From: a virus | Strand: one strand, 5' to 3' | Length of the DNA: 64,000 nucleotides | Virus record (IMG/VR): IMGVR_UViG_3300029908_000007 | Coordinates: 62,001-126,000 of that record | Shown: piece after piece, positions 1-64,000 of the stretch | Position numbering within the stretch: position 1 is the first letter of the stretch | Layout: each line of letters begins with the position of its first letter | Made by a program: the position numbers and the translations under genes | The notes under the pieces: model-generated | Database searches by the model: none | The model's input: the letters and a program-made list of their open reading frames with translations, nothing else | Told to the model about the DNA's origin: nothing

Positions 1-1
1 A

Positions 2-1399
2 CATGAACTTAAGAGAGTTTCTAAGAATCATTGGTTTAAAACACAAAATCCCGTAAAATGGCAGTTGACGTGTGATCTGCTCAAAGAACAAATCAATCAA
101 TGTTTGATATTTACCGACAAGACCGGATTCAAATACATTCGTCCCGGCTCCATACCCTATCTTGAGGGCCTCTCACTGGAAATCGAAGATTTTCTAGTAT
201 ATCCCACACCCAAGAGGATTCCATGGGTAAAACCGATTCCCTACACTTTGTACGATTATCAAACCCTATCCGTTACTAAACTAATAGAAGCAAAACACGG
301 GAATGTTTCCATAACCACAGGCGGTGGTAAATCCAATATCATTCTATCCATCTGCCGTGAAACCGGATTTAGATGTGCCATCGTTGCCCCCTCCAAGGCC
401 ATTTTCAACGAATTGGTCGAGAAATTCGAATACCATCTCGGCAAGGGCAATATTGGCAAGTTTGGCGCCGGTAAGAAAAAACTCGGCAAAAGAATTACGA
501 TCTGTATCGGAGATAGTCTTTGTAACGTGGCAAAGGGCAGCGAGGAGTGGAAGTTCTTTTCTGGTCTGGAAATGCTCGTTATTGATGAAAGCCACACCTG
601 GGGATCTGAAACCCTGGAAGAAGTATGCCATGGAATTTTCTCCGAGGTTCCCTATAGATTCTTCCTTTCCGCCACCCAGACTCGTGGCGATGGCGGTGTA
701 AAGCTCTTACAATCTATTATCGGCAAAACCGTACACACCCTAACTACACGGGAAGCTGTCGAAGGTGGCTATATCATTCCCCACGATTACCGCATCGTAC
801 AGATCGATGGCAGCGATCTCAGCCAGTTGGGCACCGATCCTCTGATGATTAAAAGAGAGCTATTCCTTAGAAATCCAAAGATTGCTAGGTTTTATGCAAA
901 ATTAGCTAGCGCTCTCGCAAGTAGAGGAGAGCAGACTCTTATTCTAGTAGAGGAATTGGGTCAAATCGCCATGCTAACCAAGCTATTGACGGCCTCCTTT
1001 GGGTACGCACACTCAGAGTCCAATAAGGAGCGTCTGGCTTCTTTGGGATTAGAAAAAGTTGATGTAGCCGAGCAAATTGATCGGTTTAATAAAAATGAGT
1101 TTAAAATACTTATTGTAACTTCTTGCGGGCACGTAGGCGTTAATATCTATCCCATGACCAATACCCTTAACTGGGTGGGCGGAGCTTCAGAAATTAAGAC
1201 CAGGCAGGCCGCCATTGGCCGCTCGATTAGGCTACCGCAAGCCAACCCTTACAAGAGTAAGTGCGGAAATAAGAGCAAATGTACGATCTGGGATTTCGAT
1301 ATAACCGGAAATTATGTCCTTGAGCGCCATTTGGAATCTCGTATTCGATGCTATGCAGATTCTGGACCAAATCTCATCAAGTATATACGCTTGAAATAG
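2..1399 (+). CDS. SF2 DNA helicase, UvsW-like (5' partial)
   Basis: Superfamily 2 helicase that would unwind or remodel branched DNA during phage replication and recombination, like T4 UvsW. Counting from the TTG at 65, the ATP-binding loop TTGGGKS is near residues 84-90, the DESH box near 174-177, an SAT motif near 202-204, and a motif VI-like AAIGRSIRLPQ near residue 380. The reading frame is open from position 2 with no stop and reads like protein upstream of 65. The ATG at 58 is in another frame. The gene therefore most likely begins to the left of the window and the 444 residues from the TTG are a minimum. It ends 21 nt before the sigma factor gene. The helicase class is clear from the motifs. 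The UvsW assignment is inferred from size and phage context. Confidence 0.85.
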   Translation, partial: HELKRVSKNHWFKTQNPVKWQLTCDLLKEQINQCLIFTDKTGFKYIRPGSIPYLEGLSLEIEDFLVYPTPKRIPWVKPIPYTLYDYQTLSVTKLIEAKHGNVSITTGGGKSNIILSICRETGFRCAIVAPSKAIFNELVEKFEYHLGKGNIGKFGAGKKKLGKRITICIGDSLCNVAKGSEEWKFFSGLEMLVIDESHTWGSETLEEVCHGIFSEVPYRFFLSATQTRGDGGVKLLQSIIGKTVHTLTTREAVEGGYIIPHDYRIVQIDGSDLSQLGTDPLMIKRELFLRNPKIARFYAKLASALASRGEQTLILVEELGQIAMLTKLLTASFGYAHSESNKERLASLGLEKVDVAEQIDRFNKNEFKILIVTSCGHVGVNIYPMTNTLNWVGGASEIKTRQAAIGRSIRLPQANPYKSKCGNKSKCTIWDFDITGNYVLERHLESRIRCYADSGPNLIKYIRLK

Positions 1400-1400
1400 T

Positions 1401-1415
1401 TATGATATATAAGAG
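1401..1415 (+). promoter_or_regulatory. Class B promoter-like box before the sigma gene
   Basis: The string TATGATATATAAGAG lies just after the helicase stop and 5 nt before the sigma factor ATG. A nearly identical string stands before the tail gene that starts at 37528 on the minus strand. No -35 hexamer lies at the usual distance. It may be a -10-only promoter, with AAGAG doubling as ribosome binding site. That the sigma factor regulates itself through it is inference. Confidence 0.5.
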
Positions 1416-1420
1416 TTGTA

Positions 1421-2476
1421 ATGGCAAAAACAACTCCGAAAAAGAAATTCGAAACCTTCAGCAATGACTTTTATTGGCTGGCTACGGCTATCTCCCATAT
1501 ATTGGCTAAGAATAAGGAAGACGATACCAGTCAAAAAGAACAGGTAGAAGAGCTGATTTTAAGTGAACACCTCTTTAAAGAAGAAATTCTCAAGTATAAG
1601 TATTCCAGTCAGGTTTACAAGAAATTCATCCAAAAGATCCGCGTTACCGATCACAATATCCTATACGCCAAAGTCTATTTCCGTGAGTCCTCTGACGTTT
1701 TCTCTCAAAAGATCACCCCCTGTCTAAAAAGCGATGATACCGAGGGTCTAAAGAAGTTCAATATTAACTACAATTTGATCCAATTCATTAAAAAAAATTG
1801 GAGGGGGCCTCTAGGCGCTAGAGCTGAAAAACTCTATCTCAGAGTCGAAAGAGCCCGTCGTGTCCTCCAGGAAAACAACCTCCCCTTAGTTATCAACGCC
1901 GCCAAGCTCTTCTATCGAAAAGTCCCTAAAAGCTCCATCACCCTCCTAGACATGATCAACGTAAGCGCTATGGGTTTGAGTTCCGCTATAGACAAATATA
2001 TTGGTGACAAAAATGGTAATTATTCCGAGGTCTTCAGAAGTGTTATCCTGGGTAGAGCCACCGGTAATCTGATTAAACTCTACTCCGAAACCAGCCTTCA
2101 TTTCTACCCCAGCGACCGCAGGATCCTATATAAAGCCAACTCGATTCGTAGTAGGAAGGGAATCAGCGATGTCCAAGAATTGGCTGAAGCCATCAATGAA
2201 AGTTTTGTCGCCGACGCCGCTGAAGGCCTTAACGTTCCAAAGAACAAGATCAAGGCTGCGGAATTACAGGAACTTTTAAACGCAGCTTCCATTGTTTCTG
2301 TGGAACAGACCATTAACGAAGAAAACTTCAGCGCCTACGATCTCACTCCCGATAACAGTGCCAATGCCGAAGAAGCCATGCTTCACAAAGAAATGAACGC
2401 AAACGTCAAAAACTTAATCGATCAGCTCCCTCCTTTACATCAAAAAGTACTAAAACTCAGAGGCGTCACTTTTTAG
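1421..2476 (+). CDS. RNA polymerase sigma factor, sigma-70 family, region 4 cut short
   Basis: A 351-residue protein with sigma-70 features. It would redirect host RNA polymerase to phage promoters. Residues 140-222 match region 2: the LPLVINAAKLFYRKV helix, LLDMINVSAMGLSSAIDKY (core-binding and -10 reading part) and a following GRATGNLIKLYSE segment. A region 3-like stretch follows. The C-terminus LPPLHQKVLKLRGVTF looks like the beginning of region 4.1 but ends before any helix-turn-helix. Neither other frame restores region 4 after the stop. T4 gp55, the late sigma factor, also lacks region 4 and binds the sliding clamp through its C-terminus, which makes a late-gene role attractive. The N-terminal 130 residues are lysine-rich and unassigned. 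The gene starts at an ATG behind a class B box. Confidence 0.75.
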   Translation: MAKTTPKKKFETFSNDFYWLATAISHILAKNKEDDTSQKEQVEELILSEHLFKEEILKYKYSSQVYKKFIQKIRVTDHNILYAKVYFRESSDVFSQKITPCLKSDDTEGLKKFNINYNLIQFIKKNWRGPLGARAEKLYLRVERARRVLQENNLPLVINAAKLFYRKVPKSSITLLDMINVSAMGLSSAIDKYIGDKNGNYSEVFRSVILGRATGNLIKLYSETSLHFYPSDRRILYKANSIRSRKGISDVQELAEAINESFVADAAEGLNVPKNKIKAAELQELLNAASIVSVEQTINEENFSAYDLTPDNSANAEEAMLHKEMNANVKNLIDQLPPLHQKVLKLRGVTF

Positions 2477-2505
2477 TTGACAAAGGCGCAGCGGCCTGGT
2501 AGAGT
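2477..2505 (+). promoter_or_regulatory. Sigma-70 type promoter
   Basis: TTGACA at 2477-2482, a 17-bp spacer, then TAGAGT at 2500-2505. It begins immediately after the sigma factor stop codon and precedes the small gene at 2524, whose AGGAG ribosome binding site is at about 2513-2517. Confidence 0.6.
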
Positions 2506-2523
2506 ATCTGACAGGAGATCTAT

Positions 2524-2703
2524 ATGAGCAAAGAAAAACTAATCAGTGCCACTAAATACGTGGAATCACTTAAGAATAAGCTTGCCGATGGCGTTCCCGC
2601 CAAACATCGAACTCGTGCTGCCCAATACAAAGCTTTTTTGGAAAAGGAATTGAAGGCCGCTAGTACGAAGATTGAAAATCTTAAGATAACCGTTACCAAA
2701 TAG
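2524..2703 (+). CDS. Small basic helical protein, unknown function
   Basis: A 59-residue protein beginning MSKEKLISATKYVESLKNK. It is rich in lysine and alanine with heptad-like spacing, so probably one or two helices or a short coiled coil. Support for a real gene comes from a clear AGGAG site 6 nt upstream, a sigma-70 type promoter just before it, and a stop codon only 7 nt before the next gene, which has its own AGGAG. No family is recognised. A nucleic-acid-binding role would be a guess from charge alone. Confidence 0.65.
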   Translation: MSKEKLISATKYVESLKNKLADGVPAKHRTRAAQYKAFLEKELKAASTKIENLKITVTK

Positions 2704-2710
2704 GAGAGCT

Positions 2711-3034
2711 ATGCTAGACAAACCCACTTCTTTTAATGGTAAACTCGTATTAGAGGTTTATGTCCACACAGAAGTTCGTAGCAATACGACCAAGGGTTGG
2801 ACTGGCGTTGTTCAAAAGAATAACTTAAAAGGGCTCAAAGTCTTGGTTGACGCCAATCTCCCAAATGGAAGTTCGGTTTCCGCTGGCTCTGTGGCTTGGA
2901 TTAAAGAAGATCTTTTGCACTCATCTCCTTGGGCCAAAGATGTGCGTAAATGCGATTTCATCCCTGGTGAATTCATTTTGGTTAACATGAACGAAGTGGA
3001 ATTTGTGAGTCCTCCCGAAGGGACTGTTGCTTGA
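2711..3034 (+). CDS. Possible GroES-like co-chaperonin
   Basis: A 107-residue beta-rich protein. Its layout follows the co-chaperonin fold. A first strand (GKLVLEVYV) leads into a glycine/threonine-rich segment (RSNTTKGWTGVV) where GroES has its mobile loop. A middle AGSVAWIKEDLL is placed like the GroES VGDIVIF strand. The end has CDFIPGEFILVNMNEVEFV, which lines up with the IDNEEVLIMSESDILAIV tail of GroES. Phage co-chaperonins such as T4 gp31 diverge strongly in sequence, so this rests on pattern, not identity. The gene follows a 59-residue gene with its own AGGAG site and overlaps the next gene by 4 nt. If not a co-chaperonin it is an unknown small beta-barrel protein. Confidence 0.4.
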   Translation: MLDKPTSFNGKLVLEVYVHTEVRSNTTKGWTGVVQKNNLKGLKVLVDANLPNGSSVSAGSVAWIKEDLLHSSPWAKDVRKCDFIPGEFILVNMNEVEFVSPPEGTVA

Positions 3035-3225
3035 GAGTTGGAAGATATTTCCGAATAGGGCGCCTTGCAATCGTAGTAGGACCTTATGCTGCTTGGGGTT
3101 CTATAGAAGGCTCCTGCGGTTGTAAGATCTGGGGATTGGGGCGCTTCGAAATCACATGGTTTGACAAAACCTGTAAATGCCGAGCTTGTGGTAGCCATAT
3201 ATGCAAATGTAAGGATGCGGTATGA
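3031..3225 (+). CDS. Small cysteine-rich protein, possible zinc binder
   Basis: 64 residues starting at a TTG that overlaps the previous stop (TTGA), and ending in an ATGA overlap with the nuclease gene at 3222, so translation is probably coupled on both sides. The C-terminal half carries CKCRACGSHICKCKD, a dense set of paired cysteines with one histidine that could hold a zinc ion. The N-terminus is short and partly hydrophobic. No family is recognised. The start is uncertain because only TTG is available in this frame at the junction. Confidence 0.5.
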   Translation: MRVGRYFRIGRLAIVVGPYAAWGSIEGSCGCKIWGLGRFEITWFDKTCKCRACGSHICKCKDAV

Positions 3226-4193
3226 CGGTACTTTATTTGGGAGATCCTCACGTAACCGTTTCCAACCTAGCAGAATCCGAAAGACTTCTAGTTTATGTCG
3301 AATCTTTGGGGTCTTCTGACCTTACTTTGGTTATCTTAGGTGATCTTACGCATACTCATGCCAACGTGAGAGTTGAGGTCCTGGAATTTTGGAATCGATG
3401 GTTTGCAAAATTAAATGACCTATTTAAGAAAGTTATCGTATTAGTCGGGAATCATGATCAAATCGGCGATTATAAATCTAATTCCCATTCATTAAGTGTT
3501 TTTAATGGAATATACGAAAAAGTTTTGATAGTATCATCGCCAATAAATCTCGGCATTTTTGGTTATATTCCCTATATTCACGACAAAAAACTGTTTACAG
3601 TACAAGCTAACAAACTGTGCTCTAATGGCGCTAAAGTAATTGTCGCCCACGCCGAACTGGATGGAGCTAAATACGAAAGTGGAATGCCCGTCGTAGACGG
3701 CGTTAAATATCAAGACATCAACGCTTCATTAATTATTTCGGGCCATTATCATTCCAGGCAACGTTTTGGAAATGTGATTTATCCCGGAACAGCCCGTTGG
3801 TTAACCGCAGCCGACAAAAACGAACCTAAGGCCCTTTGGTTCGTGAACTTTGACGATGAAGGCAAAATCCTCTCCGAACAATTCCTTGACACCTCCCATG
3901 TCTGCGTTCCCATCTATGCCTACCAATACAAAGAAGGCGAAGCCGAACCCGCTATTCCGGAAGGTAGCCGCGCATCTGTAGAACTTGTTGGCTCTTCTAT
4001 TTGGGTTTCTCAACAGAAAGCCAAATTCAAAGGCAAAGCCTCGGTCAGTTCTAAGATCACAGATAAAGCCCGTCCCGAGAACCGCAAGACCGGGAATAGT
4101 CTCGCACATTTTGTTACCAATGTGTTCGAGGTTTCTGGCGGCCTAAAGAAAGAAAAGATGATCGACTTTATGAAGGAACTTGGAGTGTTATGA
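3222..4193 (+). CDS. Mre11/SbcD-like recombination nuclease (T4 gp47-like)
   Basis: Calcineurin-type metallophosphoesterase of 323 residues, expected to be the nuclease half of a DNA end-processing complex. The metal-binding motifs are in order: GDPH at 7-10, GDLTH at 40-44, GNHD at 76-79, AHAELDG around 142-148 and GHYH at 174-177. The last 130 residues form the capping and partner-binding part. The Rad50/SbcC-like partner is at 6522-8693, separated by four small to medium genes. In T4 gp46 and gp47 the pair resects broken ends for recombination-dependent replication, and the same role fits here because a RecA-like recombinase is also present. It overlaps both neighbours by 4 nt. Confidence 0.85.
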   Translation: MTVLYLGDPHVTVSNLAESERLLVYVESLGSSDLTLVILGDLTHTHANVRVEVLEFWNRWFAKLNDLFKKVIVLVGNHDQIGDYKSNSHSLSVFNGIYEKVLIVSSPINLGIFGYIPYIHDKKLFTVQANKLCSNGAKVIVAHAELDGAKYESGMPVVDGVKYQDINASLIISGHYHSRQRFGNVIYPGTARWLTAADKNEPKALWFVNFDDEGKILSEQFLDTSHVCVPIYAYQYKEGEAEPAIPEGSRASVELVGSSIWVSQQKAKFKGKASVSSKITDKARPENRKTGNSLAHFVTNVFEVSGGLKKEKMIDFMKELGVL

Positions 4194-4546
4194 GCGAAGA
4201 TATTTTAAAGCAACTCAAAGATATGGCCCAGATGTCTGCTATTACCGGAAAAATCTCTACGGTTCAGGAACGCAATCTAAAAATGTACCCACTTGTATTT
4301 TTTGATGGTGTGGAGCGGGTTGAAATCAACTACGATCTATCCCCCATCAGATCCTCCGAAAACGGCAGCGATTTGGTTGCAGCCAAGTCATTTGTGGCCT
4401 ATGACATCAAAACCGATGGTAGAGAAGTTATGAATTTAAATAGACGATGTGCTGCCATTGACAGAGCCGTTGCTACCCTGCTTTGGTCTGGGATCCACGT
4501 AGAAGTATTCGTTGATGGTGTTCAAAAATATGGAGGCGCTAAATGA
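4190..4546 (+). CDS. Conserved-looking small protein, unknown function
   Basis: 118 residues, joined to the nuclease gene and to the next gene by ATGA overlaps, so it is part of one translational chain. The N-terminus is helical and polar. The middle has strand-like segments (YPLVFFDGVERVEINYDL, residues 33-50). The end (CAAIDRAVATLLWSGIHVEVFVDG) alternates helix and strand. There is no signal peptide, membrane helix or known catalytic motif. Position between two DNA-processing genes suggests a DNA metabolism accessory role, but nothing in the protein proves it. Confidence 0.6.
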   Translation: MSEDILKQLKDMAQMSAITGKISTVQERNLKMYPLVFFDGVERVEINYDLSPIRSSENGSDLVAAKSFVAYDIKTDGREVMNLNRRCAAIDRAVATLLWSGIHVEVFVDGVQKYGGAK

Positions 4547-5274
4547 GCTACGAAGGAACCCTGACCGTCCTCAAAGATGGCAAAACCACCGATCTCACTC
4601 CCAAAGAGCTTCAACAAATCGAAAAATTTAAAGAAGCCGGTTTGCCAGGCATAACTACTGTTTCTGACGTTGGAATGACCAAAGCCTTGGATCTCTATTT
4701 AGGTGGTAAGACCTACCACGAAATCTCTAAAATTCTTAGCATGAAAAAAGACGCGCTTTTGTATTTCGCCCAAAAATTCAATTGGTATGGAACCAAGATG
4801 GAACAATTGGAGATCTTAGACGCCAACCTTAAAGAACGCATTTTACACGCCAATCTCGTAAATCAAGACTTTGTATTACAAATCCAACAGTTCTTCTTAC
4901 ATAAAATCGGTAGGAAGATTAACCGCTACTTAGCTACTGGAGATGAAACAATTGCCGCAAAAATCGATTCTAAGGATATCGACAGATATCAAAAGGCTGT
5001 GGAATTATTAGATAAACTGACTACCGACAAGAAACTGAATCCCCGAAATCCATCGGTAGGTTTTAACCTCGGAGAAGGCGGCGTTGACGTTAAACGCGTT
5101 GGTGAGAACGAAATCACCATTACCCCTAGGAATAAGACTGTTGGTGAAATGCTCAATGAATTAGCCAACACAAAACGCAAAGAAGAAGCTCCCAAAGATA
5201 GTTATGATATAGTAATGGAAGAGTCTAAAAACGAAGAAACAGAACAGAAAGAAGAGAAAGAAGATGAAGAATAA
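4543..5274 (+). CDS. Putative helix-turn-helix DNA-binding protein with acidic tail
   Basis: 243 residues. Residues 45-85 (ALDLYLGGKTYHEISKILSMKKDALLYFAQKFNWYG) have the spacing of a helix-turn-helix as seen in small terminase subunits and recruitment factors. Residues 95-165 are helical and could make an oligomer. The last 25 residues are almost all Glu, Lys and Asp, a disordered charged tail. A small-terminase-like role is possible, but no large terminase is nearby. The end of the gene contains a TATGATATA string at about 5204-5212 that could serve the next gene. It overlaps the protease gene by 11 nt. Confidence 0.5.
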   Translation: MSYEGTLTVLKDGKTTDLTPKELQQIEKFKEAGLPGITTVSDVGMTKALDLYLGGKTYHEISKILSMKKDALLYFAQKFNWYGTKMEQLEILDANLKERILHANLVNQDFVLQIQQFFLHKIGRKINRYLATGDETIAAKIDSKDIDRYQKAVELLDKLTTDKKLNPRNPSVGFNLGEGGVDVKRVGENEITITPRNKTVGEMLNELANTKRKEEAPKDSYDIVMEESKNEETEQKEEKEDEE

Positions 5275-6241
5275 AATGACCAGGGCAATTGAAAGCCGCT
5301 TAGCACCTATTTTTAAGAAAATCGAGTCCAGTCTCGGGGTAAAATCCAAGATCGCCCTTGGTTTGACAGCCCTATTGGCTATTGCCATCGCAATTGGCTC
5401 TAATATGCAACCCAATGATGTGACGGCTAGCAGTGTTGCAATTACTAATATCGCTGAAAACAGCGGTGGAACTGGGATTGTGCTTAGTTCCAGCGAGACA
5501 TCGAGCACGATTCTCACCAACTCCCATGTCTGTCACGTCGTCGAACACGGCGGTAAAGTTACTGGCAAGAATGGTCAATTTCTGGTCGCAACCTATAAGC
5601 ATTCCCAAGCCCACGATCTTTGCCTGATCACTGTAGATGGCAACCTCAAAGCTTTCACTAAGATCTCCAATCGCGCCCCTGTGCCATTTTACGAACCCGC
5701 TACGGTCAGCGGACATCCAGCTCTCTACCCCAACGTTATCACCAATGGTCATTTCAGTGGTCGCCGAACCATTGCTGTTATGAAGGGCATTAAGCCCTGC
5801 ACCGAGGAGCAAGCCAACGGACCCGCAGCTCTGTTATGCGCTTTGGTGGGTGGGATTCCTCAAATCGTTCAATACGACGCCACTTTAGTAACTGCAACAA
5901 TTATGCCAGGAAGTAGCGGTTCAGGAGTTTATAATGGAGACAAAGATCTCTCAGCTGTGGTTTTTGCTGGCAGCGGAGACATCGGCTACGGATGGACAGT
6001 TCCCTATGAATCAATGCGCAATTTCTTGGATCTCGAAGCTCGCACCCTAGAAGCGATTCGCCCAGACAATGCCGTTGATTTCTTGGGTCAGTTCGGTAAA
6101 AGGGACGCAGCCAATGAGAACAACTTGATTAAAAAACTTAAGGAAACCTGCGCTGGCGAAAATCGTGCCAAACTCCTTGAAACTTGTAATCTCGTTGATC
6201 AAGATCTTGTTGCCGACTCAAGCATGATTTGGTTCAAATAA
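5264..6241 (+). CDS. Membrane-anchored trypsin-like serine protease
   Basis: 325 residues with the chymotrypsin-fold triad: His88 in TNSHVC, Asp118 in AHDLCLI and Ser218 in PGSSGSGV. The active-site serine sits in the GxSGS context typical of S1 and HtrA-like proteases. A hydrophobic helix at residues 30-46 follows a positively charged N-terminus, so the chain is probably anchored in the inner membrane with the catalytic domain outside the cytoplasm. There is no PDZ domain. Six cysteines in the exported part could form disulfides. The ATG at 5264 lies inside the end of the previous gene. The target is unknown; host envelope proteins are a reasonable guess. Confidence 0.8.
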   Translation: MKNKMTRAIESRLAPIFKKIESSLGVKSKIALGLTALLAIAIAIGSNMQPNDVTASSVAITNIAENSGGTGIVLSSSETSSTILTNSHVCHVVEHGGKVTGKNGQFLVATYKHSQAHDLCLITVDGNLKAFTKISNRAPVPFYEPATVSGHPALYPNVITNGHFSGRRTIAVMKGIKPCTEEQANGPAALLCALVGGIPQIVQYDATLVTATIMPGSSGSGVYNGDKDLSAVVFAGSGDIGYGWTVPYESMRNFLDLEARTLEAIRPDNAVDFLGQFGKRDAANENNLIKKLKETCAGENRAKLLETCNLVDQDLVADSSMIWFK

Positions 6242-6489
6242 TGCCCTTGTTCTTCTATCTCTGTTCTTGTGGTCTGTCTTCTTCCAAGTTCTTCCGGGTG
6301 GTGGCTTCGGCCCCACTCGGAATTACTTGTAAGTGTGGACTGGAGATGAAGAAACAACTCAAGGGACCTAGCAACAATAGTGTAATTATTGTGGATAATG
6401 GAATTCAATCAAAAGCCACGGAAGTCGATCTCGCCGTAGTTGCCTCGAACGAGGAAAATAGTACCAAAGATTTTAGAGAAAAACCTTGA
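6241..6489 (+). CDS. Small zinc-ribbon-like protein
   Basis: 82 residues from the ATG at 6241, which overlaps the protease stop (TAATG). The N-terminus carries two CxC pairs, CSC at about residues 8-10 and CKC at about 30-32, separated by about 20 residues in the pattern of a zinc ribbon. The rest is polar and probably disordered. No known family. Translation is likely coupled to the protease gene. A TTG 12 nt upstream in frame is a less likely start. Confidence 0.55.
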   Translation: MPLFFYLCSCGLSSSKFFRVVASAPLGITCKCGLEMKKQLKGPSNNSVIIVDNGIQSKATEVDLAVVASNEENSTKDFREKP

Positions 6490-6514
6490 CTTTTTAAAGT
6501 CCCTCTGATATCCT
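6486..6514 (+). promoter_or_regulatory. Sigma-70 type promoter giving a predicted leaderless mRNA
   Basis: TTGACT at 6486-6491, 17-bp spacer, TATCCT at 6509-6514. Only 7 nt separate the -10 from the ATG at 6522, so the start site would fall on or next to the start codon. No Shine-Dalgarno sequence is present. Confidence 0.6.
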
Positions 6515-6521
6515 GTAATCG

Positions 6522-8693
6522 ATGCTAAAACTCAAAAAACTTACATTTTCTAATATAGGCCGTTTCACAGACGAGCAAAACGTTGACTTCACTAAACTCG
6601 GCTCCCTCGTGCAAGTAGACGCACAAAACAATAATACCGGTGGCAGCTCAGGTTCTGGGAAAAGTACCATTTTTAATGGGCTAGATTGGCTTCTCGGTCT
6701 ATCCGACATCAGCACTTCTACTTTACAATCTCGTCTAACCAAAAGTCATATCTCGGTTTCCGGTGAGTTCGATTGGGATGGGAAATCCGTTACAATAACT
6801 AGAAATCGAAAACTATCTATCGTCATAGATGGCAACGAAACGACAGGCTCTAGTAAGATCAGCGAAGAGAAGCTCGATGAGATCCTGGGAATGCCCAGGA
6901 ACCTATTCCGGCCTCTCCTTCATAAGCGCCAGGGAGAAACTGGCTTCTTTTTGGGCCTAACCCCGGCTAAGATGAATGATTTCCTAGTTGATACCTTAGG
7001 TCTGTCCCAAATCCGCTCTAAAGTCGACGTAATCGACGGCAAGACCAAAGAATTGGGTCTGGCAAAGATAGGTGCGCAAACCGGCCTTGCAGTCGCCCAG
7101 GCCAGTCTAGAGGCTAATAAACGGGCCTTAGAGGCAGTAGGAGACGAACCCGTGACTAGCGTACACCAGGACCTCGTAGAAGGCTGGAAGCTGCGCTGTG
7201 TAGCCGCTAATACCGACCTAATGACCGCCAAAGACCGGCAGGCCATTGAGAAGTCTCAATTGGAAACCAAAAAGCCAAAACTAGTCATTAATCCTTTTTC
7301 AGCAGCGGCTTTAGAAGCAAACCAAATGCGAGAAAAAGAACTCAACAGATTGATTAACGAATCTCTCTATCAGGAAAGAGATCGTCAGACTCTTGTAAAT
7401 AAGGAGATCTCCAAGCTAAAACTGGACCTATCTACCCAGGTCGCGACCATCAATGCCAGGACTAGTAAAGAAGTCGCCATTCTTAACGCTAAACTGTCGG
7501 AGACCGCTATGGCCATCCGTCTTGGAGCGATGTCTAAAGAGGAGGCCATTAAAATTGCCTCTAAAATTAAGACCGTAAGAGCTGGAACCTGCTATACCTG
7601 TAATCAAGTATGGGTTTCTGCTTCAGAAGAAGAGAGGTTATTGGCTAGTCTCGGCGAGCACAAGGCTAAGATAATCTCCGCAAAAGATGCGGAGAATAAT
7701 GCTATTGAACTCCGCACCGCAATTGCCTATATCCAGGATAGTTCCAGTAAAGATATCGAAGGCCTTAATAAGGATTATTCACTTAATATTCAGGGATTGA
7801 CGGAACAAGCCAAACCACGAATTCCTGCCGAGATCCCCGGTCTAAGAGCTGATTTGGCCAACATCATTGATTTGATCCAGAAAGAAAAAGTCAAGGAAGC
7901 CGCTCATAACGAAGAACAGAACAAGACCAACAATCAGACCATGTCTGCTTTCTTCGCCGACCAAAAAGTTTTGGCCGCTAGACATCAAGAAGAACTCCAA
8001 GTTGTTAATAAAGAACTTGAAGAAGCTCGAAGTCAGTGTGAACGGCTTAGCTCCGAACTCAGGAATCACGAAACCAATCTGGCCAAACATAAACAGGTTC
8101 TGAAGAGTCTGACGGATGCCCAAAACGAACAGACCTCAAAAGTAGAACAAATGACCCTAAAAGTAGGTCAAGTCGAAGAGAAGCTAGTCATGGCCGAGGA
8201 AGTCAAGCGCTGTCTTAAATCCTATCTGAGTTGCAGTTTTGATGATGCCTTGGATAGTATCAGCGATTCCGCGACGGCCATCCTACGGGCGGTTCCAACT
8301 ATGGCAAACGCAACTATCCGTTTGGAAGGAACAAAGGAAACCGGCGCAGGAGCCATCAAAGATCAAATCAATGCCTGTATTGATAACGATGGAGAAATTG
8401 GAATTCCTATCAAAAGTCTTTCCGGTGGCGAGCGCTCAGCCGTAGATCTGGCCATCGATCTCGCTGTAGGCAATTTGATTCAAGAAAAAGCCAATAAAGG
8501 AATCGATGTCATGATCCTAGATGAGCCCTTTAATGGATTTGACAGCATTGGTATCGAGCATTCCCTTGAAATGATTAGGACTTTTGCCGTCGACAAGAAG
8601 ATCTTGATCGTCGAACACGATGGCGTCGCAAAAGAGTTTATTCAGGACCGCATTACCGTAGTCCGCGACGGAGAAATTAGTAGTGTAAAATAG
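6522..8693 (+). CDS. Rad50/SbcC-like recombination ATPase (T4 gp46-like)
   Basis: 723-residue SMC-like ATPase, partner of the Mre11-like nuclease at 3222. Motifs in order are Walker A GGSSGSGKST at 40-49, a first coiled-coil arm, a zinc hook with CYTC near residues 356-359, a second arm rich in Glu, Lys and Gln, the ABC signature LSGGERSAVDLA near 633, and Walker B ILDEPFNGFD near 664. Length is close to T4 gp46 and shorter than SbcC. The complex would tether and process broken DNA ends. The upstream promoter is unusual in that the -10 is 7 nt from the ATG and there is no ribosome binding site, so the mRNA is probably leaderless. Confidence 0.88.
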   Translation: MLKLKKLTFSNIGRFTDEQNVDFTKLGSLVQVDAQNNNTGGSSGSGKSTIFNGLDWLLGLSDISTSTLQSRLTKSHISVSGEFDWDGKSVTITRNRKLSIVIDGNETTGSSKISEEKLDEILGMPRNLFRPLLHKRQGETGFFLGLTPAKMNDFLVDTLGLSQIRSKVDVIDGKTKELGLAKIGAQTGLAVAQASLEANKRALEAVGDEPVTSVHQDLVEGWKLRCVAANTDLMTAKDRQAIEKSQLETKKPKLVINPFSAAALEANQMREKELNRLINESLYQERDRQTLVNKEISKLKLDLSTQVATINARTSKEVAILNAKLSETAMAIRLGAMSKEEAIKIASKIKTVRAGTCYTCNQVWVSASEEERLLASLGEHKAKIISAKDAENNAIELRTAIAYIQDSSSKDIEGLNKDYSLNIQGLTEQAKPRIPAEIPGLRADLANIIDLIQKEKVKEAAHNEEQNKTNNQTMSAFFADQKVLAARHQEELQVVNKELEEARSQCERLSSELRNHETNLAKHKQVLKSLTDAQNEQTSKVEQMTLKVGQVEEKLVMAEEVKRCLKSYLSCSFDDALDSISDSATAILRAVPTMANATIRLEGTKETGAGAIKDQINACIDNDGEIGIPIKSLSGGERSAVDLAIDLAVGNLIQEKANKGIDVMILDEPFNGFDSIGIEHSLEMIRTFAVDKKILIVEHDGVAKEFIQDRITVVRDGEISSVK

Positions 8694-8696
8694 TTC

Positions 8697-8725
8697 TTGA
8701 CTTTAGGGAGGGCTTGTTGTAGATT
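8697..8725 (+). promoter_or_regulatory. Sigma-70 type promoter
   Basis: TTGACT at 8697-8702, 17-bp spacer, TAGATT at 8720-8725, starting just after the gp46-like stop. An AGGAG ribosome binding site follows at 8733-8737 before the ATG at 8743. It would drive the small-gene block that includes the sponge-like protein. Confidence 0.6.
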
Positions 8726-8742
8726 AGCTGGCAGGAGACGAT

Positions 8743-8949
8743 ATGGAACGACAATGTCAATGCTCATGCAATTGTAGTGTTTGGACGACAAATAGCAACA
8801 GTATTTGTGGTTATTGCGATGATTGTTATAAGAAAAACTCTCGAACTTTCTCAGAGCAAATGAAAGAAGCATCGCTGACAATGGAAGCCAGAATTGAAGG
8901 TCTAGAAGCCGCCGTAAAACGTCTTAACCGAGAACTGGGGCTAAAATGA
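8743..8949 (+). CDS. Small cysteine-cluster protein
   Basis: 68 residues. The first 28 residues hold seven cysteines (CQCSCNC, then CGYCDDC), enough for one or two zinc sites. The second half is a short amphipathic helix or coiled coil. First gene behind the promoter at 8697, with a good AGGAG site, and overlaps the next gene by 4 nt. No family is recognised. It opens the block of short genes leading to the Acb2-like gene. Confidence 0.55.
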   Translation: MERQCQCSCNCSVWTTNSNSICGYCDDCYKKNSRTFSEQMKEASLTMEARIEGLEAAVKRLNRELGLK

Positions 8950-9353
8950 TTCTACTTGAACTTACAACTAAAGAAGCCGAATTCATTAGGGAAGTCATTG
9001 CTTTGGAGAAAAACTCTGTGACTAATTCCAAATTGGAATGGGCAGAAAAGGAAAGAAAAACAGGTATTTGTAATTCTTTTTTAGCTAAAGTAGATCACGC
9101 TTCGGAGCCACAAAAAGATGTTATGATTACCGCCAACGATCTCTTTCTCCTGATCTCCCAGGCCAAACGGGAATATCTGAGTTTAAATAGCGGATTGCAT
9201 ATTTCCGGCATAGAGGTTGACAAAAAAGACCTCCCACATATTAGTGTGACCAACGCCTTATTGTTGTTTTTGAATGGGGAAAACTTACTGAAAAAAATGG
9301 TAAGATTTGATATAACCGACCAAAGCGGTCAATACGAGGAGCTAGAAGAATAA
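8946..9353 (+). CDS. Unknown helical protein
   Basis: 135 residues, starting in an ATGA overlap. The N-terminal half is helical and charged with the pattern LELTTKEAEFIREVIALEK. No motif, membrane helix or signal peptide is visible. It ends one nucleotide before the Acb2-like gene, so the two are surely on one transcript. Function unknown. Its place in a run of short early genes suggests a host take-over or anti-defence role, but this is context only. Confidence 0.55.
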   Translation: MILLELTTKEAEFIREVIALEKNSVTNSKLEWAEKERKTGICNSFLAKVDHASEPQKDVMITANDLFLLISQAKREYLSLNSGLHISGIEVDKKDLPHISVTNALLLFLNGENLLKKMVRFDITDQSGQYEELEE

Positions 9354-9354
9354 T

Positions 9355-9567
9355 ATGTTTGATACACATAAACTGAATGAAGCCGGATTTGCAGCGGTCA
9401 AAACGCTAAAAACGAATATGGCCGCAGCTGTCCAAGAAGCACTTTCCCTTATGCCAGAAGGTCGAGAAAGGTCTATTTTTGTAACCAAGATCGAAGAAGC
9501 AATGTTTTTTGGAACCAAAGCCGTTGCTTCCGATCGCAACTTTCACACAGAAGTAGTTAAATATTAA
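9355..9567 (+). CDS. Acb2/Tad1-hairpin family protein, probable anti-defence nucleotide sponge
   Basis: 70 residues forming two helices joined by a short turn. Residues 32-58, LMPEGRERS then IFVTKIEEAMFFGTKAVA, match the signature of the Acb2/Tad1 hairpin family as I know it, roughly P-x-GREKSLALTKLEEAMMWAxKAIA. Acb2 proteins bind cyclic di- and trinucleotides made by CBASS defence enzymes, and Tad1 proteins bind the signal made by Thoeris; both work as small sponges. The GRE(R/K)S turn and the TK(L/I)EEA helix are the ligand-pocket part. This copy is short and has FF where many members have MW. Which nucleotide it binds cannot be told. It lies in a block of short early genes behind the promoter at 8697, which suits an early anti-defence protein. 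Confidence 0.72.
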   Translation: MFDTHKLNEAGFAAVKTLKTNMAAAVQEALSLMPEGRERSIFVTKIEEAMFFGTKAVASDRNFHTEVVKY

Positions 9568-9577
9568 GGAGAATAAT

Positions 9578-9778
9578 ATGGAAAGACAGAAAGAATTATT
9601 TTTAGTTTGGCAAGGTGGAGCAGACGAACAGTTTTATAATCAATACGAGTCATTGGTAGATGCTGTTAGCTCAGAAGAAGAAGGTACTGAAATTTTTGAA
9701 GCAAAACTCACTTCTCTTGGTAGTTATAGGCTAGTGACTAAGATGATAAAAGAAAAGAAATCAAAGAAGGCAGAATAA
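9578..9778 (+). CDS. Unknown small acidic protein
   Basis: 66 residues behind an AAGGAG site at about 9567-9572. The N-terminus (KELFLVWQGGADEQFYNQYESLVDAV) suggests strand then helix. The end is lysine-rich. No known motif. It sits between the Acb2-like gene and another small gene with almost no spacing, so it is co-transcribed with them. Confidence 0.5.
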   Translation: MERQKELFLVWQGGADEQFYNQYESLVDAVSSEEEGTEIFEAKLTSLGSYRLVTKMIKEKKSKKAE

Positions 9779-9779
9779 C

Positions 9780-10082
9780 ATGGCAAAATTCAAAAAAGAA
9801 CCCCTCACAGAACTACAGAAAATTGCAAAGAAAATCGGACCCGATGCCGAAGACGTTCTAGCCGAACTCGAAGCCATGGATGTGCCCGGTCTTAACAAAC
9901 GCATTGCTCAGGCAAACCAGGCAATATCTGATACAAAGGAAGAACTGGATAACAATCCCGCCTATCAGCAAGTTCTGGCCGATAAGAAACTGCTCGGCAG
10001 CGGTTTCAAAGAAGTGAAAGCGCGGCAGAACGCGATTATTGCTATCTCGGTTCAACTCAGGAAGGACAAGGGAGAAGCATGA
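9780..10082 (+). CDS. Unknown helical protein
   Basis: 100 residues, almost entirely predicted helix with heptad-like spacing (residues 25-60). Highly charged, no cysteine, no membrane segment. The ATG at 9780 is one nucleotide past the previous stop, and the gene ends in an ATGA overlap with the next. Function unknown. Confidence 0.5.
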   Translation: MAKFKKEPLTELQKIAKKIGPDAEDVLAELEAMDVPGLNKRIAQANQAISDTKEELDNNPAYQQVLADKKLLGSGFKEVKARQNAIIAISVQLRKDKGEA

Positions 10083-10408
10083 AAACCGCAGTCGAATCTA
10101 ATGCAGAGACATTGGTGAGTAGAGGAGAGCGATTTAGTCTAGAAACCCTTATGTCTATTATAGAAGATAGTGTATGTAGATCTGTAGACGATGGCGAATT
10201 TGAAACTACTGTTGGTACATATAATTTTATCGCTTCTGATGTAGCTCTGGCTCAAAAAATACTAAAGAATTTGGGATACGATGTTGGAGATGGTGGTGAT
10301 TATCTAAGAATAAACTGGTCGAGCCGCACAGTTCCGAAATCCCAATCCTGTGGACCCAGCTTCTGTGAAGACTGTAATTGTGGTAAGAAAGAGCAAGTTG
10401 AATGCTGA
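10079..10408 (+). CDS. Unknown protein with C-terminal cysteine cluster
   Basis: 109 residues. The body is mixed helix and strand. The tail SCGPSFCEDCNCGKKEQVEC has five closely spaced cysteines plus a last one, a possible metal site. It overlaps the preceding gene by 4 nt, and the resolvase start at 10398 lies inside its last codons, so translation is probably coupled. No family recognised. Confidence 0.5.
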   Translation: MKTAVESNAETLVSRGERFSLETLMSIIEDSVCRSVDDGEFETTVGTYNFIASDVALAQKILKNLGYDVGDGGDYLRINWSSRTVPKSQSCGPSFCEDCNCGKKEQVEC

Positions 10409-11063
10409 ACGCGTGCTAGCCCTAGACGTCAGTACGAAAACGGGATGGGCGGCTGCGATCAGCTCCTCTCAGGGCATTGAGTTATTGGACTACGGAACCA
10501 TTCCACAGATTCATAAACCCGATGGTGACTATCCTGGCGTCTACGTTGACTGGTCAATACTGTGTTTCAAAGAGATCAAAAAAATGATAGATAAGCTCAA
10601 ACCCCAAGTTTTAGTGATAGAAGAGACAAGTAAGGGTAGTAAGAACGCCATGAGCCAAAAGGTCCTTGAGTACATTCATTACAATTTGGCCTCCTATATT
10701 AAGGAATCTGGGATTAGGTCTGTCTATGTCCTAACAGAACAGTGGCGCCGTGAACTTGGGTGCGTTATGAACGACGCCGAAAAAGCAAAAAATAAGCAGG
10801 TCAGAGATTACAAGAAAAAGAACAAAACCAGCATATCTTATGATATAAACGGGAAACGTAATGGGTTGGTTGGCCGAAAACACGTGAATATTCGTAGGGT
10901 GAGCGAGATCTTTGCGGGACAACTAAAAGCTCCATTAAAACGCAAGGATGAAGATTTGGCTGATGGGCTCGGACTTTTAGCCTGTTACCACAACCGCAGA
11001 CTTAAAACCAACGGGAATATCCCCGAAATGACAGTCGAAGAGATTATTAAGGACAACCAATGA
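10398..11063 (+). CDS. RuvC-like Holliday junction resolvase
   Basis: 221 residues with the RNase H-like fold of RuvC. The first acidic residue is in VLALDVSTKTGWA near the N-terminus, the second in VLVIEETSKG near residue 75, and a terminal DEDLADGLGL segment gives the last acidic pair. Such enzymes cut four-way junctions made by recombination, a step needed before packaging. It is longer than bacterial RuvC because of a basic segment (around residues 125-150, rich in Lys and Asn) in the second half. The only suitable start at the junction is TTG 10398, inside the previous gene and preceded by AAAGAG. The frame is open further upstream to 10350 but overlaps more. Confidence 0.72.
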   Translation: MNAERVLALDVSTKTGWAAAISSSQGIELLDYGTIPQIHKPDGDYPGVYVDWSILCFKEIKKMIDKLKPQVLVIEETSKGSKNAMSQKVLEYIHYNLASYIKESGIRSVYVLTEQWRRELGCVMNDAEKAKNKQVRDYKKKNKTSISYDINGKRNGLVGRKHVNIRRVSEIFAGQLKAPLKRKDEDLADGLGLLACYHNRRLKTNGNIPEMTVEEIIKDNQ

Positions 11064-11071
11064 TTTTTCCC

Positions 11072-11100
11072 TTGACAAGTTCCCAAAACAGTGTTATATT
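11072..11100 (+). promoter_or_regulatory. Sigma-70 type promoter with extended -10
   Basis: TTGACA at 11072-11077, 17-bp spacer, TATATT at 11095-11100 preceded by TGT (extended -10). It is the closest to consensus in the window. An AGGAG site follows before the ATG at 11120. Confidence 0.7.
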
Positions 11101-11119
11101 TACCCCAGGAGCATAAACT

Positions 11120-12049
11120 ATGGCTAAAAATATTTGGGACGACGAACCCTTTCGTGATGGAGCGCCCACACTTCAAAACGGCGAGTGGCAGGATCAAGAA
11201 ACCTACACCCCGGCTCCTGATAATGTAATCAGGGAAGCTCGCGCTATTCAGGCCAAAACTCAGGAAGAATACGATGTTGAAGAACTTACAGATCAAGTAG
11301 CCGAAGATGGCGAGAACGAAGACGAAGATTTCACAGAAATGCTATCCGATGCCAGACTTCGCCTAGAGCAGGGTAAGCTATACGAGATGATCATCAAGCA
11401 CGATCTATTTAAGGATGTAGAAGCCGATCCCCGTGCTGTTAAAATCGTTACCAAACAAATGCAGAAAATAGCCAAAGAACTCATGGAAACCATGCTTGGT
11501 ATGCGTCAAACCGTTCAAGCCGCGCCTTCCATGATTAGTTCTCCCTTCAATAGCCTTGAAGTCGACATTCTAAAGAAACTAGCCAGTGCTGCCTCCAAAG
11601 GCGCCACAGAGACCGAAGAAGCCCAGGATGAGATGCCGGAACCCGCCGCATCTCCCAAGAGGAAGACACTTAATACCATTGGAAGCAGCCGACCTCAGCC
11701 TAAGCCCGCTCCTAGACCAATTGCTAAGAAACCCGAGCCCCTTAAGCGTCAGGCTAAGCCAAAGCTAGAATTACCACCTGAGTTTGAGCCCGATTATGTT
11801 CCCCTGGATAAGCCTATCCATAAGATGAGCGCCCAGGAACTTGCAGAACGTGACAAACAAGCCTTGGATCGCCAAAGAGGTCGTAAATCCGCGCCTCCTC
11901 CTGACAAAGCCCCTATGCCGGATTACCAAACCCAGGAAATGCTAGCAATGTCGCAGGCTTCTAGGGCAACTGGCGGAGTAGGTGGAATGACCGGCCTAAA
12001 TGGAAAGTTGTCACAGCTAATTATAGCTGGCGCAATCAAGAAAGTATAA
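11120..12049 (+). CDS. Unknown protein with acidic N-terminus and proline-rich middle
   Basis: 309 residues behind the strongest-looking promoter of the window. Residues 1-90 are acidic. Residues 90-155 look helical. Residues 165-270 are rich in Pro, Lys and Ala and probably disordered. The end is Gly/Met-rich. No catalytic motif or membrane segment. The promoter and AGGAG site predict high expression. It could be a scaffold or host-interaction protein, but that is speculation. Confidence 0.6.
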   Translation: MAKNIWDDEPFRDGAPTLQNGEWQDQETYTPAPDNVIREARAIQAKTQEEYDVEELTDQVAEDGENEDEDFTEMLSDARLRLEQGKLYEMIIKHDLFKDVEADPRAVKIVTKQMQKIAKELMETMLGMRQTVQAAPSMISSPFNSLEVDILKKLASAASKGATETEEAQDEMPEPAASPKRKTLNTIGSSRPQPKPAPRPIAKKPEPLKRQAKPKLELPPEFEPDYVPLDKPIHKMSAQELAERDKQALDRQRGRKSAPPPDKAPMPDYQTQEMLAMSQASRATGGVGGMTGLNGKLSQLIIAGAIKKV

Positions 12050-12065
12050 AGTATAAAGTAGAAAT

Positions 12066-12299
12066 ATGGCTAAGAAAAAATTTAAAGTCAGTCCCGATGG
12101 TGTTCCACACAAACCCACTTGTGATTGTTTTCAATGTTTTCCCGAAGAATCAGAATTAGAAACAAAAACTAATAAAGCTCTTGAACTCGCTGAAGCCAAT
12201 GCTAAGGCTATTCAAGAACTCGAAGTTAAAATTCAAAAAACTTTTTTAGAGTACAGTCACACGCTGGCAACTCTAAAAGACCGCAACCGTCTGCGATAA
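12066..12299 (+). CDS. Small protein with CxCxxC motif and coiled coil
   Basis: 77 residues. The N-terminal third is basic and holds CDCFQC with a nearby histidine, a possible metal site. Residues 30-70 form a likely coiled coil (regular Leu, Ala and Glu). The short gap before it contains AGTATAAAGTATAAAGTA, a small tandem duplication without obvious function. No family recognised. Confidence 0.5.
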   Translation: MAKKKFKVSPDGVPHKPTCDCFQCFPEESELETKTNKALELAEANAKAIQELEVKIQKTFLEYSHTLATLKDRNRLR

Positions 12300-12322
12300 T
12301 AACCACAAACAAGGAGAAACGA

Positions 12323-12982
12323 ATGTCTGAAGAAAATAAGAAAACCGCCACAGAACGACTGGAAGACCTGGAAGGAGCGATGTCCCAAGTAGGCCAAGCG
12401 CTTTCCTCACTGGATCCCCTAATTAGGGACCTCGGTGGAGTCAAGGAAGCTCTTAAGCTTCTCAATAATAAATTGGATGCAGTTGTCAAGGCGATCTCTG
12501 CTGGAAGTCCTTTGACCGATGAAACCCTAAACAAGCTCATGACAGCCGCAAATGCCGAAGAACTTGCTGCCAAAGTAGCAGCCATGGTTGCTCAGGGATT
12601 GCTCGTTGCTTCTGACACGGTAACCAATGATAGCTTTGTGGTTATCAACGAAGCCGATGCCGCTGGCACTGTTGTAAACCCACGTATGCAGTTCTTGGTT
12701 TCCGCACTTCAGATCGAAGAAGTTCGCACCAAGCTCGGCGGCTCCAAGGTTGGTGACAACATTCCTGTAGGAGATAAAGGTGCTTCTATCAACGTGCTGG
12801 AATCGTATACGATCGCGATTCCAAAGGCTCCAGAAGCCGCTGCTCCTGGCGAAGACGCCAATGAAGCCGGTCCCGCCGCAACTCCAGCTGCTGAAGCCGT
12901 TCCTGCTCCCGCTGCAACGGACGCCGCACCAGCTACTACCGATGCAGCTCCAGCAACCGATTCAACAGCTGCAAGCGCTTAA
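12323..12982 (+). CDS. Unknown protein with Ala/Pro-rich tail
   Basis: 219 residues behind an AAGGAG site. Residues 8-60 are a likely coiled coil. The middle (residues 85-165) is a compact mixed domain. Residues 168-219 are almost only Ala, Pro, Thr, Glu and Asp, a flexible tail with repeated ATDAAP units. The repeated units may be prone to slippage. Function unknown. Confidence 0.55.
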   Translation: MSEENKKTATERLEDLEGAMSQVGQALSSLDPLIRDLGGVKEALKLLNNKLDAVVKAISAGSPLTDETLNKLMTAANAEELAAKVAAMVAQGLLVASDTVTNDSFVVINEADAAGTVVNPRMQFLVSALQIEEVRTKLGGSKVGDNIPVGDKGASINVLESYTIAIPKAPEAAAPGEDANEAGPAATPAAEAVPAPAATDAAPATTDAAPATDSTAASA

Positions 12983-12990
12983 GGAATACG

Positions 12991-14601
12991 ATGACGCGTA
13001 GAAGACATACCCTAGCTAGAGAAAAAAGAACCGAGTTGACCCCAACAGGTGTCGAAATTCTCAACGCGTATTTATCTATTATTGAAGATAGTGGTAAGTA
13101 CCCTAGCAGACCAGAAATGAACCTGCTAGGGTACAACAGGGACGCCATAAGAGATAATTTTGGATCATTGGAGTCTTTAAAGGAATACGTAGTCAAAAAC
13201 TATCCCGAAGTAGTTGAAAACATTACCGAAGAAAAAATCAAGAATAGTAACAGTGCTCAGGATCTAGCCAAGCTTATCAAAAATCACAAGAGATTTGTAG
13301 TTACTACTGCCATTAATGGCGCACCTGTTCGTGAGGGCTTTTTAAAGAACTTAAGAGTTTACTGTAAAAAGATGAAGGCGTTGCTTTTGATCTTGCCCGC
13401 TGGGAACGAAGTAACGGATATGGACGCCGATCTCGCGGACGATGCCTGGGTTTTTGATAAAACCTATCTGAATTCAAATATCTATATCAGTGCTATCAAA
13501 GTTCCTCCCAGGAGCGTCAATCCCCTCACTTCCTTGGGTAGAATTGGACAAAGAAATGGCAGTACTATAATCGCCAGCCCAAAACAGTTCATGGAACCCG
13601 TTGCAGTTGGTGATAGCAAGATGCCACACATTATGATGTCTACAGGCGCTATCACCGAGCCCCGCTATCAGAAGAAGGGCGTTTATGACAAAAACGGCCT
13701 AATCGCCCTACACGACCATGTTTTGGGCGCCGTTGTGGTAGAAATTGAAGACGATAAATTCTACCACTTTACTCAGATTCAAGCCGAAGAATCTGGGGCT
13801 TTTGTAGAACGATGTTTGTATGTCAAGAACGGCAAGATTGGCAAGCTCAACCCATCCCACATGGTTGTTGGAGACCGCCACGTAACGGAAACCGATCCAA
13901 CCGCTGCCAAAGCCTGGGATGAGATCTCCGAATTCTGTGGTTATCCGACTTTGGTAGAACACGACTTCCTTTCTGGGGTTTTCGGCAACCATCACGAAGA
14001 ACATAATCAAATCATTAGAGCGGCTTTGTCGGCCATGAATAAGTTGAACATGGAAGAAGAATTTAGAGCTTGCGGTAAGGAAATTGACAGGCTCACAGAA
14101 AAACAAGATATGATTATGGTGGCCTCAAACCATCACGATTTTGTCAACAAGTATATTACATATGGAACCTATCACAAGGATCCACAAAATCTGGATTTTG
14201 CTTCTAAGCTGATTTCTCCAATGATTCGAGGCGAAGACCCGGTTCGTTACGCCCTAGAAAAATTGATTGGACTTAAAAGACCGCATAGAGTAAAATGGCT
14301 AAAGAGAGATGAAAGCTACAATGTTGCTGGAATCGAACTAGGTGCCCACGGAGATAAGGGCGCCAATGGATCCAAGGGATCTCCAAATACCTTGGAAAAA
14401 GGGTACGGGAATTGTGTCGTCGGACACAGCCACACACCCAAGATTATAAGAGGATTCTGGCAAGTGGGAACTAGTACTTATTTAAAGCTGCCCTATACTC
14501 AGGGAACTTCGAGTTGGTGTCATACCGTCTGTTTGGTATACGATAACGGGGCTAGGCAGCAAATTTTCTCAATCGGCGGACGCTGGAGACTTAATGGGTA
14601 A
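12991..14601 (+). CDS. Metallophosphoesterase resembling phage T5 A1
   Basis: 536 residues. The calcineurin-like metal motifs appear in the second half: VVGDRHVTETDP around 292-303, EHDFLSG with HHEEHN around 327-341, VASNHHDF around 373-380 (in the place of GNHD) and VVGHSHTP around 474-481. The first 90 residues contain a helix-turn-helix-like repeat ending in NFGSLESLKEYV, similar to repeats seen next to homing nucleases. T5 A1 is a protein of similar size needed for second-step DNA entry and host DNA breakdown; the resemblance is by motif and length as I recall it. The substrate here is unproven. It could act as a nuclease on host DNA. It overlaps the next gene by 8 nt. Confidence 0.6.
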   Translation: MTRRRHTLAREKRTELTPTGVEILNAYLSIIEDSGKYPSRPEMNLLGYNRDAIRDNFGSLESLKEYVVKNYPEVVENITEEKIKNSNSAQDLAKLIKNHKRFVVTTAINGAPVREGFLKNLRVYCKKMKALLLILPAGNEVTDMDADLADDAWVFDKTYLNSNIYISAIKVPPRSVNPLTSLGRIGQRNGSTIIASPKQFMEPVAVGDSKMPHIMMSTGAITEPRYQKKGVYDKNGLIALHDHVLGAVVVEIEDDKFYHFTQIQAEESGAFVERCLYVKNGKIGKLNPSHMVVGDRHVTETDPTAAKAWDEISEFCGYPTLVEHDFLSGVFGNHHEEHNQIIRAALSAMNKLNMEEEFRACGKEIDRLTEKQDMIMVASNHHDFVNKYITYGTYHKDPQNLDFASKLISPMIRGEDPVRYALEKLIGLKRPHRVKWLKRDESYNVAGIELGAHGDKGANGSKGSPNTLEKGYGNCVVGHSHTPKIIRGFWQVGTSTYLKLPYTQGTSSWCHTVCLVYDNGARQQIFSIGGRWRLNG

Positions 14602-14977
14602 AACCGAAGATCTTGCAAAGCTAGGTGTTGCAGCAAAAGATATCGAACAAAGAATGACATCCATTAAAGCTAATATGGATACTATTAAAAAAGAACTCGA
14701 TTTTTTAACTACGGTAGAAGAACAGCTAGATAGCAATGTAAAGTATCTCAAAAAGGTAAAGATCGTCGCACTAGCCAGTGAATACAAAAAAGCCAGAGAA
14801 GACCTCAAAAAGACTAAGACTCGCTTGGGCCAGATCAAAGGCGACTTAGGCAATAATGAAAGAGCATATAAAGAGCTGGAAGCAATGCTCAAAAAGAACA
14901 AGGAGGTCTATGATAAACTCTCAAAAACAAGTGATAACAACGTATTACAAGGGAAGTTTGGCCGACGCAATGGTTAA
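14594..14977 (+). CDS. Coiled-coil protein, unknown function
   Basis: 127 residues, nearly all heptad-patterned helix with alternating Lys and Glu, and a short basic tail (GKFGRRNG). It begins inside the end of the A1-like gene and ends inside the next gene. Residues 106-109 contain the bases that form an AAGGAGG site for the overlapping gene at 14910. No enzymatic motif is visible. Confidence 0.5.
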   Translation: MGKTEDLAKLGVAAKDIEQRMTSIKANMDTIKKELDFLTTVEEQLDSNVKYLKKVKIVALASEYKKAREDLKKTKTRLGQIKGDLGNNERAYKELEAMLKKNKEVYDKLSKTSDNNVLQGKFGRRNG

Positions 14978-15179
14978 AGAATTGATGATGAAAAGAGTTA
15001 TGGAAGAACCCGACTTCGTTAAATGCTCGAAGTATGGGAATTCATTGGTTAAATATCTTTCCGGCAATAGCGGTGAGATCAAGGATAAGACCATTGCTAG
15101 ATTACTAATGATCGCCGAAGACGACGTCGAAAGAATTTATCAAGAAGCTGTTGACATTTTAAGACGCGGTGTGGTATAG
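14910..15179 (+). CDS. Unknown small protein overlapping the coiled-coil gene
   Basis: 89 residues from the ATG at 14910, which follows a strong AAGGAGG three nucleotides upstream, although this lies within the previous gene in another frame. An alternative start is the ATG at 14970, which overlaps the previous stop by 8 nt and would give 69 residues. The protein is helical and basic at first, then acidic near the end (IAEDDVERIYQEAVDIL). The end of the gene contains the promoter of the RNase H gene. Function unknown. Confidence 0.5.
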   Translation: MINSQKQVITTYYKGSLADAMVKELMMKRVMEEPDFVKCSKYGNSLVKYLSGNSGEIKDKTIARLLMIAEDDVERIYQEAVDILRRGVV

Positions 15180-15180
15180 T
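15151..15180 (+). promoter_or_regulatory. Sigma-70 type promoter giving a predicted leaderless mRNA
   Basis: TTGACA at 15151-15156, 18-bp spacer, TATAGT at 15175-15180, inside the end of the previous gene. The RNase H ATG at 15187 is 6 nt past the -10, and no ribosome binding site is seen. Confidence 0.55.
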
Positions 15181-15186
15181 TGGCGT

Positions 15187-15834
15187 ATGAAGATCGAGAT
15201 CTACGCAGATGGGTCGGGGCAGACTAGTAACACCGATGGCGGATACGGCTGGGTAATGGTTGTAGACGGAGTCGTTCATTCCGAGGGCTCTGGACATGTC
15301 TCAAATGCCACAAACAACGATATGGAGTTGGAAGGCGCAATACAGGGACTATCGGCTGTAGGTAGACTGGCTTGGCCTCCTCTAAAGATTCTGGGCAATT
15401 TTGAGGCTGTGGAAATTGTACCACCAGAAGTTACATTGATAAGCGACAGTCAAATCGTTCTCGGCTGGGCTTCTGGAGCCTACCAATTCAAACAGCTCAA
15501 CAAGATAGATAAATATAATCAGCTGGTAACCTTAATGTCCAGGTTAGGAGCCAAAACCCGTTGGGTCCGTGGCCATAGCGGTGATATTCATAATTCCAGG
15601 TGTGATCAGCTCGCTAGTAACGCACGTAAAGGCGTAACTACGAATTGTCTTGACAAACTTACTCCAAAGATGGATACTCGTATCGGAACCAAAAAGGCTG
15701 GAACGGCCTCGGTTTGGCACAAGGACGTGCTTTACGTTATGGACTTTGAAAACATGGTCATGGAGAAATACGATCGCGAAGCCCATGGAAAACGGGGCTC
15801 TATGATTGAGATACGCGAGGAGAAGAGTAGATGA
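15187..15834 (+). CDS. RNase H-family ribonuclease
   Basis: 216 residues with all type 1 RNase H active-site positions: Asp8 in IYADGS, Glu47 in NNDMELEGA, Asp87 in ISDSQ and Asp140 in RCDQLA, plus His130 in VRGHSG. It would remove the RNA of RNA-DNA hybrids such as lagging-strand primers. The last 60 residues are an extra C-terminal extension without known motif. The ATG at 15187 starts just upstream of the first beta strand and lies 6 nt after a -10 box, so a leaderless start is likely. An earlier in-frame start at 15169 would overlap the promoter. Ends in an overlap with the next small gene. Confidence 0.85.
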   Translation: MKIEIYADGSGQTSNTDGGYGWVMVVDGVVHSEGSGHVSNATNNDMELEGAIQGLSAVGRLAWPPLKILGNFEAVEIVPPEVTLISDSQIVLGWASGAYQFKQLNKIDKYNQLVTLMSRLGAKTRWVRGHSGDIHNSRCDQLASNARKGVTTNCLDKLTPKMDTRIGTKKAGTASVWHKDVLYVMDFENMVMEKYDREAHGKRGSMIEIREEKSR

Positions 15835-16010
15835 AACACTTGGATGAAGAAGTTAACTTTGTAAAATGTGAACACAACAATCTCAGTACCAATTGTAATG
15901 TTTGTTTTGTGCCAGTTTTTGATTCTTTTATGGAATTCGCTCGGGATATGTATAAAGAACAGAACGAAGAACCACACATCCATTCCCTTGAATTTCTGAG
16001 GAATACATGA
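15831..16010 (+). CDS. Small protein with CxxC motif
   Basis: 59 residues beginning MKHLDEEVNFVKCEHNN, with a CEH pair at residues 13-15 and a CNVC pair at 22-25, the pattern of a single zinc knuckle. The ATG overlaps the RNase H stop and the stop overlaps the exonuclease ATG (ATGA), so this is a coupled gene in a continuous chain. Function unknown. Confidence 0.6.
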   Translation: MKHLDEEVNFVKCEHNNLSTNCNVCFVPVFDSFMEFARDMYKEQNEEPHIHSLEFLRNT

Positions 16011-16642
16011 GTAATTTTCTACTTGCTTTTGACACAGAAACCGGAGGACTATCCCCCAAAGCAGCCGACGTACTGACAGCCTACTTCGCTATCGTCGACG
16101 AAGATTTTAAGATCCTCGACGAACTAGACCTAAAGCTAAAGCCTGACAATGGTCGTTTACCCATCGCCGAGGATGGCGCGTTAAAAGTTAATAAGATCAA
16201 TATCCACGCTCATCTCGAAGATCCCGAAACTATCACATACTCCGAAGCCAAAACCAAATTAGTAGCCATGATACGAAAATACTTGAAGAAGACAGGAAGG
16301 CACTCCAATATCCGCCCCCTTGGCTACAACGTCCCCTTTGATATCGGTTTCATACAAGAATATGTCTTGTTCCCCGATGAATGGCAGTCTCTTATTAACT
16401 ACAATACCGTGGATCCCAAGGTTGTCGTTAATTTTCTGAAAGACGCGGGTTGGTTTCCTGCGGACCTAGGAACTCTCATCAGCGTAGTTAAGCATTTTAA
16501 TATTTCCATGGGTTTGGCTCATACCGCAAAAGCCGACGCGTTGGCTACTGTAGAAGTCTATAAGAAGTTATTGGAATTGATGGATTCCAAAAAAGATGGT
16601 GGCGGTGGATTGGACCTTTTGAGTCTTTTGGAGGCGGAATGA
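16007..16642 (+). CDS. DnaQ-like 3'-5' exonuclease (DEDDh proofreading type)
   Basis: 211 residues. Exo I is FDTETGG at residues 8-14, exo II is in GYNVPFDIGF near 107-116, and exo III is HTAKADALATVEVY near 171-184, giving the DEDDh set. It would proofread for the DNA polymerase III alpha subunit encoded 1.3 kb downstream, like the bacterial epsilon subunit. The C-terminal GLDLLSLLEAE resembles a short clamp- or polymerase-binding tail; that reading is inference. It starts in an ATGA overlap. Confidence 0.85.
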   Translation: MSNFLLAFDTETGGLSPKAADVLTAYFAIVDEDFKILDELDLKLKPDNGRLPIAEDGALKVNKINIHAHLEDPETITYSEAKTKLVAMIRKYLKKTGRHSNIRPLGYNVPFDIGFIQEYVLFPDEWQSLINYNTVDPKVVVNFLKDAGWFPADLGTLISVVKHFNISMGLAHTAKADALATVEVYKKLLELMDSKKDGGGGLDLLSLLEAE

Positions 16643-16890
16643 GAAAGGTATTTTGTCGCCTTATTGTTGTAGATTTATGTTTGTCGTTCGCAAAATTAGA
16701 TGGTGACAAACTGTCTCTGATTAGAATACCACTAGTCGCAAATCAGATTTTGGGCGCTTTAGCGTTTTATGATGAGTTGATAGGCTTTGAAGAAATGCCT
16801 ATAGTAGAATTTGTCGAACTTTGTAAAAAACAAGCAACAGAAGAAGAAGTTAAAAAATTCGAAAAATCATTTGGGGAAATTTATTCATGA
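16639..16890 (+). CDS. Unknown small protein
   Basis: 83 residues, overlapping both neighbours by 4 nt. The N-terminal half is hydrophobic enough (CRLIVVDLCLSFA) to be a buried strand or weak membrane segment. The C-terminal half is an acidic helix. No known family. It lies between the proofreading exonuclease and the polymerase, so it is co-expressed with the replicase. Confidence 0.5.
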   Translation: MRKVFCRLIVVDLCLSFAKLDGDKLSLIRIPLVANQILGALAFYDELIGFEEMPIVEFVELCKKQATEEEVKKFEKSFGEIYS

Positions 16891-17156
16891 AAGCCTGGTT
16901 TGAATGGTGCCATATGTTTCCTGGCGACTATCCGGTTAAATTCGGAATTGACTGGTATGTTCACGCCAAACCCGTAAAAATGTTTAAACCATGGCGGGGG
17001 CTTACGATTACTTTTTATTTATTCAAACGCTTGGTTAATCTAAACATAGTCATGGACTACGAAGCCTACCAGGCTAGGATGAACTATAGACACGATCCCA
17101 ACGCTGCAATTAAAAGATTACGAGAAAGAAAAGCTGCTAGGGAGAATAAGCAATGA
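16887..17156 (+). CDS. Unknown small basic aromatic protein
   Basis: 89 residues, rich in Trp, Tyr, Phe and Arg, with a strongly basic C-terminal helix (AAIKRLRERKAARENKQ). Overlaps both neighbours. The basic tail suggests nucleic acid or ribosome contact, without proof. The homing endonuclease begins in its stop codon. Confidence 0.5.
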   Translation: MKAWFEWCHMFPGDYPVKFGIDWYVHAKPVKMFKPWRGLTITFYLFKRLVNLNIVMDYEAYQARMNYRHDPNAAIKRLRERKAARENKQ

Positions 17157-17917
17157 TGAAAAAGGGAACTATTTGTAAGAAGTACACTCAAGAGGAAAAG
17201 AATTTTATAATAGAAAATTATAAAACCATGACGAGTCTCGACATATCCAAGATTATCGATAGAACCAAAGCTTCAGTTATCGTAATGGCTGGCAAATTGG
17301 GACTTGGAGAATCATCCAAAGATCTTATATCAGGTCAAAAATTTAACAGACTTACGATTATAAAAAAAACAGATAAAAGAACAAAATGTAGAGCAATTAT
17401 ATATGAATGCTTATGCATTTGTGGAAATATAACCTATGTACCAAGAAATACTATAACAAGTGGTCATACAAAAAGTTGTGGATGTTTACAAATCGAAAAA
17501 ATTTCAGAATCTCTGCTTTTGTCTCCCGGAAAAGCTACAATAAATCAGCTATATTATTGCTGCAAAGGCGACGCTCAAAAAAGAGGTATCGATTTTTTGT
17601 TAACTATGGAACAACATGCAGAAATAGTTTCTCATGATTGCAATTATTGTGGAGAACCTCCTCGTAAAGCAAACTATCTTATCAAAAAAGACGGCAATCT
17701 AAAAAAAGTAAAACATATCGCAACAAAATCTTGCATTGACAATTCTTGGGCAGTCGCCAACACGGTTGACAGGATAGATAGCAATAAGGCATACACATTA
17801 GACAATTGCGTAGCGGCTTGCTGGCCCTGCAATCAAATGAAAATGATATCTTCTGTGAATGATTTTATATCTCAAACCTATAAAATTGTAGCTTTCCAAG
17901 AAAGTAAGAAAAAATGA
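17153..17917 (+). CDS. HNH homing endonuclease
   Basis: 254 residues. The N-terminus holds a helix-turn-helix (residues 12-50). A central zinc-finger-like part has CLCICG and SGHTKSCGC. The HNH nuclease lies at the end with CNYCGEPP, then a VDRIDSNKAYTLDNCVAACWPCN block. This layout is typical of free-standing phage homing endonucleases, which copy themselves into related genomes by cutting them. By eye the gene is more AT-rich than its neighbours and has many AAA and ATA codons, a sign of recent arrival. It sits exactly between the replicase accessory genes and the polymerase gene with 4-nt overlaps on both sides, so expression of the polymerase was kept. Confidence 0.8.
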   Translation: MMKKGTICKKYTQEEKNFIIENYKTMTSLDISKIIDRTKASVIVMAGKLGLGESSKDLISGQKFNRLTIIKKTDKRTKCRAIIYECLCICGNITYVPRNTITSGHTKSCGCLQIEKISESLLLSPGKATINQLYYCCKGDAQKRGIDFLLTMEQHAEIVSHDCNYCGEPPRKANYLIKKDGNLKKVKHIATKSCIDNSWAVANTVDRIDSNKAYTLDNCVAACWPCNQMKMISSVNDFISQTYKIVAFQESKKK

Positions 17918-20900
17918 CTTTCGTATCCACTCATACACACACAGAGTCCTTCCTAACAGCCTCTAAGCTATCTTCGTTCATTTCTAGAGCAAAAGATTTG
18001 GGCCGTACTCATTTCGTACAAATAGATCAGGGTAATCTATCGAACGCTCTCAAAGCTCACGGACAGGCTAAAAAAGCTGGGCTCAAATCAATTCTAGGAA
18101 TTGAAGTGTTTTTTAAAGACTCTTCGTGCCCAGTAATTAGTGGAACAAAAACGGATAGATGTAGGTATTTTAATCTGTCTATATATGCGCTGGATCAGTC
18201 AGCGTATCAGGAAATAGTGCGATTGGTATCAAAATTTGACAGACCCGTTATCGACATTAGAGAAGAATCCCAATCTCTTTGGCAATGGTCGGATTTGGAA
18301 CACATCAGTAAATTTAACGTAAACGTAGTTCTATCCGGAGTTCATTGTATTGTCGGCAAACCAGCATTAGATAATAGACCAGATTTGGCCGAAGGCGTAT
18401 TTTTAAAGCTCAATACGCTATTTAAGAATAGGCTGTACGCGGCAATGCTTTGCACGGAATGGTCCAAGAAATACGCCCAAATAGTTCAAATAACGTATAG
18501 AGATGGAACCACGGATTGCTTAATGGACACCGATTCTGTAGCCACAGATCGAGCCCGCCGCATTAAGGCTATAGAGTTAGTGGATAACAATCGGCACGCT
18601 GTGATCAAAAACAAGATCTCTGGCGGAATCTATTCAGAAGTAGAAAAAGAAATAGAAAAAGTGATACTAAAAAAGGGATTTCTTCCTCTTCCTGTAGACG
18701 CAGCTTTAGTCGTAAACAGAACGCTTAAGAGTCTTGCCGAGAAATATGGAATCCCTGTTCTCGCTACGGATCACGCATTTTATGCCGAAGCCTCAGACCG
18801 TATCGTTCAAGATCTAATTCTAGAGGGTAAGACTAGGATTAAGTCTAGTTTGCACATGAGATCCCAAGAAGAGGTTCTGGACTACCTAACAAAAATAATG
18901 GAGTTATCTCCATCAGATGCCAATAAAATTATAAACAATAGCGCCCAATGGGCATCACTATTTGATACATTTGATCTCAAGTATGATTGGCACTTAGCCT
19001 CTACTAACGGACAAGACCCTCTCAAGATGTGTATGGCCGCGATCCAGAAAAATGGGCGTATGAAATGGGACGATAAGGCGTATACAGAAAGGCTAAAAGA
19101 AGAATGGGCGGTCCTTGTTAAGAATGGCAAAAAGAATATGCTCCCCTATTTTTTTCCAATCGAAGATATCGTAGAATTTTATAAAAACAGTGGATATTTA
19201 ACCGGACCTGGTCGCGGATCTGCTGCAGGTTCCTTATTGGCGTACCTGCTATGTATTACGCACGTTAACCCTCTTAAGCACGGACTCTCGTTTTCCAGAT
19301 TTTATTCTATGACTCGTATTGAAAACAATCAGGTCGCGGACATAGATTTGGACCTTGGAGATCGCGTACCATTAGTTGGGGAAGACGGGAAGTCTGGGTA
19401 CCTATACTCGCGCTGGGGGAACTGCGCTGCTCAGATTGGGACCAAAGCTATGATTCGTCTCAAGAGCGCGATAAAAGATGTTAATCGCTATCTGAACGGT
19501 TCGGTTGAACGATCTATCTTAACTCTAACCGAAGGATTACCAGCCGCTCCTCAAGGAGTATCGGACCACAATTTTATTTGGGGATACGAAGACGATGATG
19601 GCAACCATGTTCCGGGCTTGATAGAACAATCAAAAGAACTCCGAGCATATATGAAAGAAAAGCCAAGGGAGTGGGAAATTGTCAGCAAGACAGTCGGCGT
19701 TACCAGGAGCTGGTCAAAACACGCCAGCGGATTTTGTATTTCAGATATTCCCATTAGAGATATGGTACCACTAAGAGATGGGGTTATTACTCAATATGAG
19801 GCAAAGCAGGTGGAGGAAAGTGGGGCGTTGAAATATGACTTCCTTGTAGTTCACAACATTAAAGATATTCAAGTCTGTTTAGAACTTATTAATAAAAAGA
19901 ATAATGAAAAACATGAAACCGGATACTTTACCCATAATGGAGTCAAGACATTTGTTTGGGATCTTACGGAAGATTTGGAAGCGTTTAAATCCGTTTGGAG
20001 CGGTGACACTAACACAATTTTTCAGCTCAACACAAAATCTATGACACCTTTTGTAAAAGATATTTTACCTCAATCTATTGAAGATCTTTCTACAATACTT
20101 AGCTTGGTCCGACCTGGCCCACTCGATTTCGTTTCCGAAGATACCGGCAGAAACATGGCCGAAGAATTTGTTCACCGCAAAAACTGCGGTTCCTATAATG
20201 ATATTGAAATCTTAAATAAACTAATTCCTGAAACATATTCAGTCCTTGTCTACCAAGAACAGGTAACGAAGATCGCAAAAGAGCTTGCCGGATTTTCTGG
20301 GACAGAAGCTGAGATCTTAAGAGAAAATATCGGTAAAAAGAAAGCCGTAGAACTTGCTAAACAAAAACCTAAGTTTGTCGAAGGCGCTTCCAAGCATATT
20401 TCCAAAGAAGAGGCCGAACTTTTATGGGATCGAATCGAAACATTTGGCCGCTACTCCTTCAATAAAAGTCACGGAATTTCCTACAGTTATATCACTTATG
20501 CGTGCATGTTTTTGCGCCACAATTACCGTCTTGAGTGGTACGCGGCGATTTTAAGCAATGCTAGCGAGCAAGAAATTACAGGCAAGTTATGGCCTACGGT
20601 AAAAAACCTAATCGCTCCTCCGGACATCAATCTCTCAAATGAAATGATGGCCGTAGATTACGCGAATAAAAATATCCGATCTAAGCTTGGCATTATCCGT
20701 GGCATGGGCGACATTACCCTAGAGCCAATCATCGCGAACAGACCATACCGTGATATTCAAGACTTCGTCGACAAAGACGTCGCAGGACCCAGCTTAGCCC
20801 ACAAACTCATCCACGTCGGCATTATGGACTCCTTATTCGAACCCGGAATGTCCTTGGTTGAAAAACTCAAAGCCTACGAAGACGCCGCTGAAATTAAGAA

Positions 20901-21468
20901 GTTTAGAGACAAAAAAGCAGAGGCTGATAAGAAGTTCAAGAATATGAGAGCGTTACAGCCTAAAGAAGGTGTTGTTCCCTCCCAGTATCTCAATTTGTCG
21001 CCTCTCAAAGACATCGCTATGAAAAAAGCCGTACTCCCAACGCTCCCCGTAGATCTTCACGGACTGGGCTTAAAATATAGCCGCTGTTTGGATCCCTACA
21101 CTACCAATAGCAAAGTCACCGATCCCGTCACCAATAAGTCGACGTTCTTGGTGGATGGCAACGTAATCAAGCGTATCGACGCTCTGGAGGGCTTCCAGGT
21201 CGAAAAAGACATATACGCCGCTGCTACCTGCTATATCATCGATGCCAAGGAATTCAGCTATGCCAAGGGCGCTAAGACGGCTTTAAAGCTCACCTTTGAC
21301 ACCGGCGACGGCAACATCATGGAAAAAGTGCTATGGCCGGATTATAATACCGGGATTCTGGAATACCCAAAGGAAGTAAAACGGGGCAGTATATGTACGT
21401 TATTCATGAAGAAACGTCAGGACAAGAGCGGTGAGATGTCGGTGTTCTCAATTGTAGTAGAAGGCTAA
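17914..21468 (+). CDS. dnaE: DNA polymerase III alpha subunit (DnaE-type replicase)
   Basis: 1184 residues, close to bacterial DnaE in length. A PHP domain opens with STHTHTESF at residues 5-13. The palm has GRGSAAGS near 433-440, the two catalytic aspartates in ADIDLDLGD near 473-481, and the third in KYDFLVVHN near 639. The region near 785-830 has the YQEQVTKIAKELAGFSG and FNKSHGISYSY elements. A helix-hairpin-helix (GMGDITLEPI) and a C-terminal OB-like domain follow. An extra segment of roughly 90 residues lies within the PHP domain (about 165-280). No tau-binding tail is obvious. With the DnaQ-like exonuclease it makes a bacterial-style replicase, unlike the family B polymerase of T4. Confidence 0.92.
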   Translation: MTFVSTHTHTESFLTASKLSSFISRAKDLGRTHFVQIDQGNLSNALKAHGQAKKAGLKSILGIEVFFKDSSCPVISGTKTDRCRYFNLSIYALDQSAYQEIVRLVSKFDRPVIDIREESQSLWQWSDLEHISKFNVNVVLSGVHCIVGKPALDNRPDLAEGVFLKLNTLFKNRLYAAMLCTEWSKKYAQIVQITYRDGTTDCLMDTDSVATDRARRIKAIELVDNNRHAVIKNKISGGIYSEVEKEIEKVILKKGFLPLPVDAALVVNRTLKSLAEKYGIPVLATDHAFYAEASDRIVQDLILEGKTRIKSSLHMRSQEEVLDYLTKIMELSPSDANKIINNSAQWASLFDTFDLKYDWHLASTNGQDPLKMCMAAIQKNGRMKWDDKAYTERLKEEWAVLVKNGKKNMLPYFFPIEDIVEFYKNSGYLTGPGRGSAAGSLLAYLLCITHVNPLKHGLSFSRFYSMTRIENNQVADIDLDLGDRVPLVGEDGKSGYLYSRWGNCAAQIGTKAMIRLKSAIKDVNRYLNGSVERSILTLTEGLPAAPQGVSDHNFIWGYEDDDGNHVPGLIEQSKELRAYMKEKPREWEIVSKTVGVTRSWSKHASGFCISDIPIRDMVPLRDGVITQYEAKQVEESGALKYDFLVVHNIKDIQVCLELINKKNNEKHETGYFTHNGVKTFVWDLTEDLEAFKSVWSGDTNTIFQLNTKSMTPFVKDILPQSIEDLSTILSLVRPGPLDFVSEDTGRNMAEEFVHRKNCGSYNDIEILNKLIPETYSVLVYQEQVTKIAKELAGFSGTEAEILRENIGKKKAVELAKQKPKFVEGASKHISKEEAELLWDRIETFGRYSFNKSHGISYSYITYACMFLRHNYRLEWYAAILSNASEQEITGKLWPTVKNLIAPPDINLSNEMMAVDYANKNIRSKLGIIRGMGDITLEPIIANRPYRDIQDFVDKDVAGPSLAHKLIHVGIMDSLFEPGMSLVEKLKAYEDAAEIKKFRDKKAEADKKFKNMRALQPKEGVVPSQYLNLSPLKDIAMKKAVLPTLPVDLHGLGLKYSRCLDPYTTNSKVTDPVTNKSTFLVDGNVIKRIDALEGFQVEKDIYAAATCYIIDAKEFSYAKGAKTALKLTFDTGDGNIMEKVLWPDYNTGILEYPKEVKRGSICTLFMKKRQDKSGEMSVFSIVVEG

Positions 21469-21476
21469 CTTTTCTC

Positions 21477-21505
21477 TTGACATTTTTAAAACGATTTAGT
21501 ATATT
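21477..21505 (+). promoter_or_regulatory. Sigma-70 type promoter giving a predicted leaderless mRNA
   Basis: TTGACA at 21477-21482, 17-bp spacer, TATATT at 21500-21505. The ATG of the subtilase is at 21512, 6 nt after the -10, with no ribosome binding site. Confidence 0.65.
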
Positions 21506-21511
21506 ACCGAT

Positions 21512-22231
21512 ATGAAGCGTTTGGTTTACCCCCTACTCGTATGGCTTTTGGTCTCAACCCTGGTATACGCCAGGACCCACCACAAGCCCGGTAAGACGCT
21601 TCGTATTGCCGTAATCGACACCGGATTGGATCTCAACGATCCCCGCCTCAGCAACCATCTCTGCAGAACCGGTCACAAAGATTTCACCGGTGAAGGCCTG
21701 GTTGATTTGAACGGACACGGCACACATATCGCCGGTCTTATAGAAAAATATGCGGGTGAGGGAAACTACTGTCTTGTGATATATAAGTACTTTGCAACCG
21801 GTGACAAAGCCAAATACAATGCCAGGCATGAAGTCGACGCTATAGCCGAAGCCGTTAAAAATCACGTCGACGTTGTTAATATTTCCAGCGGTGGACCGGA
21901 GTTTGTAAAAAGAGAGTATGATTTAATCAGGTTTCATCCAAGAACCACCTTTGTTTTGGCAGCTGGAAACGAAGGACACGATCTAGACAGAGATTGTAAC
22001 TACTATCCGGCTTGCTACCTGCTCGGTAACGAAAAAATTGTCGGAAATGTCACAGAAACCGGAGCCATGGTTACATCTTCTAATTACGGCAACGTGCTTT
22101 CAGCGGTAGAAGTTGGGGACAATGTTTTGTCAACAGCACCTAACGGTGGTATGACACACAGCACTGGAACCAGCCAAGCCACAGCAATTAGAACCGGCAA
22201 GCTTATAAAGGAAATGTTAGATGCAAAATAA
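21512..22231 (+). CDS. Secreted subtilisin-like serine protease
   Basis: 239 residues with a signal peptide (MKRLVYPLLVWLLVSTLVYA) and the S8 triad: Asp36 in AVIDTGLD, His69 in NGHGTHIAG and Ser221 in GTSQATA. The oxyanion asparagine is at about 153 in AAGNEG. It lacks a propeptide and is one of the smaller members of the family, so it is essentially a bare catalytic domain. Export puts its target in the envelope or medium. It has its own promoter directly upstream, with the -10 only 6 nt from the ATG, which predicts early leaderless expression. A secreted subtilase in an early phage region is uncommon; a role in altering the cell surface is inference. Confidence 0.85.
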   Translation: MKRLVYPLLVWLLVSTLVYARTHHKPGKTLRIAVIDTGLDLNDPRLSNHLCRTGHKDFTGEGLVDLNGHGTHIAGLIEKYAGEGNYCLVIYKYFATGDKAKYNARHEVDAIAEAVKNHVDVVNISSGGPEFVKREYDLIRFHPRTTFVLAAGNEGHDLDRDCNYYPACYLLGNEKIVGNVTETGAMVTSSNYGNVLSAVEVGDNVLSTAPNGGMTHSTGTSQATAIRTGKLIKEMLDAK

Positions 22232-22463
22232 CGTCTTTCAAAACAGAGTGGTCAAAACCAAAAAATTAGGCAAGGATGCTTTAATGCAGGTTAGCATAAA
22301 TGAAATCGCTAAGCGGATTTTTGTTGACTTTTCATCCGTAGATGGTAGGATTAAGATTCAGAAGAGTTTTCAAGACACTTTTGAGGGTAAGAAACTAGCT
22401 AAGGAATTTGAAAAAAGATTTAAAAATCTAAATGAAATTAAGGGTTATTTAGGTATTAAATGA
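22221..22463 (+). CDS. Unknown small basic protein
   Basis: 80 residues, starting 11 nt inside the subtilase gene and ending in an ATGA overlap with the next. Lysine-rich, mostly helical in the second half (SFQDTFEGKKLAKEFEKRFKNLNEIKG). No motif recognised. Probably cytoplasmic, as there is no signal peptide. Confidence 0.5.
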   Translation: MQNNVFQNRVVKTKKLGKDALMQVSINEIAKRIFVDFSSVDGRIKIQKSFQDTFEGKKLAKEFEKRFKNLNEIKGYLGIK

Positions 22464-22822
22464 AGAAGATTAAAACCAAACCCAGAGAAGTAGAGGTTTA
22501 TCTGGATGGTACTGATTGGCGGTATGAAATCGGTCATGCCGCTGATGGTAATCGTGTCTATCCCAGCGTCGATTGTCTTAAAGAAGAAAATAAGTGCTGG
22601 GATGAGTGTGGGATAGTTAAATGTAAGCTGGTTTTTATGGAAACCGTGATTCCGGAAGTCGATCCTAAAGATTGGAAAAACACCACTCCTATGGTGGAAT
22701 GCGATGTAGATAGGGACCGCTTAGCAGCCGCAGAAAGACACTTAGGATATCTCGAAGAAAAAGTGATGAAACAGCTGAATAAGGTTATTCAGTTAAAAGC
22801 AAATATAAAGGGGAAGAAATAA
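22460..22822 (+). CDS. Unknown small protein
   Basis: 120 residues. The first half has strand-like segments with several Trp and Cys (VDCLKEENKCWDECGIVKCK). The last 40 residues form a helix with heptad spacing. Overlaps both neighbours by 1 to 4 nt. No family recognised. Confidence 0.5.
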   Translation: MKKIKTKPREVEVYLDGTDWRYEIGHAADGNRVYPSVDCLKEENKCWDECGIVKCKLVFMETVIPEVDPKDWKNTTPMVECDVDRDRLAAAERHLGYLEEKVMKQLNKVIQLKANIKGKK

Positions 22823-23601
22823 TGTCGTTATCAAGTATTCTAGAACAAATCAAGACGGTTAAACCAATTGCAGAGATGGATATCCTCGTAGGACCCAGAG
22901 AAACGTATGCGGGACGAGAAGGTATGCAACGCAATGCCAAAGAAGAATTTAAGACGCTAAAAGAACAGTATACCAACGAACTCCGCCAAACCGCAGCCTT
23001 CATCCTGATATCGGGCTCCGGCAAGGAAACCTTTCAAACCCTAGCTACTACTGAGTTCAACTGCTTTTCAGCGGACAGCGAGGGCTTCTATAAGGCATTG
23101 GCTGATCGCATCCCCGCCGAACTCTACGCTAATAAGACGCCAGCGGGCAATCTGTTCGATGTCATGGGGCGACACCTTGAAGACATGGCCAATGATCTCG
23201 GGATTATCGGATATCCTCAACTGATCTTTAAACAACAATATCAACGCGCTATCGATGGAAAAGCTGACTTTGTGAAGCTGATTAAGCAAGCCATTAATGA
23301 ACAAGTGGGTTCGGAAATCGTGGGTATCTATACTGCTAAAGTTTTGACCGATGAAGCCATTTCTAAAAACCATGGTCTTTCTATTACTCCAGTTGTCATG
23401 ACTACCGATGACGAAGCCTTGGCTTTAGATCTCAACGAAACACTATATCGCGCTGGTTCCCGAGCTTTCTTGGTGGCTGCTGGGAAGGGCGCCAAGAGCA
23501 TTCGAGCCGTGGAAGGTGCATTTGCTATCAAAGAAGTCGATGCCGATAGTGTAAAAAATGTCTTGACAAATATAAGCAAGATGTGTAAGAATATACGATG
23601 A
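22822..23601 (+). CDS. Unknown protein upstream of the ssDNA-binding protein
   Basis: 259 residues, alpha/beta in pattern, without recognised motif, signal peptide or membrane helix. A VGPRETYAGREGMQRNAKEE segment near residues 23-42 and an ISGSGKET segment near 63-70 are not a convincing P-loop because the surrounding strand and spacing do not fit. It overlaps the ssDNA-binding protein gene by 4 nt, and the promoter for that gene lies in its last codons. A role in replication or recombination is suggested only by position. Confidence 0.5.
   Translation: MSLSSILEQIKTVKPIAEMDILVGPRETYAGREGMQRNAKEEFKTLKEQYTNELRQTAAFILISGSGKETFQTLATTEFNCFSADSEGFYKALADRIPAELYANKTPAGNLFDVMGRHLEDMANDLGIIGYPQLIFKQQYQRAIDGKADFVKLIKQAINEQVGSEIVGIYTAKVLTDEAISKNHGLSITPVVMTTDDEALALDLNETLYRAGSRAFLVAAGKGAKSIRAVEGAFAIKEVDADSVKNVLTNISKMCKNIR
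23563..23591 (+). promoter_or_regulatory. Weak sigma-70 type promoter before the ssDNA-binding protein
   Basis: TTGACA at 23563-23568, 17-bp spacer, TAAGAA at 23586-23591, with the ATG at 23598 again 6 nt after the -10. The -10 is a poor match, so confidence is limited. Confidence 0.4.
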
Positions 23602-24716
23602 GAGATGAAATAGAAAGAATTGCTAAAATTAAAAAGGAAAGAAATATGAAAATTAATAACGGACGAAATAGTGCAAGTAGTAATTTTACCCAAGCAAAAA
23701 CGGTTAAGCTGAAGGACGGCGACCAAATCTATCGCATTTTGCCAGCAATTGGCGATCTCGCAGATGCCAATATTTGGCACGTATTTTATGGCGTTCATTG
23801 GGGCTATAAGACTACGGATGGTAAAAAGAAGCCCTTCGCCAGTCCCGAGAAGAAGGACCATAAGGTCAAACCTGCGGTTGTTGTAATTCCTGATGCAGCC
23901 AAAGATCGTTTGAATATGCTCAAGGGCAAGCTCGAAGAAGCTAAGAAAAGCGGGAACCAAGCTATTATTAATAAGCTCCAACCGTTGGTTGGTTTTGGAA
24001 AAGACACTGTTTATAATCTGGATAGCAATCATCACATGAATGCCATCGATGCCAGCGGCAACATTGTGGTTCTTAAGATTAAACATAAATGCTTCGTTCA
24101 ATTGGAAGCCTTAATCAAGAAGCTCGAAGCCAGCGGAACCTATCCCCTCAGTCTCGATGATGGCCGATACTTCGTGTTTACTCGTACCGGCATGGGTAAC
24201 GATACCGGATTTGCGGTGAACGTGCTTCAAGAAGACGTCGAAGTCCAGGGTTATGGTAAGATGAAGCGCGACGTAAGTCATGTTGTTACTCACGAAATCA
24301 TTAGCCGCTTAAGTAAAGAAGCTGGTAAGCTCGACCAACTGTTCGTAAAACCTACCGCTGACCAAGTCGCACGTATCGTGGAAACCTCGAATCTTGATAC
24401 CGGCGTTTCTCCTTACATGGACGAATTGTTCTCTAAGGCCGCTCCCGCAGCTGCCGACAACAGCGAAGGCAATGACGACGGAGACTATGTTCCCGAAAAA
24501 GCTCCTGTACCGGTTGCTGCGGCACCAGCACCAGCTCCGGTAATTACGCCGGTATCGGCTCCTGTGGCTGCCGCTCCCCAGGCTACTGTGAGCCCGATTA
24601 AACCGGCTCCAGCAGCAGTTAAACTAGGGGTTGTCTTACCAAAGACCAACAAGGTCTCTATTGAAGACATGAGCCAGGAAGATTTCTTGGCCGGACTTGA
24701 AAACGGAACTTTGTAA
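23598..24716 (+). CDS. Probable single-stranded DNA-binding protein (gp32-like)
   Basis: 372 residues from the ATG at 23598. The core has KLKDGDQIYRILPAIGD followed by WHVFYGVHWGY and later TGMGNDTGFAVNVLQEDV, the style of phage OB-fold ssDNA-binding proteins. A long Ala/Pro-rich linker (about 285-345) leads to an acidic end, MSQEDFLAGLENGTL, like the protein-binding tip of gp32 and bacterial SSB. It lies immediately before a UvsY-sized gene and the RecA/UvsX-like gene. Two starts are possible. The ATG at 23598 overlaps the previous stop and lies 6 nt after a weak -10. The ATG at 23646 has a good AAGGAAAG site and would remove 16 residues. Confidence 0.6.
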   Translation: MRDEIERIAKIKKERNMKINNGRNSASSNFTQAKTVKLKDGDQIYRILPAIGDLADANIWHVFYGVHWGYKTTDGKKKPFASPEKKDHKVKPAVVVIPDAAKDRLNMLKGKLEEAKKSGNQAIINKLQPLVGFGKDTVYNLDSNHHMNAIDASGNIVVLKIKHKCFVQLEALIKKLEASGTYPLSLDDGRYFVFTRTGMGNDTGFAVNVLQEDVEVQGYGKMKRDVSHVVTHEIISRLSKEAGKLDQLFVKPTADQVARIVETSNLDTGVSPYMDELFSKAAPAAADNSEGNDDGDYVPEKAPVPVAAAPAPAPVITPVSAPVAAAPQATVSPIKPAPAAVKLGVVLPKTNKVSIEDMSQEDFLAGLENGTL

Positions 24717-24802
24717 TAGTTAATGGGGTCACGAGTAGGCAGTTTAAATGGGGTTTTACCGTCCAGCGGGTAGTGAATTGTACAATAGCGAACCCGGTAG
24801 CC
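24717..24802. other. Intergenic stretch with possible stem-loop
   Basis: No gene longer than 16 codons is seen between the ssDNA-binding protein stop and the tandem repeat. A CGGGT segment near 24767-24771 can pair with ACCCG near 24792-24796, enclosing the palindrome ATTGTACAAT near 24777-24786. There is no U-tract, so it does not look like a terminator. It may be a structured leader of the downstream gene. Confidence 0.3.
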
Positions 24803-24870
24803 AATGGTGTCCCGGCCCACAATTTAAGGTAAAAAATGGTGTCCCGGCCCACAATTTAAGGTAAAAAATG
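24803..24870 (+). repeat. Tandem 32-bp duplication containing a ribosome binding site and ATG
   Basis: Two exact 32-bp copies (24803-24834 and 24835-24866), plus the first four bases of a third. Each copy contains a mini-ORF, ATG GTG TCC CGG CCC ACA ATT TAA, followed by AAGG and an ATG at the next unit border. The real gene at 24868 uses the last AAGG and ATG. The duplication therefore makes two decoy starts upstream of the true one, either by replication slippage or as a translation-control leader. Confidence 0.85.
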
Positions 24871-25392
24871 AGCGACTTAGTAACAAATGAACAAGCGATA
24901 GTGCTCCCAGCCTTTGGTAAAACACCCCAGCTGAGACTAGAGATGTCGGTTATAAGGGAAGCAGAACGACGGCTAATCGAAGCTAAAACAGTGTCTCCGG
25001 TGACTTACGCTGATTTGAGTCATACCTACAATGAAAGCTATCGCGTGCTTAAACAACACCTGTCCAGTTTAGGTTTCCATCTGATGGCGACTGATAAAGC
25101 CCTTGAGGAAGCCAAGGCCGAAGTAATCCTGGGAAGCTATGCGGAATTTCTTGTAGATAAACCCAAGAGTACGGGTAGTGCGGATCTCAGGAATGCTTTT
25201 CTTATCAAGGATCCCGCCTATAATGCTGCTTTGGACCGTATCAATCAACTCAAGGCGTTGATCTCCAACTTTGAGGGCAAGGTTAAAGTCTTAGAAAACG
25301 TGGTTTCTTATATGAAACAAGAGATGTACTTGGTCAGCAGGTCGGGATTAAGTGGTAAAAATTTACATGTAACGAGTGGAGAAGGAAATTGA
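24868..25392 (+). CDS. Possible UvsY-like recombination mediator
   Basis: 174 residues, helical, no cysteine. The second half (KSTGSADLRNAFLIKDP, then a long helix through LKALISNFEGKVKVLENVVSYMKQEMYLV) has the size and pattern of recombination mediators, which contain a conserved short motif followed by a long helix. It sits between the ssDNA-binding protein and the RecA-like recombinase, the partners that UvsY connects in T4. The call depends mainly on position and pattern. It overlaps nothing upstream and ends one nucleotide before the recombinase start. Confidence 0.35.
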   Translation: MSDLVTNEQAIVLPAFGKTPQLRLEMSVIREAERRLIEAKTVSPVTYADLSHTYNESYRVLKQHLSSLGFHLMATDKALEEAKAEVILGSYAEFLVDKPKSTGSADLRNAFLIKDPAYNAALDRINQLKALISNFEGKVKVLENVVSYMKQEMYLVSRSGLSGKNLHVTSGEGN

Positions 25393-25393
25393 A

Positions 25394-26443
25394 ATGGCTA
25401 ATAAATGGTTAAAAGAATTAAGGGCTTACGACGATACCGTAAAATACGACTACGACAGTTTTGCGCCAGAAAATTGTCTTTACACACCAAGTCCTTATTT
25501 CAATTGGATCTTCGCTAATAAAGCAAACGGCGCACCAAAGAACAGCTCCATTCTTTTCTTCTCCGAACCCAAGGCTGGTAAGTCTCTATCGATTTACGCT
25601 ATTATCAAAGAAATGCAGGCTCGTGACCCCGAAGGCATTAGTATCTATTTCAATACCGAGTGTCGTGGTCAGCTTCAGTTCGAAGCAATTCCTGGAATCG
25701 ATCAAGACCGTTCTATTATTTACGACACCAATCAAGCTACGGAGATCTTCGATCGTATAGAAAACGATATCAAAGCCATGGTACAGGACGGCATGCCACT
25801 CAGAATTATCGCCATCGATTCCTTGAATGGTATTATGGGGACCAAGCGCGGCGATACAGACTCTGTAGCCAATCATTTGATGGGTGATCAAGCGCTTACG
25901 CTTAAGAATGGTCTAAGTAAGCTAATCCCTTTCTGTAAGCGCAATGGTATTCTTCTTATTGGGACTGCGCAAATGGCTGCCAATCTAGATGCGGGCTCCT
26001 ACGGACCCAAGGAAAAAATGAGCGCGTCGTGGTATACCAAACATGCTTTTGAGTACTATATTTCCTTGAAACGCGCAGGCGCCGCAGAAGATAAACAGGA
26101 TATCGCCGGTAAGACTTTCGAAGAAGACGAATTTAAAGATGCCCGTGGAAACAAACTTCTAAACGCCCACAAAGTATATGTCAAAATGGAGCAATCCTCG
26201 ATCGGGCAAGCCGGTCGGGCAGGTGTTTTTACTTTGAGTTACGACCAGGGAATCATCAATCAAAACGAAGAAATTTTCTGGCTTGGCAAAAATCTAGGTA
26301 TTATTACAACTCCAAATAACAGAACCTACACTTTCGCCGGACAATCATTCAATGGTAAAAAGGAATGCGCTAATGCTATCAAGGATGACCCCAAACTTGC
26401 TGCCGCTATCTTAGAAGAAGTTCGTAGGCTCGACAATAAGTGA
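25394..26443 (+). CDS. RecA/UvsX-like recombinase
   Basis: 349 residues of the RecA fold. The Walker A is SEPKAGKSL at residues 57-65, followed by an IYFNTECRG strand (about 83-91, the catalytic Glu region) and a Walker B-like RIIAIDSLNG near 140-149. LLIGTAQMAANLDAG corresponds to the segment leading to the DNA-binding loops. It would coat ssDNA and pair it with a homologue, driving recombination-dependent replication with the gp46/47-like complex. The first residue of the Walker A (Ser for Gly) is a variation also seen in phage recombinases. The ATG at 25394 has a GAAGGA site. A GTG 18 nt upstream is less likely. Confidence 0.8.
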   Translation: MANKWLKELRAYDDTVKYDYDSFAPENCLYTPSPYFNWIFANKANGAPKNSSILFFSEPKAGKSLSIYAIIKEMQARDPEGISIYFNTECRGQLQFEAIPGIDQDRSIIYDTNQATEIFDRIENDIKAMVQDGMPLRIIAIDSLNGIMGTKRGDTDSVANHLMGDQALTLKNGLSKLIPFCKRNGILLIGTAQMAANLDAGSYGPKEKMSASWYTKHAFEYYISLKRAGAAEDKQDIAGKTFEEDEFKDARGNKLLNAHKVYVKMEQSSIGQAGRAGVFTLSYDQGIINQNEEIFWLGKNLGIITTPNNRTYTFAGQSFNGKKECANAIKDDPKLAAAILEEVRRLDNK

Positions 26444-27345
26444 TACCAAAGGCACAAATGAAATTACCCGACATTCATAAGCGGATTTCGCATAAAAACG
26501 AGTTCGAACTCTGTTTTCTTAGACATCAATACCTGCGTCGTATAAAGCATAACGCCACCAGAGAGGAAATGGAGCCATATCTTAAGATCGTCGATAACTT
26601 CGGGAAGAACACTTATTATACTTACAAAAATCTATTTCTTTTGGTTGGCATGGACTTCGAAGACGTACTCAACATTACCCAGGTATATCTCGCCACTTAT
26701 ATTGGATTATTCGCCTTAGAAAGAAATCCGGATAAGCTCAGAGAATTTAAAGCGGCTTTCAAAAATCGAAACAGTATTCGTTGCTCAAAAGAAAATATTT
26801 TGGATAAGAATAAGGCAAACTTCACCTGCTTCCTTAAGCAACGCCTGCAAGACTTGGTCCGCGTCTGCCGTCAAAAAGCCAAGAATATTAAGGGGATTGT
26901 CGCCGAAGAATTTTTGGTCTTTACGGGAACCAAAGCCCCTCCAGTTGACATCGAAGAGCTGTTGGAAAGCCACGACAGGTACGGCTATCGCCCACTGGAC
27001 ACCAACGTGTTCAAAACCATTAAGAAGAAAATTATGGGCCAGGAAGGTCCGGTATACACATTTAATAAAAACTGGTATGTTTGTGTGCCAATTCGAAAAA
27101 AGGCCTTGACCTTAACCGACTTCGTGTGTAATAATTATGATCCAAGGGAGAACCTTTGCAACATGACACCCGAAGAGTACCTGGACGTAAAAGATGAAGC
27201 CGTGCGGTCTCGCGAATTCCAAGAGTCTTCCGCAGAAGATAAAGCCGAAGTCATCAGAACGTTTTTAGTTAAAAACGAAGAAAATCCAGAGTTTGAAGAA
27301 GAAGTTCGGATTGCTCAAAAGTTTCTCAAGAATTTAGGGGTTTAG
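26440..27345 (+). CDS. Unknown protein with sigma region 2-like part
   Basis: 301 residues. Residues 55-150 have an order of helices that recalls sigma-70 region 2: a hydrophobic helix, GMDFEDVLNITQVYLATYIGLFALE and then NFTCFLKQRLQDLVRVCRQKAKN. In sigma factors these would be DxEDLxQxxxxGLxxAxxxF and FxxYxxxxIRxxI. The rest shows no -35 reading region. It could be a second, diverged sigma factor, a decayed one, or an unrelated helical protein. It overlaps the recombinase gene (GTGA), and an ATG at 26458 with AAAGG upstream is a good alternative start. Confidence 0.4.
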   Translation: MIPKAQMKLPDIHKRISHKNEFELCFLRHQYLRRIKHNATREEMEPYLKIVDNFGKNTYYTYKNLFLLVGMDFEDVLNITQVYLATYIGLFALERNPDKLREFKAAFKNRNSIRCSKENILDKNKANFTCFLKQRLQDLVRVCRQKAKNIKGIVAEEFLVFTGTKAPPVDIEELLESHDRYGYRPLDTNVFKTIKKKIMGQEGPVYTFNKNWYVCVPIRKKALTLTDFVCNNYDPRENLCNMTPEEYLDVKDEAVRSREFQESSAEDKAEVIRTFLVKNEENPEFEEEVRIAQKFLKNLGV

Positions 27346-27927
27346 ATGGAAGCCAATGTAAGTTTCGAAGAAGTCGTCCGTGCATGGCTACTTGAGTACG
27401 ACGACCGCTTGCCAAATGACAAAAAAGATCGTATAGAAGCGTTTATAGTGCTTTTGGGCAACCTTGCCGAGTACGGTTTTAAAAAAGAAGACATCACTAA
27501 TACCAGAAAAGAAAAGATCGTTCGCAGCTGTGTCAATCCCAATCACCATAAGAGCAAATTGAAGATATGGGTTTCCATGGTAGTCCAGGCTTTTGAAGCC
27601 GCAGTCCTTATTTACTACGGCACGGTTAAGATCAAAAAAGACGTCGTGACCCCAGAAATGGCAGCTAAGATCGACTCCATCGGTCAGAAAGCCGAAGAAG
27701 GTAGGGAACTTAGAAGCCCTTCAGCTAGTCACGACGACAACCACGACCCCGACGCTCCCTTAAACCTAGAAGGCGATCCTATTGACATCGACATAGCCGT
27801 AAGACAGGCTGTTAGGAATCCCGGAGACGCGCCGGAATTTGAGATCACCGACGCCATGCTAGACGGGATGGACGGTCCTGAGATCGTCTGGGACGCTGAT
27901 TTTAACAAGAAACTGGGCATCGAATGA
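27346..27927 (+). CDS. Unknown protein before the replicative helicase
   Basis: 193 residues. The N-terminal 95 residues are helical and compact. From about 115 on the chain is acidic and proline-rich, probably disordered, ending with an ordered-looking IVWDADFNKKLGIE. It overlaps the helicase gene by 4 nt. Helicase loaders often lie here in phage genomes, but no loader motif is recognised, so the function stays open. Confidence 0.5.
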   Translation: MEANVSFEEVVRAWLLEYDDRLPNDKKDRIEAFIVLLGNLAEYGFKKEDITNTRKEKIVRSCVNPNHHKSKLKIWVSMVVQAFEAAVLIYYGTVKIKKDVVTPEMAAKIDSIGQKAEEGRELRSPSASHDDNHDPDAPLNLEGDPIDIDIAVRQAVRNPGDAPEFEITDAMLDGMDGPEIVWDADFNKKLGIE

Positions 27928-29078
27928 GCGAAGCCGTTAAAAAGTTCCAAGAAGCGCTGGAAAAAGATCAAGCGTATGAAAAGGAACTCAATAAAAAGAA
28001 AAAAGAAGTCCAAGAAAAGCGACTTCTGGTGGATGAGTTCAAGCTCACCAATGAATTGGAGCGCATTACTCAAAACAAATCCGACATGGCTAAAGCTAAG
28101 AATGTCAACGTCGGTATTATGAGTGAAGAAGAAATCGCTGACACGCAGGCCAAAAATAGAGCCTATTTAGAGGGCGCTAAAAACGGCATGTTATTTTTAA
28201 ATGAAAGTTTTAGGAAGTACATCCCGCTATGGGCTGGTAATATCGTTTTAATCGGTGCCAGAACCGGTTCTGGTAAGAGTAGTGCGGCTGCTAATCTGAT
28301 CCTAACAACTATGACGCAAAAGCATCCGGAAACCGGAGAGAATCGTAAAATATTAACTATTAGCTGTGAAGAAACCCCTCTACAAGTCTATAACCGTCTA
28401 ACCTGTTTGGTTAAGGGCTACGACTACAGCGATCAAGACACCTATACCGATCAGCAAAAACAGGATCTTGTGGATTTCAGTGGTAAATGGCCAAGGCTCG
28501 GTATCAGCGTCATCGGAGAGGATGGTAGAGGTCGTACCGACAGCGTGGAAGGTATTCGTAGTATTTTTGAAGCTCTGGTCTCTAGCGGAACCCAATACGA
28601 TTTAATTATCATCGACTACATTCAGAAAATCATCAATAGTAAAAGCAATCCCAGCGCAAAACCTTACGATGTCCTTAAAGAAGTGATGAGCGTTCTTGAC
28701 CATTACAAAAACATATATCCGGCTTGTATAGTTGTGATGAGTCAGCTGAGTTCTCAGAAATCCGGCGATCCCGAAAACGAACTAGATTTTCAAGACCGCC
28801 TGAGAGGATCCAGAGATATTATCACACCGTGTACAGTGGCCATGGAAATGGTTCCCGACTTTCAAAAACTCAAGACTCGTTGGCATATCAGAAAAAACAG
28901 ATATAAGGGTAGTGTTGTTGGCGGTTACATTGATACCGCCTACGATAAAGGCCGTTTTAAGCCCCTAACCCCAGCATGGGAAAAGATGGTGGCTGAGAGA
29001 AATGAAGCCAAAGAACGTGCCGATAGTGTTGGTAAATACGAAAACAAAAAGGGAGATGAAAATGGACAGAAAAACTAG
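27924..29078 (+). CDS. DnaB-type replicative helicase (T4 gp41-like)
   Basis: 384 residues with the RecA-like DnaB C-terminal core. Walker A GARTGSGKSS is at 111-120, an SCEET segment near 146-150, Walker B YDLIIIDYIQ at 224-233, and VVMSQLS near 270. A DnaB N-terminal domain is absent; instead about 90 residues of charged coiled coil come first. It would unwind the fork ahead of the DnaE-like polymerase, with the primase encoded 390 nt downstream. The last residues are lysine-rich. Confidence 0.85.
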   Translation: MSEAVKKFQEALEKDQAYEKELNKKKKEVQEKRLLVDEFKLTNELERITQNKSDMAKAKNVNVGIMSEEEIADTQAKNRAYLEGAKNGMLFLNESFRKYIPLWAGNIVLIGARTGSGKSSAAANLILTTMTQKHPETGENRKILTISCEETPLQVYNRLTCLVKGYDYSDQDTYTDQQKQDLVDFSGKWPRLGISVIGEDGRGRTDSVEGIRSIFEALVSSGTQYDLIIIDYIQKIINSKSNPSAKPYDVLKEVMSVLDHYKNIYPACIVVMSQLSSQKSGDPENELDFQDRLRGSRDIITPCTVAMEMVPDFQKLKTRWHIRKNRYKGSVVGGYIDTAYDKGRFKPLTPAWEKMVAERNEAKERADSVGKYENKKGDENGQKN

Positions 29079-29436
29079 GGAAGAATTGAGTCAGTTGTCA
29101 ACGCAGGTATTTGGTAGCAGTTCGAAATGGCAGAAATTTGTCGAAGACGGCGAAATGGTGCCAGTTATGGAAACCGTCAAAGTTTTAGACGGCGCCACCA
29201 AGGAAACCAAAGAAGAACAACGCCAGGTCATGCACATGGGCAAGAATGGTGCCGAAGTACCAAAATTTGAGATCAAACACTACACCGCTGAAACCATTCG
29301 AGAACGGATGATTACGATTAAGACCCAAAAAAAACAGGTCCAGGCTCTGATTGAGAAATTACAAAAAGAAGAAGCTGATAAGAAAGCCGCTATCGAAGCC
29401 GTAACCGCTCAATCCGGCAGTGCAAATATCGCTTGA
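29062..29436 (+). CDS. Unknown coiled-coil protein
   Basis: 124 residues from the ATG at 29062, which has GGGAG upstream and lies inside the end of the helicase gene. The middle part is strand-rich with a VMHMGKNGAEVPKFEIKHY segment. The last 50 residues are a coiled coil (TIKTQKKQVQALIEKLQKEE). Function unknown; location between helicase and primase suggests a replisome accessory. Confidence 0.5.
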   Translation: MDRKTREELSQLSTQVFGSSSKWQKFVEDGEMVPVMETVKVLDGATKETKEEQRQVMHMGKNGAEVPKFEIKHYTAETIRERMITIKTQKKQVQALIEKLQKEEADKKAAIEAVTAQSGSANIA

Positions 29437-29461
29437 CTTTTACATACAGTGGGTTTAGGAT
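29433..29461 (+). promoter_or_regulatory. Sigma-70 type promoter giving a predicted leaderless mRNA
   Basis: TTGACT at 29433-29438, 17-bp spacer, TAGGAT at 29456-29461, followed 6 nt later by the primase ATG at 29468. It overlaps the stop codon of the preceding gene. Confidence 0.55.
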
Positions 29462-29467
29462 GGGATT

Positions 29468-30328
29468 ATGAAGGATTTGAAATCCCTCCTAGTACTACTA
29501 TTTAACGAAGGCGAAGAATGTTGTCCGGCTCCAGGACCTCAAGCGTACCATTCAATTACTTTGCCAACTATGTTGTCAGGCGAATTCACATTGGTTAGTA
29601 ATAATCCCAATGTTCCCATAAAAATAGTTGGGTCTGAAACCCTTACTCACTTGGCCATCAACCCCGTCAAAGGACCTAGAAACGATGACAACGTAACCGC
29701 ATACCGTACTTTTATGTGGGAAATCGATGTCGGCAAACTCAGCGCTCAACTAGAATACTTTAAGAAAATAGGTATGCCCTATAGTGCTGCCATTTATAGT
29801 GGTGGCAAATCTATACATTTCTTAACAGTTCTGGACCAAGACATAGATAAGAAGAGTTACCACTATTTTTACGCTTGGGCTCTTAAGGTGTTGACATTAT
29901 GTGACGATAGCTGCAAGAATCCAACCAGGTGTGTTAGGATTCCCGGAGCCATCAGGCCGGATACGGGTAAGAAGCAGAGATTGGTAGAACTACATGGTAG
30001 GGTTAGATTTGAGGATTTCCAAACTTGGTTTGAAGCTCACGAGGATTCTAGACCCCAGATCCGTGAGAAAAGAAAAAGCTTGACAGGCGATGGGGACTAT
30101 GATAAGTTATCAGGGTGGGCGAAAAAGCAGTTAAAAGATGGAATCGATTTTAGTAAAGGTAGGAATAGAACATGGTTCGCTCTGTTTGTAGATCTGGCTC
30201 AGAGCGGTTATACTGAGGAAGAAGCGGAAGGGATTTTGCGACCCTACTATCAGGAAGAACACGATTTTAAGGAACGCGAGTGGCTGGCCTGTATAAAGAG
30301 TGGTTTTAAATACGCGGAAGGAAAATGA
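29468..30328 (+). CDS. DNA primase, archaeo-eukaryotic primase type
   Basis: 286 residues. Features of the AEP/PrimPol superfamily are visible. An acidic MWEID pair at residues 83-87 could bind metal. SGGKSIHF at 111-118 is the SxxxSxH-type nucleotide-binding motif. RIPGAIRPDTGKKQRLVEL near 155-175 follows the pattern of plasmid and phage primases. The C-terminal 80 residues resemble the small helical PriCT-like tail that aids initiation. It would make primers for the DnaE-type replicase. It has its own promoter and a probable leaderless start. Confidence 0.72.
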   Translation: MKDLKSLLVLLFNEGEECCPAPGPQAYHSITLPTMLSGEFTLVSNNPNVPIKIVGSETLTHLAINPVKGPRNDDNVTAYRTFMWEIDVGKLSAQLEYFKKIGMPYSAAIYSGGKSIHFLTVLDQDIDKKSYHYFYAWALKVLTLCDDSCKNPTRCVRIPGAIRPDTGKKQRLVELHGRVRFEDFQTWFEAHEDSRPQIREKRKSLTGDGDYDKLSGWAKKQLKDGIDFSKGRNRTWFALFVDLAQSGYTEEEAEGILRPYYQEEHDFKEREWLACIKSGFKYAEGK

Positions 30329-30868
30329 ATGATAAGGGATAAAGAACTCGAAAGACTAATAAGTTACGCCAAGGGCTTAGGTCTTAAGGTTACTTTTTCC
30401 AATAAAGACTATGGAGCTTCCGCCCTTTGGTCTCTGGATAATTCTGAAATTACAATTTGTAAAAATAAAAATAAATCAAAAATAGAGACAATTCTTAGCA
30501 TAATCCACGAGTTAGGACATTCTTTACACAATACCCATGAGCAGAATCGAAAAATTGACACAAAACTAGAAGAGGCCTTGAACCATATCGAGGACGCCGA
30601 AGAATTTAATATAGAGTCTAAAAAGAGACAGCGCAAGATCAGTTTGGATTGCGAAATCGCGGGAACCAAATACTGGCATGTGATTTACAAAGACACAAAT
30701 ATGAATTTCCCTATTTGGAGACTCGAAGCCGCTATGGAATTTGATCTCTACCAATATGAGTATTTTTACGAAAACGATCGCTGGCCCTCTTTTAAAGAAA
30801 AGTCTAAAAAGAAAAAAGAGATCAAAAAAAAACACAGAGGTAGGCTAGTCAGGGTAAAGAAGGATTAA
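30329..30868 (+). CDS. HExxH metallopeptidase-like protein
   Basis: 179 residues. IIHELGHSLHN (His60, Glu61, His64) is a zinc-protease signature in a helix, in a context like the ImmA/IrrE family, which cuts repressors or regulators. A third zinc ligand is not certain; Glu or His residues at about 115-135 are candidates. The C-terminus is very lysine-rich. The gene is AT-rich by eye compared with its neighbours, which suggests a different origin. The start is uncertain: an ATA/ATG choice exists right at the primase stop, and the ATG at 30329 is used here. Confidence 0.6.
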   Translation: MIRDKELERLISYAKGLGLKVTFSNKDYGASALWSLDNSEITICKNKNKSKIETILSIIHELGHSLHNTHEQNRKIDTKLEEALNHIEDAEEFNIESKKRQRKISLDCEIAGTKYWHVIYKDTNMNFPIWRLEAAMEFDLYQYEYFYENDRWPSFKEKSKKKKEIKKKHRGRLVRVKKD

Positions 30869-31323
30869 TGGATTTATCAGCCTATACCTTAATGCCTGAG
30901 CCTAACAGCACGTACCTCTACAACACCCATACCATACCGGTCCAGGAACCCCTGAGCGGCTCTACGATGGGCCTAATGATGCTTCTATCTAGTCTACAGT
31001 ACCAAGCCCCCTATGTTCCGAGTCAATACCAGCAGGCGGCTAGTCAGGCAGGGAAGGCGGCCTTTATAGACGTAGGGGGACAAGCAACTCAAGATCAAGC
31101 CAATGCGGCTATAGGCAAGATGGGTAAACAAGCTTCAGATACGGCTTTAGGGATCGTCCATTCGATAGGGATCACCGATACAGAGCTTGGAGCTAGCTAT
31201 ATGGTCTATAAAGTCTTAAACGATCGTAAAATCGATCTGAGTATGATTAAAATAGGTGGGGTACGATTTAACTTGACATTGGATCCACAAGATGTTAGCG
31301 TCGGTCTTAACTATGGCTGGTGA
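30868..31323 (+). CDS. Unknown protein
   Basis: 151 residues. Begins with a proline- and tyrosine-rich part, then a Gln/Ala-rich helix (residues 45-65). The end has a strand-rich LDPQDVSVGLNYGW, which could be a membrane or virion-associated segment. GLMMLLSSL near residues 35-43 is hydrophobic but short. It overlaps the metallopeptidase stop by one nucleotide. A structural or membrane role is possible, not shown. Confidence 0.45.
   Translation: MDLSAYTLMPEPNSTYLYNTHTIPVQEPLSGSTMGLMMLLSSLQYQAPYVPSQYQQAASQAGKAAFIDVGGQATQDQANAAIGKMGKQASDTALGIVHSIGITDTELGASYMVYKVLNDRKIDLSMIKIGGVRFNLTLDPQDVSVGLNYGW
31273..31301 (+). promoter_or_regulatory. Possible weak sigma-70 type promoter before the CYTH gene
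   Basis: TTGACA at 31273-31278, 17-bp spacer, TAGCGT at 31296-31301, inside the previous gene. The CYTH ATG at 31313 is 11 nt past it. The -35 and spacing are perfect but the -10 is weak, and the sequence is also coding. Confidence 0.3.
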
Positions 31324-31969
31324 AGAAAAGACTGACAGTATGGTAGTCGAAGAGAAAGCGGTGGCTGAAGAGCCTAAGATCGCTCGATTTACCGAGTTCG
31401 AAACTAAATATAGTTCGGACATCGCCATGCTATCTGCTTTTAAGGCCATCGTGGAAGTTCTGCCTGGTCTATTAGAATTCACTTATGCTGAAGGTCCGGA
31501 TACTTATTTGACAAAACCAGACGGATCTTTTGGCCGGTATCGGGCTGCCAAATATCCCCACGGAACCCAATATGCGCAGTGGACGCTAAAATTCAAACCA
31601 GTGGGAGCCAAAAACAACATCTCTAGATTAGAATACAACTGGCGTGTGGATGGAACTCCGGCCCAGGAGATCCTAGATGGCGCGGAGGCTATGGGGTTTT
31701 CGTTCAATTTTAAAATAAATAAGGGGTGCCACATCTACCGATTCCCAGAATGTACACTCGTTTTTTATTCTGTAAAAGAAGAAGGTAAGACCGAAGAAGA
31801 CTATTTCATAGAGATCGAAATAACAGAACAGACTGTCCATGAGCTTACCGAAGAACAAGCCTGGGAAATCATTAGAAAATATGAGAAGATCTTAGAACCA
31901 GTTGGGGTTAATGCGCAGAAGCGAATGCGTAGAAGTCTGTTCGAGATGTATAGGAAAGATCTCAAATGA
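31313..31969 (+). CDS. CYTH-domain triphosphate tunnel protein
   Basis: 218 residues. EFETK at 28-32 is the ExExK motif of the CYTH superfamily (class IV adenylyl cyclase, thiamine triphosphatase, RNA triphosphatase). Further strands follow with the basic and acidic residues that line the tunnel: GRYRAAKYPHG, QWTLKFKP, RLEYNWRVDG and a distal YFIEIEITE. It would bind a triphosphate with metal. Which reaction it runs cannot be told. The presence of a cyclic-nucleotide sponge in the same early region makes nucleotide-signal chemistry worth testing. The ATG at 31313 lies in the end of the previous gene. A start at 31292 would add seven residues. The next gene begins in its stop codon. Confidence 0.75.
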   Translation: MAGEEKTDSMVVEEKAVAEEPKIARFTEFETKYSSDIAMLSAFKAIVEVLPGLLEFTYAEGPDTYLTKPDGSFGRYRAAKYPHGTQYAQWTLKFKPVGAKNNISRLEYNWRVDGTPAQEILDGAEAMGFSFNFKINKGCHIYRFPECTLVFYSVKEEGKTEEDYFIEIEITEQTVHELTEEQAWEIIRKYEKILEPVGVNAQKRMRRSLFEMYRKDLK

Positions 31970-32505
31970 AAGAGATTCAACTAACACAGGGAAAAGTAGC
32001 GCTAGTAGACGATGAGGATTATGAAGAACTCTCCAAGATGAGTTGGCATGCTTGGTATAATAAAAATAATAATAGTTTTTACACTCATCATTCTGTCTAC
32101 AACGGTAGCGGCAAAAATCCAAGTGTAATCAGAATGCATCGTCACATTTTAGGAATAAAAGATAATAAAGTACACGTAGACCACATAAATGGAAATACTT
32201 TAGACAATAGAAGATGCAATCTAAGGCCGGTAAATAGATCCCAAAATACTACAAATGCAACTAAAGTCAGAAGAGACAATAAATCTGGGTTTAGAGGTGT
32301 GGGGGAATATTTTTACACTGGTGTCAAAAAATGGACAGCTAAGTTAAAAAAAGATGGGAAGGTTATTAGATTGGGATACTTCGACTCCCCAGAAGAAGCT
32401 GCACGCGCTTTCGACAAAGCAGCAAAAGAGCTATATGGAGAATATTGCGGCAAACTTAATTTTGAAGAGGTTCATAAAAACTTGGAACATAAAAAGGAGA
32501 CCTAA
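31966..32505 (+). CDS. HNH homing endonuclease with AP2 domain
   Basis: 179 residues. An HNH core HVDHINGNTLDNRRCNLRPV lies at about 65-85 (His-Asn-Asn/His pattern), and an AP2/ERF DNA-binding domain at about 105-165 (SGFRGVGEYF, then KWTAKLKKDGKVIRLGYFDS and AARAFDKAA). This pairing is common in phage homing endonucleases. It is more AT-rich than its neighbours. Its start codon is the ATGA overlapping the CYTH stop, and its end carries an AAAGGAG site whose downstream gene has lost an ATG (see the next gene). It seems to have been inserted at that junction. Confidence 0.85.
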   Translation: MKEIQLTQGKVALVDDEDYEELSKMSWHAWYNKNNNSFYTHHSVYNGSGKNPSVIRMHRHILGIKDNKVHVDHINGNTLDNRRCNLRPVNRSQNTTNATKVRRDNKSGFRGVGEYFYTGVKKWTAKLKKDGKVIRLGYFDSPEEAARAFDKAAKELYGEYCGKLNFEEVHKNLEHKKET

Positions 32506-32506
32506 T

Positions 32507-32773
32507 ACGCCATACATCAAAACCGAAGAAAGAAACAAGTGGAAAAATGGAATCGCAGAACTGGTAATGGCTATGCATGATCACGGAATCACGCCAGGCG
32601 ACCTTAATTATATTTACACCAAACTTGCCCATCATTACATTCAGCGTAAGGGACTTAATTATACCCATTTGAACGACATCGTAGGTGTTTTTGAATCAGC
32701 GAAGGCTGAATTCCAACGACGTGTCGTGAATCCCTACGAAATTTCGAAGATTGAAGAAAATGGTGATTTGTGA
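32507..32773 (+). CDS. Small gene with apparent ACG start after homing endonuclease insertion
   Basis: 88 residues if translation starts at ACG 32507. The frame is open far upstream inside the homing endonuclease gene, but no ATG, GTG or TTG lies just after the strong AAAAAGGAGA site at 32491-32500. ACG 32507 has ideal 7-nt spacing. The next ATG in frame is at 32567 and would remove 20 residues, including TPYIKTEERNKWKNGIAELV. The likely story is that the original ATG is now used by the homing endonuclease. The protein is helical with a short HHYIQRK segment; function unknown. It overlaps the next gene by 4 nt. Confidence 0.5.
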   Translation, partial: TPYIKTEERNKWKNGIAELVMAMHDHGITPGDLNYIYTKLAHHYIQRKGLNYTHLNDIVGVFESAKAEFQRRVVNPYEISKIEENGDL

Positions 32774-33048
32774 CCGATTCCCCAACCGATATCTATGCTA
32801 TTAGTGCTAGAGTTATGAATGCCGCTAGGATGGCCGTTGGAGCCAACCTAACGCCTGCTGGGACAATGGTTTGCAACACTTTTTCTACAACGCTCAAAGA
32901 GTTTTATGATTTCGCCGAGAACCTAGAAGATGCTATGATTAGGAAGGATCTAAAAAATCTAATCAAAGCCCAAGAAGAAGCGCCAGCCAGACCTATAGTA
33001 GCTTTATGCGCTGGTATGAAAAAGAAATCTAGTGAAGATTCCCAATAG
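32770..33048 (+). CDS. Unknown helical protein
   Basis: 92 residues starting at a GTG in a GTGA overlap. Ala-rich helices (ISARVMNAARMAVGANL) are followed by acidic and basic segments. It is the last plus-strand gene of the early arm. Its end overlaps the 36-residue membrane peptide on the other strand by 20 nt. Function unknown. Confidence 0.5.
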   Translation: MTDSPTDIYAISARVMNAARMAVGANLTPAGTMVCNTFSTTLKEFYDFAENLEDAMIRKDLKNLIKAQEEAPARPIVALCAGMKKKSSEDSQ

Positions 33049-33139
33049 CCCTGGCTATGTCTAAGATTCCGATGCCTACGACATACATAACAAAAAGAAG
33101 CATCCCCACTAAAATAGCAGCGGTAAGGCTATTTTTCAT
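33029..33139 (-). CDS. 36-residue single-pass membrane peptide
   Basis: Starts at an ATG overlapping the stop of the C1q-like gene (TAATG), so it is translationally coupled to it. Residues 4-25 (LTAAILVGMLLFVMYVVGIGIL) are a clean membrane helix preceded by one lysine. It is the last gene of the tail-fibre operon. A holin-like or tail-assembly accessory role is possible, or it may be noise; the coupled start and clean helix support it. Confidence 0.45.
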   Translation of the reverse strand: MKNSLTAAILVGMLLFVMYVVGIGILDIARAIGNLH

Positions 33140-33498
33140 TAATTTCCAATTCTTTCGAAACTCATGTAATTGTCAGAAGTAGAAGCTCCAGTAGTTTGCC
33201 CTACACCACTTATACTAAATGCCCCGACGAAGTTCAAAGTATCCCCAGCATTACATTGGATGATTATAGATCCTCCCAATCGTACAGATACAGAGGAGCT
33301 GGAAACTCCTACATGAGTATCCAATTCAGTATCTACTCCTCCATTGCGGTACACAGAGAGGGTTGATTGAGAACCAGGTATATCTGTTACGTTGAATATG
33401 AAGTTAGCCGTTGCCCTATATTTACCGCTCACTGGAACAGTGTATAATCCCGTTGAAGTATTATATGCGTTGTGGGTATCAAACACTTTCGTAGGCAA
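33139..33498 (-). CDS. C1q-like receptor-binding tip domain, start unclear
   Basis: 119 residues from a TTG at 33498. The FDTHNAYNTSTGLYTVPVSG, QCNAGDTLNFVG and MSFERIGN elements are those of C1q/TNF-like jelly rolls that tip many phage fibres, and the same domain ends the 816-residue fibre at 33986. The frame stays open upstream to 33549 (SASGVTFPPAGSTVILP) without an ATG or GTG. It overlaps the end of the preceding gene by 22 nt in the -1 frame. It may be a separate chain from the TTG, the product of a -1 frameshift, or a remnant of a longer fibre. Confidence 0.6.
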   Translation of the reverse strand: MPTKVFDTHNAYNTSTGLYTVPVSGKYRATANFIFNVTDIPGSQSTLSVYRNGGVDTELDTHVGVSSSSVSVRLGGSIIIQCNAGDTLNFVGAFSISGVGQTTGASTSDNYMSFERIGN

Positions 33499-33527
33499 AA
33501 TAACTGTTGATCCAGCTGGTGGAAAAG

Positions 33528-33776
33528 TTACTCCAGAAGCACTGGTAGATCAGGCATTCCTGGAGCCATAAGAGGGGCAGCTTCAGGATTTGGTGAGTTG
33601 GGCATTGCTACATTTGCGTTGTGGATTTTTGGCATTGCAATTTTTGGCGCCCCGCCTGCTAAATTGTGGGGTACACTACCGGCAAGTTTCGGCGCAGTTA
33701 CGTTAGAATCAAGGGTACGCGTAGCCATTCGGCTTTTTAGGGCATTTAGGATATTGCCAAATTGATTATTTGCCAT
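33528..33776 (-). CDS. Small proline/alanine-rich tail-region protein
   Basis: 82 residues, starting 2 nt after the previous stop and so probably coupled. The N-terminus is a short helix; the rest is rich in Pro, Ala, Asn and Met with repeated KIAMPKIH and NVAMPNS-like units. It ends within the open frame of the C1q-like gene. No catalytic motif. A linker or fibre-associated protein is a guess from context. Confidence 0.45.
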   Translation of the reverse strand: MANNQFGNILNALKSRMATRTLDSNVTAPKLAGSVPHNLAGGAPKIAMPKIHNANVAMPNSPNPEAAPLMAPGMPDLPVLLE

Positions 33777-33777
33777 A

Positions 33778-33954
33778 TTATTTTTTCTTTTCCTTCAACC
33801 ACTCTTTAACAGAAATCTTCTTTTTGGCTGCGCCCTGCATTGCTCGCTCTCCAAATTTATGACGACCTATGGCAGCCGCCGCAGCATTGGCCCCTTCTTT
33901 GCTATACCCACTCTTTTTTCTAATCGCTGCTGCTAATTTCTTAAATGCACTCAT
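33778..33954 (-). CDS. Small basic phage protein
   Basis: 58 residues from the ATG at 33954, which has GGAG 7 nt upstream. An in-frame codon at 34023 would overlap the fibre gene and is not needed. The KKSGYSKEGANAAAAAIGRHKFGERAM stretch resembles a family of very small phage proteins with a conserved AIGRxKFG block whose role is unknown. Lysine-rich C-terminus. Confidence 0.5.
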   Translation of the reverse strand: MSAFKKLAAAIRKKSGYSKEGANAAAAAIGRHKFGERAMQGAAKKKISVKEWLKEKKK

Positions 33955-33985
33955 TAAATCTCCATTTTCTGTGGCGTAACGCCGC

Positions 33986-36436
33986 TTAATTTCCCACTCT
34001 GACAATACCGAAATATGTCGCACTTTGTCCGCCAGTGATGGAATGTCCTGTAGCCGTATTCAAATTAAGCCCAAAGGTAACGCTATCTCCAGCGTTTAAG
34101 GCTAAGAGACAATCAACCTGTCCAGACACATTAGCCGTTCCAGCAGCAATTGTCCCGTCAGCATCCGAGGATTTTATAGGAGTGCCGTTTACGCGTACTT
34201 GTGTTTGAACGTCATAGGCGTTAGAAGCGCCGATAGAATAAGAAACACAGACGCTAACCGAGTATTTACCGCTTACGGGAGCAACATAGGCATTAGAGGC
34301 AAATGCGTTGTGGCTGTCAAACTCCTTTGTATCGAAACAAGTGATTTGCTGTGCTCCAGTTGAAATGCTTTGCCCAGCACTTGAGTAATAGGCAGCATTC
34401 ACGCTTTCCGTTGCCGTAACAACAGCGGGACCGGAGAGACGCTCAATAATGAGCGTGCAAGTGCTCGAATTCGTGATAACGCCGCCGCCATATGTTTGGG
34501 CATTGTCGGTATAAAGTCCCAAAGTATCTCCGGCAGAACACAATAGCGTGGTGGAACCAGAAGTCCCTATAGAAGTCCCAGGGAGTGCAGTTAGCGCTTT
34601 AAAGTTGGAACCGTTTTTGTAAATATGAAGACTCGCTGTTCCGGTACTTGAAAATGAAATACCAGAAATACGGTAATATCCGCTTACAGGAACAGTGTAT
34701 AAATTGGTGGATGTAGAAAAACCAGCATGGGTATCATAATCCACAGTGTTGTATGGAATTACGCTGTTTGTTCCAACAGCAGTATTTGTTGATAAATGAG
34801 TACCCATGGCAACAACCCTAGTATCGGTGTCCGCACTAGCCGAGGTATTCGAAGACCAGCCGTTAATGGGAACACAATAGGTAAGGCTTACAAAAACGTT
34901 ATTGAGGAGTGTTGCTCCGGTAGCGGAATTTAGGCCGCCAGAACCTGAAGCCTGAACGCCGATATCTAGGATTGTGGGGTTCGAAGTAGCATTGGGCGTA
35001 ATTACATAGAAAGACGCCGCAGTACTTCCGCTCTGCGCCATAGTACCAACAATACTAGAAGCTGACGGAAACAATGAAGAATTTATTGAGACGTTTTGAT
35101 TACCGCCGTTATACCCAATACTGACAGAAAGCGCTGAGGCTGTAGTAGTTCCTGCCTGAAAACTAACTTCTCCTAAAAGATAGGCCCCCTGTCTAGAAGA
35201 GGTTGCAACAAGATTGGATACCGTACCAAAACCTGTAACAGTTGGGGTATACGCAACGGGGTCACTCATCGCAGGGGCCATGGGCGCGATTTGGGGACCT
35301 ACGCTGAAGTCGTCCATATACAAACTGTAACCAGCGGTAGCGCTATTAAGGGTGACGATGGCCAACTGATATTGAGTGCTATTGCTTGTGGTTTGGAATG
35401 TTGCGGTTGATTTACCCACACCGCTGCTTTGATTGATGTTAAAAACACCAGCGGGTTGAATCCAAGCGGCATTAGTTACGTCGTAGACGTAAATAGCAAA
35501 AGTATTAGAACTGTTACCAGGAATAATTGCAGGAGAACCTGTAACCAATTTATAATCAAAACTAATTTGCATTACTTTAGCTTGATCTGAGCTATCAATG
35601 TTAAAAACACTGCTAATTAACGTGTCCCCCTGAGATGCGGGTCCTGTAGAACTAAAATCAACAGAATAGTTTCCTGAGAGAGTCCCAGAAGACTCTAGGA
35701 AAATCTGAGCCAAAAATGGGGCTGTGCTTTTAGAAGATGTGAAAGCAATAGTGCTGCTCCCACTTCCAGTTGATTTGGTAAGAGTTCCGGAAGATGCTGG
35801 AGCCCCCGTACCAGTGGCTACCGCTAAAGTTGCGGTTGAGTTGCCCAGAAATGTGAAGGTGTGTCCATTATTGGTGTAAGTATCACCAGTTACTGCATTT
35901 CCACTTGTAATTACAAAGACGTATTCTACATTGGTAAAACCAACTCCGGGCGTCGTTACAGTTACGGGAATAGTTCCAGAAGTGGTGAGATTGATTGTTT
36001 CCCAGCCTGTAAGGGAACCCAATTCAAAGTTGCCGTTGCCGTTATTGGTACCATTTGAAGTGGTTATGGCAGAAAGATAATTTTTAGAACCCCCACCGCC
36101 AACTCCAGAACTACCTGCTTGAACCGCCCATGTGCCTGCGGACGTACCGTTTGCGACTAGCTTAATCGTTAAAGATCCGCCTGGGGAAACCGTGGGGTTT
36201 GGAAGGAAGGAAGCACCACCGTTGTATTCAATCGTAAGAGCGCCGGTAGATCCGTTATAAATTTCAAACCACTGACCGTCTACCATCGTGGTTGCATCGG
36301 GAAGAACGATGGTTTGACCGGAGGAACCCGTAAAGTATTGAATTTGTTTACTAGTATTGACAAGGGTTGTGGTGCCGCCCGCTGTGGCAGTACTAGCTTC
36401 TTGCATTACAACTTGGCCGAATTGAAACAGTCCCAT
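33986..36436 (-). CDS. Tail fibre with two C1q-like C-terminal domains
   Basis: 816 residues. The N-terminal 110 residues (GLFQFGQVVMQEAS, then LPDATTMVDGQWFEIYNGSTG) are a fibre attachment-like part, followed by Gly/Thr/Ser-rich beta structure. Two related jelly-roll domains lie near 560-680 and 690-816, each with a DTHAGF/DSHNAF-like motif followed by YxxPVSGxYxxS. It recognises the host surface in all likelihood. Start ATG 36436 has AAAGGAG upstream and a class B box at 36452-36466. It overlaps nothing and leaves a short gap before the next gene. Confidence 0.75.
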   Translation of the reverse strand: MGLFQFGQVVMQEASTATAGGTTTLVNTSKQIQYFTGSSGQTIVLPDATTMVDGQWFEIYNGSTGALTIEYNGGASFLPNPTVSPGGSLTIKLVANGTSAGTWAVQAGSSGVGGGGSKNYLSAITTSNGTNNGNGNFELGSLTGWETINLTTSGTIPVTVTTPGVGFTNVEYVFVITSGNAVTGDTYTNNGHTFTFLGNSTATLAVATGTGAPASSGTLTKSTGSGSSTIAFTSSKSTAPFLAQIFLESSGTLSGNYSVDFSSTGPASQGDTLISSVFNIDSSDQAKVMQISFDYKLVTGSPAIIPGNSSNTFAIYVYDVTNAAWIQPAGVFNINQSSGVGKSTATFQTTSNSTQYQLAIVTLNSATAGYSLYMDDFSVGPQIAPMAPAMSDPVAYTPTVTGFGTVSNLVATSSRQGAYLLGEVSFQAGTTTASALSVSIGYNGGNQNVSINSSLFPSASSIVGTMAQSGSTAASFYVITPNATSNPTILDIGVQASGSGGLNSATGATLLNNVFVSLTYCVPINGWSSNTSASADTDTRVVAMGTHLSTNTAVGTNSVIPYNTVDYDTHAGFSTSTNLYTVPVSGYYRISGISFSSTGTASLHIYKNGSNFKALTALPGTSIGTSGSTTLLCSAGDTLGLYTDNAQTYGGGVITNSSTCTLIIERLSGPAVVTATESVNAAYYSSAGQSISTGAQQITCFDTKEFDSHNAFASNAYVAPVSGKYSVSVCVSYSIGASNAYDVQTQVRVNGTPIKSSDADGTIAAGTANVSGQVDCLLALNAGDSVTFGLNLNTATGHSITGGQSATYFGIVRVGN

Positions 36437-36451
36437 TGAAACTCCTTTAAA

Positions 36452-36466
36452 CTCTATCTATCATAA
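36452..36466 (-). promoter_or_regulatory. Class B promoter-like box before the C1q fibre gene
   Basis: On the minus strand this reads TTATGATAGATAGAG, a one-base variant of the box at 37535-37549, about 15 nt before the ATG. It follows directly the 13-mer at 36464-36476 (overlap of three bases). Confidence 0.5.
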
Positions 36467-36476
36467 AGATTGCGAT
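36464..36476 (-). repeat. 13-mer ATCGCAATCTTTA, copy 1
   Basis: Exact 13-base string on the minus strand in the leader of the fibre gene. Exact copies occur at 44241-44253 (plus) and 57674-57686 (minus). Confidence 0.6.
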
Positions 36477-36478
36477 TT

Positions 36479-37528
36479 CTACTGGTAAGCCGCTAATTGC
36501 CATGCCAGCCTATAATTTGAGGATCCAGTTGGTACATTCCAGTTCACCGTAAAAGTCGATATAGTTTTTGCGGTGATTGTAACTGGTTGAAATTGTGGAG
36601 AAATATCTGTATAATTGGTAAGCTCTGCTATGACCACGTAATTTGTAGATAATAGCGCTAAGGGGAAGGTAATAGTGATCGATGTTTGACCCGATCCTAC
36701 AATTGATTCCCCGGATTGTTCCGAAAGTCCTGGCGAAATCGCGTAGTCCAGGTAATAATTCCCGTCCGGAATAAGTTGATTCCATTCAAAAGTCGCGGTA
36801 GTCGTGGTTTTATTTGTAACAGTAAGTGGGAAAAATTCAGGATTGGGATCGGTTGAATTATAAATACCGCCCAAGATAACATAGGAACTACTACTTTGTG
36901 GACTCAAAAATGTAACTACTTGACTGGTTGTTCCCATAGTTAGTGGAACTTCCTGCGCGGTTCCTCCGCCGCTTCCCGAGCCCGAACCAGATCCATAAAA
37001 CATGGTGATCGCGCTTTGAACAACGTTTTGGATGGTACCACCCATATTGTGAAGCGTGACATACCCAAAAGGTTGGGTTTGTGATTGTGGGGCTGGAACC
37101 AGAGCGTCGGCTAATACCGCATTTGGGGTACCGATAACTACGGCGATATCATTGCTTTCATCGATAGCTAATAGAATTTGAACGTAATCTCCGGAAGGTA
37201 AAGTGAGTGGGATTGATCCTCCCGTAGAGGTGACAATATTTCCACCAGATGAAGCGGGGAAGGTCACGGTTCCACCCGTAAAGACCGGAACTACGGTACC
37301 TAAAAAAGAAGCCGATTTATTTCTGCCTGAGACGGAATTTGCAACTAGAGAAGGACCGATATTGACTACAAGAGAGGGACTAGACGTGGCGTCAATTTTA
37401 AATGGAGGGGTTAGATCTTGATCAATAGAAGATAGTAAAACGTCAAGAGTATTTCCTGAAACCCAAGGAAATAGTTCTTGTAAGATGCCACGATACTCGC
37501 TTTGTCTAGAATCTATGGGTTTATACAT
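36479..37528 (-). CDS. Tail fibre or baseplate-associated structural protein
   Basis: 349 residues, beta-rich with Ser/Thr/Gly. Two related stretches (about 215-270 and 280-349) contain QxPLTV or QPVTITAKT blocks with NYYLDYA and NYRLAWQ, probably repeated Ig-like or fibre domains. The same block ends the 254-residue protein at 37550. A GSGSGSGSGGG linker sits near residue 180. It has a class B box directly before the start. No enzyme motif. Confidence 0.6.
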   Translation of the reverse strand: MYKPIDSRQSEYRGILQELFPWVSGNTLDVLLSSIDQDLTPPFKIDATSSPSLVVNIGPSLVANSVSGRNKSASFLGTVVPVFTGGTVTFPASSGGNIVTSTGGSIPLTLPSGDYVQILLAIDESNDIAVVIGTPNAVLADALVPAPQSQTQPFGYVTLHNMGGTIQNVVQSAITMFYGSGSGSGSGGGTAQEVPLTMGTTSQVVTFLSPQSSSSYVILGGIYNSTDPNPEFFPLTVTNKTTTTATFEWNQLIPDGNYYLDYAISPGLSEQSGESIVGSGQTSITITFPLALLSTNYVVIAELTNYTDISPQFQPVTITAKTISTFTVNWNVPTGSSNYRLAWQLAAYQ

Positions 37529-37534
37529 ATCAAT

Positions 37535-37549
37535 CTCTATATATCATAA
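37535..37549 (-). promoter_or_regulatory. Class B promoter-like box
   Basis: Reads TTATGATATATAGAG on the minus strand, immediately after the upstream stop codon and 6 nt before the ATG at 37528. Almost the same string and geometry as before the sigma gene (1401-1415). Confidence 0.55.
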
Positions 37550-38314
37550 CTAGTTGTTTGCAATAGCGTGCCAGACCAAAGAATAGTTTGCTGTTGCGGT
37601 CGGACTATTCCATTTAACCGTAAAGCCCGTGGTACTAAAAGCAGTAATTTCAATAGGTTGAAACTGAGTGTTGGTGTCAGTGGTGTTAATGAAATTACAT
37701 GTGATGGCATAACTTGTATTAGCAAAAGCCGTGCTGTAAGTAACGGAAACCGTGGTAACACCGCTGCCAATGGCCTGTGTTCCCGATCTATAAGTAATAG
37801 CGGTTGCATTGGTTGCACTATATGCGGCATCCCATGCAGCTGCGGTATTAACTGACGTCGAGGTACAAGTAAATATACACTGAGTTCCAGCCGCCATCAC
37901 TTGAACGCTAGCACTTGTAGAAGTCTGAACAGTTACTGAGCCCGTGGAACGATTCATTATCTGATAGGCTTGACCCACAACTAAAGTTGAGGTACTTGGC
38001 AAAGTAACGGTTTGTGTTGTGGTTCCTGTGAATTGCTGATAATATGTACTTGATACCGATAAAGTCGTAGTACTGGCAGCGGTAGCAGTAGTTGTAAAGC
38101 CCTCACTTATATTATTGATCTGTGTATTAGCGTTGGTATCCCTAAACATTACCGTAGAAGCCGTAGGAGCTGCTACAAGACTTACCGCACTAGGTGTGGT
38201 GGAGCTGCCACTGATATTAGCTAAGACCGTGGCAGTGGCGATCGACGGCAAATCCGTCAACGCCATCGCCGTGCCTCTTAGTGCTCCACTTACTGGTTTT
38301 GTAAAATTTGACAT
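37550..38314 (-). CDS. Tail fibre-like protein
   Basis: 254 residues, threonine- and serine-rich beta structure. The N-terminus (NFTKPVSGALRGTAMALTDLP) looks like an attachment segment. The C-terminus (FQPIEITAFSTTGFTVKW and NYSLVWHAIANN) matches the terminal block of the next gene, indicating duplication of a domain within this fibre cluster. Class B box at 38320-38335. Confidence 0.6.
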   Translation of the reverse strand: MSNFTKPVSGALRGTAMALTDLPSIATATVLANISGSSTTPSAVSLVAAPTASTVMFRDTNANTQINNISEGFTTTATAASTTTLSVSSTYYQQFTGTTTQTVTLPSTSTLVVGQAYQIMNRSTGSVTVQTSTSASVQVMAAGTQCIFTCTSTSVNTAAAWDAAYSATNATAITYRSGTQAIGSGVTTVSVTYSTAFANTSYAITCNFINTTDTNTQFQPIEITAFSTTGFTVKWNSPTATANYSLVWHAIANN

Positions 38315-38319
38315 CCTTA

Positions 38320-38335
38320 CTTTCTATATCATGAA
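38320..38335 (-). promoter_or_regulatory. Class B promoter-like box
   Basis: Reads TTCATGATATAGAAAG on the minus strand, followed by TAAGG and the ATG at 38314. Confidence 0.45.
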
Positions 38336-38339
38336 CCTA

Positions 38340-40712
38340 TTAGTTGACTCCGACTACTTGCGCGTCAACCCAGATATTGTTAGCATCTTTTACTTGACCC
38401 ACTCTTACGATAGCCAGTCCCGAAGACGATGGCGCCGTTGAAGTACAAGCACCGGAGCTACCTAAGTAAAGTGGCGCTCCCGTGGTGAATCCATGGCTTG
38501 GTACATTGATGATACCAAATTCGGTTACGGTTACCGACTGACCTTGAGAAACACCGGAACCAGGATAGGCCAAACCGATAACGTAAAAATTGTCTGTTGT
38601 AGCAGCGTTGTTGTCGGCTTTCCACATTCTGCCCACGGTCGAACCGCCATCGGTTGACAACGCGTATCTCAAAGCGTACAGCGTAGAAGCGGTAAGCGAT
38701 TGATCCGAGGTTTCCGTCGTGGTTGTAGCAGTGCTAACTGTTGAGGGCGTCGCCCATGCCGCAGTGCCTCCGGAGACCGTCAATACCTGTCCCGTAGACC
38801 CAATTGCAAGATTGGTTGCGGAATTGCTGCCGTTGCCAACGATCAAATCGCCAGTCGCTGTGATTGGAGATAATGCGTTAAAAGCCGCTGATTTTGTTGT
38901 CTGACCGGTGCCGCCGTTTGCTATTGCAATTGTAGTTCCAGTCCATGTACCAGACGTAATAGTTCCAACCGAGGTCAGACTGGAACTTACTACCGTACTG
39001 TTCAGCGTGGTTCCAGAAAGCGTTCCGGCTGGAGCCACAACTGCGTTTCCGGTAATGGAAGTTACCAAACCTTTTGCATTAATAGTAACAGCTGGAATGC
39101 TGGTAGAAGAACCCGTGGTACCAGCGGTAGCAACTGTTGCCAATGTAAGAACGGATCCAGAAGTTGTGGCGTCGCCGCTTAGAGCAGCAGCTGCAGTAAC
39201 CAACCCTTTTCCGTTTACAGTTACTGAAGCAAATGTTCCCGTATTAGAATTTACAGTTGCAAGAGTAAGAGCTGCAGAGCCCGGTCCGGAAGCCGTTGCG
39301 TCCCCGGTCAATGCTGTGATATAGTTTCCAGCGGCTTGTTTTCCGTTGAAAGTATTCCAGTCCGTTGAAGACAGATATCCGTTTGTAGAGGTATTTGACT
39401 GAGTAATGCTAACGGTGTTTCCAGATAACGACAGGGGAGCGTTGAAAGTATAAGACGTAGGTCCTGCGAACTCCGTAAACATTGGAGTAGAAGAAGATCC
39501 GAATACATGATTTGCTACAAAAGCGCTGTCAGCGTATACGGTACCATTTAAAATTAACCACGCATCGCCTATTGCGGTAGGTAGTCCGTTTGAAGTCAGG
39601 ACATAAGCGGTACCAATCCCACTTGCGGTGTATTCACCGCTTGTAGTTGCTACGGTTTGGTTTCCGAGAATAACTAAATCACCGTTCTGAACCGAATATC
39701 CGTCGATGGTAAGAGTTGCCCCACCAGTCAAAGGTACGTTGCTAGCAGCGTAGGCTTTAGCCGGACCTTGCCATGTTAATCCACTAATCGCGGCATCAAC
39801 ATATCCTTTTGTAGCCGCATCTGTTGAGGTGGAAGGAGCTGCAAGACCGTTAATCTGATTGCTTCCCATGTTCAGGGCTTGTGCTTGCGTACCCAACGAA
39901 GTCAGGGAAGATGCGGTAACCGTAGAATTCAGAGTGGTTCCAGAAAGTGTGCCAGCAGGTGCTACAACCGCGTTACCAGTAACAGAGGTTACCAATCCCT
40001 TAACGTTGATGGTGATAGAAGGAATGCTAGTAGAAGAACCTGTGGTTCCAGCAGTTGCGACAGTTGCGAGTGTCAAAGCACCGGAACTTGCAATAGTTGC
40101 ATCACCGGACATCGCAACAGCTGCGGGCTGATTTGAACCGTTTCCAACATAGATATCGTTAGTCGCCAAAGGTAACATTTGGGCGGCTGTAATCGTGCCA
40201 GACAACTGAGAGGTCGGAAGACTTAATGCGGAAAGCGTGGTTAGCGTAGAATTAGAACTTGCTGTAATATTAGAGGCAGTTCCCGTAATGCTCCCGCTCG
40301 GGATTACATAATCGGTTCCAGCAACAGCGGCACTGATTGCGGTTCCATTACCCTTTAAAAGTCCGGTAATAGTTGTGGTTAGAGTTAGAGCAGGAGTAGA
40401 TCCTCCAGAAGAAGTCCCCGCAAATCCGTTGGCAGTATTTACGGAAACCGATGTAACGCTACCAGAAGCAGAAGCGATCCAACTCAGATTACCGCTGCCA
40501 TCATTTGCCAAAACGTAGTTTGATCCACCGGCTTGCGCGGCAGGCCAAACAACGGAATACGTCGTGGTCGTGGAATGCGCGGCTTGTGTAAAAGATCCGC
40601 CGCCAGTTGCGGCATTGATCTGAAGACCTTGTACGCTAAGAGTGTTAGTTGAAAGATCAACTGTTCTTGGTACGGCGGAGATAAGTTCTAAAATTTTGCT
40701 ATAAGTTGCCAT
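38340..40712 (-). CDS. Long tail fibre with internal repeats
   Basis: 790 residues, low complexity, rich in Thr, Ser, Gly and Ala, as in fibre shafts. Phage fibre repeats of the form GDATxSG, LTLATV and KGLVT recur. One unit of about 64 residues occurs twice (DNA about 39885-40080 and 38957-39148) with very similar protein but many synonymous differences, so the duplication is old or kept by selection. A DAATKGYVDAAI segment (near 290) is the common fibre peptide. The C-terminal 110 residues are a more ordered tip. Good AGGAG site before the ATG. Confidence 0.72.
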   Translation of the reverse strand: MATYSKILELISAVPRTVDLSTNTLSVQGLQINAATGGGSFTQAAHSTTTTYSVVWPAAQAGGSNYVLANDGSGNLSWIASASGSVTSVSVNTANGFAGTSSGGSTPALTLTTTITGLLKGNGTAISAAVAGTDYVIPSGSITGTASNITASSNSTLTTLSALSLPTSQLSGTITAAQMLPLATNDIYVGNGSNQPAAVAMSGDATIASSGALTLATVATAGTTGSSTSIPSITINVKGLVTSVTGNAVVAPAGTLSGTTLNSTVTASSLTSLGTQAQALNMGSNQINGLAAPSTSTDAATKGYVDAAISGLTWQGPAKAYAASNVPLTGGATLTIDGYSVQNGDLVILGNQTVATTSGEYTASGIGTAYVLTSNGLPTAIGDAWLILNGTVYADSAFVANHVFGSSSTPMFTEFAGPTSYTFNAPLSLSGNTVSITQSNTSTNGYLSSTDWNTFNGKQAAGNYITALTGDATASGPGSAALTLATVNSNTGTFASVTVNGKGLVTAAAALSGDATTSGSVLTLATVATAGTTGSSTSIPAVTINAKGLVTSITGNAVVAPAGTLSGTTLNSTVVSSSLTSVGTITSGTWTGTTIAIANGGTGQTTKSAAFNALSPITATGDLIVGNGSNSATNLAIGSTGQVLTVSGGTAAWATPSTVSTATTTTETSDQSLTASTLYALRYALSTDGGSTVGRMWKADNNAATTDNFYVIGLAYPGSGVSQGQSVTVTEFGIINVPSHGFTTGAPLYLGSSGACTSTAPSSSGLAIVRVGQVKDANNIWVDAQVVGVN

Positions 40713-40725
40713 GATTTACTCCTAA

Positions 40726-41181
40726 TTAAAGTTGACCGATTAGTTGTGGAATTATTACCAAATCTTGCTGTAAACTGTTTGTTTCGTTTTGCACAATTAT
40801 TCCCACGTAATAGACGAAGTCGCCGGGACCAAAACCTGTAACACCGTCATCAGGGCGCGTGTTCTGGATGGTACCACTCAGACCAATCCAAATAGCCTGT
40901 CCTATCGCAAATCCGTAGGTAAGAGAAAGATTTAAAAGTCTGCCGTTGCTGATCACTGGCCCGTTGGCATTACCGGGAATTCTGAACTGAGCAATGCCAA
41001 CAAATGCGCTAACCGAAGCCTGCGAGGTGACATCGGTGGGCGCGATCATGTCTTGTGTGCCAGTAGAGCTGACAGGGGTTCCTTGAGGAATTGCGGTACC
41101 ACTATTATTGGTATAGTTAGACACAATTCCAGTGGAACTTGCGGTACTTTGCTGACTAAAGAAAAATGGACTATAAGTCAA
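40726..41181 (-). CDS. Tail structural protein related to fibre tip
   Basis: 151 residues from a TTG at 41181 preceded by GGGAG. Beta-rich, ending in GDFVYYVGIIVQNETNSLQQDLVIIPQL, which resembles in arrangement the VRVGQVKDANNIWVDAQVVG end of the long fibre next to it. It may be a cap or tip protein. No membrane helix. Confidence 0.5.
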   Translation of the reverse strand: MTYSPFFFSQQSTASSTGIVSNYTNNSGTAIPQGTPVSSTGTQDMIAPTDVTSQASVSAFVGIAQFRIPGNANGPVISNGRLLNLSLTYGFAIGQAIWIGLSGTIQNTRPDDGVTGFGPGDFVYYVGIIVQNETNSLQQDLVIIPQLIGQL

Positions 41182-41196
41182 AGTTAGCTCCCAAAG

Positions 41197-44169
41197 TTAT
41201 AAAATATACCAAGCTGATCCCGAACTGACCACGGTTACGGTTTGCCATTGCGAAGACAATAGAAAAGTATTGCTGCCATCTATCAATTCCGACCCATTGG
41301 CCATAATCGTTAAAACATTTGCGCTGGAATCGATCTTCTTCATAAAAAAGATTCTTCCAACACCAGTGGCTGCGGTTGGAAGAGATAGTGTAAATGCTCC
41401 ACCGGTGCAATCGCCTAAAATTACAAAGTCTGTAGACATTAGGGTATATGGACCGGTTTTCGTAGAAACTGATACCGCGTTTCCAAATGCGTTGGTTCCA
41501 GCAGGCCCTGCGGGACCAGTAGGACCAGTAGGACCTTCGGGTCCGATTTCGCCCAGACTCCCACCATTACCGGCAAAACGAAACTGAAGTTCGTCGCCAA
41601 CAACTAATCCGCCACCGGGAAAACTAACGATTTGAATTTCATTACTAGGAGCGCCAGAGGCCCCGACTTCAGCATAGGCTCCGCTTTCAACGTCTAAAAA
41701 CTGACCATTAAGAAGAACTTGTAGTGTTCCTTTGCCCACGGTATAATATTGCGTTGCGTTGGCTTCTCTGCTATTATTTGGAAGATGAATGAAACCGCCA
41801 TTGGCAACGGGTCCGTTTATAGAGACCGGAGAATTTAAAGAAGGAGGATATGTTCCACCGGAAGCGACGACATCAACGGTCTCATCGTATGTTGGGGAAT
41901 CCAATGAACTTAGAATGATTCCAACGTCTTCATCAAGTTTTTTAATACCCAATGTTAGATTATCGCCGTCTTGAATAGCAAAGTTTCCACTACCAGTTCC
42001 GGCCTGTGTGGCAGAAATTGCAAACGGAGCACCCACATTAACGTTAGCCGGTGAATTGGTAAGACCGGCGCTGTTATTGGTAACGGTAATAACATTACTA
42101 ATTGCGGTTGCGGTGAAATCTTTTCTGCTTGTGGAATTGAGAAGAGTGGTCAACGTAGTTGCGGTTTGAGCAGCGGTTTGTCCAGTGGTTACAATCCATT
42201 CCAAAGAAATCGCATTTGCGATTGGCATTGGATCCACGCCGGTTCCATCTTTGTTTACCCAAACATAGTACTGTATAAGACTAACGGAAGGAAAAATTTC
42301 AAAATACTGATTAGAAGCCATCGAAGCCGCGCTACCGGTTGTAATGCTAACGATCTGTGGAAGAACTAAAGGTCCTCCGCCTTCCCACATTTGATATGTA
42401 GAAACATAGGCTGGAGCGGTGGCGCTTTCAATTGGGCTACCGGTGTAGGTAAGTAGGTTTTGAATTTGAGGACCACTGACGTTTTCGCTGACGCCATATG
42501 ATAAATCCATTCCTAACCAACGAATATAAACTCTAGGTAAGGCGCCGCCGTCATCGTTTCTAGCTAGCAACCACCAAGTATTCGATGCAATCGGTACGCT
42601 TGCACGTGGTACGATTTGAATATCTCTGGAATTACCACTAACACCGGGTAATGTATATTCTCCCCAAGCATATTGAGAAGCCGCTCCGCTAGCCCCCGTA
42701 GAAGTTCCACCATAAGTAGAAGTCAATGTGACTTGTGAAACAGAATTAACTGTCAAAATCTGATAATAGGCGGCATGACTTGCTGAAGCTATTTTGATCC
42801 AATCACCAGCAAGTACAGCGGACGTCCAGGCCACACTGCCTACGGAACTAACTACAGCAGAAGCATTGGTCCAAATAAGATCTGGGGAGATTGCGGCGTC
42901 GCGAGTAAGTTCTAAATAAGCGACTTCACCATCGGTCAGAGTTACTGTGCTACCCGTAGGATTTGCTTGGATCTGATATTCTAAATTAGAACCTATTACT
43001 TTAAAATTTAAAACGTTGGACCAATTAATTTGGCCCGGTTGCGTTGCCACAGGATTTGTAAATGAAACCGTGGTTCCAGTTACAGTATCTGAGGCTTCGT
43101 TGGACATGACAACCGTGGAACCACTAATAGAAAGAACCGTGGTGCCAGCGATAAAAGCTTCGCCACTGATATACTGACCACTGGCTATTCCTGTTGTGGA
43201 AGCCAGACTGGTAATTTGGTTGCTGCCTAGGGTAACGTTACCGGTAGTCGTGAGAATTGGTGTGGTATCGGGAATCACACCGTGACTGATGTTACCATTA
43301 CTGGTTAAGATGGTATTAACAGCGTCTTCTCTAAGTTGAGGTACACTGCCACCCGGACTTGGACCGGTCCCAAAAAACGAATACCAATAGGGTCCGCCGC
43401 CTAAATCTAGGAAGCCCGACATCACAGCGTTCATCCAATCCTTGAGATCGGTGATGGCTTTGTCTCCACCGTAAAACGGATTGCTGCCGTTTGTGGTAGT
43501 TACTGGTGGATTTTCTGAAGTCCCTTCCGGCCAACTATAGACATTGAACGGATTAGGATTGGCGCCGCCTGTTCCTAAGCGAAACAGTAGGGGCCTGGAA
43601 TCTGTTATGGAAACCACGTTGTTGCCGCTATCGGTAAGAATTACGGCAATGGGAAGAATGTTGGAAGCCCAAACCGTAGATGTGATTACGAATTCGTAGT
43701 TTAGGATGATCGCTGCGGGATCAATTGTGGAATCTTGTTGGCTCGTTGAAGGATCCCAAAGCGCACGTTGTACGTCGGTTGTGGGATCTTGGAAGCGATA
43801 GTAATCGATGCCAACATAGTTATTGGTGCCTGGAACGAAGGCGCCGCTGACATTTGACACAATCGCAGCATTTAGGGTAACAGCGGGGGTTCCAGCTGGA
43901 ACCAAATATATGGTACCTGACTGAGACGCGGTGACGTGCATGAGGGCGCCAGCGCTAACGATTACCTGTAGGTTTGAGGCGGCGCCACCGATGGGGTTGG
44001 TGGCCATGTTTAACGCGAAGCCGTTGATGATATAGGGGTTACCGGCTCCGGTCACGAATGCTTCAAAAGACGTGTCAAAGTCAGCACTTACAGCGGATTC
44101 AACAGCCTTTAGATCAGGCACGTCAACTCTCATCTGACTTAAATAATTTTCGCGGCGCTGAATAGCCAT
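41197..44169 (-). CDS. Large tail protein with short collagen-like segment
   Basis: 990 residues from the ATG at 44169 (AGAGGG site upstream). The first part (RRENYLSQMRVDVPDLKAVESAV) suggests a baseplate-attached protein. The middle is beta-rich. Near residue 900, GPEGPTGPTGPAGPAGT is a short collagen-like Gly-X-Y run that forms triple helices in many phage fibres. A final domain of about 85 residues follows. Probably the fibre that attaches the distal fibre set to the baseplate. It shares its divergent promoter region with the plus-strand gene at 44289. Confidence 0.65.
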   Translation of the reverse strand: MAIQRRENYLSQMRVDVPDLKAVESAVSADFDTSFEAFVTGAGNPYIINGFALNMATNPIGGAASNLQVIVSAGALMHVTASQSGTIYLVPAGTPAVTLNAAIVSNVSGAFVPGTNNYVGIDYYRFQDPTTDVQRALWDPSTSQQDSTIDPAAIILNYEFVITSTVWASNILPIAVILTDSGNNVVSITDSRPLLFRLGTGGANPNPFNVYSWPEGTSENPPVTTTNGSNPFYGGDKAITDLKDWMNAVMSGFLDLGGGPYWYSFFGTGPSPGGSVPQLREDAVNTILTSNGNISHGVIPDTTPILTTTGNVTLGSNQITSLASTTGIASGQYISGEAFIAGTTVLSISGSTVVMSNEASDTVTGTTVSFTNPVATQPGQINWSNVLNFKVIGSNLEYQIQANPTGSTVTLTDGEVAYLELTRDAAISPDLIWTNASAVVSSVGSVAWTSAVLAGDWIKIASASHAAYYQILTVNSVSQVTLTSTYGGTSTGASGAASQYAWGEYTLPGVSGNSRDIQIVPRASVPIASNTWWLLARNDDGGALPRVYIRWLGMDLSYGVSENVSGPQIQNLLTYTGSPIESATAPAYVSTYQMWEGGGPLVLPQIVSITTGSAASMASNQYFEIFPSVSLIQYYVWVNKDGTGVDPMPIANAISLEWIVTTGQTAAQTATTLTTLLNSTSRKDFTATAISNVITVTNNSAGLTNSPANVNVGAPFAISATQAGTGSGNFAIQDGDNLTLGIKKLDEDVGIILSSLDSPTYDETVDVVASGGTYPPSLNSPVSINGPVANGGFIHLPNNSREANATQYYTVGKGTLQVLLNGQFLDVESGAYAEVGASGAPSNEIQIVSFPGGGLVVGDELQFRFAGNGGSLGEIGPEGPTGPTGPAGPAGTNAFGNAVSVSTKTGPYTLMSTDFVILGDCTGGAFTLSLPTAATGVGRIFFMKKIDSSANVLTIMANGSELIDGSNTFLLSSQWQTVTVVSSGSAWYIL

Positions 44170-44196
44170 TAAATGCCCTCTGGAATGGATCCTAGG

Positions 44197-44210
44197 TAAA
44201 GATTGTTGTT
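44197..44210 (-). promoter_or_regulatory. AATCTTTA leader element
   Basis: Reads AACAACAATCTTTA on the minus strand in the untranslated leader of the 990-residue tail gene. A shorter relative of the 13-mer elsewhere in late leaders. Confidence 0.4.
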
Positions 44211-44219
44211 TAACTGACA

Positions 44220-44238
44220 CCCCTATTATATCATATTG
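44220..44238 (-). promoter_or_regulatory. Class B promoter-like box
   Basis: Reads CAATATGATATAATAGGGG on the minus strand, 50 nt before the ATG at 44169. It overlaps the -35 of the plus-strand promoter at 44236, so the two directions may compete. Confidence 0.5.
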
Positions 44239-44265
44239 ACATCGCAATCTTTACTGTGATATAGT
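44236..44265 (+). promoter_or_regulatory. Sigma-70 type promoter for the zinc-ribbon gene
   Basis: TTGACA at 44236-44241, 18-bp spacer, TATAGT at 44260-44265 (or ATATAG with 17 bp). The spacer contains the 13-mer ATCGCAATCTTTA at 44241-44253, so a protein binding it could block or alter this promoter. Confidence 0.55.
44241..44253 (+). repeat. 13-mer ATCGCAATCTTTA, copy 2
   Basis: Exact 13-base copy on the plus strand lying between the -35 and -10 of the promoter at 44236. Confidence 0.6.
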
Positions 44266-44288
44266 CTAAAGTGAAGAGGTGCGCTACA

Positions 44289-44672
44289 GTGGGAAAAAGT
44301 AAGCGAACAGATAGATCGTTCACTAGAGAGCAGCGATTATCTAAAGAAAACAGGCAGTTAAAGAAAGAGTTGGCTCACCTAAGAAAACAGATAGCCCGTC
44401 TGGATCTGGATCGGTTCGAGACTCTCAGACAAATGGTAGCCGACCATGAGGAAAGCAAGCGTTTTGAAGAAAGTGCTGTAGAAGCCAACTCAAATATAGA
44501 GGCTTTGAAGCGTGATTGGGCATGTCATGAATGCGACAACGGTTTTTTAGAGATTGTTTTGTATTCAAAGATGGGGACTACGCAATACTACAGGAAATGC
44601 AATAACTGCACCAATCGTACCAAGGGTAAGCGTTACGAAGAAACTGTGAAGGGAATCCTAAAGAATGATTGA
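44289..44672 (+). CDS. Coiled-coil protein with zinc-ribbon-like end
   Basis: 127 residues from GTG 44289 (GAAGAGG site 9 nt upstream). The first 75 residues are basic coiled coil (SKENRQLKKELAHLRKQIARL). The end has CHECDNG and CNNCTN about 30 residues apart, a classic four-cysteine zinc ribbon. It could be a DNA- or polymerase-binding regulator. It is on the opposite strand to the tail genes with its own promoter. A GTG at 44271 would add six residues. It overlaps the next gene by 8 nt. Confidence 0.55.
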   Translation: MGKSKRTDRSFTREQRLSKENRQLKKELAHLRKQIARLDLDRFETLRQMVADHEESKRFEESAVEANSNIEALKRDWACHECDNGFLEIVLYSKMGTTQYYRKCNNCTNRTKGKRYEETVKGILKND

Positions 44673-44892
44673 AGGCGACGTTGTTATTTGTGCCACTTCT
44701 CAGGCCGGTAGTATTGTTCAAATCGATGGCAAAAATGTTTGGGTATTGTTAAGAAATCACGATATTTGGACTGGCCTCTTAAGTCAAACCTACAAACCGC
44801 AATCCAAAGAACATCTGGATGCCTGTCCCATAGATGTCGCCAGGGTAGAGGCTAAACGCACAATCCGTGAAGACAGCGGATACGAAGACTAA
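44665..44892 (+). CDS. Unknown small protein
   Basis: 75 residues, strand-rich at first (GDVVICATSQAGSIVQIDGKNVWVLL, possibly an SH3-like barrel) and acidic at the end. Translation is coupled to the zinc-ribbon gene. Its stop overlaps the stop of the convergent minus-strand gene by 4 nt, leaving no room for a terminator. Confidence 0.5.
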   Translation: MIEGDVVICATSQAGSIVQIDGKNVWVLLRNHDIWTGLLSQTYKPQSKEHLDACPIDVARVEAKRTIREDSGYED

Positions 44893-45641
44893 TCCACCCA
44901 CCACTTCGAATATGGGTTATTATTTAGCCCTTGCGGACTGTAATAAATCGAAGTCACAGACTTCATGGGATCCGCGCCATAGTATTTCTTCAATCTCCAA
45001 AACCAAACCTTACTTGCTAACCAACACCATAGACTAGTCTTTTTTAGGTTATTTTGAATCGTCCAGGTAAGCTGTCTGGTATTGGTATCCATGACGTTTT
45101 CCGACATATTGGAAATCGCGATGGCTAGCGCGGAAAAAACGAACAATGGATGACACATCCAGCGAATCCAGCAATGCAAGGGATTGATTAGAGATGGAAA
45201 TGCCGCCGAAATCATCGCGGTAAGAAGTGCGGGTTGTCTGATTAAAAAAGCCTGCCATTGCCACTTGCCGGGCTGCGGATTATAGAAAGAGCCTTTATAT
45301 TTGATACAACCCCAAAGTAATTTACGGGGGATTTCCGTGTTTCCCAATTCAATGCATGCGCTTACTGTGCCATAATAGTCATCTGGGCCATTGAGTCCGT
45401 CATTTTGTCCAACAGGAACTCTATTGAGTAGGTTGGAACCAATACACTGATTGATTTTGGCGGCGTAGTCTATTTTGTCTTGATCGGTAAGTTGTCCGTT
45501 TTTGTTTAATAATATATAATAGATGGAAGTAAAAAGATTTCCATTGTCAGAGCCGCTTTGTCCGGGTTGCCACGTACCTGGATTTGGGGTGTTTAAATTG
45601 TTTCCATCAATGTACGTGGAAAAATCCTGTCTTATCGTCAT
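44889..45641 (-). CDS. Unknown protein of the tail region, Trp-rich
   Basis: 250 residues. N-terminal part polar with DNGNLFTSIYYILLN and GPDDYYGTVSACIELGN. The middle and end are rich in Trp, Leu and Ile, with a hydrophobic stretch (MCHPLFVFSALAIAISN, about 160-176) that may be a membrane segment or buried helix. Many Trp and Asp/Tyr pairs suggest a carbohydrate-facing protein, but no glycosidase motif is recognised. Own AATCTTTA leader at 45647. Divergent from the lytic transglycosylase. Confidence 0.45.
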   Translation of the reverse strand: MTIRQDFSTYIDGNNLNTPNPGTWQPGQSGSDNGNLFTSIYYILLNKNGQLTDQDKIDYAAKINQCIGSNLLNRVPVGQNDGLNGPDDYYGTVSACIELGNTEIPRKLLWGCIKYKGSFYNPQPGKWQWQAFLIRQPALLTAMISAAFPSLINPLHCWIRWMCHPLFVFSALAIAISNMSENVMDTNTRQLTWTIQNNLKKTSLWCWLASKVWFWRLKKYYGADPMKSVTSIYYSPQGLNNNPYSKWWVD

Positions 45642-45646
45642 ATTAG

Positions 45647-45659
45647 TAAAGATTGTTTT
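45647..45659 (-). promoter_or_regulatory. AATCTTTA leader element
   Basis: Reads AAAACAATCTTTA on the minus strand, 5 nt before the ATG at 45641. Confidence 0.4.
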
Positions 45660-45663
45660 TAGC

Positions 45664-45692
45664 TTGACTTCTGCCGCAATACCATATAGGGT
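45664..45692 (+). promoter_or_regulatory. Sigma-70 type promoter for the lytic transglycosylase
   Basis: TTGACT at 45664-45669, 17-bp spacer, TAGGGT at 45687-45692. The -10 lies in an imperfect 16-bp palindrome, ATACCATATAGGGTAT (45679-45694), an operator candidate. A GGAGG site follows before the ATG at 45711. Confidence 0.55.
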
Positions 45693-45710
45693 ATTTGGTG
45701 GAGGATAGCT

Positions 45711-46142
45711 ATGACCTATCTACAAATCATAACTGCTGCTGCCAAAGCAGCTAAGGTGAGCGCAATACTTCTGTATTCGATCTGTTCTCACGAGAGTCGC
45801 AATTTCGAACTCGACTATTCTCTATATGACTCCGGATCTCCGAGTTATAGTGTTTGCCAAATAAAAGAAACCACAGCAATTCAGATGGGATGGCAAGGAA
45901 AAAATCCCATGGAACTTCGAGATCCCCATGTTGGCATTAAATTTGCAGCGCTTTATCTGAGATATCAGCAAGACCGCTATGGCTCGGGGGATTGGGTTAA
46001 GTTGGCAAGCGCTTACAATGCGGGAAGCTATTCCGAAGGTAGAGTTAGAGGATGTCCCAAAAATCTAGGCTATATTAAATTGGTAAAGGAAAAGCTGCCC
46101 AAGAACCTAAGATATAAACTTAGCTGCGGTCCAAGGCCATAA
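45711..46142 (+). CDS. Lytic transglycosylase (SLT type)
   Basis: 143 residues. The catalytic glutamate is Glu28 in SHESRNF. SYSVCQIKETTAIQMGW and an LASAYNAGS segment are standard SLT-domain features. It cuts peptidoglycan glycan strands, for lysis or DNA entry. There is no signal peptide; the N-terminus has a mild hydrophobic segment. Unlike most tail genes it is on the plus strand, with its own sigma-70 type promoter and GGAGG site, so it is an independent unit, more likely for lysis than as a virion part. Its 3' end overlaps the convergent tube-like gene by 23 nt. Confidence 0.82.
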   Translation: MTYLQIITAAAKAAKVSAILLYSICSHESRNFELDYSLYDSGSPSYSVCQIKETTAIQMGWQGKNPMELRDPHVGIKFAALYLRYQQDRYGSGDWVKLASAYNAGSYSEGRVRGCPKNLGYIKLVKEKLPKNLRYKLSCGPRP

Positions 46143-46545
46143 GAGGAATCATTCCTTTAAAGGAAAAGTTCAGTTTATATGTGCCGGTAGCAGGGATGGA
46201 ATGATTTTCACTAACTACTTTACACTGAGGAATAAAGAGAATATCTTCAGAAGTAGAGCGATCCGTAACTCTCAAACTCACATAAGGATTTGCAGAAACA
46301 TCGGTGAATAGTGGACGCAAGTTTTTAGCCTGAAGTCCACCTGAGTTTTTGATGCGAAATCCGCTTACGTTTCCGCTCACCGTTACTTTTCCACCTGCGA
46401 TTTCTTGGCTATAGGCGCTGTCAATTCCGAAAATCTCCTCTTCGCCGTAATCGATGCCAAAACTAACATCGGCAACTTCTTTATAAAGTTGATTATTCCA
46501 AAAAATCGTGATTTGCGCTCCGGTGATTACAACTGGTAGTGACAT
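46120..46545 (-). CDS. Tail tube-like or baseplate structural protein
   Basis: 141 residues, beta-rich. ITIFWNNQLYKEVADVSFGIDYGEEEIFGIDSAYSQ followed by GGKVTVSGNVSGFR and a final KLNFSFKG are in keeping with tube and tube-initiator folds. One nucleotide separates it from the wedge-like gene, so the two are co-translated. The exact position in the tail is inferred. Confidence 0.55.
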   Translation of the reverse strand: MSLPVVITGAQITIFWNNQLYKEVADVSFGIDYGEEEIFGIDSAYSQEIAGGKVTVSGNVSGFRIKNSGGLQAKNLRPLFTDVSANPYVSLRVTDRSTSEDILFIPQCKVVSENHSIPATGTYKLNFSFKGMIPLMALDRS

Positions 46546-46546
46546 A

Positions 46547-48481
46547 TTAAGTTCCCGTCAAATCATTGGTTGGATATATTACCGTAGTGGGGTTTGGACC
46601 GTATACATAAGCGATCTCTGAATTAGGAGTTCCCGCTTTTCCCAATCCGATGTCGTTTGGATATAGGATTACGAAATTTATTGCGATTCCGGCTGCCACC
46701 ACTTGTTCGATCAGGCTTTGACAATAAACTCGTCCACCAACGATATCTGTGATAAATCCTTGATAGTCGCTACCATTAGTAGCTGGAACTACCGGTGATT
46801 TAGTGGGTACTACGCGGATTTCCTGGCCAGCGGGATGATCATACTGCAAACTGTTAACCGGTGAAAGCAAAATGCTCGTACTAGAAGGAACTGCGATTAT
46901 GTTTGCCAATTCCTGTGTGGGACCGCCGTAGTCAAAAACTACATAACCGGTTCCGTTTGGAAAACCCGCACTGTCTTCGACAAGTACTACATCTCCTGTT
47001 GAAGCATTCACGTCTTGCGTTAAAATCGAATGCTCAGCTCCTACAGTGAAGGGTTGCGTGGTGTCGTAGCTGTATGGACCATATTGATTGGGCTCCAGCG
47101 AAATATTACTAGCTTGCATTAGATCAGGCACAATACTCGCAGAGCCAGTATAGGTCAAAACCAAGGTATTGGATAAACTGTTGTTGTAAATCAATACCAC
47201 ATTGTTGCTATTTATGATGGCTTGCAAACCAGCATTTAAAGCATTGATGGCATCAACCATGTTGGTAACGGTTTCTAGAATGGTTCCACCAATAACAAAA
47301 TCGACTCCGGCTGTAAAATTGAGCGACGTAGTGATTTGAAACGTATCGCCGGGATTGGGCTGAGCATTGAAAGTGTAGTTCCCACGCGGTGGATCATGAA
47401 GGAACATGGCTCCGATTCTGTTTCTAACTATGACTTGTGTAGTGGCTGGAATAAAGATTTGTAACACATTGGTTCTGGTCTGATAGAGTGCGGCGTAATA
47501 GCCTTTGGTCTGAATGGTTTGCTTTGCGGGATAAAAGAATAGAACAGCGGTGTCCGAACCCTGCGTTACGATCCCCGTGGAACCAATGGGATTGTAGACA
47601 TCGAAATATGAGCTGCCAACTAATCCACCCACGGTATCTATGATAGTAAAGGTGCCGATATTTGTGGAGCTAGTAAAACCTCCGCCGTAGATATTAACGT
47701 AATCGCCGGGTGAAAGCTTACCAAGATTTGGATTGGCTCCGCCCGACCATGTAAAACGAATTCTTCCATCACTCTGTACACTAAGCGTCCATTGAGTCGA
47801 TGCGTTTCCACCGGCGCCCACGCTTTCGGGGAACAGTAGGACATTTTGTGCTCTGCCACCCATAACTGTAACTGATGACCGAGGACCTATAGTATTACTA
47901 ACAAGTTCGACATAGTTTCCCAACCCATTATTTTTAACCGCAGCCAGACCTGATAATCCCTGACTGTTGAGGTAGGCAACTACGGCATCTGCGATTTCAA
48001 CTGCTAAGGCAGCGTGAATGTTGGTAAAATTTGCTGCTAGAAAAGGAATGGTTACTGGAGTGGCGCCGTCAAAACTTACAATCAAGGTGTCGCCATCTGC
48101 TAAATTATAAGGCTCTACCGCAGTTGCGGAATCCGTGGCTTTACAGAATTCGTCGCTAAAAATGATATCAAGCAAGTTGTTGATAAGATCCCTAACTTGT
48201 TTTCTGTTCTTGACTTCTAAACCGATGGCGCGAAAGGCGCCATCACTGATTCCGATTTGTGCTGGCCTTGTGATGCCATAACTTGAAAGCAAAAGGTCAA
48301 TGTATTGTGCAGAAGCTGTGGTAATGAACAAATTCTGATTGACGGCGTAAACCGAATTCACTAAGTATGAAGTCGCTGTCGCCAAGGAATACAAAACGGC
48401 GTCAACATTTTTCCCTTTGATAGTAGGATTGAGATAACCTCTTAGTCTTTTGTACTCGCTCTGCGTTGTCGCTATAGCCAT
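46547..48481 (-). CDS. Baseplate wedge-like protein
   Basis: 644 residues. The N-terminus (GYLNPTIKGKNVDAVLYSL, then AQYIDLLLSSYGITRPAQIGISDGAFR) matches the start of J-like baseplate proteins, in which a chain spans the wedge and positions a d/FR motif. The central 350 residues are beta-rich. It lies directly downstream of the giant J-like protein and is probably its wedge partner. No catalytic motif. Confidence 0.6.
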   Translation of the reverse strand: MAIATTQSEYKRLRGYLNPTIKGKNVDAVLYSLATATSYLVNSVYAVNQNLFITTASAQYIDLLLSSYGITRPAQIGISDGAFRAIGLEVKNRKQVRDLINNLLDIIFSDEFCKATDSATAVEPYNLADGDTLIVSFDGATPVTIPFLAANFTNIHAALAVEIADAVVAYLNSQGLSGLAAVKNNGLGNYVELVSNTIGPRSSVTVMGGRAQNVLLFPESVGAGGNASTQWTLSVQSDGRIRFTWSGGANPNLGKLSPGDYVNIYGGGFTSSTNIGTFTIIDTVGGLVGSSYFDVYNPIGSTGIVTQGSDTAVLFFYPAKQTIQTKGYYAALYQTRTNVLQIFIPATTQVIVRNRIGAMFLHDPPRGNYTFNAQPNPGDTFQITTSLNFTAGVDFVIGGTILETVTNMVDAINALNAGLQAIINSNNVVLIYNNSLSNTLVLTYTGSASIVPDLMQASNISLEPNQYGPYSYDTTQPFTVGAEHSILTQDVNASTGDVVLVEDSAGFPNGTGYVVFDYGGPTQELANIIAVPSSTSILLSPVNSLQYDHPAGQEIRVVPTKSPVVPATNGSDYQGFITDIVGGRVYCQSLIEQVVAAGIAINFVILYPNDIGLGKAGTPNSEIAYVYGPNPTTVIYPTNDLTGT

Positions 48482-48482
48482 A

Positions 48483-51400
48483 TTAACTTCCGATCACCGA
48501 AACCGAAACATTTGATGGATCTAGGATAAAGGTTTGTTCGGATTGCTGCACTGCGATCAGATCATCTGTAGGAGAATACAGAGGGCTCGAAATAACTACT
48601 GAAGTTACACCAGGTACGACCATACAAACCGCTACTATGGAGCCCAATGCTATGCTCTGTCCAACTTTATTGCTATTAACTAAAGCCGCTACATTACTCT
48701 GGATCTGCTGACTCACCGCACTAAATGGAGCACCTGTTTGTAATCTGACTCCAATTGCCAAACTAACTACCAATGCCAAAGGCTCTCTAATAAAAATATC
48801 AGCGCCCGCCGCAGAAATTCCAGGATATTCACTCGAATCCGTAGGATCACCGTAGATCACACGATTTGCTTGTTGAATCAGTCCAGTATTATACTTGTAG
48901 CCATCTAGTCCTTGAGAAACCGATGTTCCAAAGTTAAGTTTGTTTAAAGCCGTAACTTCTACACCAGCGCTTTGATTGATCTTCTCATATTGTAAATACG
49001 TATCAAATAAGATCTGATTCAAGTTAGTGGTACCGGGTTGTAATGCTACCAAATAGACATGCTTGTATCCTGTATATGCGGTTCCTTCTTCGATGTAGAA
49101 AGACGACAGCAATCCGTTTAGATTGATGCTATTGATTGTGTACGAGGAAAATGTAATCGTGGTATCGCCGGTGCCCGAGATCTTAGTAAGAGTTCCAGAT
49201 GACAACGGATTGCTTGTGCCGGTAGCGAGTAATGTAGTTCCGCCAGAAATAGTCGATCCCACAGTAAAAACTCCACCATTGTTGGAGTACGTGGCTCCAA
49301 CGGTAGCGTTGGCCGAACTTACCGAGAACACATAGGTAGTAGTCAATACTCCGGTTACTACTATTTCCGTGGGACTAGGAACTGAATAAACAGGATAGGT
49401 ACCAGCATTTGTGGTTCCAAACGCATTGCTGGAAATCACCAAATCATCACCGGGGATCGTGGCTTCGTATTCGTAAAACTTCAAACTACTGCCAGTCAAT
49501 ACTTGTTCTTCTTCTACGTAGTCGGTGTTCTTAATCCAAAAACTATCGTTGAATGTTCTAATAACCCTATAGGTTCCCTGATTTGGGGCACTAAATGGTG
49601 CTCCAACGATCACAGAATCGCCCTCCATGACACCGGTTGTAGCGGTGAAAGTACCCGTAGTATACGTATCGCTGGCTTCAACAGCGGCATTAGGGTTGGT
49701 TACTTGCAATACACTAGAACTTACACCAGAAACTACGAAAGTACCATTATTCGCACTATTCGTTAGACCCGATACAGTTACCAAATCTCCAATACTTAAT
49801 CCACTAAAAGTTGCTGCACCGCTTGTAATAGTATATTGACCTATTCCCGTACTTGGAACCGCAACACTTAGATTTCCGCCACCGGATTCGTTAAAATTCA
49901 CTGAGAACGTCAGATACTGTGGACTTCCCGTGCTGCCGACATAACTAAAACAAACCAAATCACCCTGCGCTTCGACTCTGAAAGTTAGTCCACTCAATCC
50001 ACTTATAATTCTAGGTGCGCCGAAGAAACGCTCACTTAAGGTTTGACCAGTTAAACTCACCGTACTCAAACCTGCAGAAGGCTGATTTGGGGTAATGGTA
50101 ACATCGGTGCCGGGTCCAAACTGTGTTTGTTTCTGTTGTGTGTTAGCTGCTTGTAGGTAAAACCATTGTCCGCTGATTACATTAGCAGATGCTATAGAAG
50201 ACGCAGAAATCGCGCAATACGTGTTGTCAATGTCTAGTCCGGAATTTATGACTGGGAATGAATAACCGTTTGCCGCACCTCCTACGATTTCAACGTAACC
50301 CTGACTTCCATAGGTTTCCGACGACACTTCGAGTTGCGAATCTCTATTTGCGGTATTAATCAAACTAGCCGTACTGATGCCACTTACTGCCAACGTGTTT
50401 ATGAATAGGTTGACTTGATCAATGGTGGTTGGAACGAAAAGCAGGGTTTCTCCGTTATTAAAAGCGTAACCTACATCGGTTGGGAGTGCTAAGGCGTTCT
50501 TCAATACAAATTGTGGAGAGCCCGATACATTACTAGAGAGCAACCAGTTGATGCCATCCAGAAGTTGGGTGCTGGCATTGGCAGTAATAATCCCTGTTCC
50601 AGGAGTGCCGCCGCTGCCATCATTTACAACGGTAGCGGATACGTAGGCGGATAGATTGGCGTTGACGTAAGCCGCAACCGCAGTTGCCGTTGTCGCAGGA
50701 GGAACGGTGATGGCGACATTAATCGTATTAGTAATAGTAACACTATTATTAAGCGCAGGTGCGCTAGGCGAATATACATAGCTAACCACGATTTCCTGAC
50801 CCGTGGCACCCCACGCCGTAGCTCTATAAAGAATCGAGCTTTGCGGCGTCGTGCTGCTCAAAGTCTTTTTGGCTTGCATCAGTACTTTATAGTTGTTGAA
50901 AGCAAAATTAGCACCGAAAGAAGTTACAAAACTTCCGGTAGGTGCGAGATCGGTGTCGTAGGCGTTAAAGTTATTAGAGTTGGGACTATAGCTGGTATTG
51001 GTAAGCGCGTGACGATAAAGCGGAATCTGGAAGGTATTGTTTACGGGATTATTGTCAATAATAGCAACTAAACTATCTTTGTTACCAAAAGAAAGCGGGG
51101 CCGACGTGAAGAATCTATCATTGGTTCTGATACGTCTAACATCGGGATCTTTGGTGATTCCAACCGTGGTACCAGAAACCGTGGTTTCCTGCACGACTTC
51201 ATTGACGGGTTGCTCGTCGTCGATACCGCCATAAGGATTTAAGAAGGTAATGATCTCATCGTCATCCCTACCAGCGAGAGTGATGTCGGAAACAAAAGAA
51301 GTAAGAAAAGTATCTGGTGGCTCCGCATAGGTGTCGCTGGCTACTTTGCTGTGAAAGAACGAAGGCAAGTAATTGCTAACGGTATCCTGATAGGCTATGA

Positions 51401-53963
51401 TGGGATAGCTGCTTTCGCTACTTTGTCCCGCAGAAAAGTTGAGATCTTGTCCGATTGCGTCAAAAGTTACAACGGTAACGTATCCATTAGTATTGAGTGT
51501 CTTTGAGGTAATGGTGAGGTATTCTTCAACGATTACGCCAAAAATGAGAGAATCCGTCTGTGCTTGTAGAAATAATACCAAAGCATCCAGTGTTTGTAAA
51601 CCCGTAGGTGTATTAAACTTCTGAGGTGCGTCTTTCATGTTAGCCACTACGAAGCCAGCTTTGTAGATGACATTGGCTTGTGGAACCACTGCGGCGGCTT
51701 CTGCAGAAGTAACTAAGATATTGAGCGTATCGTTGGTAAGCGTGGTCGTAGTTATGGAATGAACTCTGCCTTCTAATCTATTGGCGGCATTAAGTTCTGC
51801 GGACCAAATAATGACGTAATCGCCGGGTACGACATCGGAGAATGCGAACAACGTATTTGATTTGTAACTCACCAAACTGCCGCTAACCGAAACCGTCAAA
51901 AACGAACCAGCTGTGACCCCGGTATGTATAGTGGTTGCGGGTTCGTCGATGGCGATCCAAATATAACCTTCGGATGGAAATGTAATAGATGCGCCGCTGA
52001 TGACGGCACTTGTTATGACCGCTCTTGTGCTTTCAATACCGGCTTCCAAATCTTCGCCTTCAACAAGCGGTGTTGCGAGTTCAAATTGGGCGGTATTTCT
52101 ATCCAATGTATAACCAGCTGCAGCGCCTTGGGAAGTCAGACCTTCGCTTACGCTAAACATGCTCTTGGTAACCAAGGTTGAGCTTGGATTGATTACGATC
52201 TGCGCTCTAGGATTTGCTCCTAAATTGCTGGTAAGTTCGAGTTGAGAACCAGAAACCGTCGCAGTGATACCCGTTACTTTATTGTTAATTACAAGTGCCC
52301 AGGAAGCCAAAGAGTTGGTTGCATTTACGGTGTTGTAAAGCCCGGTTGCGATAAAATCTGCGTTTAAGAATGTATATGTGTTTTGAGCGGTACCGTCGAC
52401 GCCTATGATTAAAGTGTCGCCGTTGCTAATACTACTAGACCAACTACCTTGTTGTTCTGAAAATACTGAAGCCGTATTACCGTCTTCGAGGAGGAGTACT
52501 CCGTCTCTGTAAAGTCTGAGCGTTTCGTTTAGAGTAGTAGGGAAACCCATGTATAGATTGGCGTTGACAAGATTAGGCGAAGAAGGAACTGTGACTTGGA
52601 TGCTTTCGTTGGCTTCTTTGATGGCTCTGATAACAACGTAGGTGCCGCCACCAGCGGTCGTGGCTTCGAAATTAACCAGGGTATCGGCGTTGATGCTAGC
52701 GCAGATTTCATAAGCGGTAGCGGCGCCTGGAGCTTGAAAATCCGAGGTCTGGAAAGCATGTTGAGTTGTAACTCCGCCTACGGTAACCGCTAATACGTAA
52801 CCACCGTAAATAGCGAAGGGGCTGGCGTCTGTGGACTGCAAGAAGGCTTTTGCTACTGGAGCCTGGGTTCCACCGGTTGCGAGTTGAAAGAATTGTTCGC
52901 CGCCGATTGCGGAATCAATAATATGTTCGATCGCTACTCCGGCTGTCTTTGCCTCATACGGACGTCCTCCACCGGTTGAGATATAAACCGTGGAACTGCC
53001 GTCGAGATTGTTAACCAAGGAGTCCGAAGTAATTGTGCCGGCTTCCGTAGTAGAACTTACACCAATCAAGGAGTTCTTGATAGCTGTCGGAGTGCCCAAT
53101 CCTATTGAACTAAAGAAATTTTGAATCGCGGTACGGATTTCGTCGTCGGTCTCGGGATCGGTTCCACCGCTGGTGGGGACAGGATTTGAAACCGTGGCTC
53201 CAGAAAAGGGTGGGCTTGCGAATTGACTAATAGCGGCTGCGGGAACATCTCCTGCGGAACCCGGAAGCTGAGCGGTTACAGGAATATTGGAAACTGAGGT
53301 AGCACCGTCTAGAATGATGCCTTGTTGGGTAACAGTGTATTGTTGAGCTGCTACCAATCCATTAGAAGGTGCGGTTACGATAGTATTGATTGGAACCGTG
53401 CGAACCCCGCCTTGACTAAGAATAATGCTTTCATTCAGGTTGTGGAATTTGGTGGTGGGGCTTGTGAGATTGAACTGAAAGTAATTCCCAACAGCTACAA
53501 TAGAAGAATAACCAATCGGCCCCTCGCTATTGTTCGTCCCACGACCGAGATAAACGGATCCCGAAGATGGAAAACCGGTGTTAGAACTAGCGTAAATAAT
53601 TACGGAACCCGCATTTGTAGCAGCAGCCCCAGGATACACGCTGGTTGAAACCATGGTAAAACTGGTATCAGTAACTGTTACATAACCCGTGGAAACCTGT
53701 GATGGCGTTAATTCGATATTAAATTCAGCAGCCATGGCCTGCAAACTGCTCCCAGTAGCATATTGTAGGGAACTGTTAAGAATGGTTTGGAAAACATCAC
53801 CAGAAGCGCGGGAAACCGCCAAAGCCATGGTTTGAAAGAGGCTCAGACTAGCAGAACCTACGGACACGCTGGGGATCCCAGTAGCCGCTGCAAACTGATT
53901 AAGCATCGCCCCGAGGGTTTCTTGATATGACTGGGGTTGTGGAAGATTAGGTGTAGTCGCCAT
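48483..53963 (-). CDS. Giant baseplate J-like protein
   Basis: 1826 residues, several times the length of phage P2 gpJ. Family features are at both ends. At the N-terminus are SSLQAMAAEFNIELTPSQVSTGYV and, near 230-290, TAQLPGSAGDVPAAAISQF with GGTDPETDDEIR. At the C-terminus are EYPGISAAGADIFIREPLALVVSLAIGVRLQTG and VPGVTSVVISSP, the usual end of J proteins. The middle 1100 residues are repeated beta-rich domains rich in Thr and Ser, likely surface decorations. It forms the baseplate wedge that ties the tail tip to the fibres. Confidence 0.75.
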   Translation of the reverse strand: MATTPNLPQPQSYQETLGAMLNQFAAATGIPSVSVGSASLSLFQTMALAVSRASGDVFQTILNSSLQYATGSSLQAMAAEFNIELTPSQVSTGYVTVTDTSFTMVSTSVYPGAAATNAGSVIIYASSNTGFPSSGSVYLGRGTNNSEGPIGYSSIVAVGNYFQFNLTSPTTKFHNLNESIILSQGGVRTVPINTIVTAPSNGLVAAQQYTVTQQGIILDGATSVSNIPVTAQLPGSAGDVPAAAISQFASPPFSGATVSNPVPTSGGTDPETDDEIRTAIQNFFSSIGLGTPTAIKNSLIGVSSTTEAGTITSDSLVNNLDGSSTVYISTGGGRPYEAKTAGVAIEHIIDSAIGGEQFFQLATGGTQAPVAKAFLQSTDASPFAIYGGYVLAVTVGGVTTQHAFQTSDFQAPGAATAYEICASINADTLVNFEATTAGGGTYVVIRAIKEANESIQVTVPSSPNLVNANLYMGFPTTLNETLRLYRDGVLLLEDGNTASVFSEQQGSWSSSISNGDTLIIGVDGTAQNTYTFLNADFIATGLYNTVNATNSLASWALVINNKVTGITATVSGSQLELTSNLGANPRAQIVINPSSTLVTKSMFSVSEGLTSQGAAAGYTLDRNTAQFELATPLVEGEDLEAGIESTRAVITSAVISGASITFPSEGYIWIAIDEPATTIHTGVTAGSFLTVSVSGSLVSYKSNTLFAFSDVVPGDYVIIWSAELNAANRLEGRVHSITTTTLTNDTLNILVTSAEAAAVVPQANVIYKAGFVVANMKDAPQKFNTPTGLQTLDALVLFLQAQTDSLIFGVIVEEYLTITSKTLNTNGYVTVVTFDAIGQDLNFSAGQSSESSYPIIAYQDTVSNYLPSFFHSKVASDTYAEPPDTFLTSFVSDITLAGRDDDEIITFLNPYGGIDDEQPVNEVVQETTVSGTTVGITKDPDVRRIRTNDRFFTSAPLSFGNKDSLVAIIDNNPVNNTFQIPLYRHALTNTSYSPNSNNFNAYDTDLAPTGSFVTSFGANFAFNNYKVLMQAKKTLSSTTPQSSILYRATAWGATGQEIVVSYVYSPSAPALNNSVTITNTINVAITVPPATTATAVAAYVNANLSAYVSATVVNDGSGGTPGTGIITANASTQLLDGINWLLSSNVSGSPQFVLKNALALPTDVGYAFNNGETLLFVPTTIDQVNLFINTLAVSGISTASLINTANRDSQLEVSSETYGSQGYVEIVGGAANGYSFPVINSGLDIDNTYCAISASSIASANVISGQWFYLQAANTQQKQTQFGPGTDVTITPNQPSAGLSTVSLTGQTLSERFFGAPRIISGLSGLTFRVEAQGDLVCFSYVGSTGSPQYLTFSVNFNESGGGNLSVAVPSTGIGQYTITSGAATFSGLSIGDLVTVSGLTNSANNGTFVVSGVSSSVLQVTNPNAAVEASDTYTTGTFTATTGVMEGDSVIVGAPFSAPNQGTYRVIRTFNDSFWIKNTDYVEEEQVLTGSSLKFYEYEATIPGDDLVISSNAFGTTNAGTYPVYSVPSPTEIVVTGVLTTTYVFSVSSANATVGATYSNNGGVFTVGSTISGGTTLLATGTSNPLSSGTLTKISGTGDTTITFSSYTINSINLNGLLSSFYIEEGTAYTGYKHVYLVALQPGTTNLNQILFDTYLQYEKINQSAGVEVTALNKLNFGTSVSQGLDGYKYNTGLIQQANRVIYGDPTDSSEYPGISAAGADIFIREPLALVVSLAIGVRLQTGAPFSAVSQQIQSNVAALVNSNKVGQSIALGSIVAVCMVVPGVTSVVISSPLYSPTDDLIAVQQSEQTFILDPSNVSVSVIGS

Positions 53964-53964
53964 T

Positions 53965-54972
53965 TTATAGAATTCCCATTTCTTTTAGCTTTTTCTGATT
54001 CCAAAGTTCTGAATTGGGATACTCTGACTTAAGCCAATCCCATTTGATCTGGGCATCGGGTCTCATCCAACCCTTAATTTCTACCCAAACGTTTAAATCG
54101 GACAAATACAGATCTGGTCGATAGGTCTTGCCATCGGGCATTTTAAAAGTCTTGGGTTGCCAGTCGAAGTTGATCTGGTTAGCATTGAGATAGTCTACGG
54201 TTTTAGCTTCATATGAGCCTACGCAAACTAGCTCTTCATTGGTTTTCCAATGGAATTTGATGGAGGCTCTATTAGCGGACCTAGCAATTTTAAGCGCTAT
54301 TCCTGGATCTTGAATGGCGTACTCGAAACCATATCTAAGTAATGAAGTCTGTCTGACTTTTTCCCTTACTTCCGGAGATTTGCTGGGATGGTCAACCCCA
54401 CGATTCTTAAGATTCGTTTTCTTTTTCTTCTCTTTTACGGAATCTGCCTGAGAAAGATTTTTTACTCCGTATTTTTCTTCTATTGTTTTATTACGTTTAG
54501 TCTTAGCTTCGGCATTCTGAGAAGCGTGTTCTACTCCATATTTTTTTAAACTAATTCTTTTCTTCTTTTCTTCTTTATCACCGGGATGAGAATCACCTCT
54601 CACATAAACATGGTTCGGATAGGCAAAAAATTCTCCAATTCCCTTTTGAAAAAATCTACAGACTGTATGAGTATCCACGTAAGTACTTTCATCTACGGTC
54701 ACTAAATTCCCATGAATGCGAACGAGTCTTTCTTTAAATTCTTCTAATGTAAGAGACTGTTCTTTCGCTCTTCTTTTGATTCCTACATCGGGATGGGTTT
54801 TTCCCTGAAACACAAAGGTGGGTTTAACCCACCATTCTCTGTCGTAGTCCTTGTGAATAAATTTTGCCTTTATTTGACTTCCGCGATAGGTCTCCACACA
54901 AAGGGTAAGAGAATCCCCATGTAATTTTTTAATCTTATCTAACACCTCTTTTAATGTCATCTTCTTTGGCAT
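53965..54972 (-). CDS. PD-(D/E)xK-type homing endonuclease with KYGVxxxSQ repeats
   Basis: 335 residues. Residues 140-225 contain repeated blocks of about 35 residues of the form KKYGVEHASQ, EEKYGVKNLSQ, KNRGVDHPSK and LLRYGFEYAIQ, which bind DNA in phage homing nucleases. The end has RPDLYLSDLNVWVEIKGW with the Asp and Glu-x-Lys of a PD-(D/E)xK nuclease, in the style of Vsr-like homing enzymes. It sits between two baseplate genes and has its own class B box (54977-54992), so it is a selfish insertion. Good match overall; the exact subfamily is inferred. Confidence 0.72.
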   Translation of the reverse strand: MPKKMTLKEVLDKIKKLHGDSLTLCVETYRGSQIKAKFIHKDYDREWWVKPTFVFQGKTHPDVGIKRRAKEQSLTLEEFKERLVRIHGNLVTVDESTYVDTHTVCRFFQKGIGEFFAYPNHVYVRGDSHPGDKEEKKKRISLKKYGVEHASQNAEAKTKRNKTIEEKYGVKNLSQADSVKEKKKKTNLKNRGVDHPSKSPEVREKVRQTSLLRYGFEYAIQDPGIALKIARSANRASIKFHWKTNEELVCVGSYEAKTVDYLNANQINFDWQPKTFKMPDGKTYRPDLYLSDLNVWVEIKGWMRPDAQIKWDWLKSEYPNSELWNQKKLKEMGIL

Positions 54973-54976
54973 ATAT

Positions 54977-54992
54977 CCTTTTATATCACATC
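54977..54992 (-). promoter_or_regulatory. Class B promoter-like box
   Basis: Reads GATGTGATATAAAAGG on the minus strand, 4 nt before the ATG at 54972, where AAAGG may also be the ribosome binding site. Confidence 0.4.
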
Positions 54993-55014
54993 TTTAAAAA
55001 TTTGTTAAGTAGAT

Positions 55015-57660
55015 TCATGAAGCTAGCTCAAAACTTAATGGTAAGGTGCCGCTATTCCCTGGTAACGCTACTGCCAAGTTTATTGACAACTTTGGTGGCG
55101 CCGCTGTAATTTGAAGACTTGTTACACTTGCAAATCGTGGATCTTGAGTAACTTGTTGATTTATTTGCTGATAAAGCTGTTGAATATTCAAGTCTGCAAT
55201 ACTTGTACCAGGACTCACACCGCACCCGTAGTTGGGGTCCAATAGTGAGGTATTCAGAACAGTTGAAAACAGTATCCATAAGGCCTGGATAAGATTTGTT
55301 AATCCAAACGCGATCATACAATTTCCGTATTGGTCGAAGGCTAAATCGGAACCATTCAGCAAAATATCCACTCCCGACAATCCGGTCAACGGATCGTTCT
55401 GCGCGAGACCGGGAGGAATGATGTTTGCCTGTCCTGGGTAAGTCGGGGCTGGTAGATCGGAAGGAATAAATATCTTCTGTTGCGAATTTACCGTATTCGG
55501 TAAATATGCCTGTACGGTAGCATTATCGCTTGTAATAAAATTACCAAGATTTGGTTCGCCATTTAAGGTCAAAAGATAGCTATTGGCATTAGGCAAGGTC
55601 GTGATATTTGTAATCTGTCTTGAGACAGGTATTTGTGTAAGACTTACTAAAGTGACGGTTTGCCCAATGAACAAATTTTGATTGCTAGAAACTACTACCT
55701 GTCTTCCAATAGCGTTACTTAGCAATGGTAATAAAAAGGGAGTGTTTGAAATGTATGGCTCTTCCAAATTATTCAAAGTTGCGATTTCAATCCACCTATT
55801 TGGATCTCCGAGGTATCGTGCGGCGATTTGTTCGATGCTTGCGTTAAAAGGAACCGGTACGTAGACCTTGCTGTTGGGGATGTTAAACGGAATGCCCGAT
55901 GCATTGGCTAGGCCCGCAACATAATTCATAGAGCTGACGACGTTGAGATCGGTTACCTGCGTGGAAGCCGTGAGATAGTTGATACCACTTACGAATTCGT
56001 ATAGTGTCTCCAAAATATCGAACTCCGGAATTTGCATCGGTTGAATTCTAGAAGGAGGAGGTGTGAGATTAAACAAAGTGTTGTAAGTCGTATCTCCGGC
56101 GCCGAAATAATCTGCTAATTGAATGGCGAGATTTAAAATCATACTCTGGTTTTTTTTGAGCTGGGCTACGGTCAGCGTGGTATTTGACAATATACTGTTT
56201 AGCTTCGCCTGTTGTGCGGAATTCAGACTTAACTGATTAGTGGGTACCTGATCTAAGAGATCGACATTTGCGTTGGGATTATTAAGAACCGCTGCGGCAT
56301 TACTGGTCTGTTGTGCGTTTTGTGCGGCCACGCCTAATTGACCACCGGATACCGAAGTCTGGGTTAGCCCGTTATTCTTATTGTTGTTGGCGACCAATGC
56401 TGCGATTGCCGCCGCACCTGCTGCGGTTGTGACCGCTGCCGCTATTGCCGCAGAATTTATAGAAGCGTACTGCGCTATTGCGGAATTAAAATCCTGTGCT
56501 ATGGCTTGTGGCATATCGGAAGCCGTGGTTCCAACGCCAAGCAGATCTTTTACAAATAACGCGGTTTGACTGAGCACGCTGAACACGCCGTTAACGTCTG
56601 AGGTCACCGCACCAATCAATGCAATAGCCGAACTGCAGGTAAGCCGGGCTTCGGTGATGCTGTTTAGAATCTTCTGTAAGATACCCGGCGTGATGGTATA
56701 TGCTTGTGCTTGATTTACAGGTTGAGGAATTTCGCTGAGATCGATACGGCGCCAACCCTTGAACTGGAGTTGGTACATTATTTCCATCGGCTTGTTTACG
56801 CTTTGCTGCCAGGTAAACGCCAGCGGGGTTACAACGTAGGATTGGTTTTGTTTGGGTATGTCAAACACCAATCGCCAGCCCGCGTTTTTGGGGTTCTTCT
56901 TGGCTTCAGCGTATTGTTCCAAAAATTGTTGCAAATAAAGAGCTTGATAATAGCCCGTAGTCTCTCCACCGGCTCCGCCTGGATCCGTGGGACCGATTGT
57001 GACGGGTTTGCTATTCGGGCTATTCGTGGTGAATGTTTTAACCGTAGCAGCTGCTTGGTTGATAAGGCTAGTCGCCGCCGATAGGGTTCCACCGAATACG
57101 GATTGAATTGTGGAAGGGCTCTGAGGTGGTTTGGTCACACTTCCTCGTTGAGGCCAAACGCCCATGGTGCCAGACGCGCTGATCATTTTAAACTTAACAC
57201 CGTTGTGCTCTTCCAAAACACCTCTTAAAGTAGCCGAGGTATTGATAGCGTATTGGTCGACAATGCTAAGTTGTTGTGGAGTAATAGGTAGATTTAAAAG
57301 CCAACTATTGTTTACGGGTGTGAAAATCAGTGTAGAAGAGCCCTGTTGTTGACCTGCTACAAGCTGAACAGAGAATTGGGAGGTCGCCGTCCCTACGATT
57401 GTGTTATTCTTTGAGGTGTCAACTACAAGTAATCTATAGGGAAAAAGCTGATTCCAGCGTTCGGCTTGAATCGTTATAGGAGCATAAAATGGACTAACAG
57501 ATGGGGTCTGACCATTGGCATTCCACGGTAGAAGGCCTGGAGTTGCGGCATTGGCGGCGGTACCAGAAGATAGGCCAAAAGCTGCTAGAGCGGAGTTGCT
57601 CAGACTACTAATAGCGTCGCCTACGCCTAAATTGCCGGTGCCGTTGTCAAAAACTCCCAT
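55015..57660 (-). CDS. Baseplate protein: LysM-like domain plus gp25-like wedge domain
   Basis: 881 residues. A LysM-like block, VPFNASIEQIAARYLGDPNRWIEIATLNNL, lies near 615-645, as in T4 gp53-type wedge proteins. The last 125 residues (LAFDQYGNCMIAFGLTNLIQAL through DPNYGCGVSPGTSIADLN) have the gp25/GpW lysozyme-like wedge pattern. The 600 residues before are beta- and helix-rich, with an alanine-rich stretch near 400-420. In T4 gp53 and gp25 are separate wedge proteins; here they are one chain. Starts behind TTGAGG and the 13-mer. Confidence 0.65.
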   Translation of the reverse strand: MGVFDNGTGNLGVGDAISSLSNSALAAFGLSSGTAANAATPGLLPWNANGQTPSVSPFYAPITIQAERWNQLFPYRLLVVDTSKNNTIVGTATSQFSVQLVAGQQQGSSTLIFTPVNNSWLLNLPITPQQLSIVDQYAINTSATLRGVLEEHNGVKFKMISASGTMGVWPQRGSVTKPPQSPSTIQSVFGGTLSAATSLINQAAATVKTFTTNSPNSKPVTIGPTDPGGAGGETTGYYQALYLQQFLEQYAEAKKNPKNAGWRLVFDIPKQNQSYVVTPLAFTWQQSVNKPMEIMYQLQFKGWRRIDLSEIPQPVNQAQAYTITPGILQKILNSITEARLTCSSAIALIGAVTSDVNGVFSVLSQTALFVKDLLGVGTTASDMPQAIAQDFNSAIAQYASINSAAIAAAVTTAAGAAAIAALVANNNKNNGLTQTSVSGGQLGVAAQNAQQTSNAAAVLNNPNANVDLLDQVPTNQLSLNSAQQAKLNSILSNTTLTVAQLKKNQSMILNLAIQLADYFGAGDTTYNTLFNLTPPPSRIQPMQIPEFDILETLYEFVSGINYLTASTQVTDLNVVSSMNYVAGLANASGIPFNIPNSKVYVPVPFNASIEQIAARYLGDPNRWIEIATLNNLEEPYISNTPFLLPLLSNAIGRQVVVSSNQNLFIGQTVTLVSLTQIPVSRQITNITTLPNANSYLLTLNGEPNLGNFITSDNATVQAYLPNTVNSQQKIFIPSDLPAPTYPGQANIIPPGLAQNDPLTGLSGVDILLNGSDLAFDQYGNCMIAFGLTNLIQALWILFSTVLNTSLLDPNYGCGVSPGTSIADLNIQQLYQQINQQVTQDPRFASVTSLQITAAPPKLSINLAVALPGNSGTLPLSFELAS

Positions 57661-57673
57661 TTAACCCTCAATG

Positions 57674-57686
57674 TAAAGATTGCGAT
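57674..57686 (-). repeat. 13-mer ATCGCAATCTTTA, copy 3
   Basis: Exact copy on the minus strand in the leader of the LysM/gp25-like gene, 14 nt before its ATG at 57660. Confidence 0.6.
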
Positions 57687-57695
57687 TTTCGGTCT

Positions 57696-57714
57696 TATGA
57701 TATACTATATCATA
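57696..57714. promoter_or_regulatory. Perfect 19-bp palindrome of the class B box between divergent genes
   Basis: TATGATATACTATATCATA reads the same on both strands around a central base. Each half is the class B box TATGATATA. On the plus strand it ends at the first base of the lipoprotein ATG (57714). On the minus strand it lies about 36 nt before the wedge gene ATG at 57660. It could drive both directions or bind a dimeric regulator. Confidence 0.65.
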
Positions 57715-58289
57715 TGAGCCCTATTTTTAGAATGTTTGCCCTTGTTTTTGTTGCTGTTTTGGTTAATTTCAGTTGCCAAAGCTGTTCTTCTATTGGTATA
57801 AAACCATTCCCCGAGTATAAAGGCGTAGATCCTAGAGCTGAGAGCATTGTCAAAGAATATAAAGAATTGGCTAGAATTCAAGGAATCGTCTTTAAAAACG
57901 AGGTAACTGTTGGATTTAAAACGATAAATCGTGGAACAGTGATTGGCATTTGTACCAGAGCGCCGTTTTGGCATGAAGTGGATTTGGATCTTGATTTCTG
58001 GAATCAAGCCACACAAACATCGAGGCTGGCCCTGGTCTTGCATGAATTATCACATTGTTACTGCGAACGCGGACATGATTGGGGCAATGCACACGATTAC
58101 CCCGAAACTTCCAGCGAAAGGCTCAAAGAGATCTTGGATTCGTTGGCGGAAGGCAAAGTACCTCCTGGACGGTACGATGACAACTGTCCTCAGAGTTTGA
58201 TGTTTCCAGAAATTTTAACCGATGGTTGCGTTAAAGCTCACTATGGCGATTTTTCGAAAGAGCTATTCCAAAGATGTGTGCCATACTAA
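57714..58289 (+). CDS. Lipoprotein-like zinc metallopeptidase
   Basis: 191 residues. Signal peptide (residues 1-20) followed by a lipobox-like NFSCQSC, so probably anchored in the outer leaflet of the inner membrane or in the outer membrane. LALVLHELSHCYCERGH carries the HExxH zinc motif (His110, Glu111, His114) and a further histidine at 121. SLMFPEILTDGCVKAHYGDFSKELF near the end fits a small phage metallopeptidase family I have seen described as HExxH proteins with a conserved YxxELF tail. Target unknown. It stands on the plus strand with its own divergent box. Confidence 0.65.
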   Translation: MSPIFRMFALVFVAVLVNFSCQSCSSIGIKPFPEYKGVDPRAESIVKEYKELARIQGIVFKNEVTVGFKTINRGTVIGICTRAPFWHEVDLDLDFWNQATQTSRLALVLHELSHCYCERGHDWGNAHDYPETSSERLKEILDSLAEGKVPPGRYDDNCPQSLMFPEILTDGCVKAHYGDFSKELFQRCVPY

Positions 58290-58290
58290 T

Positions 58291-58659
58291 ATGCTTGACA
58301 GCGCCCAAATAAAAAATATCACGTATCTTTATACTAAGTTCATGGAAAGCGAAGAACTGGGCTGGAGTGATGTCGACGATTGTCTTGAATTGCTCCAATT
58401 TTTGGATGATTTTCAGCTTTGCAGAGAATGCGATGTTCTTTATTCGCACCACAAGTACAAAAACATGGGCTGCGAATTCGATCATAAACCTGGTTCGGTT
58501 TGTATTGTTAAAAATATTTTAGAAGCCGTGGATGCTATTTTGGAACTTTATAAAGAGACAAACAGCCTTCATGTTAAAAATCGTTACGTACTCTCGCACT
58601 ATCTAGCATTAGCCCAAGTTGGTAAGATTATAGAATTGCCAAGTTCTGAAGTTTATTGA
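58291..58659 (+). CDS. Unknown small protein with cysteine/histidine cluster
   Basis: 122 residues from the ATG at 58291, one nucleotide past the metallopeptidase stop. CRECDVLYSHHKYKNMGCEFDH (residues 48-69) gathers three Cys and three His, a probable metal site. The rest is helical. Its 3' end overlaps the convergent gene by 7 nt. Function unknown; co-expressed with the metallopeptidase. Confidence 0.5.
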   Translation: MLDSAQIKNITYLYTKFMESEELGWSDVDDCLELLQFLDDFQLCRECDVLYSHHKYKNMGCEFDHKPGSVCIVKNILEAVDAILELYKETNSLHVKNRYVLSHYLALAQVGKIIELPSSEVY

Positions 58660-58916
58660 ACCCTGAGTGGTAGAATTTGAAGACTAGATAGGCAATTCAT
58701 GGCTGCGTTATATTGTTTTTCATTGCCTTCGTCTAGGGTGCGCAGGATATTGCTCATTAGAATGTCGTAGTACTTTTCAGCTTCCTGACGGGAGAAAGCA
58801 AAATCGCCGTCCTTCTGGTAAAAATCGCTGCCAATTTGTATAACGTAGGTATTAGCTTCGGCTCTGAAGATCTGTTCCTTGGTAATTCCTGCGAACGGTC
58901 TCTTCTTCTTGCTCAT
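58653..58916 (-). CDS. Unknown small protein
   Basis: 87 residues, mostly helical, no motif. It overlaps the upstream CPBP-like gene (minus strand) by 4 nt, so translation is coupled to it. Function unknown; a partner of the membrane protein is possible. Confidence 0.5.
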   Translation of the reverse strand: MSKKKRPFAGITKEQIFRAEANTYVIQIGSDFYQKDGDFAFSRQEAEKYYDILMSNILRTLDEGNEKQYNAAMNCLSSLQILPLRVQ

Positions 58917-59455
58917 AAATGTCCCACAGCCGCCCTTACCGTCATGATGGTCGCGAAGTCATAGAGCATGTGTCCCAACATAAGAGTTGTAACACCATTC
59001 TTTTCAATGAACCTAACAGCGTAGGGGATATAAAAAGAAATCATAGCCGCAGCAAACACGCCTTGGTAAGTGTGTCCCGTGAAGAAGGAGAGCATAACAA
59101 AAGCTAATAATAGCATGTGGACAGGCCACATCCACTTACTGGTTCCCAGCATGCGTTTCAATAGAACTAAGGGAAAACTATAGCATAAGTCTTCCCACCC
59201 GACAAACGCGGTTCCACCAATCGGTAACATGTAGGCGGTTTGCGCTTGTTCTAATCCGATTCCTTGCGAGAAAGCGGTTTTGATCATAAAATATCTAACT
59301 ACTGACATGCAGGCCATGAACAAAACCCATTTACCAAAAACTTTAGGTTTGAAAGATAGCAGATTTTTATATTCGGATTTCCAAACACAGTAAAAGGTAA
59401 AAACGCCTAAGCACCAATATGGAAGCATACGAGTGGCAAATTCTAAAAAGCTCAT
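58913..59455 (-). CDS. CPBP-type intramembrane metalloprotease-like protein
   Basis: 180 residues with four or five membrane helices. The three CPBP (CAAX/bacteriocin-processing) motifs are visible: Glu88-Asp89 in GWEDLCYSF (family EExxxR), F124xxxH128 in FFTGHTYQG and H162xxxD166 in GHMLYDFAT. The first motif is degenerate (ED, no Arg), so the enzyme may be active, altered or only a structural relative. In bacteria such proteins process peptides or act in phage defence; in a phage operon the role is unknown. The leader carries AATCTTTAACTTGAGG. Confidence 0.6.
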   Translation of the reverse strand: MSFLEFATRMLPYWCLGVFTFYCVWKSEYKNLLSFKPKVFGKWVLFMACMSVVRYFMIKTAFSQGIGLEQAQTAYMLPIGGTAFVGWEDLCYSFPLVLLKRMLGTSKWMWPVHMLLLAFVMLSFFTGHTYQGVFAAAMISFYIPYAVRFIEKNGVTTLMLGHMLYDFATIMTVRAAVGHL

Positions 59456-59468
59456 AGTTACCTCAAGT

Positions 59469-59480
59469 TAAAGATTCTTA
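59469..59480 (-). promoter_or_regulatory. AATCTTTA leader element
   Basis: Reads TAAGAATCTTTA on the minus strand, followed by ACTTGAGG and the ATG at 59455. Close to the TTTACATTGAGGG leader of the wedge gene at 57660. Confidence 0.4.
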
Positions 59481-59738
59481 CGAAATAGTTCCAGTTCCCA
59501 CACCAGTGCCCGCGCTAGGAGTTCCTGGAGGTGACGTAACTGGGATAGTTACCACGTCTGCAGTAGTTACTAACGCGTTGCTTACAAAAAATGGAATAAT
59601 GGCATTTGCGATTCCCAAAGATAGGGCCGGTATATAATTGGGAGTACTTACGGATCCACCGAATTGGGCTTCAATAGCTGCGGTGATCGCTGCGGTTAAT
59701 GCACTTTGTAATACCGTTTCTTGTCCTGTTATTGGCAT
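59478..59738 (-). CDS. Small unknown virion-region protein
   Basis: 86 residues. Ala/Thr-rich helix at first (QSALTAAITAAIEAQFGG), a hydrophobic middle (LSLGIANAIIPFFVSNALV) and a Gly/Thr/Pro tail. It sits directly downstream of the spike-like gene. A spike tip or associated structural peptide is possible; nothing proves it. Confidence 0.5.
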   Translation of the reverse strand: MPITGQETVLQSALTAAITAAIEAQFGGSVSTPNYIPALSLGIANAIIPFFVSNALVTTADVVTIPVTSPPGTPSAGTGVGTGTIS

Positions 59739-59746
59739 AATATCTC

Positions 59747-60682
59747 CTATTTTGTAAATACGTGTGTGCTTAACGACGGATCCATTGGAACCAAGGGAGG
59801 GCCGGTTGGAACCGCGAGATCGCCGATATGAGTGTGAGCATTGTACAATGTAGCAAAAGTATTTCCTTTGATTACGGCTTCAACCGCACCTACTCCTAAA
59901 TCGATATTGCTTCCGTCTATAGTCGTGAGACCTTCGGCGATAATATCCGTGGTCCCCGTAGTTTGGATACTAGTATTTCCCTGATTTATAACATTAATAT
60001 TTCCAGTCGCCGTTACCGTCACGTCTCCACTTTTAGCCATCGTAAACGTAGCCGTGCTGTGGGCAACACTAAAGCTTCCATCGGTTGAAATCTGGACAAC
60101 TGTATTGCCTTGGCTGGGGTCAACCGGCGTTCCGTCACTATTTGTGGCGCCTTTAAAAGTTAAGGCCGTAGAACCGTCTGGGTTGACTGCGACATTGACA
60201 CCGTTATACTCGCCCTGCAAACGAGGTTGAGTATCTACAAGAGTGGTCGATCGATCGGGATTAGGAAATCCTCCAATGATCATGGCTTTATTAGAAGTGC
60301 CATCCAAACAAAGAAGTAGAACAATACTACCATTTTGTCCACTAAATCTAACCGCCTCACCTGTATAGGTCTGTTGGGTTTTGGCTCTAAAGTTCATTTC
60401 GAAAAAATCGGCGACGCCACCAAAGGAATCATTGGCCAAACATTTTTTATACCTAATAGTCGTGGCTCCGCGATCCTCATCCTGCTGGGTTGTGACTACA
60501 TCGTACTCGGTCGACAATTTGGTTCTATTTTCTGGATCACTTATTGGATAAGATGCAACCACAACTCCAGCCCTGAGTGCTGTGTCTTTATAGCTCTTAT
60601 TGAATCCAGCCATTTGAGAACTGACGGAATCGCCCAACAAACCGGAAGGAAGTACGGCGCCATTTTCTAAGTAGTTGCTCAT
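59747..60682 (-). CDS. Baseplate spike-like protein (OB fold and beta-helix)
   Basis: 311 residues. The first 110 have strand patterning of an OB-fold and the sequence GQNGSIVLLLCLDGTSNKAMIIGGFPNPD typical of gpV/gp5-like central spikes. Residues 175-265 carry regular six- to eight-residue beta repeats (SVAHSTATFTMAKSGDVTVTATGNINVINQG), a beta-helix. It ends in ATLYNAHTHIGDLAVPTG, a His-containing motif (HTH) known from spike tips that can bind metal. It would pierce the envelope during injection. It overlaps the hub-like gene by 4 nt. Confidence 0.68.
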   Translation of the reverse strand: MSNYLENGAVLPSGLLGDSVSSQMAGFNKSYKDTALRAGVVVASYPISDPENRTKLSTEYDVVTTQQDEDRGATTIRYKKCLANDSFGGVADFFEMNFRAKTQQTYTGEAVRFSGQNGSIVLLLCLDGTSNKAMIIGGFPNPDRSTTLVDTQPRLQGEYNGVNVAVNPDGSTALTFKGATNSDGTPVDPSQGNTVVQISTDGSFSVAHSTATFTMAKSGDVTVTATGNINVINQGNTSIQTTGTTDIIAEGLTTIDGSNIDLGVGAVEAVIKGNTFATLYNAHTHIGDLAVPTGPPLVPMDPSLSTHVFTK

Positions 60683-62553
60683 GTGTTGGTATTCTCCCCG
60701 CCGCCAGTGCGTTGAGGGCTGTTAATAGAAGTGCCTGTATTGGGTTGAGGAAATCCGGTTCCACCACCATGCGGGGTATCTGGATTAGAAGGAGCGCTTC
60801 TGTAAACCGTGTCTTGGCTTTCTGATACTCCGGGAAGAATTTGATTATGTTTGTAATCGTTTTGTCGCAAAGCGTAGGCATCGGAGAATGTCATTTCCGC
60901 GTATTTTAAGCCTTGTTTGCTGGAACCAATGCTTATGCCGTGACTAACACTTAGTGTGGTTACAAATTTCTTCCTACCATCTGCGGGTGATATCGCACAG
61001 GTATGTGAGATCTGTTCTATGTGATACACGACTCCGTTGAACTGTAGATTATCTCCTACTGCGATGGGATCTACGATGCCCACGCATTCTATGGTTCCGT
61101 TCATTTTTAACTGGCCGCCGATAAGAGCATCTCCCAATATCTTGGCCCAATAAACGCTTTTATAATCGGTCTTATTGGCATAATTAACGGGTTCGTCGAA
61201 AAGGGAAGTGACTACATAAGGTCGGAGCCCGCTTCTCTTGACATCATCGACGTCGTAAAGATAGTTCTTTTGTGCGGTTTCAGAAGAAAGATCGTAGCCT
61301 TCTGGACCCAATGTAGACCTACCGAAGTACTGAACAAAATTAATTCTAGCAGATTCGTCTCTACCTAGATCAAAATTATAAACTATGGCAGGATCTATCT
61401 TCCATCTTGGGATGTTCATAAATCTAGTAACTTGAAAACCACCTACGGCAAAATCATCATTCGTGAAAGGTATTTGTCTGAAAACCACGGTTGGCATGAC
61501 ATCACCATCTGGGGAGAGCCTAAAACAGGTATATAGTTCGTTGATTGGAGCATTGGAGAATTGATTAAGGATTGACCAAACCTGAACCTGATTCCAATAT
61601 TCTGGTTTGGTTACGGTTTCACCCTGGCATTTATTGCTGGTAACGAAAAATCTTCCATCGTCTTGCGAAATCGTTGGGTTGAGACCGCTGGCAGCGTCTT
61701 GACTAGCATTGGCGTTATAACTCTGTATACCAAAAAGATAGTTGTACACGTCTTTAGCCGCAACGGCTTCCGGCACATTCAATAGTTTCCCCAAAAGACC
61801 GGGAATAAAAAATAGTGTGTTTGGACTTTTAACTATGCCTTTTACAAATCTTCCATTGTCGCCTATCCCATTTCCAACTAGAACTTCTATCAAGAACTGC
61901 ATTATGTCCTGAACGTTAGTAAGTCCTTTATTGGTTACCATGAGCGCCCAGGCAGAGGCTAGGTTGGTAAACCATAGATTGACGTTATTTTGTTCGGATT
62001 GATCGACGAGATTTTGATTAAAGTAAATGGTATTATTGAATTCCGTGAAAGCAAAACCCGTAATTCTATATACCAGCGATTTAGTTCCTTTTTCCTGATC
62101 AATAATAGCCAATGATTCTCTGACCCCTTGTACTTTGAAAACACCCTTAAATCCGTCATTGGCTCCATTGATGGGTAAACTATTTCTGGCGTTGTCGGCA
62201 ACACGTCGGGCTTCGGATTCCCAGTTCAACATATTTACTATTACGAAATCACCGGGCGCGATTTCGGTTTCATAATTTACGTCGGTCATAAGAAGAGTGG
62301 CCGACATAGAGGGAGTAAGAACGCCTTTATTAACATTGGCGGAAACCTGAATACAGTCGTTTTCAACTACTAACGGTTTAGGTCTCACCGTGGTATAGTT
62401 GACTCCATTGCTTGGAGTCGTCCTAAGCGTATCTCTTTGTTGCCAGCTTACGAAAGTTAGGACCCAGGTAGGACTGCTTTGATTTACAAAACCTTCTCCT
62501 TGGCCGTTACCATGTACGGTTAGGGGATATGTGTAGGCGTTGGTATTCGCCAT
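60679..62553 (-). CDS. Baseplate hub-like protein
   Basis: 624 residues, beta-rich with some helices, without a motif that defines a family by eye. VNMLNWESEARRVADNARN and VYRITGFAFTEFNNTIYF are compatible with hub proteins of the gp27/gpD type, and the spike-like gene follows directly (4-nt overlap) as in most myovirus operons. A C-terminal 100-residue tail is Gly/Pro/Asn-rich and disordered. Role inferred from position and size. Confidence 0.55.
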   Translation of the reverse strand: MANTNAYTYPLTVHGNGQGEGFVNQSSPTWVLTFVSWQQRDTLRTTPSNGVNYTTVRPKPLVVENDCIQVSANVNKGVLTPSMSATLLMTDVNYETEIAPGDFVIVNMLNWESEARRVADNARNSLPINGANDGFKGVFKVQGVRESLAIIDQEKGTKSLVYRITGFAFTEFNNTIYFNQNLVDQSEQNNVNLWFTNLASAWALMVTNKGLTNVQDIMQFLIEVLVGNGIGDNGRFVKGIVKSPNTLFFIPGLLGKLLNVPEAVAAKDVYNYLFGIQSYNANASQDAASGLNPTISQDDGRFFVTSNKCQGETVTKPEYWNQVQVWSILNQFSNAPINELYTCFRLSPDGDVMPTVVFRQIPFTNDDFAVGGFQVTRFMNIPRWKIDPAIVYNFDLGRDESARINFVQYFGRSTLGPEGYDLSSETAQKNYLYDVDDVKRSGLRPYVVTSLFDEPVNYANKTDYKSVYWAKILGDALIGGQLKMNGTIECVGIVDPIAVGDNLQFNGVVYHIEQISHTCAISPADGRKKFVTTLSVSHGISIGSSKQGLKYAEMTFSDAYALRQNDYKHNQILPGVSESQDTVYRSAPSNPDTPHGGGTGFPQPNTGTSINSPQRTGGGENTNT

Positions 62554-64000
62554 TATCTACCGCCCTGAGGTTGTCTGCTTCTAGACGTGGGATGAAAAAA
62601 AGATCCCTCTTCTTTTTTGACCGGAGTTCTTCCAACTATATCTAGGTTTTCTTTTACAGCTTTATTGAACTTATCTAATCCATCAGCGGCTGGGACTATC
62701 ACATCTTTCAGTCCTCTAAAACTTTCCAATATAGCTTTGGAATCCGCTGCCAAAGCTTTGACCATTTCGTCTTCCGCTCTTCCGGTTTCACCGGGACCTT
62801 CCAACTTTTTCTTTGCCATTTCTTCGAACATATCTGTTCGACCAGCTCCTGCGGGCTGAGTTGTGCCCTTAATAAAAGCTTCCATTTGTTTGCGATTTTT
62901 AGCCATTTCAGGGTATTCTATAGCAGTTACTTTAAACAATTCTTGTTCTTGCTGATTGATTTGGCCACCGACTTCTCCCATTCCTTTAGCACTTAGTGGT
63001 CCCATCATCTGCGCTCTTTTTGCGGCAAGACTCTTAGTTAGTACATCGCCTTGAGGCAAGCGATGAATTGCTCCAGCACCGGCTTTTTGTAATCTACCTA
63101 CAAGATCTTCTGGAGATTTGCCATATTTACGGGATAACTCTTGTACTATGGGATGATCGGCAGATAATTGATCGGCGGGAATCGTAGAAAGCGAAGCTCT
63201 GTCCATTGGGGACATACCTCCAATTACGGAATCCTGAAGCATGCCAGCGGCACGCATGACGCCTTGAGGTCCGGTGTTGGCCGATGTTATCTGATTGAAC
63301 GCCTGATAAGCACCTTGGGCGCCTTGAATGCCTCTGGTAGTGGGTTCCGCCATGAAACCGCCGAAGCGCTTTACAATGTTCTCGATATCTGCTTGATTAC
63401 CGGTTTCACTTCTAGAAATTACCTGAGCCGTGGCGTCTAGGAATTTGCGATTCTCTTCTCTGAATTCGCTGCCATCTAAACCCAGTCTATTGCCTTCGGC
63501 GATCATTTTGACAAATGCCTGAGTAGAAGCTTGTGAACTTCCCAGGGTTTGGGAAAGATTTCCCAGGATTCCACCGGCATTGGTGATATCCATGTTTCTT
63601 GCCGCTTGTAAGCCTGTGACAGAACCTCTGCCCATTCTAGTAGATCCGCCAGCTCCTATGATCTGGCCCGACATCTGGGCCGCCATGTCATCAGTAAATC
63701 CAGCACCAACCGCTCGTTCTCTGAATCCTCCGGGGCCGTGAAAAGTGCTGTAATCCAAACCGAGTTGTCGTTGTGTGGAAAGATAGCCTCCAGCGGCTCC
63801 TCTAAACTGTTCTTGAGCCCTCAATTTCTTGAGCCCTTCGGGACTGGATTTAAGTGCTTCGTATTGTTTGGCTTGTTCTTCTTCGAATTCCTGTCGTAGC
63901 TCCGCCTGGACCATATCCTTTTGGCCTTGATTTCCGAACACACCCATAAGTGATTGTCTTGGCCTGAGAATCGCGGCTAGCGGATTATTCAGCCTACCTT
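62553..64000 (-). CDS. Tape-measure-like protein, C-terminal part (5' partial)
   Basis: 464 residues from the ATG at 63947, helix-rich with a Gly/Ala/Gln composition and ending in a basic tail. The frame continues without a stop to the right edge (17 further codons reading like protein), and there is no ribosome binding site before 63947, so the real start is probably outside the window. Position before hub and spike genes suits a tape measure. It overlaps the hub gene by one nucleotide. Confidence 0.55.
   Translation of the reverse strand, partial: GRLNNPLAAILRPRQSLMGVFGNQGQKDMVQAELRQEFEEEQAKQYEALKSSPEGLKKLRAQEQFRGAAGGYLSTQRQLGLDYSTFHGPGGFRERAVGAGFTDDMAAQMSGQIIGAGGSTRMGRGSVTGLQAARNMDITNAGGILGNLSQTLGSSQASTQAFVKMIAEGNRLGLDGSEFREENRKFLDATAQVISRSETGNQADIENIVKRFGGFMAEPTTRGIQGAQGAYQAFNQITSANTGPQGVMRAAGMLQDSVIGGMSPMDRASLSTIPADQLSADHPIVQELSRKYGKSPEDLVGRLQKAGAGAIHRLPQGDVLTKSLAAKRAQMMGPLSAKGMGEVGGQINQQEQELFKVTAIEYPEMAKNRKQMEAFIKGTTQPAGAGRTDMFEEMAKKKLEGPGETGRAEDEMVKALAADSKAILESFRGLKDVIVPAADGLDKFNKAVKENLDIVGRTPVKKEEGSFFHPTSRSRQPQGGR

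Follow-up and report, generated by a model that had tools for sequence, protein, structure and literature searches.

In bacteriophage T4, the free-standing HNH gene mobE lies between nrdA and nrdB, and its start overlaps the stop codon of the upstream gene (UAAUGA; PMC2988022). A gene of the same HNH class, also placed between two phage genes, is present in the phage record IMGVR_UViG_3300029908_000007 (162,308 bases), of which bases 62,001-126,000 were analyzed here (a stretch of 64,000 nt, hereafter the window). In this case the start and the upstream stop overlap as ATGA. Unlike T4 mobE, the gene encodes a putative AP2-like domain (hereafter HNH-AP2), and its mobility and cleavage activity are putative. 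Whereas a promoter lies between mobE and the gene downstream of it, the ribosome-binding site of the next gene is here embedded in the tail of the endonuclease gene.

That next gene belongs to the DUF6899 family (PF21840), and ACG stands where its start codon should be. Near-cognate initiation is exemplified in bacteria by the AUU starts of infC and pcnB, which the ACG resembles in being a single-base departure from ATG preceded by a good Shine-Dalgarno (SD) sequence. Use of the ACG is putative, however, and no autoregulatory role is known for it. In Escherichia coli, Hecht et al. (2017) reportedly found ACG to be a very weak start. For ATT, PMC10666635 cites that study with a value of about 0.3% of ATG. 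The closest counterparts of the gene are DUF6899 phage proteins beginning MPYI, to which it is alike in sequence, length and gene boundaries, but those start with ATG, GTG or TTG. A literature search for DUF6899 returned nothing, and a pattern scan of bacterial genomes found no member of the family.

A tight run of plus-strand genes ends with a 225-residue gene, the HNH-AP2 gene, the DUF6899 gene and a 92-residue gene with a GTG start (Table 1). A first-pass annotation made from the sequence had described the overlap at the HNH-AP2 start, which was confirmed at 31966-31969, and had labeled the upstream gene CYTH, a label that Pfam, PHROGs, NCBIfam and a PDB sequence search did not support. The HNH-AP2 open reading frame contains AAAAAGGAGA close to its end, and its protein terminates in ...AAAAAGGAGACC followed by TAA. 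The gene closes as CAT AAA AAG GAG ACC TAA; one base later comes ACG in the frame of DUF6899, so that the gene end followed 7 nt on by ACG in the downstream frame, as first described, was borne out. The same holds for the lack of an ATG, GTG or TTG near the natural beginning of the downstream gene: between 32438 and 32566 there is none in frame. The nearest canonical starts lie 20 codons downstream and 24 codons upstream of the ACG, the latter inside the HNH-AP2 gene and not mentioned in the earlier reading; the frame is open from 32354. Further downstream, the GTG that overlaps the DUF6899 stop (as GTGA, 32770-32773) has little SD sequence of its own. The 92-residue gene is probably translationally coupled to the DUF6899 gene, and silence of the latter would probably lower expression of this neighbor too.

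Table 1. Features of the endonuclease-DUF6899 junction, in window coordinates.
Feature	Position	Strand	Remarks
Upstream gene, 225 aa, no recognized family	31292..31969	+	Its stop and the HNH start share ATGA
HNH-AP2 endonuclease gene (free-standing; 179 aa)	31966..32505 (TAA)	+	Single copy in the record (own-record search)
Shine-Dalgarno AAGGAG within the last HNH codons	32494..32499	+	Ends 7 nt before the ACG
ACG in place of the DUF6899 initiator codon	32507..32509	+	Aligns with the initiator Met of relatives
DUF6899 gene (88 aa with the ACG as first codon)	32507..32773	+	Matches Pfam PF21840 at 1.4e-22 (model positions 2-84 of 85)
Candidate start upstream: in-frame ATG that would extend the protein by 24 aa, in overlap with the HNH gene	32435..32437	+	Weak SD
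Alternative internal ATG, 20 residues lost including conserved PYI..E.R	32567..32569	+	No SD
Next gene (92 aa)	32770..33048	+	Begins with GTG; shares GTGA with the DUF6899 stop

The gene matches the Pfam profile across the full domain (80.5 bits against a curated cut-off of 27), and the match opens at model position 2. DUF6899 proteins start Met-Pro-Tyr-Ile, where the DNA of this phage reads ACG-Pro-Tyr-Ile. The sole relative in the annotated phage collection (LR756511.1) has ATG TCA TAC ATT AGA GAA against ACG CCA TAC ATC AAA ACC in the window. A profile-guided search of IMG/VR yielded 80 loci, among them this same phage (L006). The conserved [P/S]Y[I/L/V/T] was placed by protein homology, and the codon preceding it was read whatever its identity. 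All 69 distinct relatives have a canonical initiator directly before this motif (63 ATG, 3 GTG and 3 TTG, with L012 counted as ATG because its “TAT” reading came from a misplaced motif), and the gene studied here lacks one. Such a start before PYI is a habit of the family among these relatives and lies outside the Pfam definition. A pattern scan of the whole of IMG/VR, confined to family members that carry PYIKxExR, gave at least 120 matches to ATG-PYIKxExR, of which DUF6899 genes make up at least 118. With ACG as the first codon the scan gave seven matches, a single one of which is DUF6899, namely this phage. Since the family begins M-P-Y-I and the starts of relatives align with the ACG, the ACG lies on the initiator codon itself. 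The first-pass annotation had proposed a former ATG ACG start, which is off by one codon: it predicts M-T-P-Y-I, a form absent among the relatives. Immediately after the ACG the conserved PYIKTEER is kept, and the reading frame is intact.

Could an ACG in this setting still start translation? The AAGGAG is complete, and its spacing of 7 nt lies within the 5-9 nt that prevail among the strongly coding genes of the phage. An SD of at least six bases at a spacing of 4-9 nt is found at 0.17% of window positions; because it is so rare, and because the ACG falls exactly on the family initiator column, the arrangement goes beyond chance. In the DUF6899 frame the codon score changes sign at the ACG, from -2.41 for 32435-32506 to +4.88 over the 20 codons of 32507-32566, in what is a short gene. 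Around the ACG the RNA folds no better than shuffled sequences and shows no stable structure, which speaks against control of this start by a hairpin. The UAA of the HNH-AP2 gene lies 1 nt upstream, close enough for termination-reinitiation (PMC10666635). Among 191 called genes, no convincing second ACG start was found in a survey of SD-led near-cognate starts, made with a simple caller that itself missed the DUF6899 gene and may miss others. ARAGORN found no tRNA gene in the window or in the rest of the record, and a phage-encoded altered initiator tRNA was rejected on that ground. With no other convincing ACG start and no tRNA gene found, nothing suggests that the phage is specially adapted to ACG.

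The reading favored here, with moderate confidence, is that the DUF6899 start underwent an ATG-to-ACG change private to this phage, and that with the SD intact the ACG supports weak initiation helped by termination-reinitiation. A single T-to-C transition in this lineage would account for the change. The HNH-AP2 gene would merely read through the ribosome-binding site in its last codons, and the ACG would probably remain the point where translation begins, with formyl-Met, though much less protein would be made. Initiation there would be driven by a strong and unstructured SD at ideal spacing, together with ribosomes that terminate at the UAA 1 nt before the ACG. On this reading the endonuclease did not take the start codon; at most it may have been carried along with the change or have weakened the selection acting on that codon. 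Gene finders miss the DUF6899 gene here or assign it a wrong start, and the locus offers a clean natural test of whether ACG is workable for bacterial ribosomes when a strong SD and a stop codon 1 nt before it assist. It also cautions that loss of a start codon beside a homing endonuclease need not be insertion damage.

A stronger version, in which the phage truly uses ACG as the natural start of a conserved gene, is plausible but is held only tentatively. On this account a near-dead start would be tolerated or would tune expression down, and the ACG would be kept because the upstream endonuclease supplies terminating ribosomes and a strong SD. Less likely again is that the ACG is a start-loss mutation, with the DUF6899 gene effectively silent and being lost, and the GTGA-coupled gene after it reduced as well. 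The usual weakness of ACG as a start and the restriction of the change to this lineage would fit such a loss. The intact frame, the strong family match, the retained PYIKTEER and the perfect SD argue against it, although a recent loss would look alike.

Did the endonuclease remove the ATG, as the first-pass annotation had suggested? Insertion with the ATG consumed or miscopied at the junction concerns only the origin of the ACG, is compatible with its weak use today and is judged improbable. In its favor, the HNH-AP2 ATG overlaps the upstream stop, the ACG lies 1 nt from the HNH-AP2 stop, and the endonuclease gene, at 36% GC, is AT-richer than most neighboring genes. The endonuclease gene matches Pfam HNH_3 (1.6e-6; 28.1 bits against a cut-off of 24.8) and PHROG 99 (1.2e-34), whereas the AP2 match (1.1e-5, 26.1 bits) is below the curated Pfam cut-off of 33.3. 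Its N-terminus, MKEIQLTQGKVALVDDEDYEEL, is common to its relatives, 22 of which were found in other phage contigs amid unrelated genes, none of them with the neighboring genes of the window; such scattered neighbors are a sign of mobility. These relatives often sit flush with the next gene, and sister endonucleases at -4 to +13 nt keep the next start intact. In at least five sister loci (L087, L097, L099, L100 and L108) the SD of the next gene lies within the last codons of the endonuclease, and the next start is ATG. Carrying the SD in the endonuclease tail is a recurrent arrangement, which appears to let the endonuclease gene lie ahead of another gene while leaving that gene expressed. Because the layout here matches those loci, the DUF6899 gene can be said to have kept its leader, and the start change is therefore most simply explained by a transition that came later or hitch-hiked. 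Removal of the ATG by the endonuclease is opposed by the survival of the native DUF6899 ribosome-binding site immediately before the ACG, by the sparing of the next start in sister loci and by the sufficiency of one T-to-C change; moreover, the ACG aligns with the initiator and not with codon 2.

Relatives with the same flanks but no endonuclease would bear directly on this point, and none were found in searches with the upstream, downstream and neighboring genes. The upstream-gene and downstream-gene searches matched the same phage only, the neighboring genes of the window had no relatives in the DUF6899 or HNH loci, and a search with the DnaB-like gene at 27924-29078 gave only distant Thermus phages. 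Since the pre-insertion junction is visible only in an empty-site relative, loss of the ATG during insertion keeps the low probability given above.

If translation does not begin at the ACG, it could begin at either of the canonical codons that flank it. Initiation at ATG 32435, which would add 24 N-terminal residues encoded within the HNH-AP2 gene, is very unlikely: the ATG is in frame and the frame is open there, but its SD is only GAG at 4 nt, the extension has the negative score given above while the next 20 codons are positive, and relatives begin at PYI and do not share the extension. A start at ATG 32567 or ATG 32573, with the loss of 20 or 22 residues, is slightly less credible still. 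These are the nearest downstream ATGs, but neither has an SD, the family-conserved PYI and E.R motif would be lost, and the lost residues score as coding. The earlier suggestion that the gene may now use ACG or start at 32567 stands in its first part, ACG being the best candidate for the codon now used, while the second is disfavored.

That a single-base sequencing or assembly error produced the ACG is about as improbable as that downstream start. The records are metagenome contigs, and a second assembly of the phage, IMGVR_UViG_3300029955_000008 (L001), is almost the same in sequence and could have reads or a site in common with the first; the two may come from a shared sampling site or related samples. 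The second record has the same bases, ACG included, and matches the first exactly across the 10 kb surrounding the site. In the roughly 96 kb that precede a tandem repeat at its end, the two differ by 2 substitutions, so that two assemblies differing elsewhere agree at the ACG, and the base is not in a homopolymer. Least probable of all is a +1 frameshift at ACC-UAA-U after the internal SD, fusing HNH-AP2 and DUF6899: the SD adjoins the stop codon, DUF6899 is in the +1 frame and the context resembles the prfB site, but the P-site tRNA would re-pair poorly, UAAU terminates strongly and relatives with a fusion were not seen.

Some further features of the records were noted. An 18-bp tandem repeat of 14.6 copies (GGCTCGGCTCGGGTATAC; L114:13506-13768) lies where the sister contig G001 stops and probably broke its assembly, and a 24-bp tandem repeat of about 10 copies (L114:16563-16808) reaches the end of the 162-kb record. 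For the DnaB-like helicase, the annotated phage collection contains only distant relatives, from the large Thermus phages phiYS40 and TMA.
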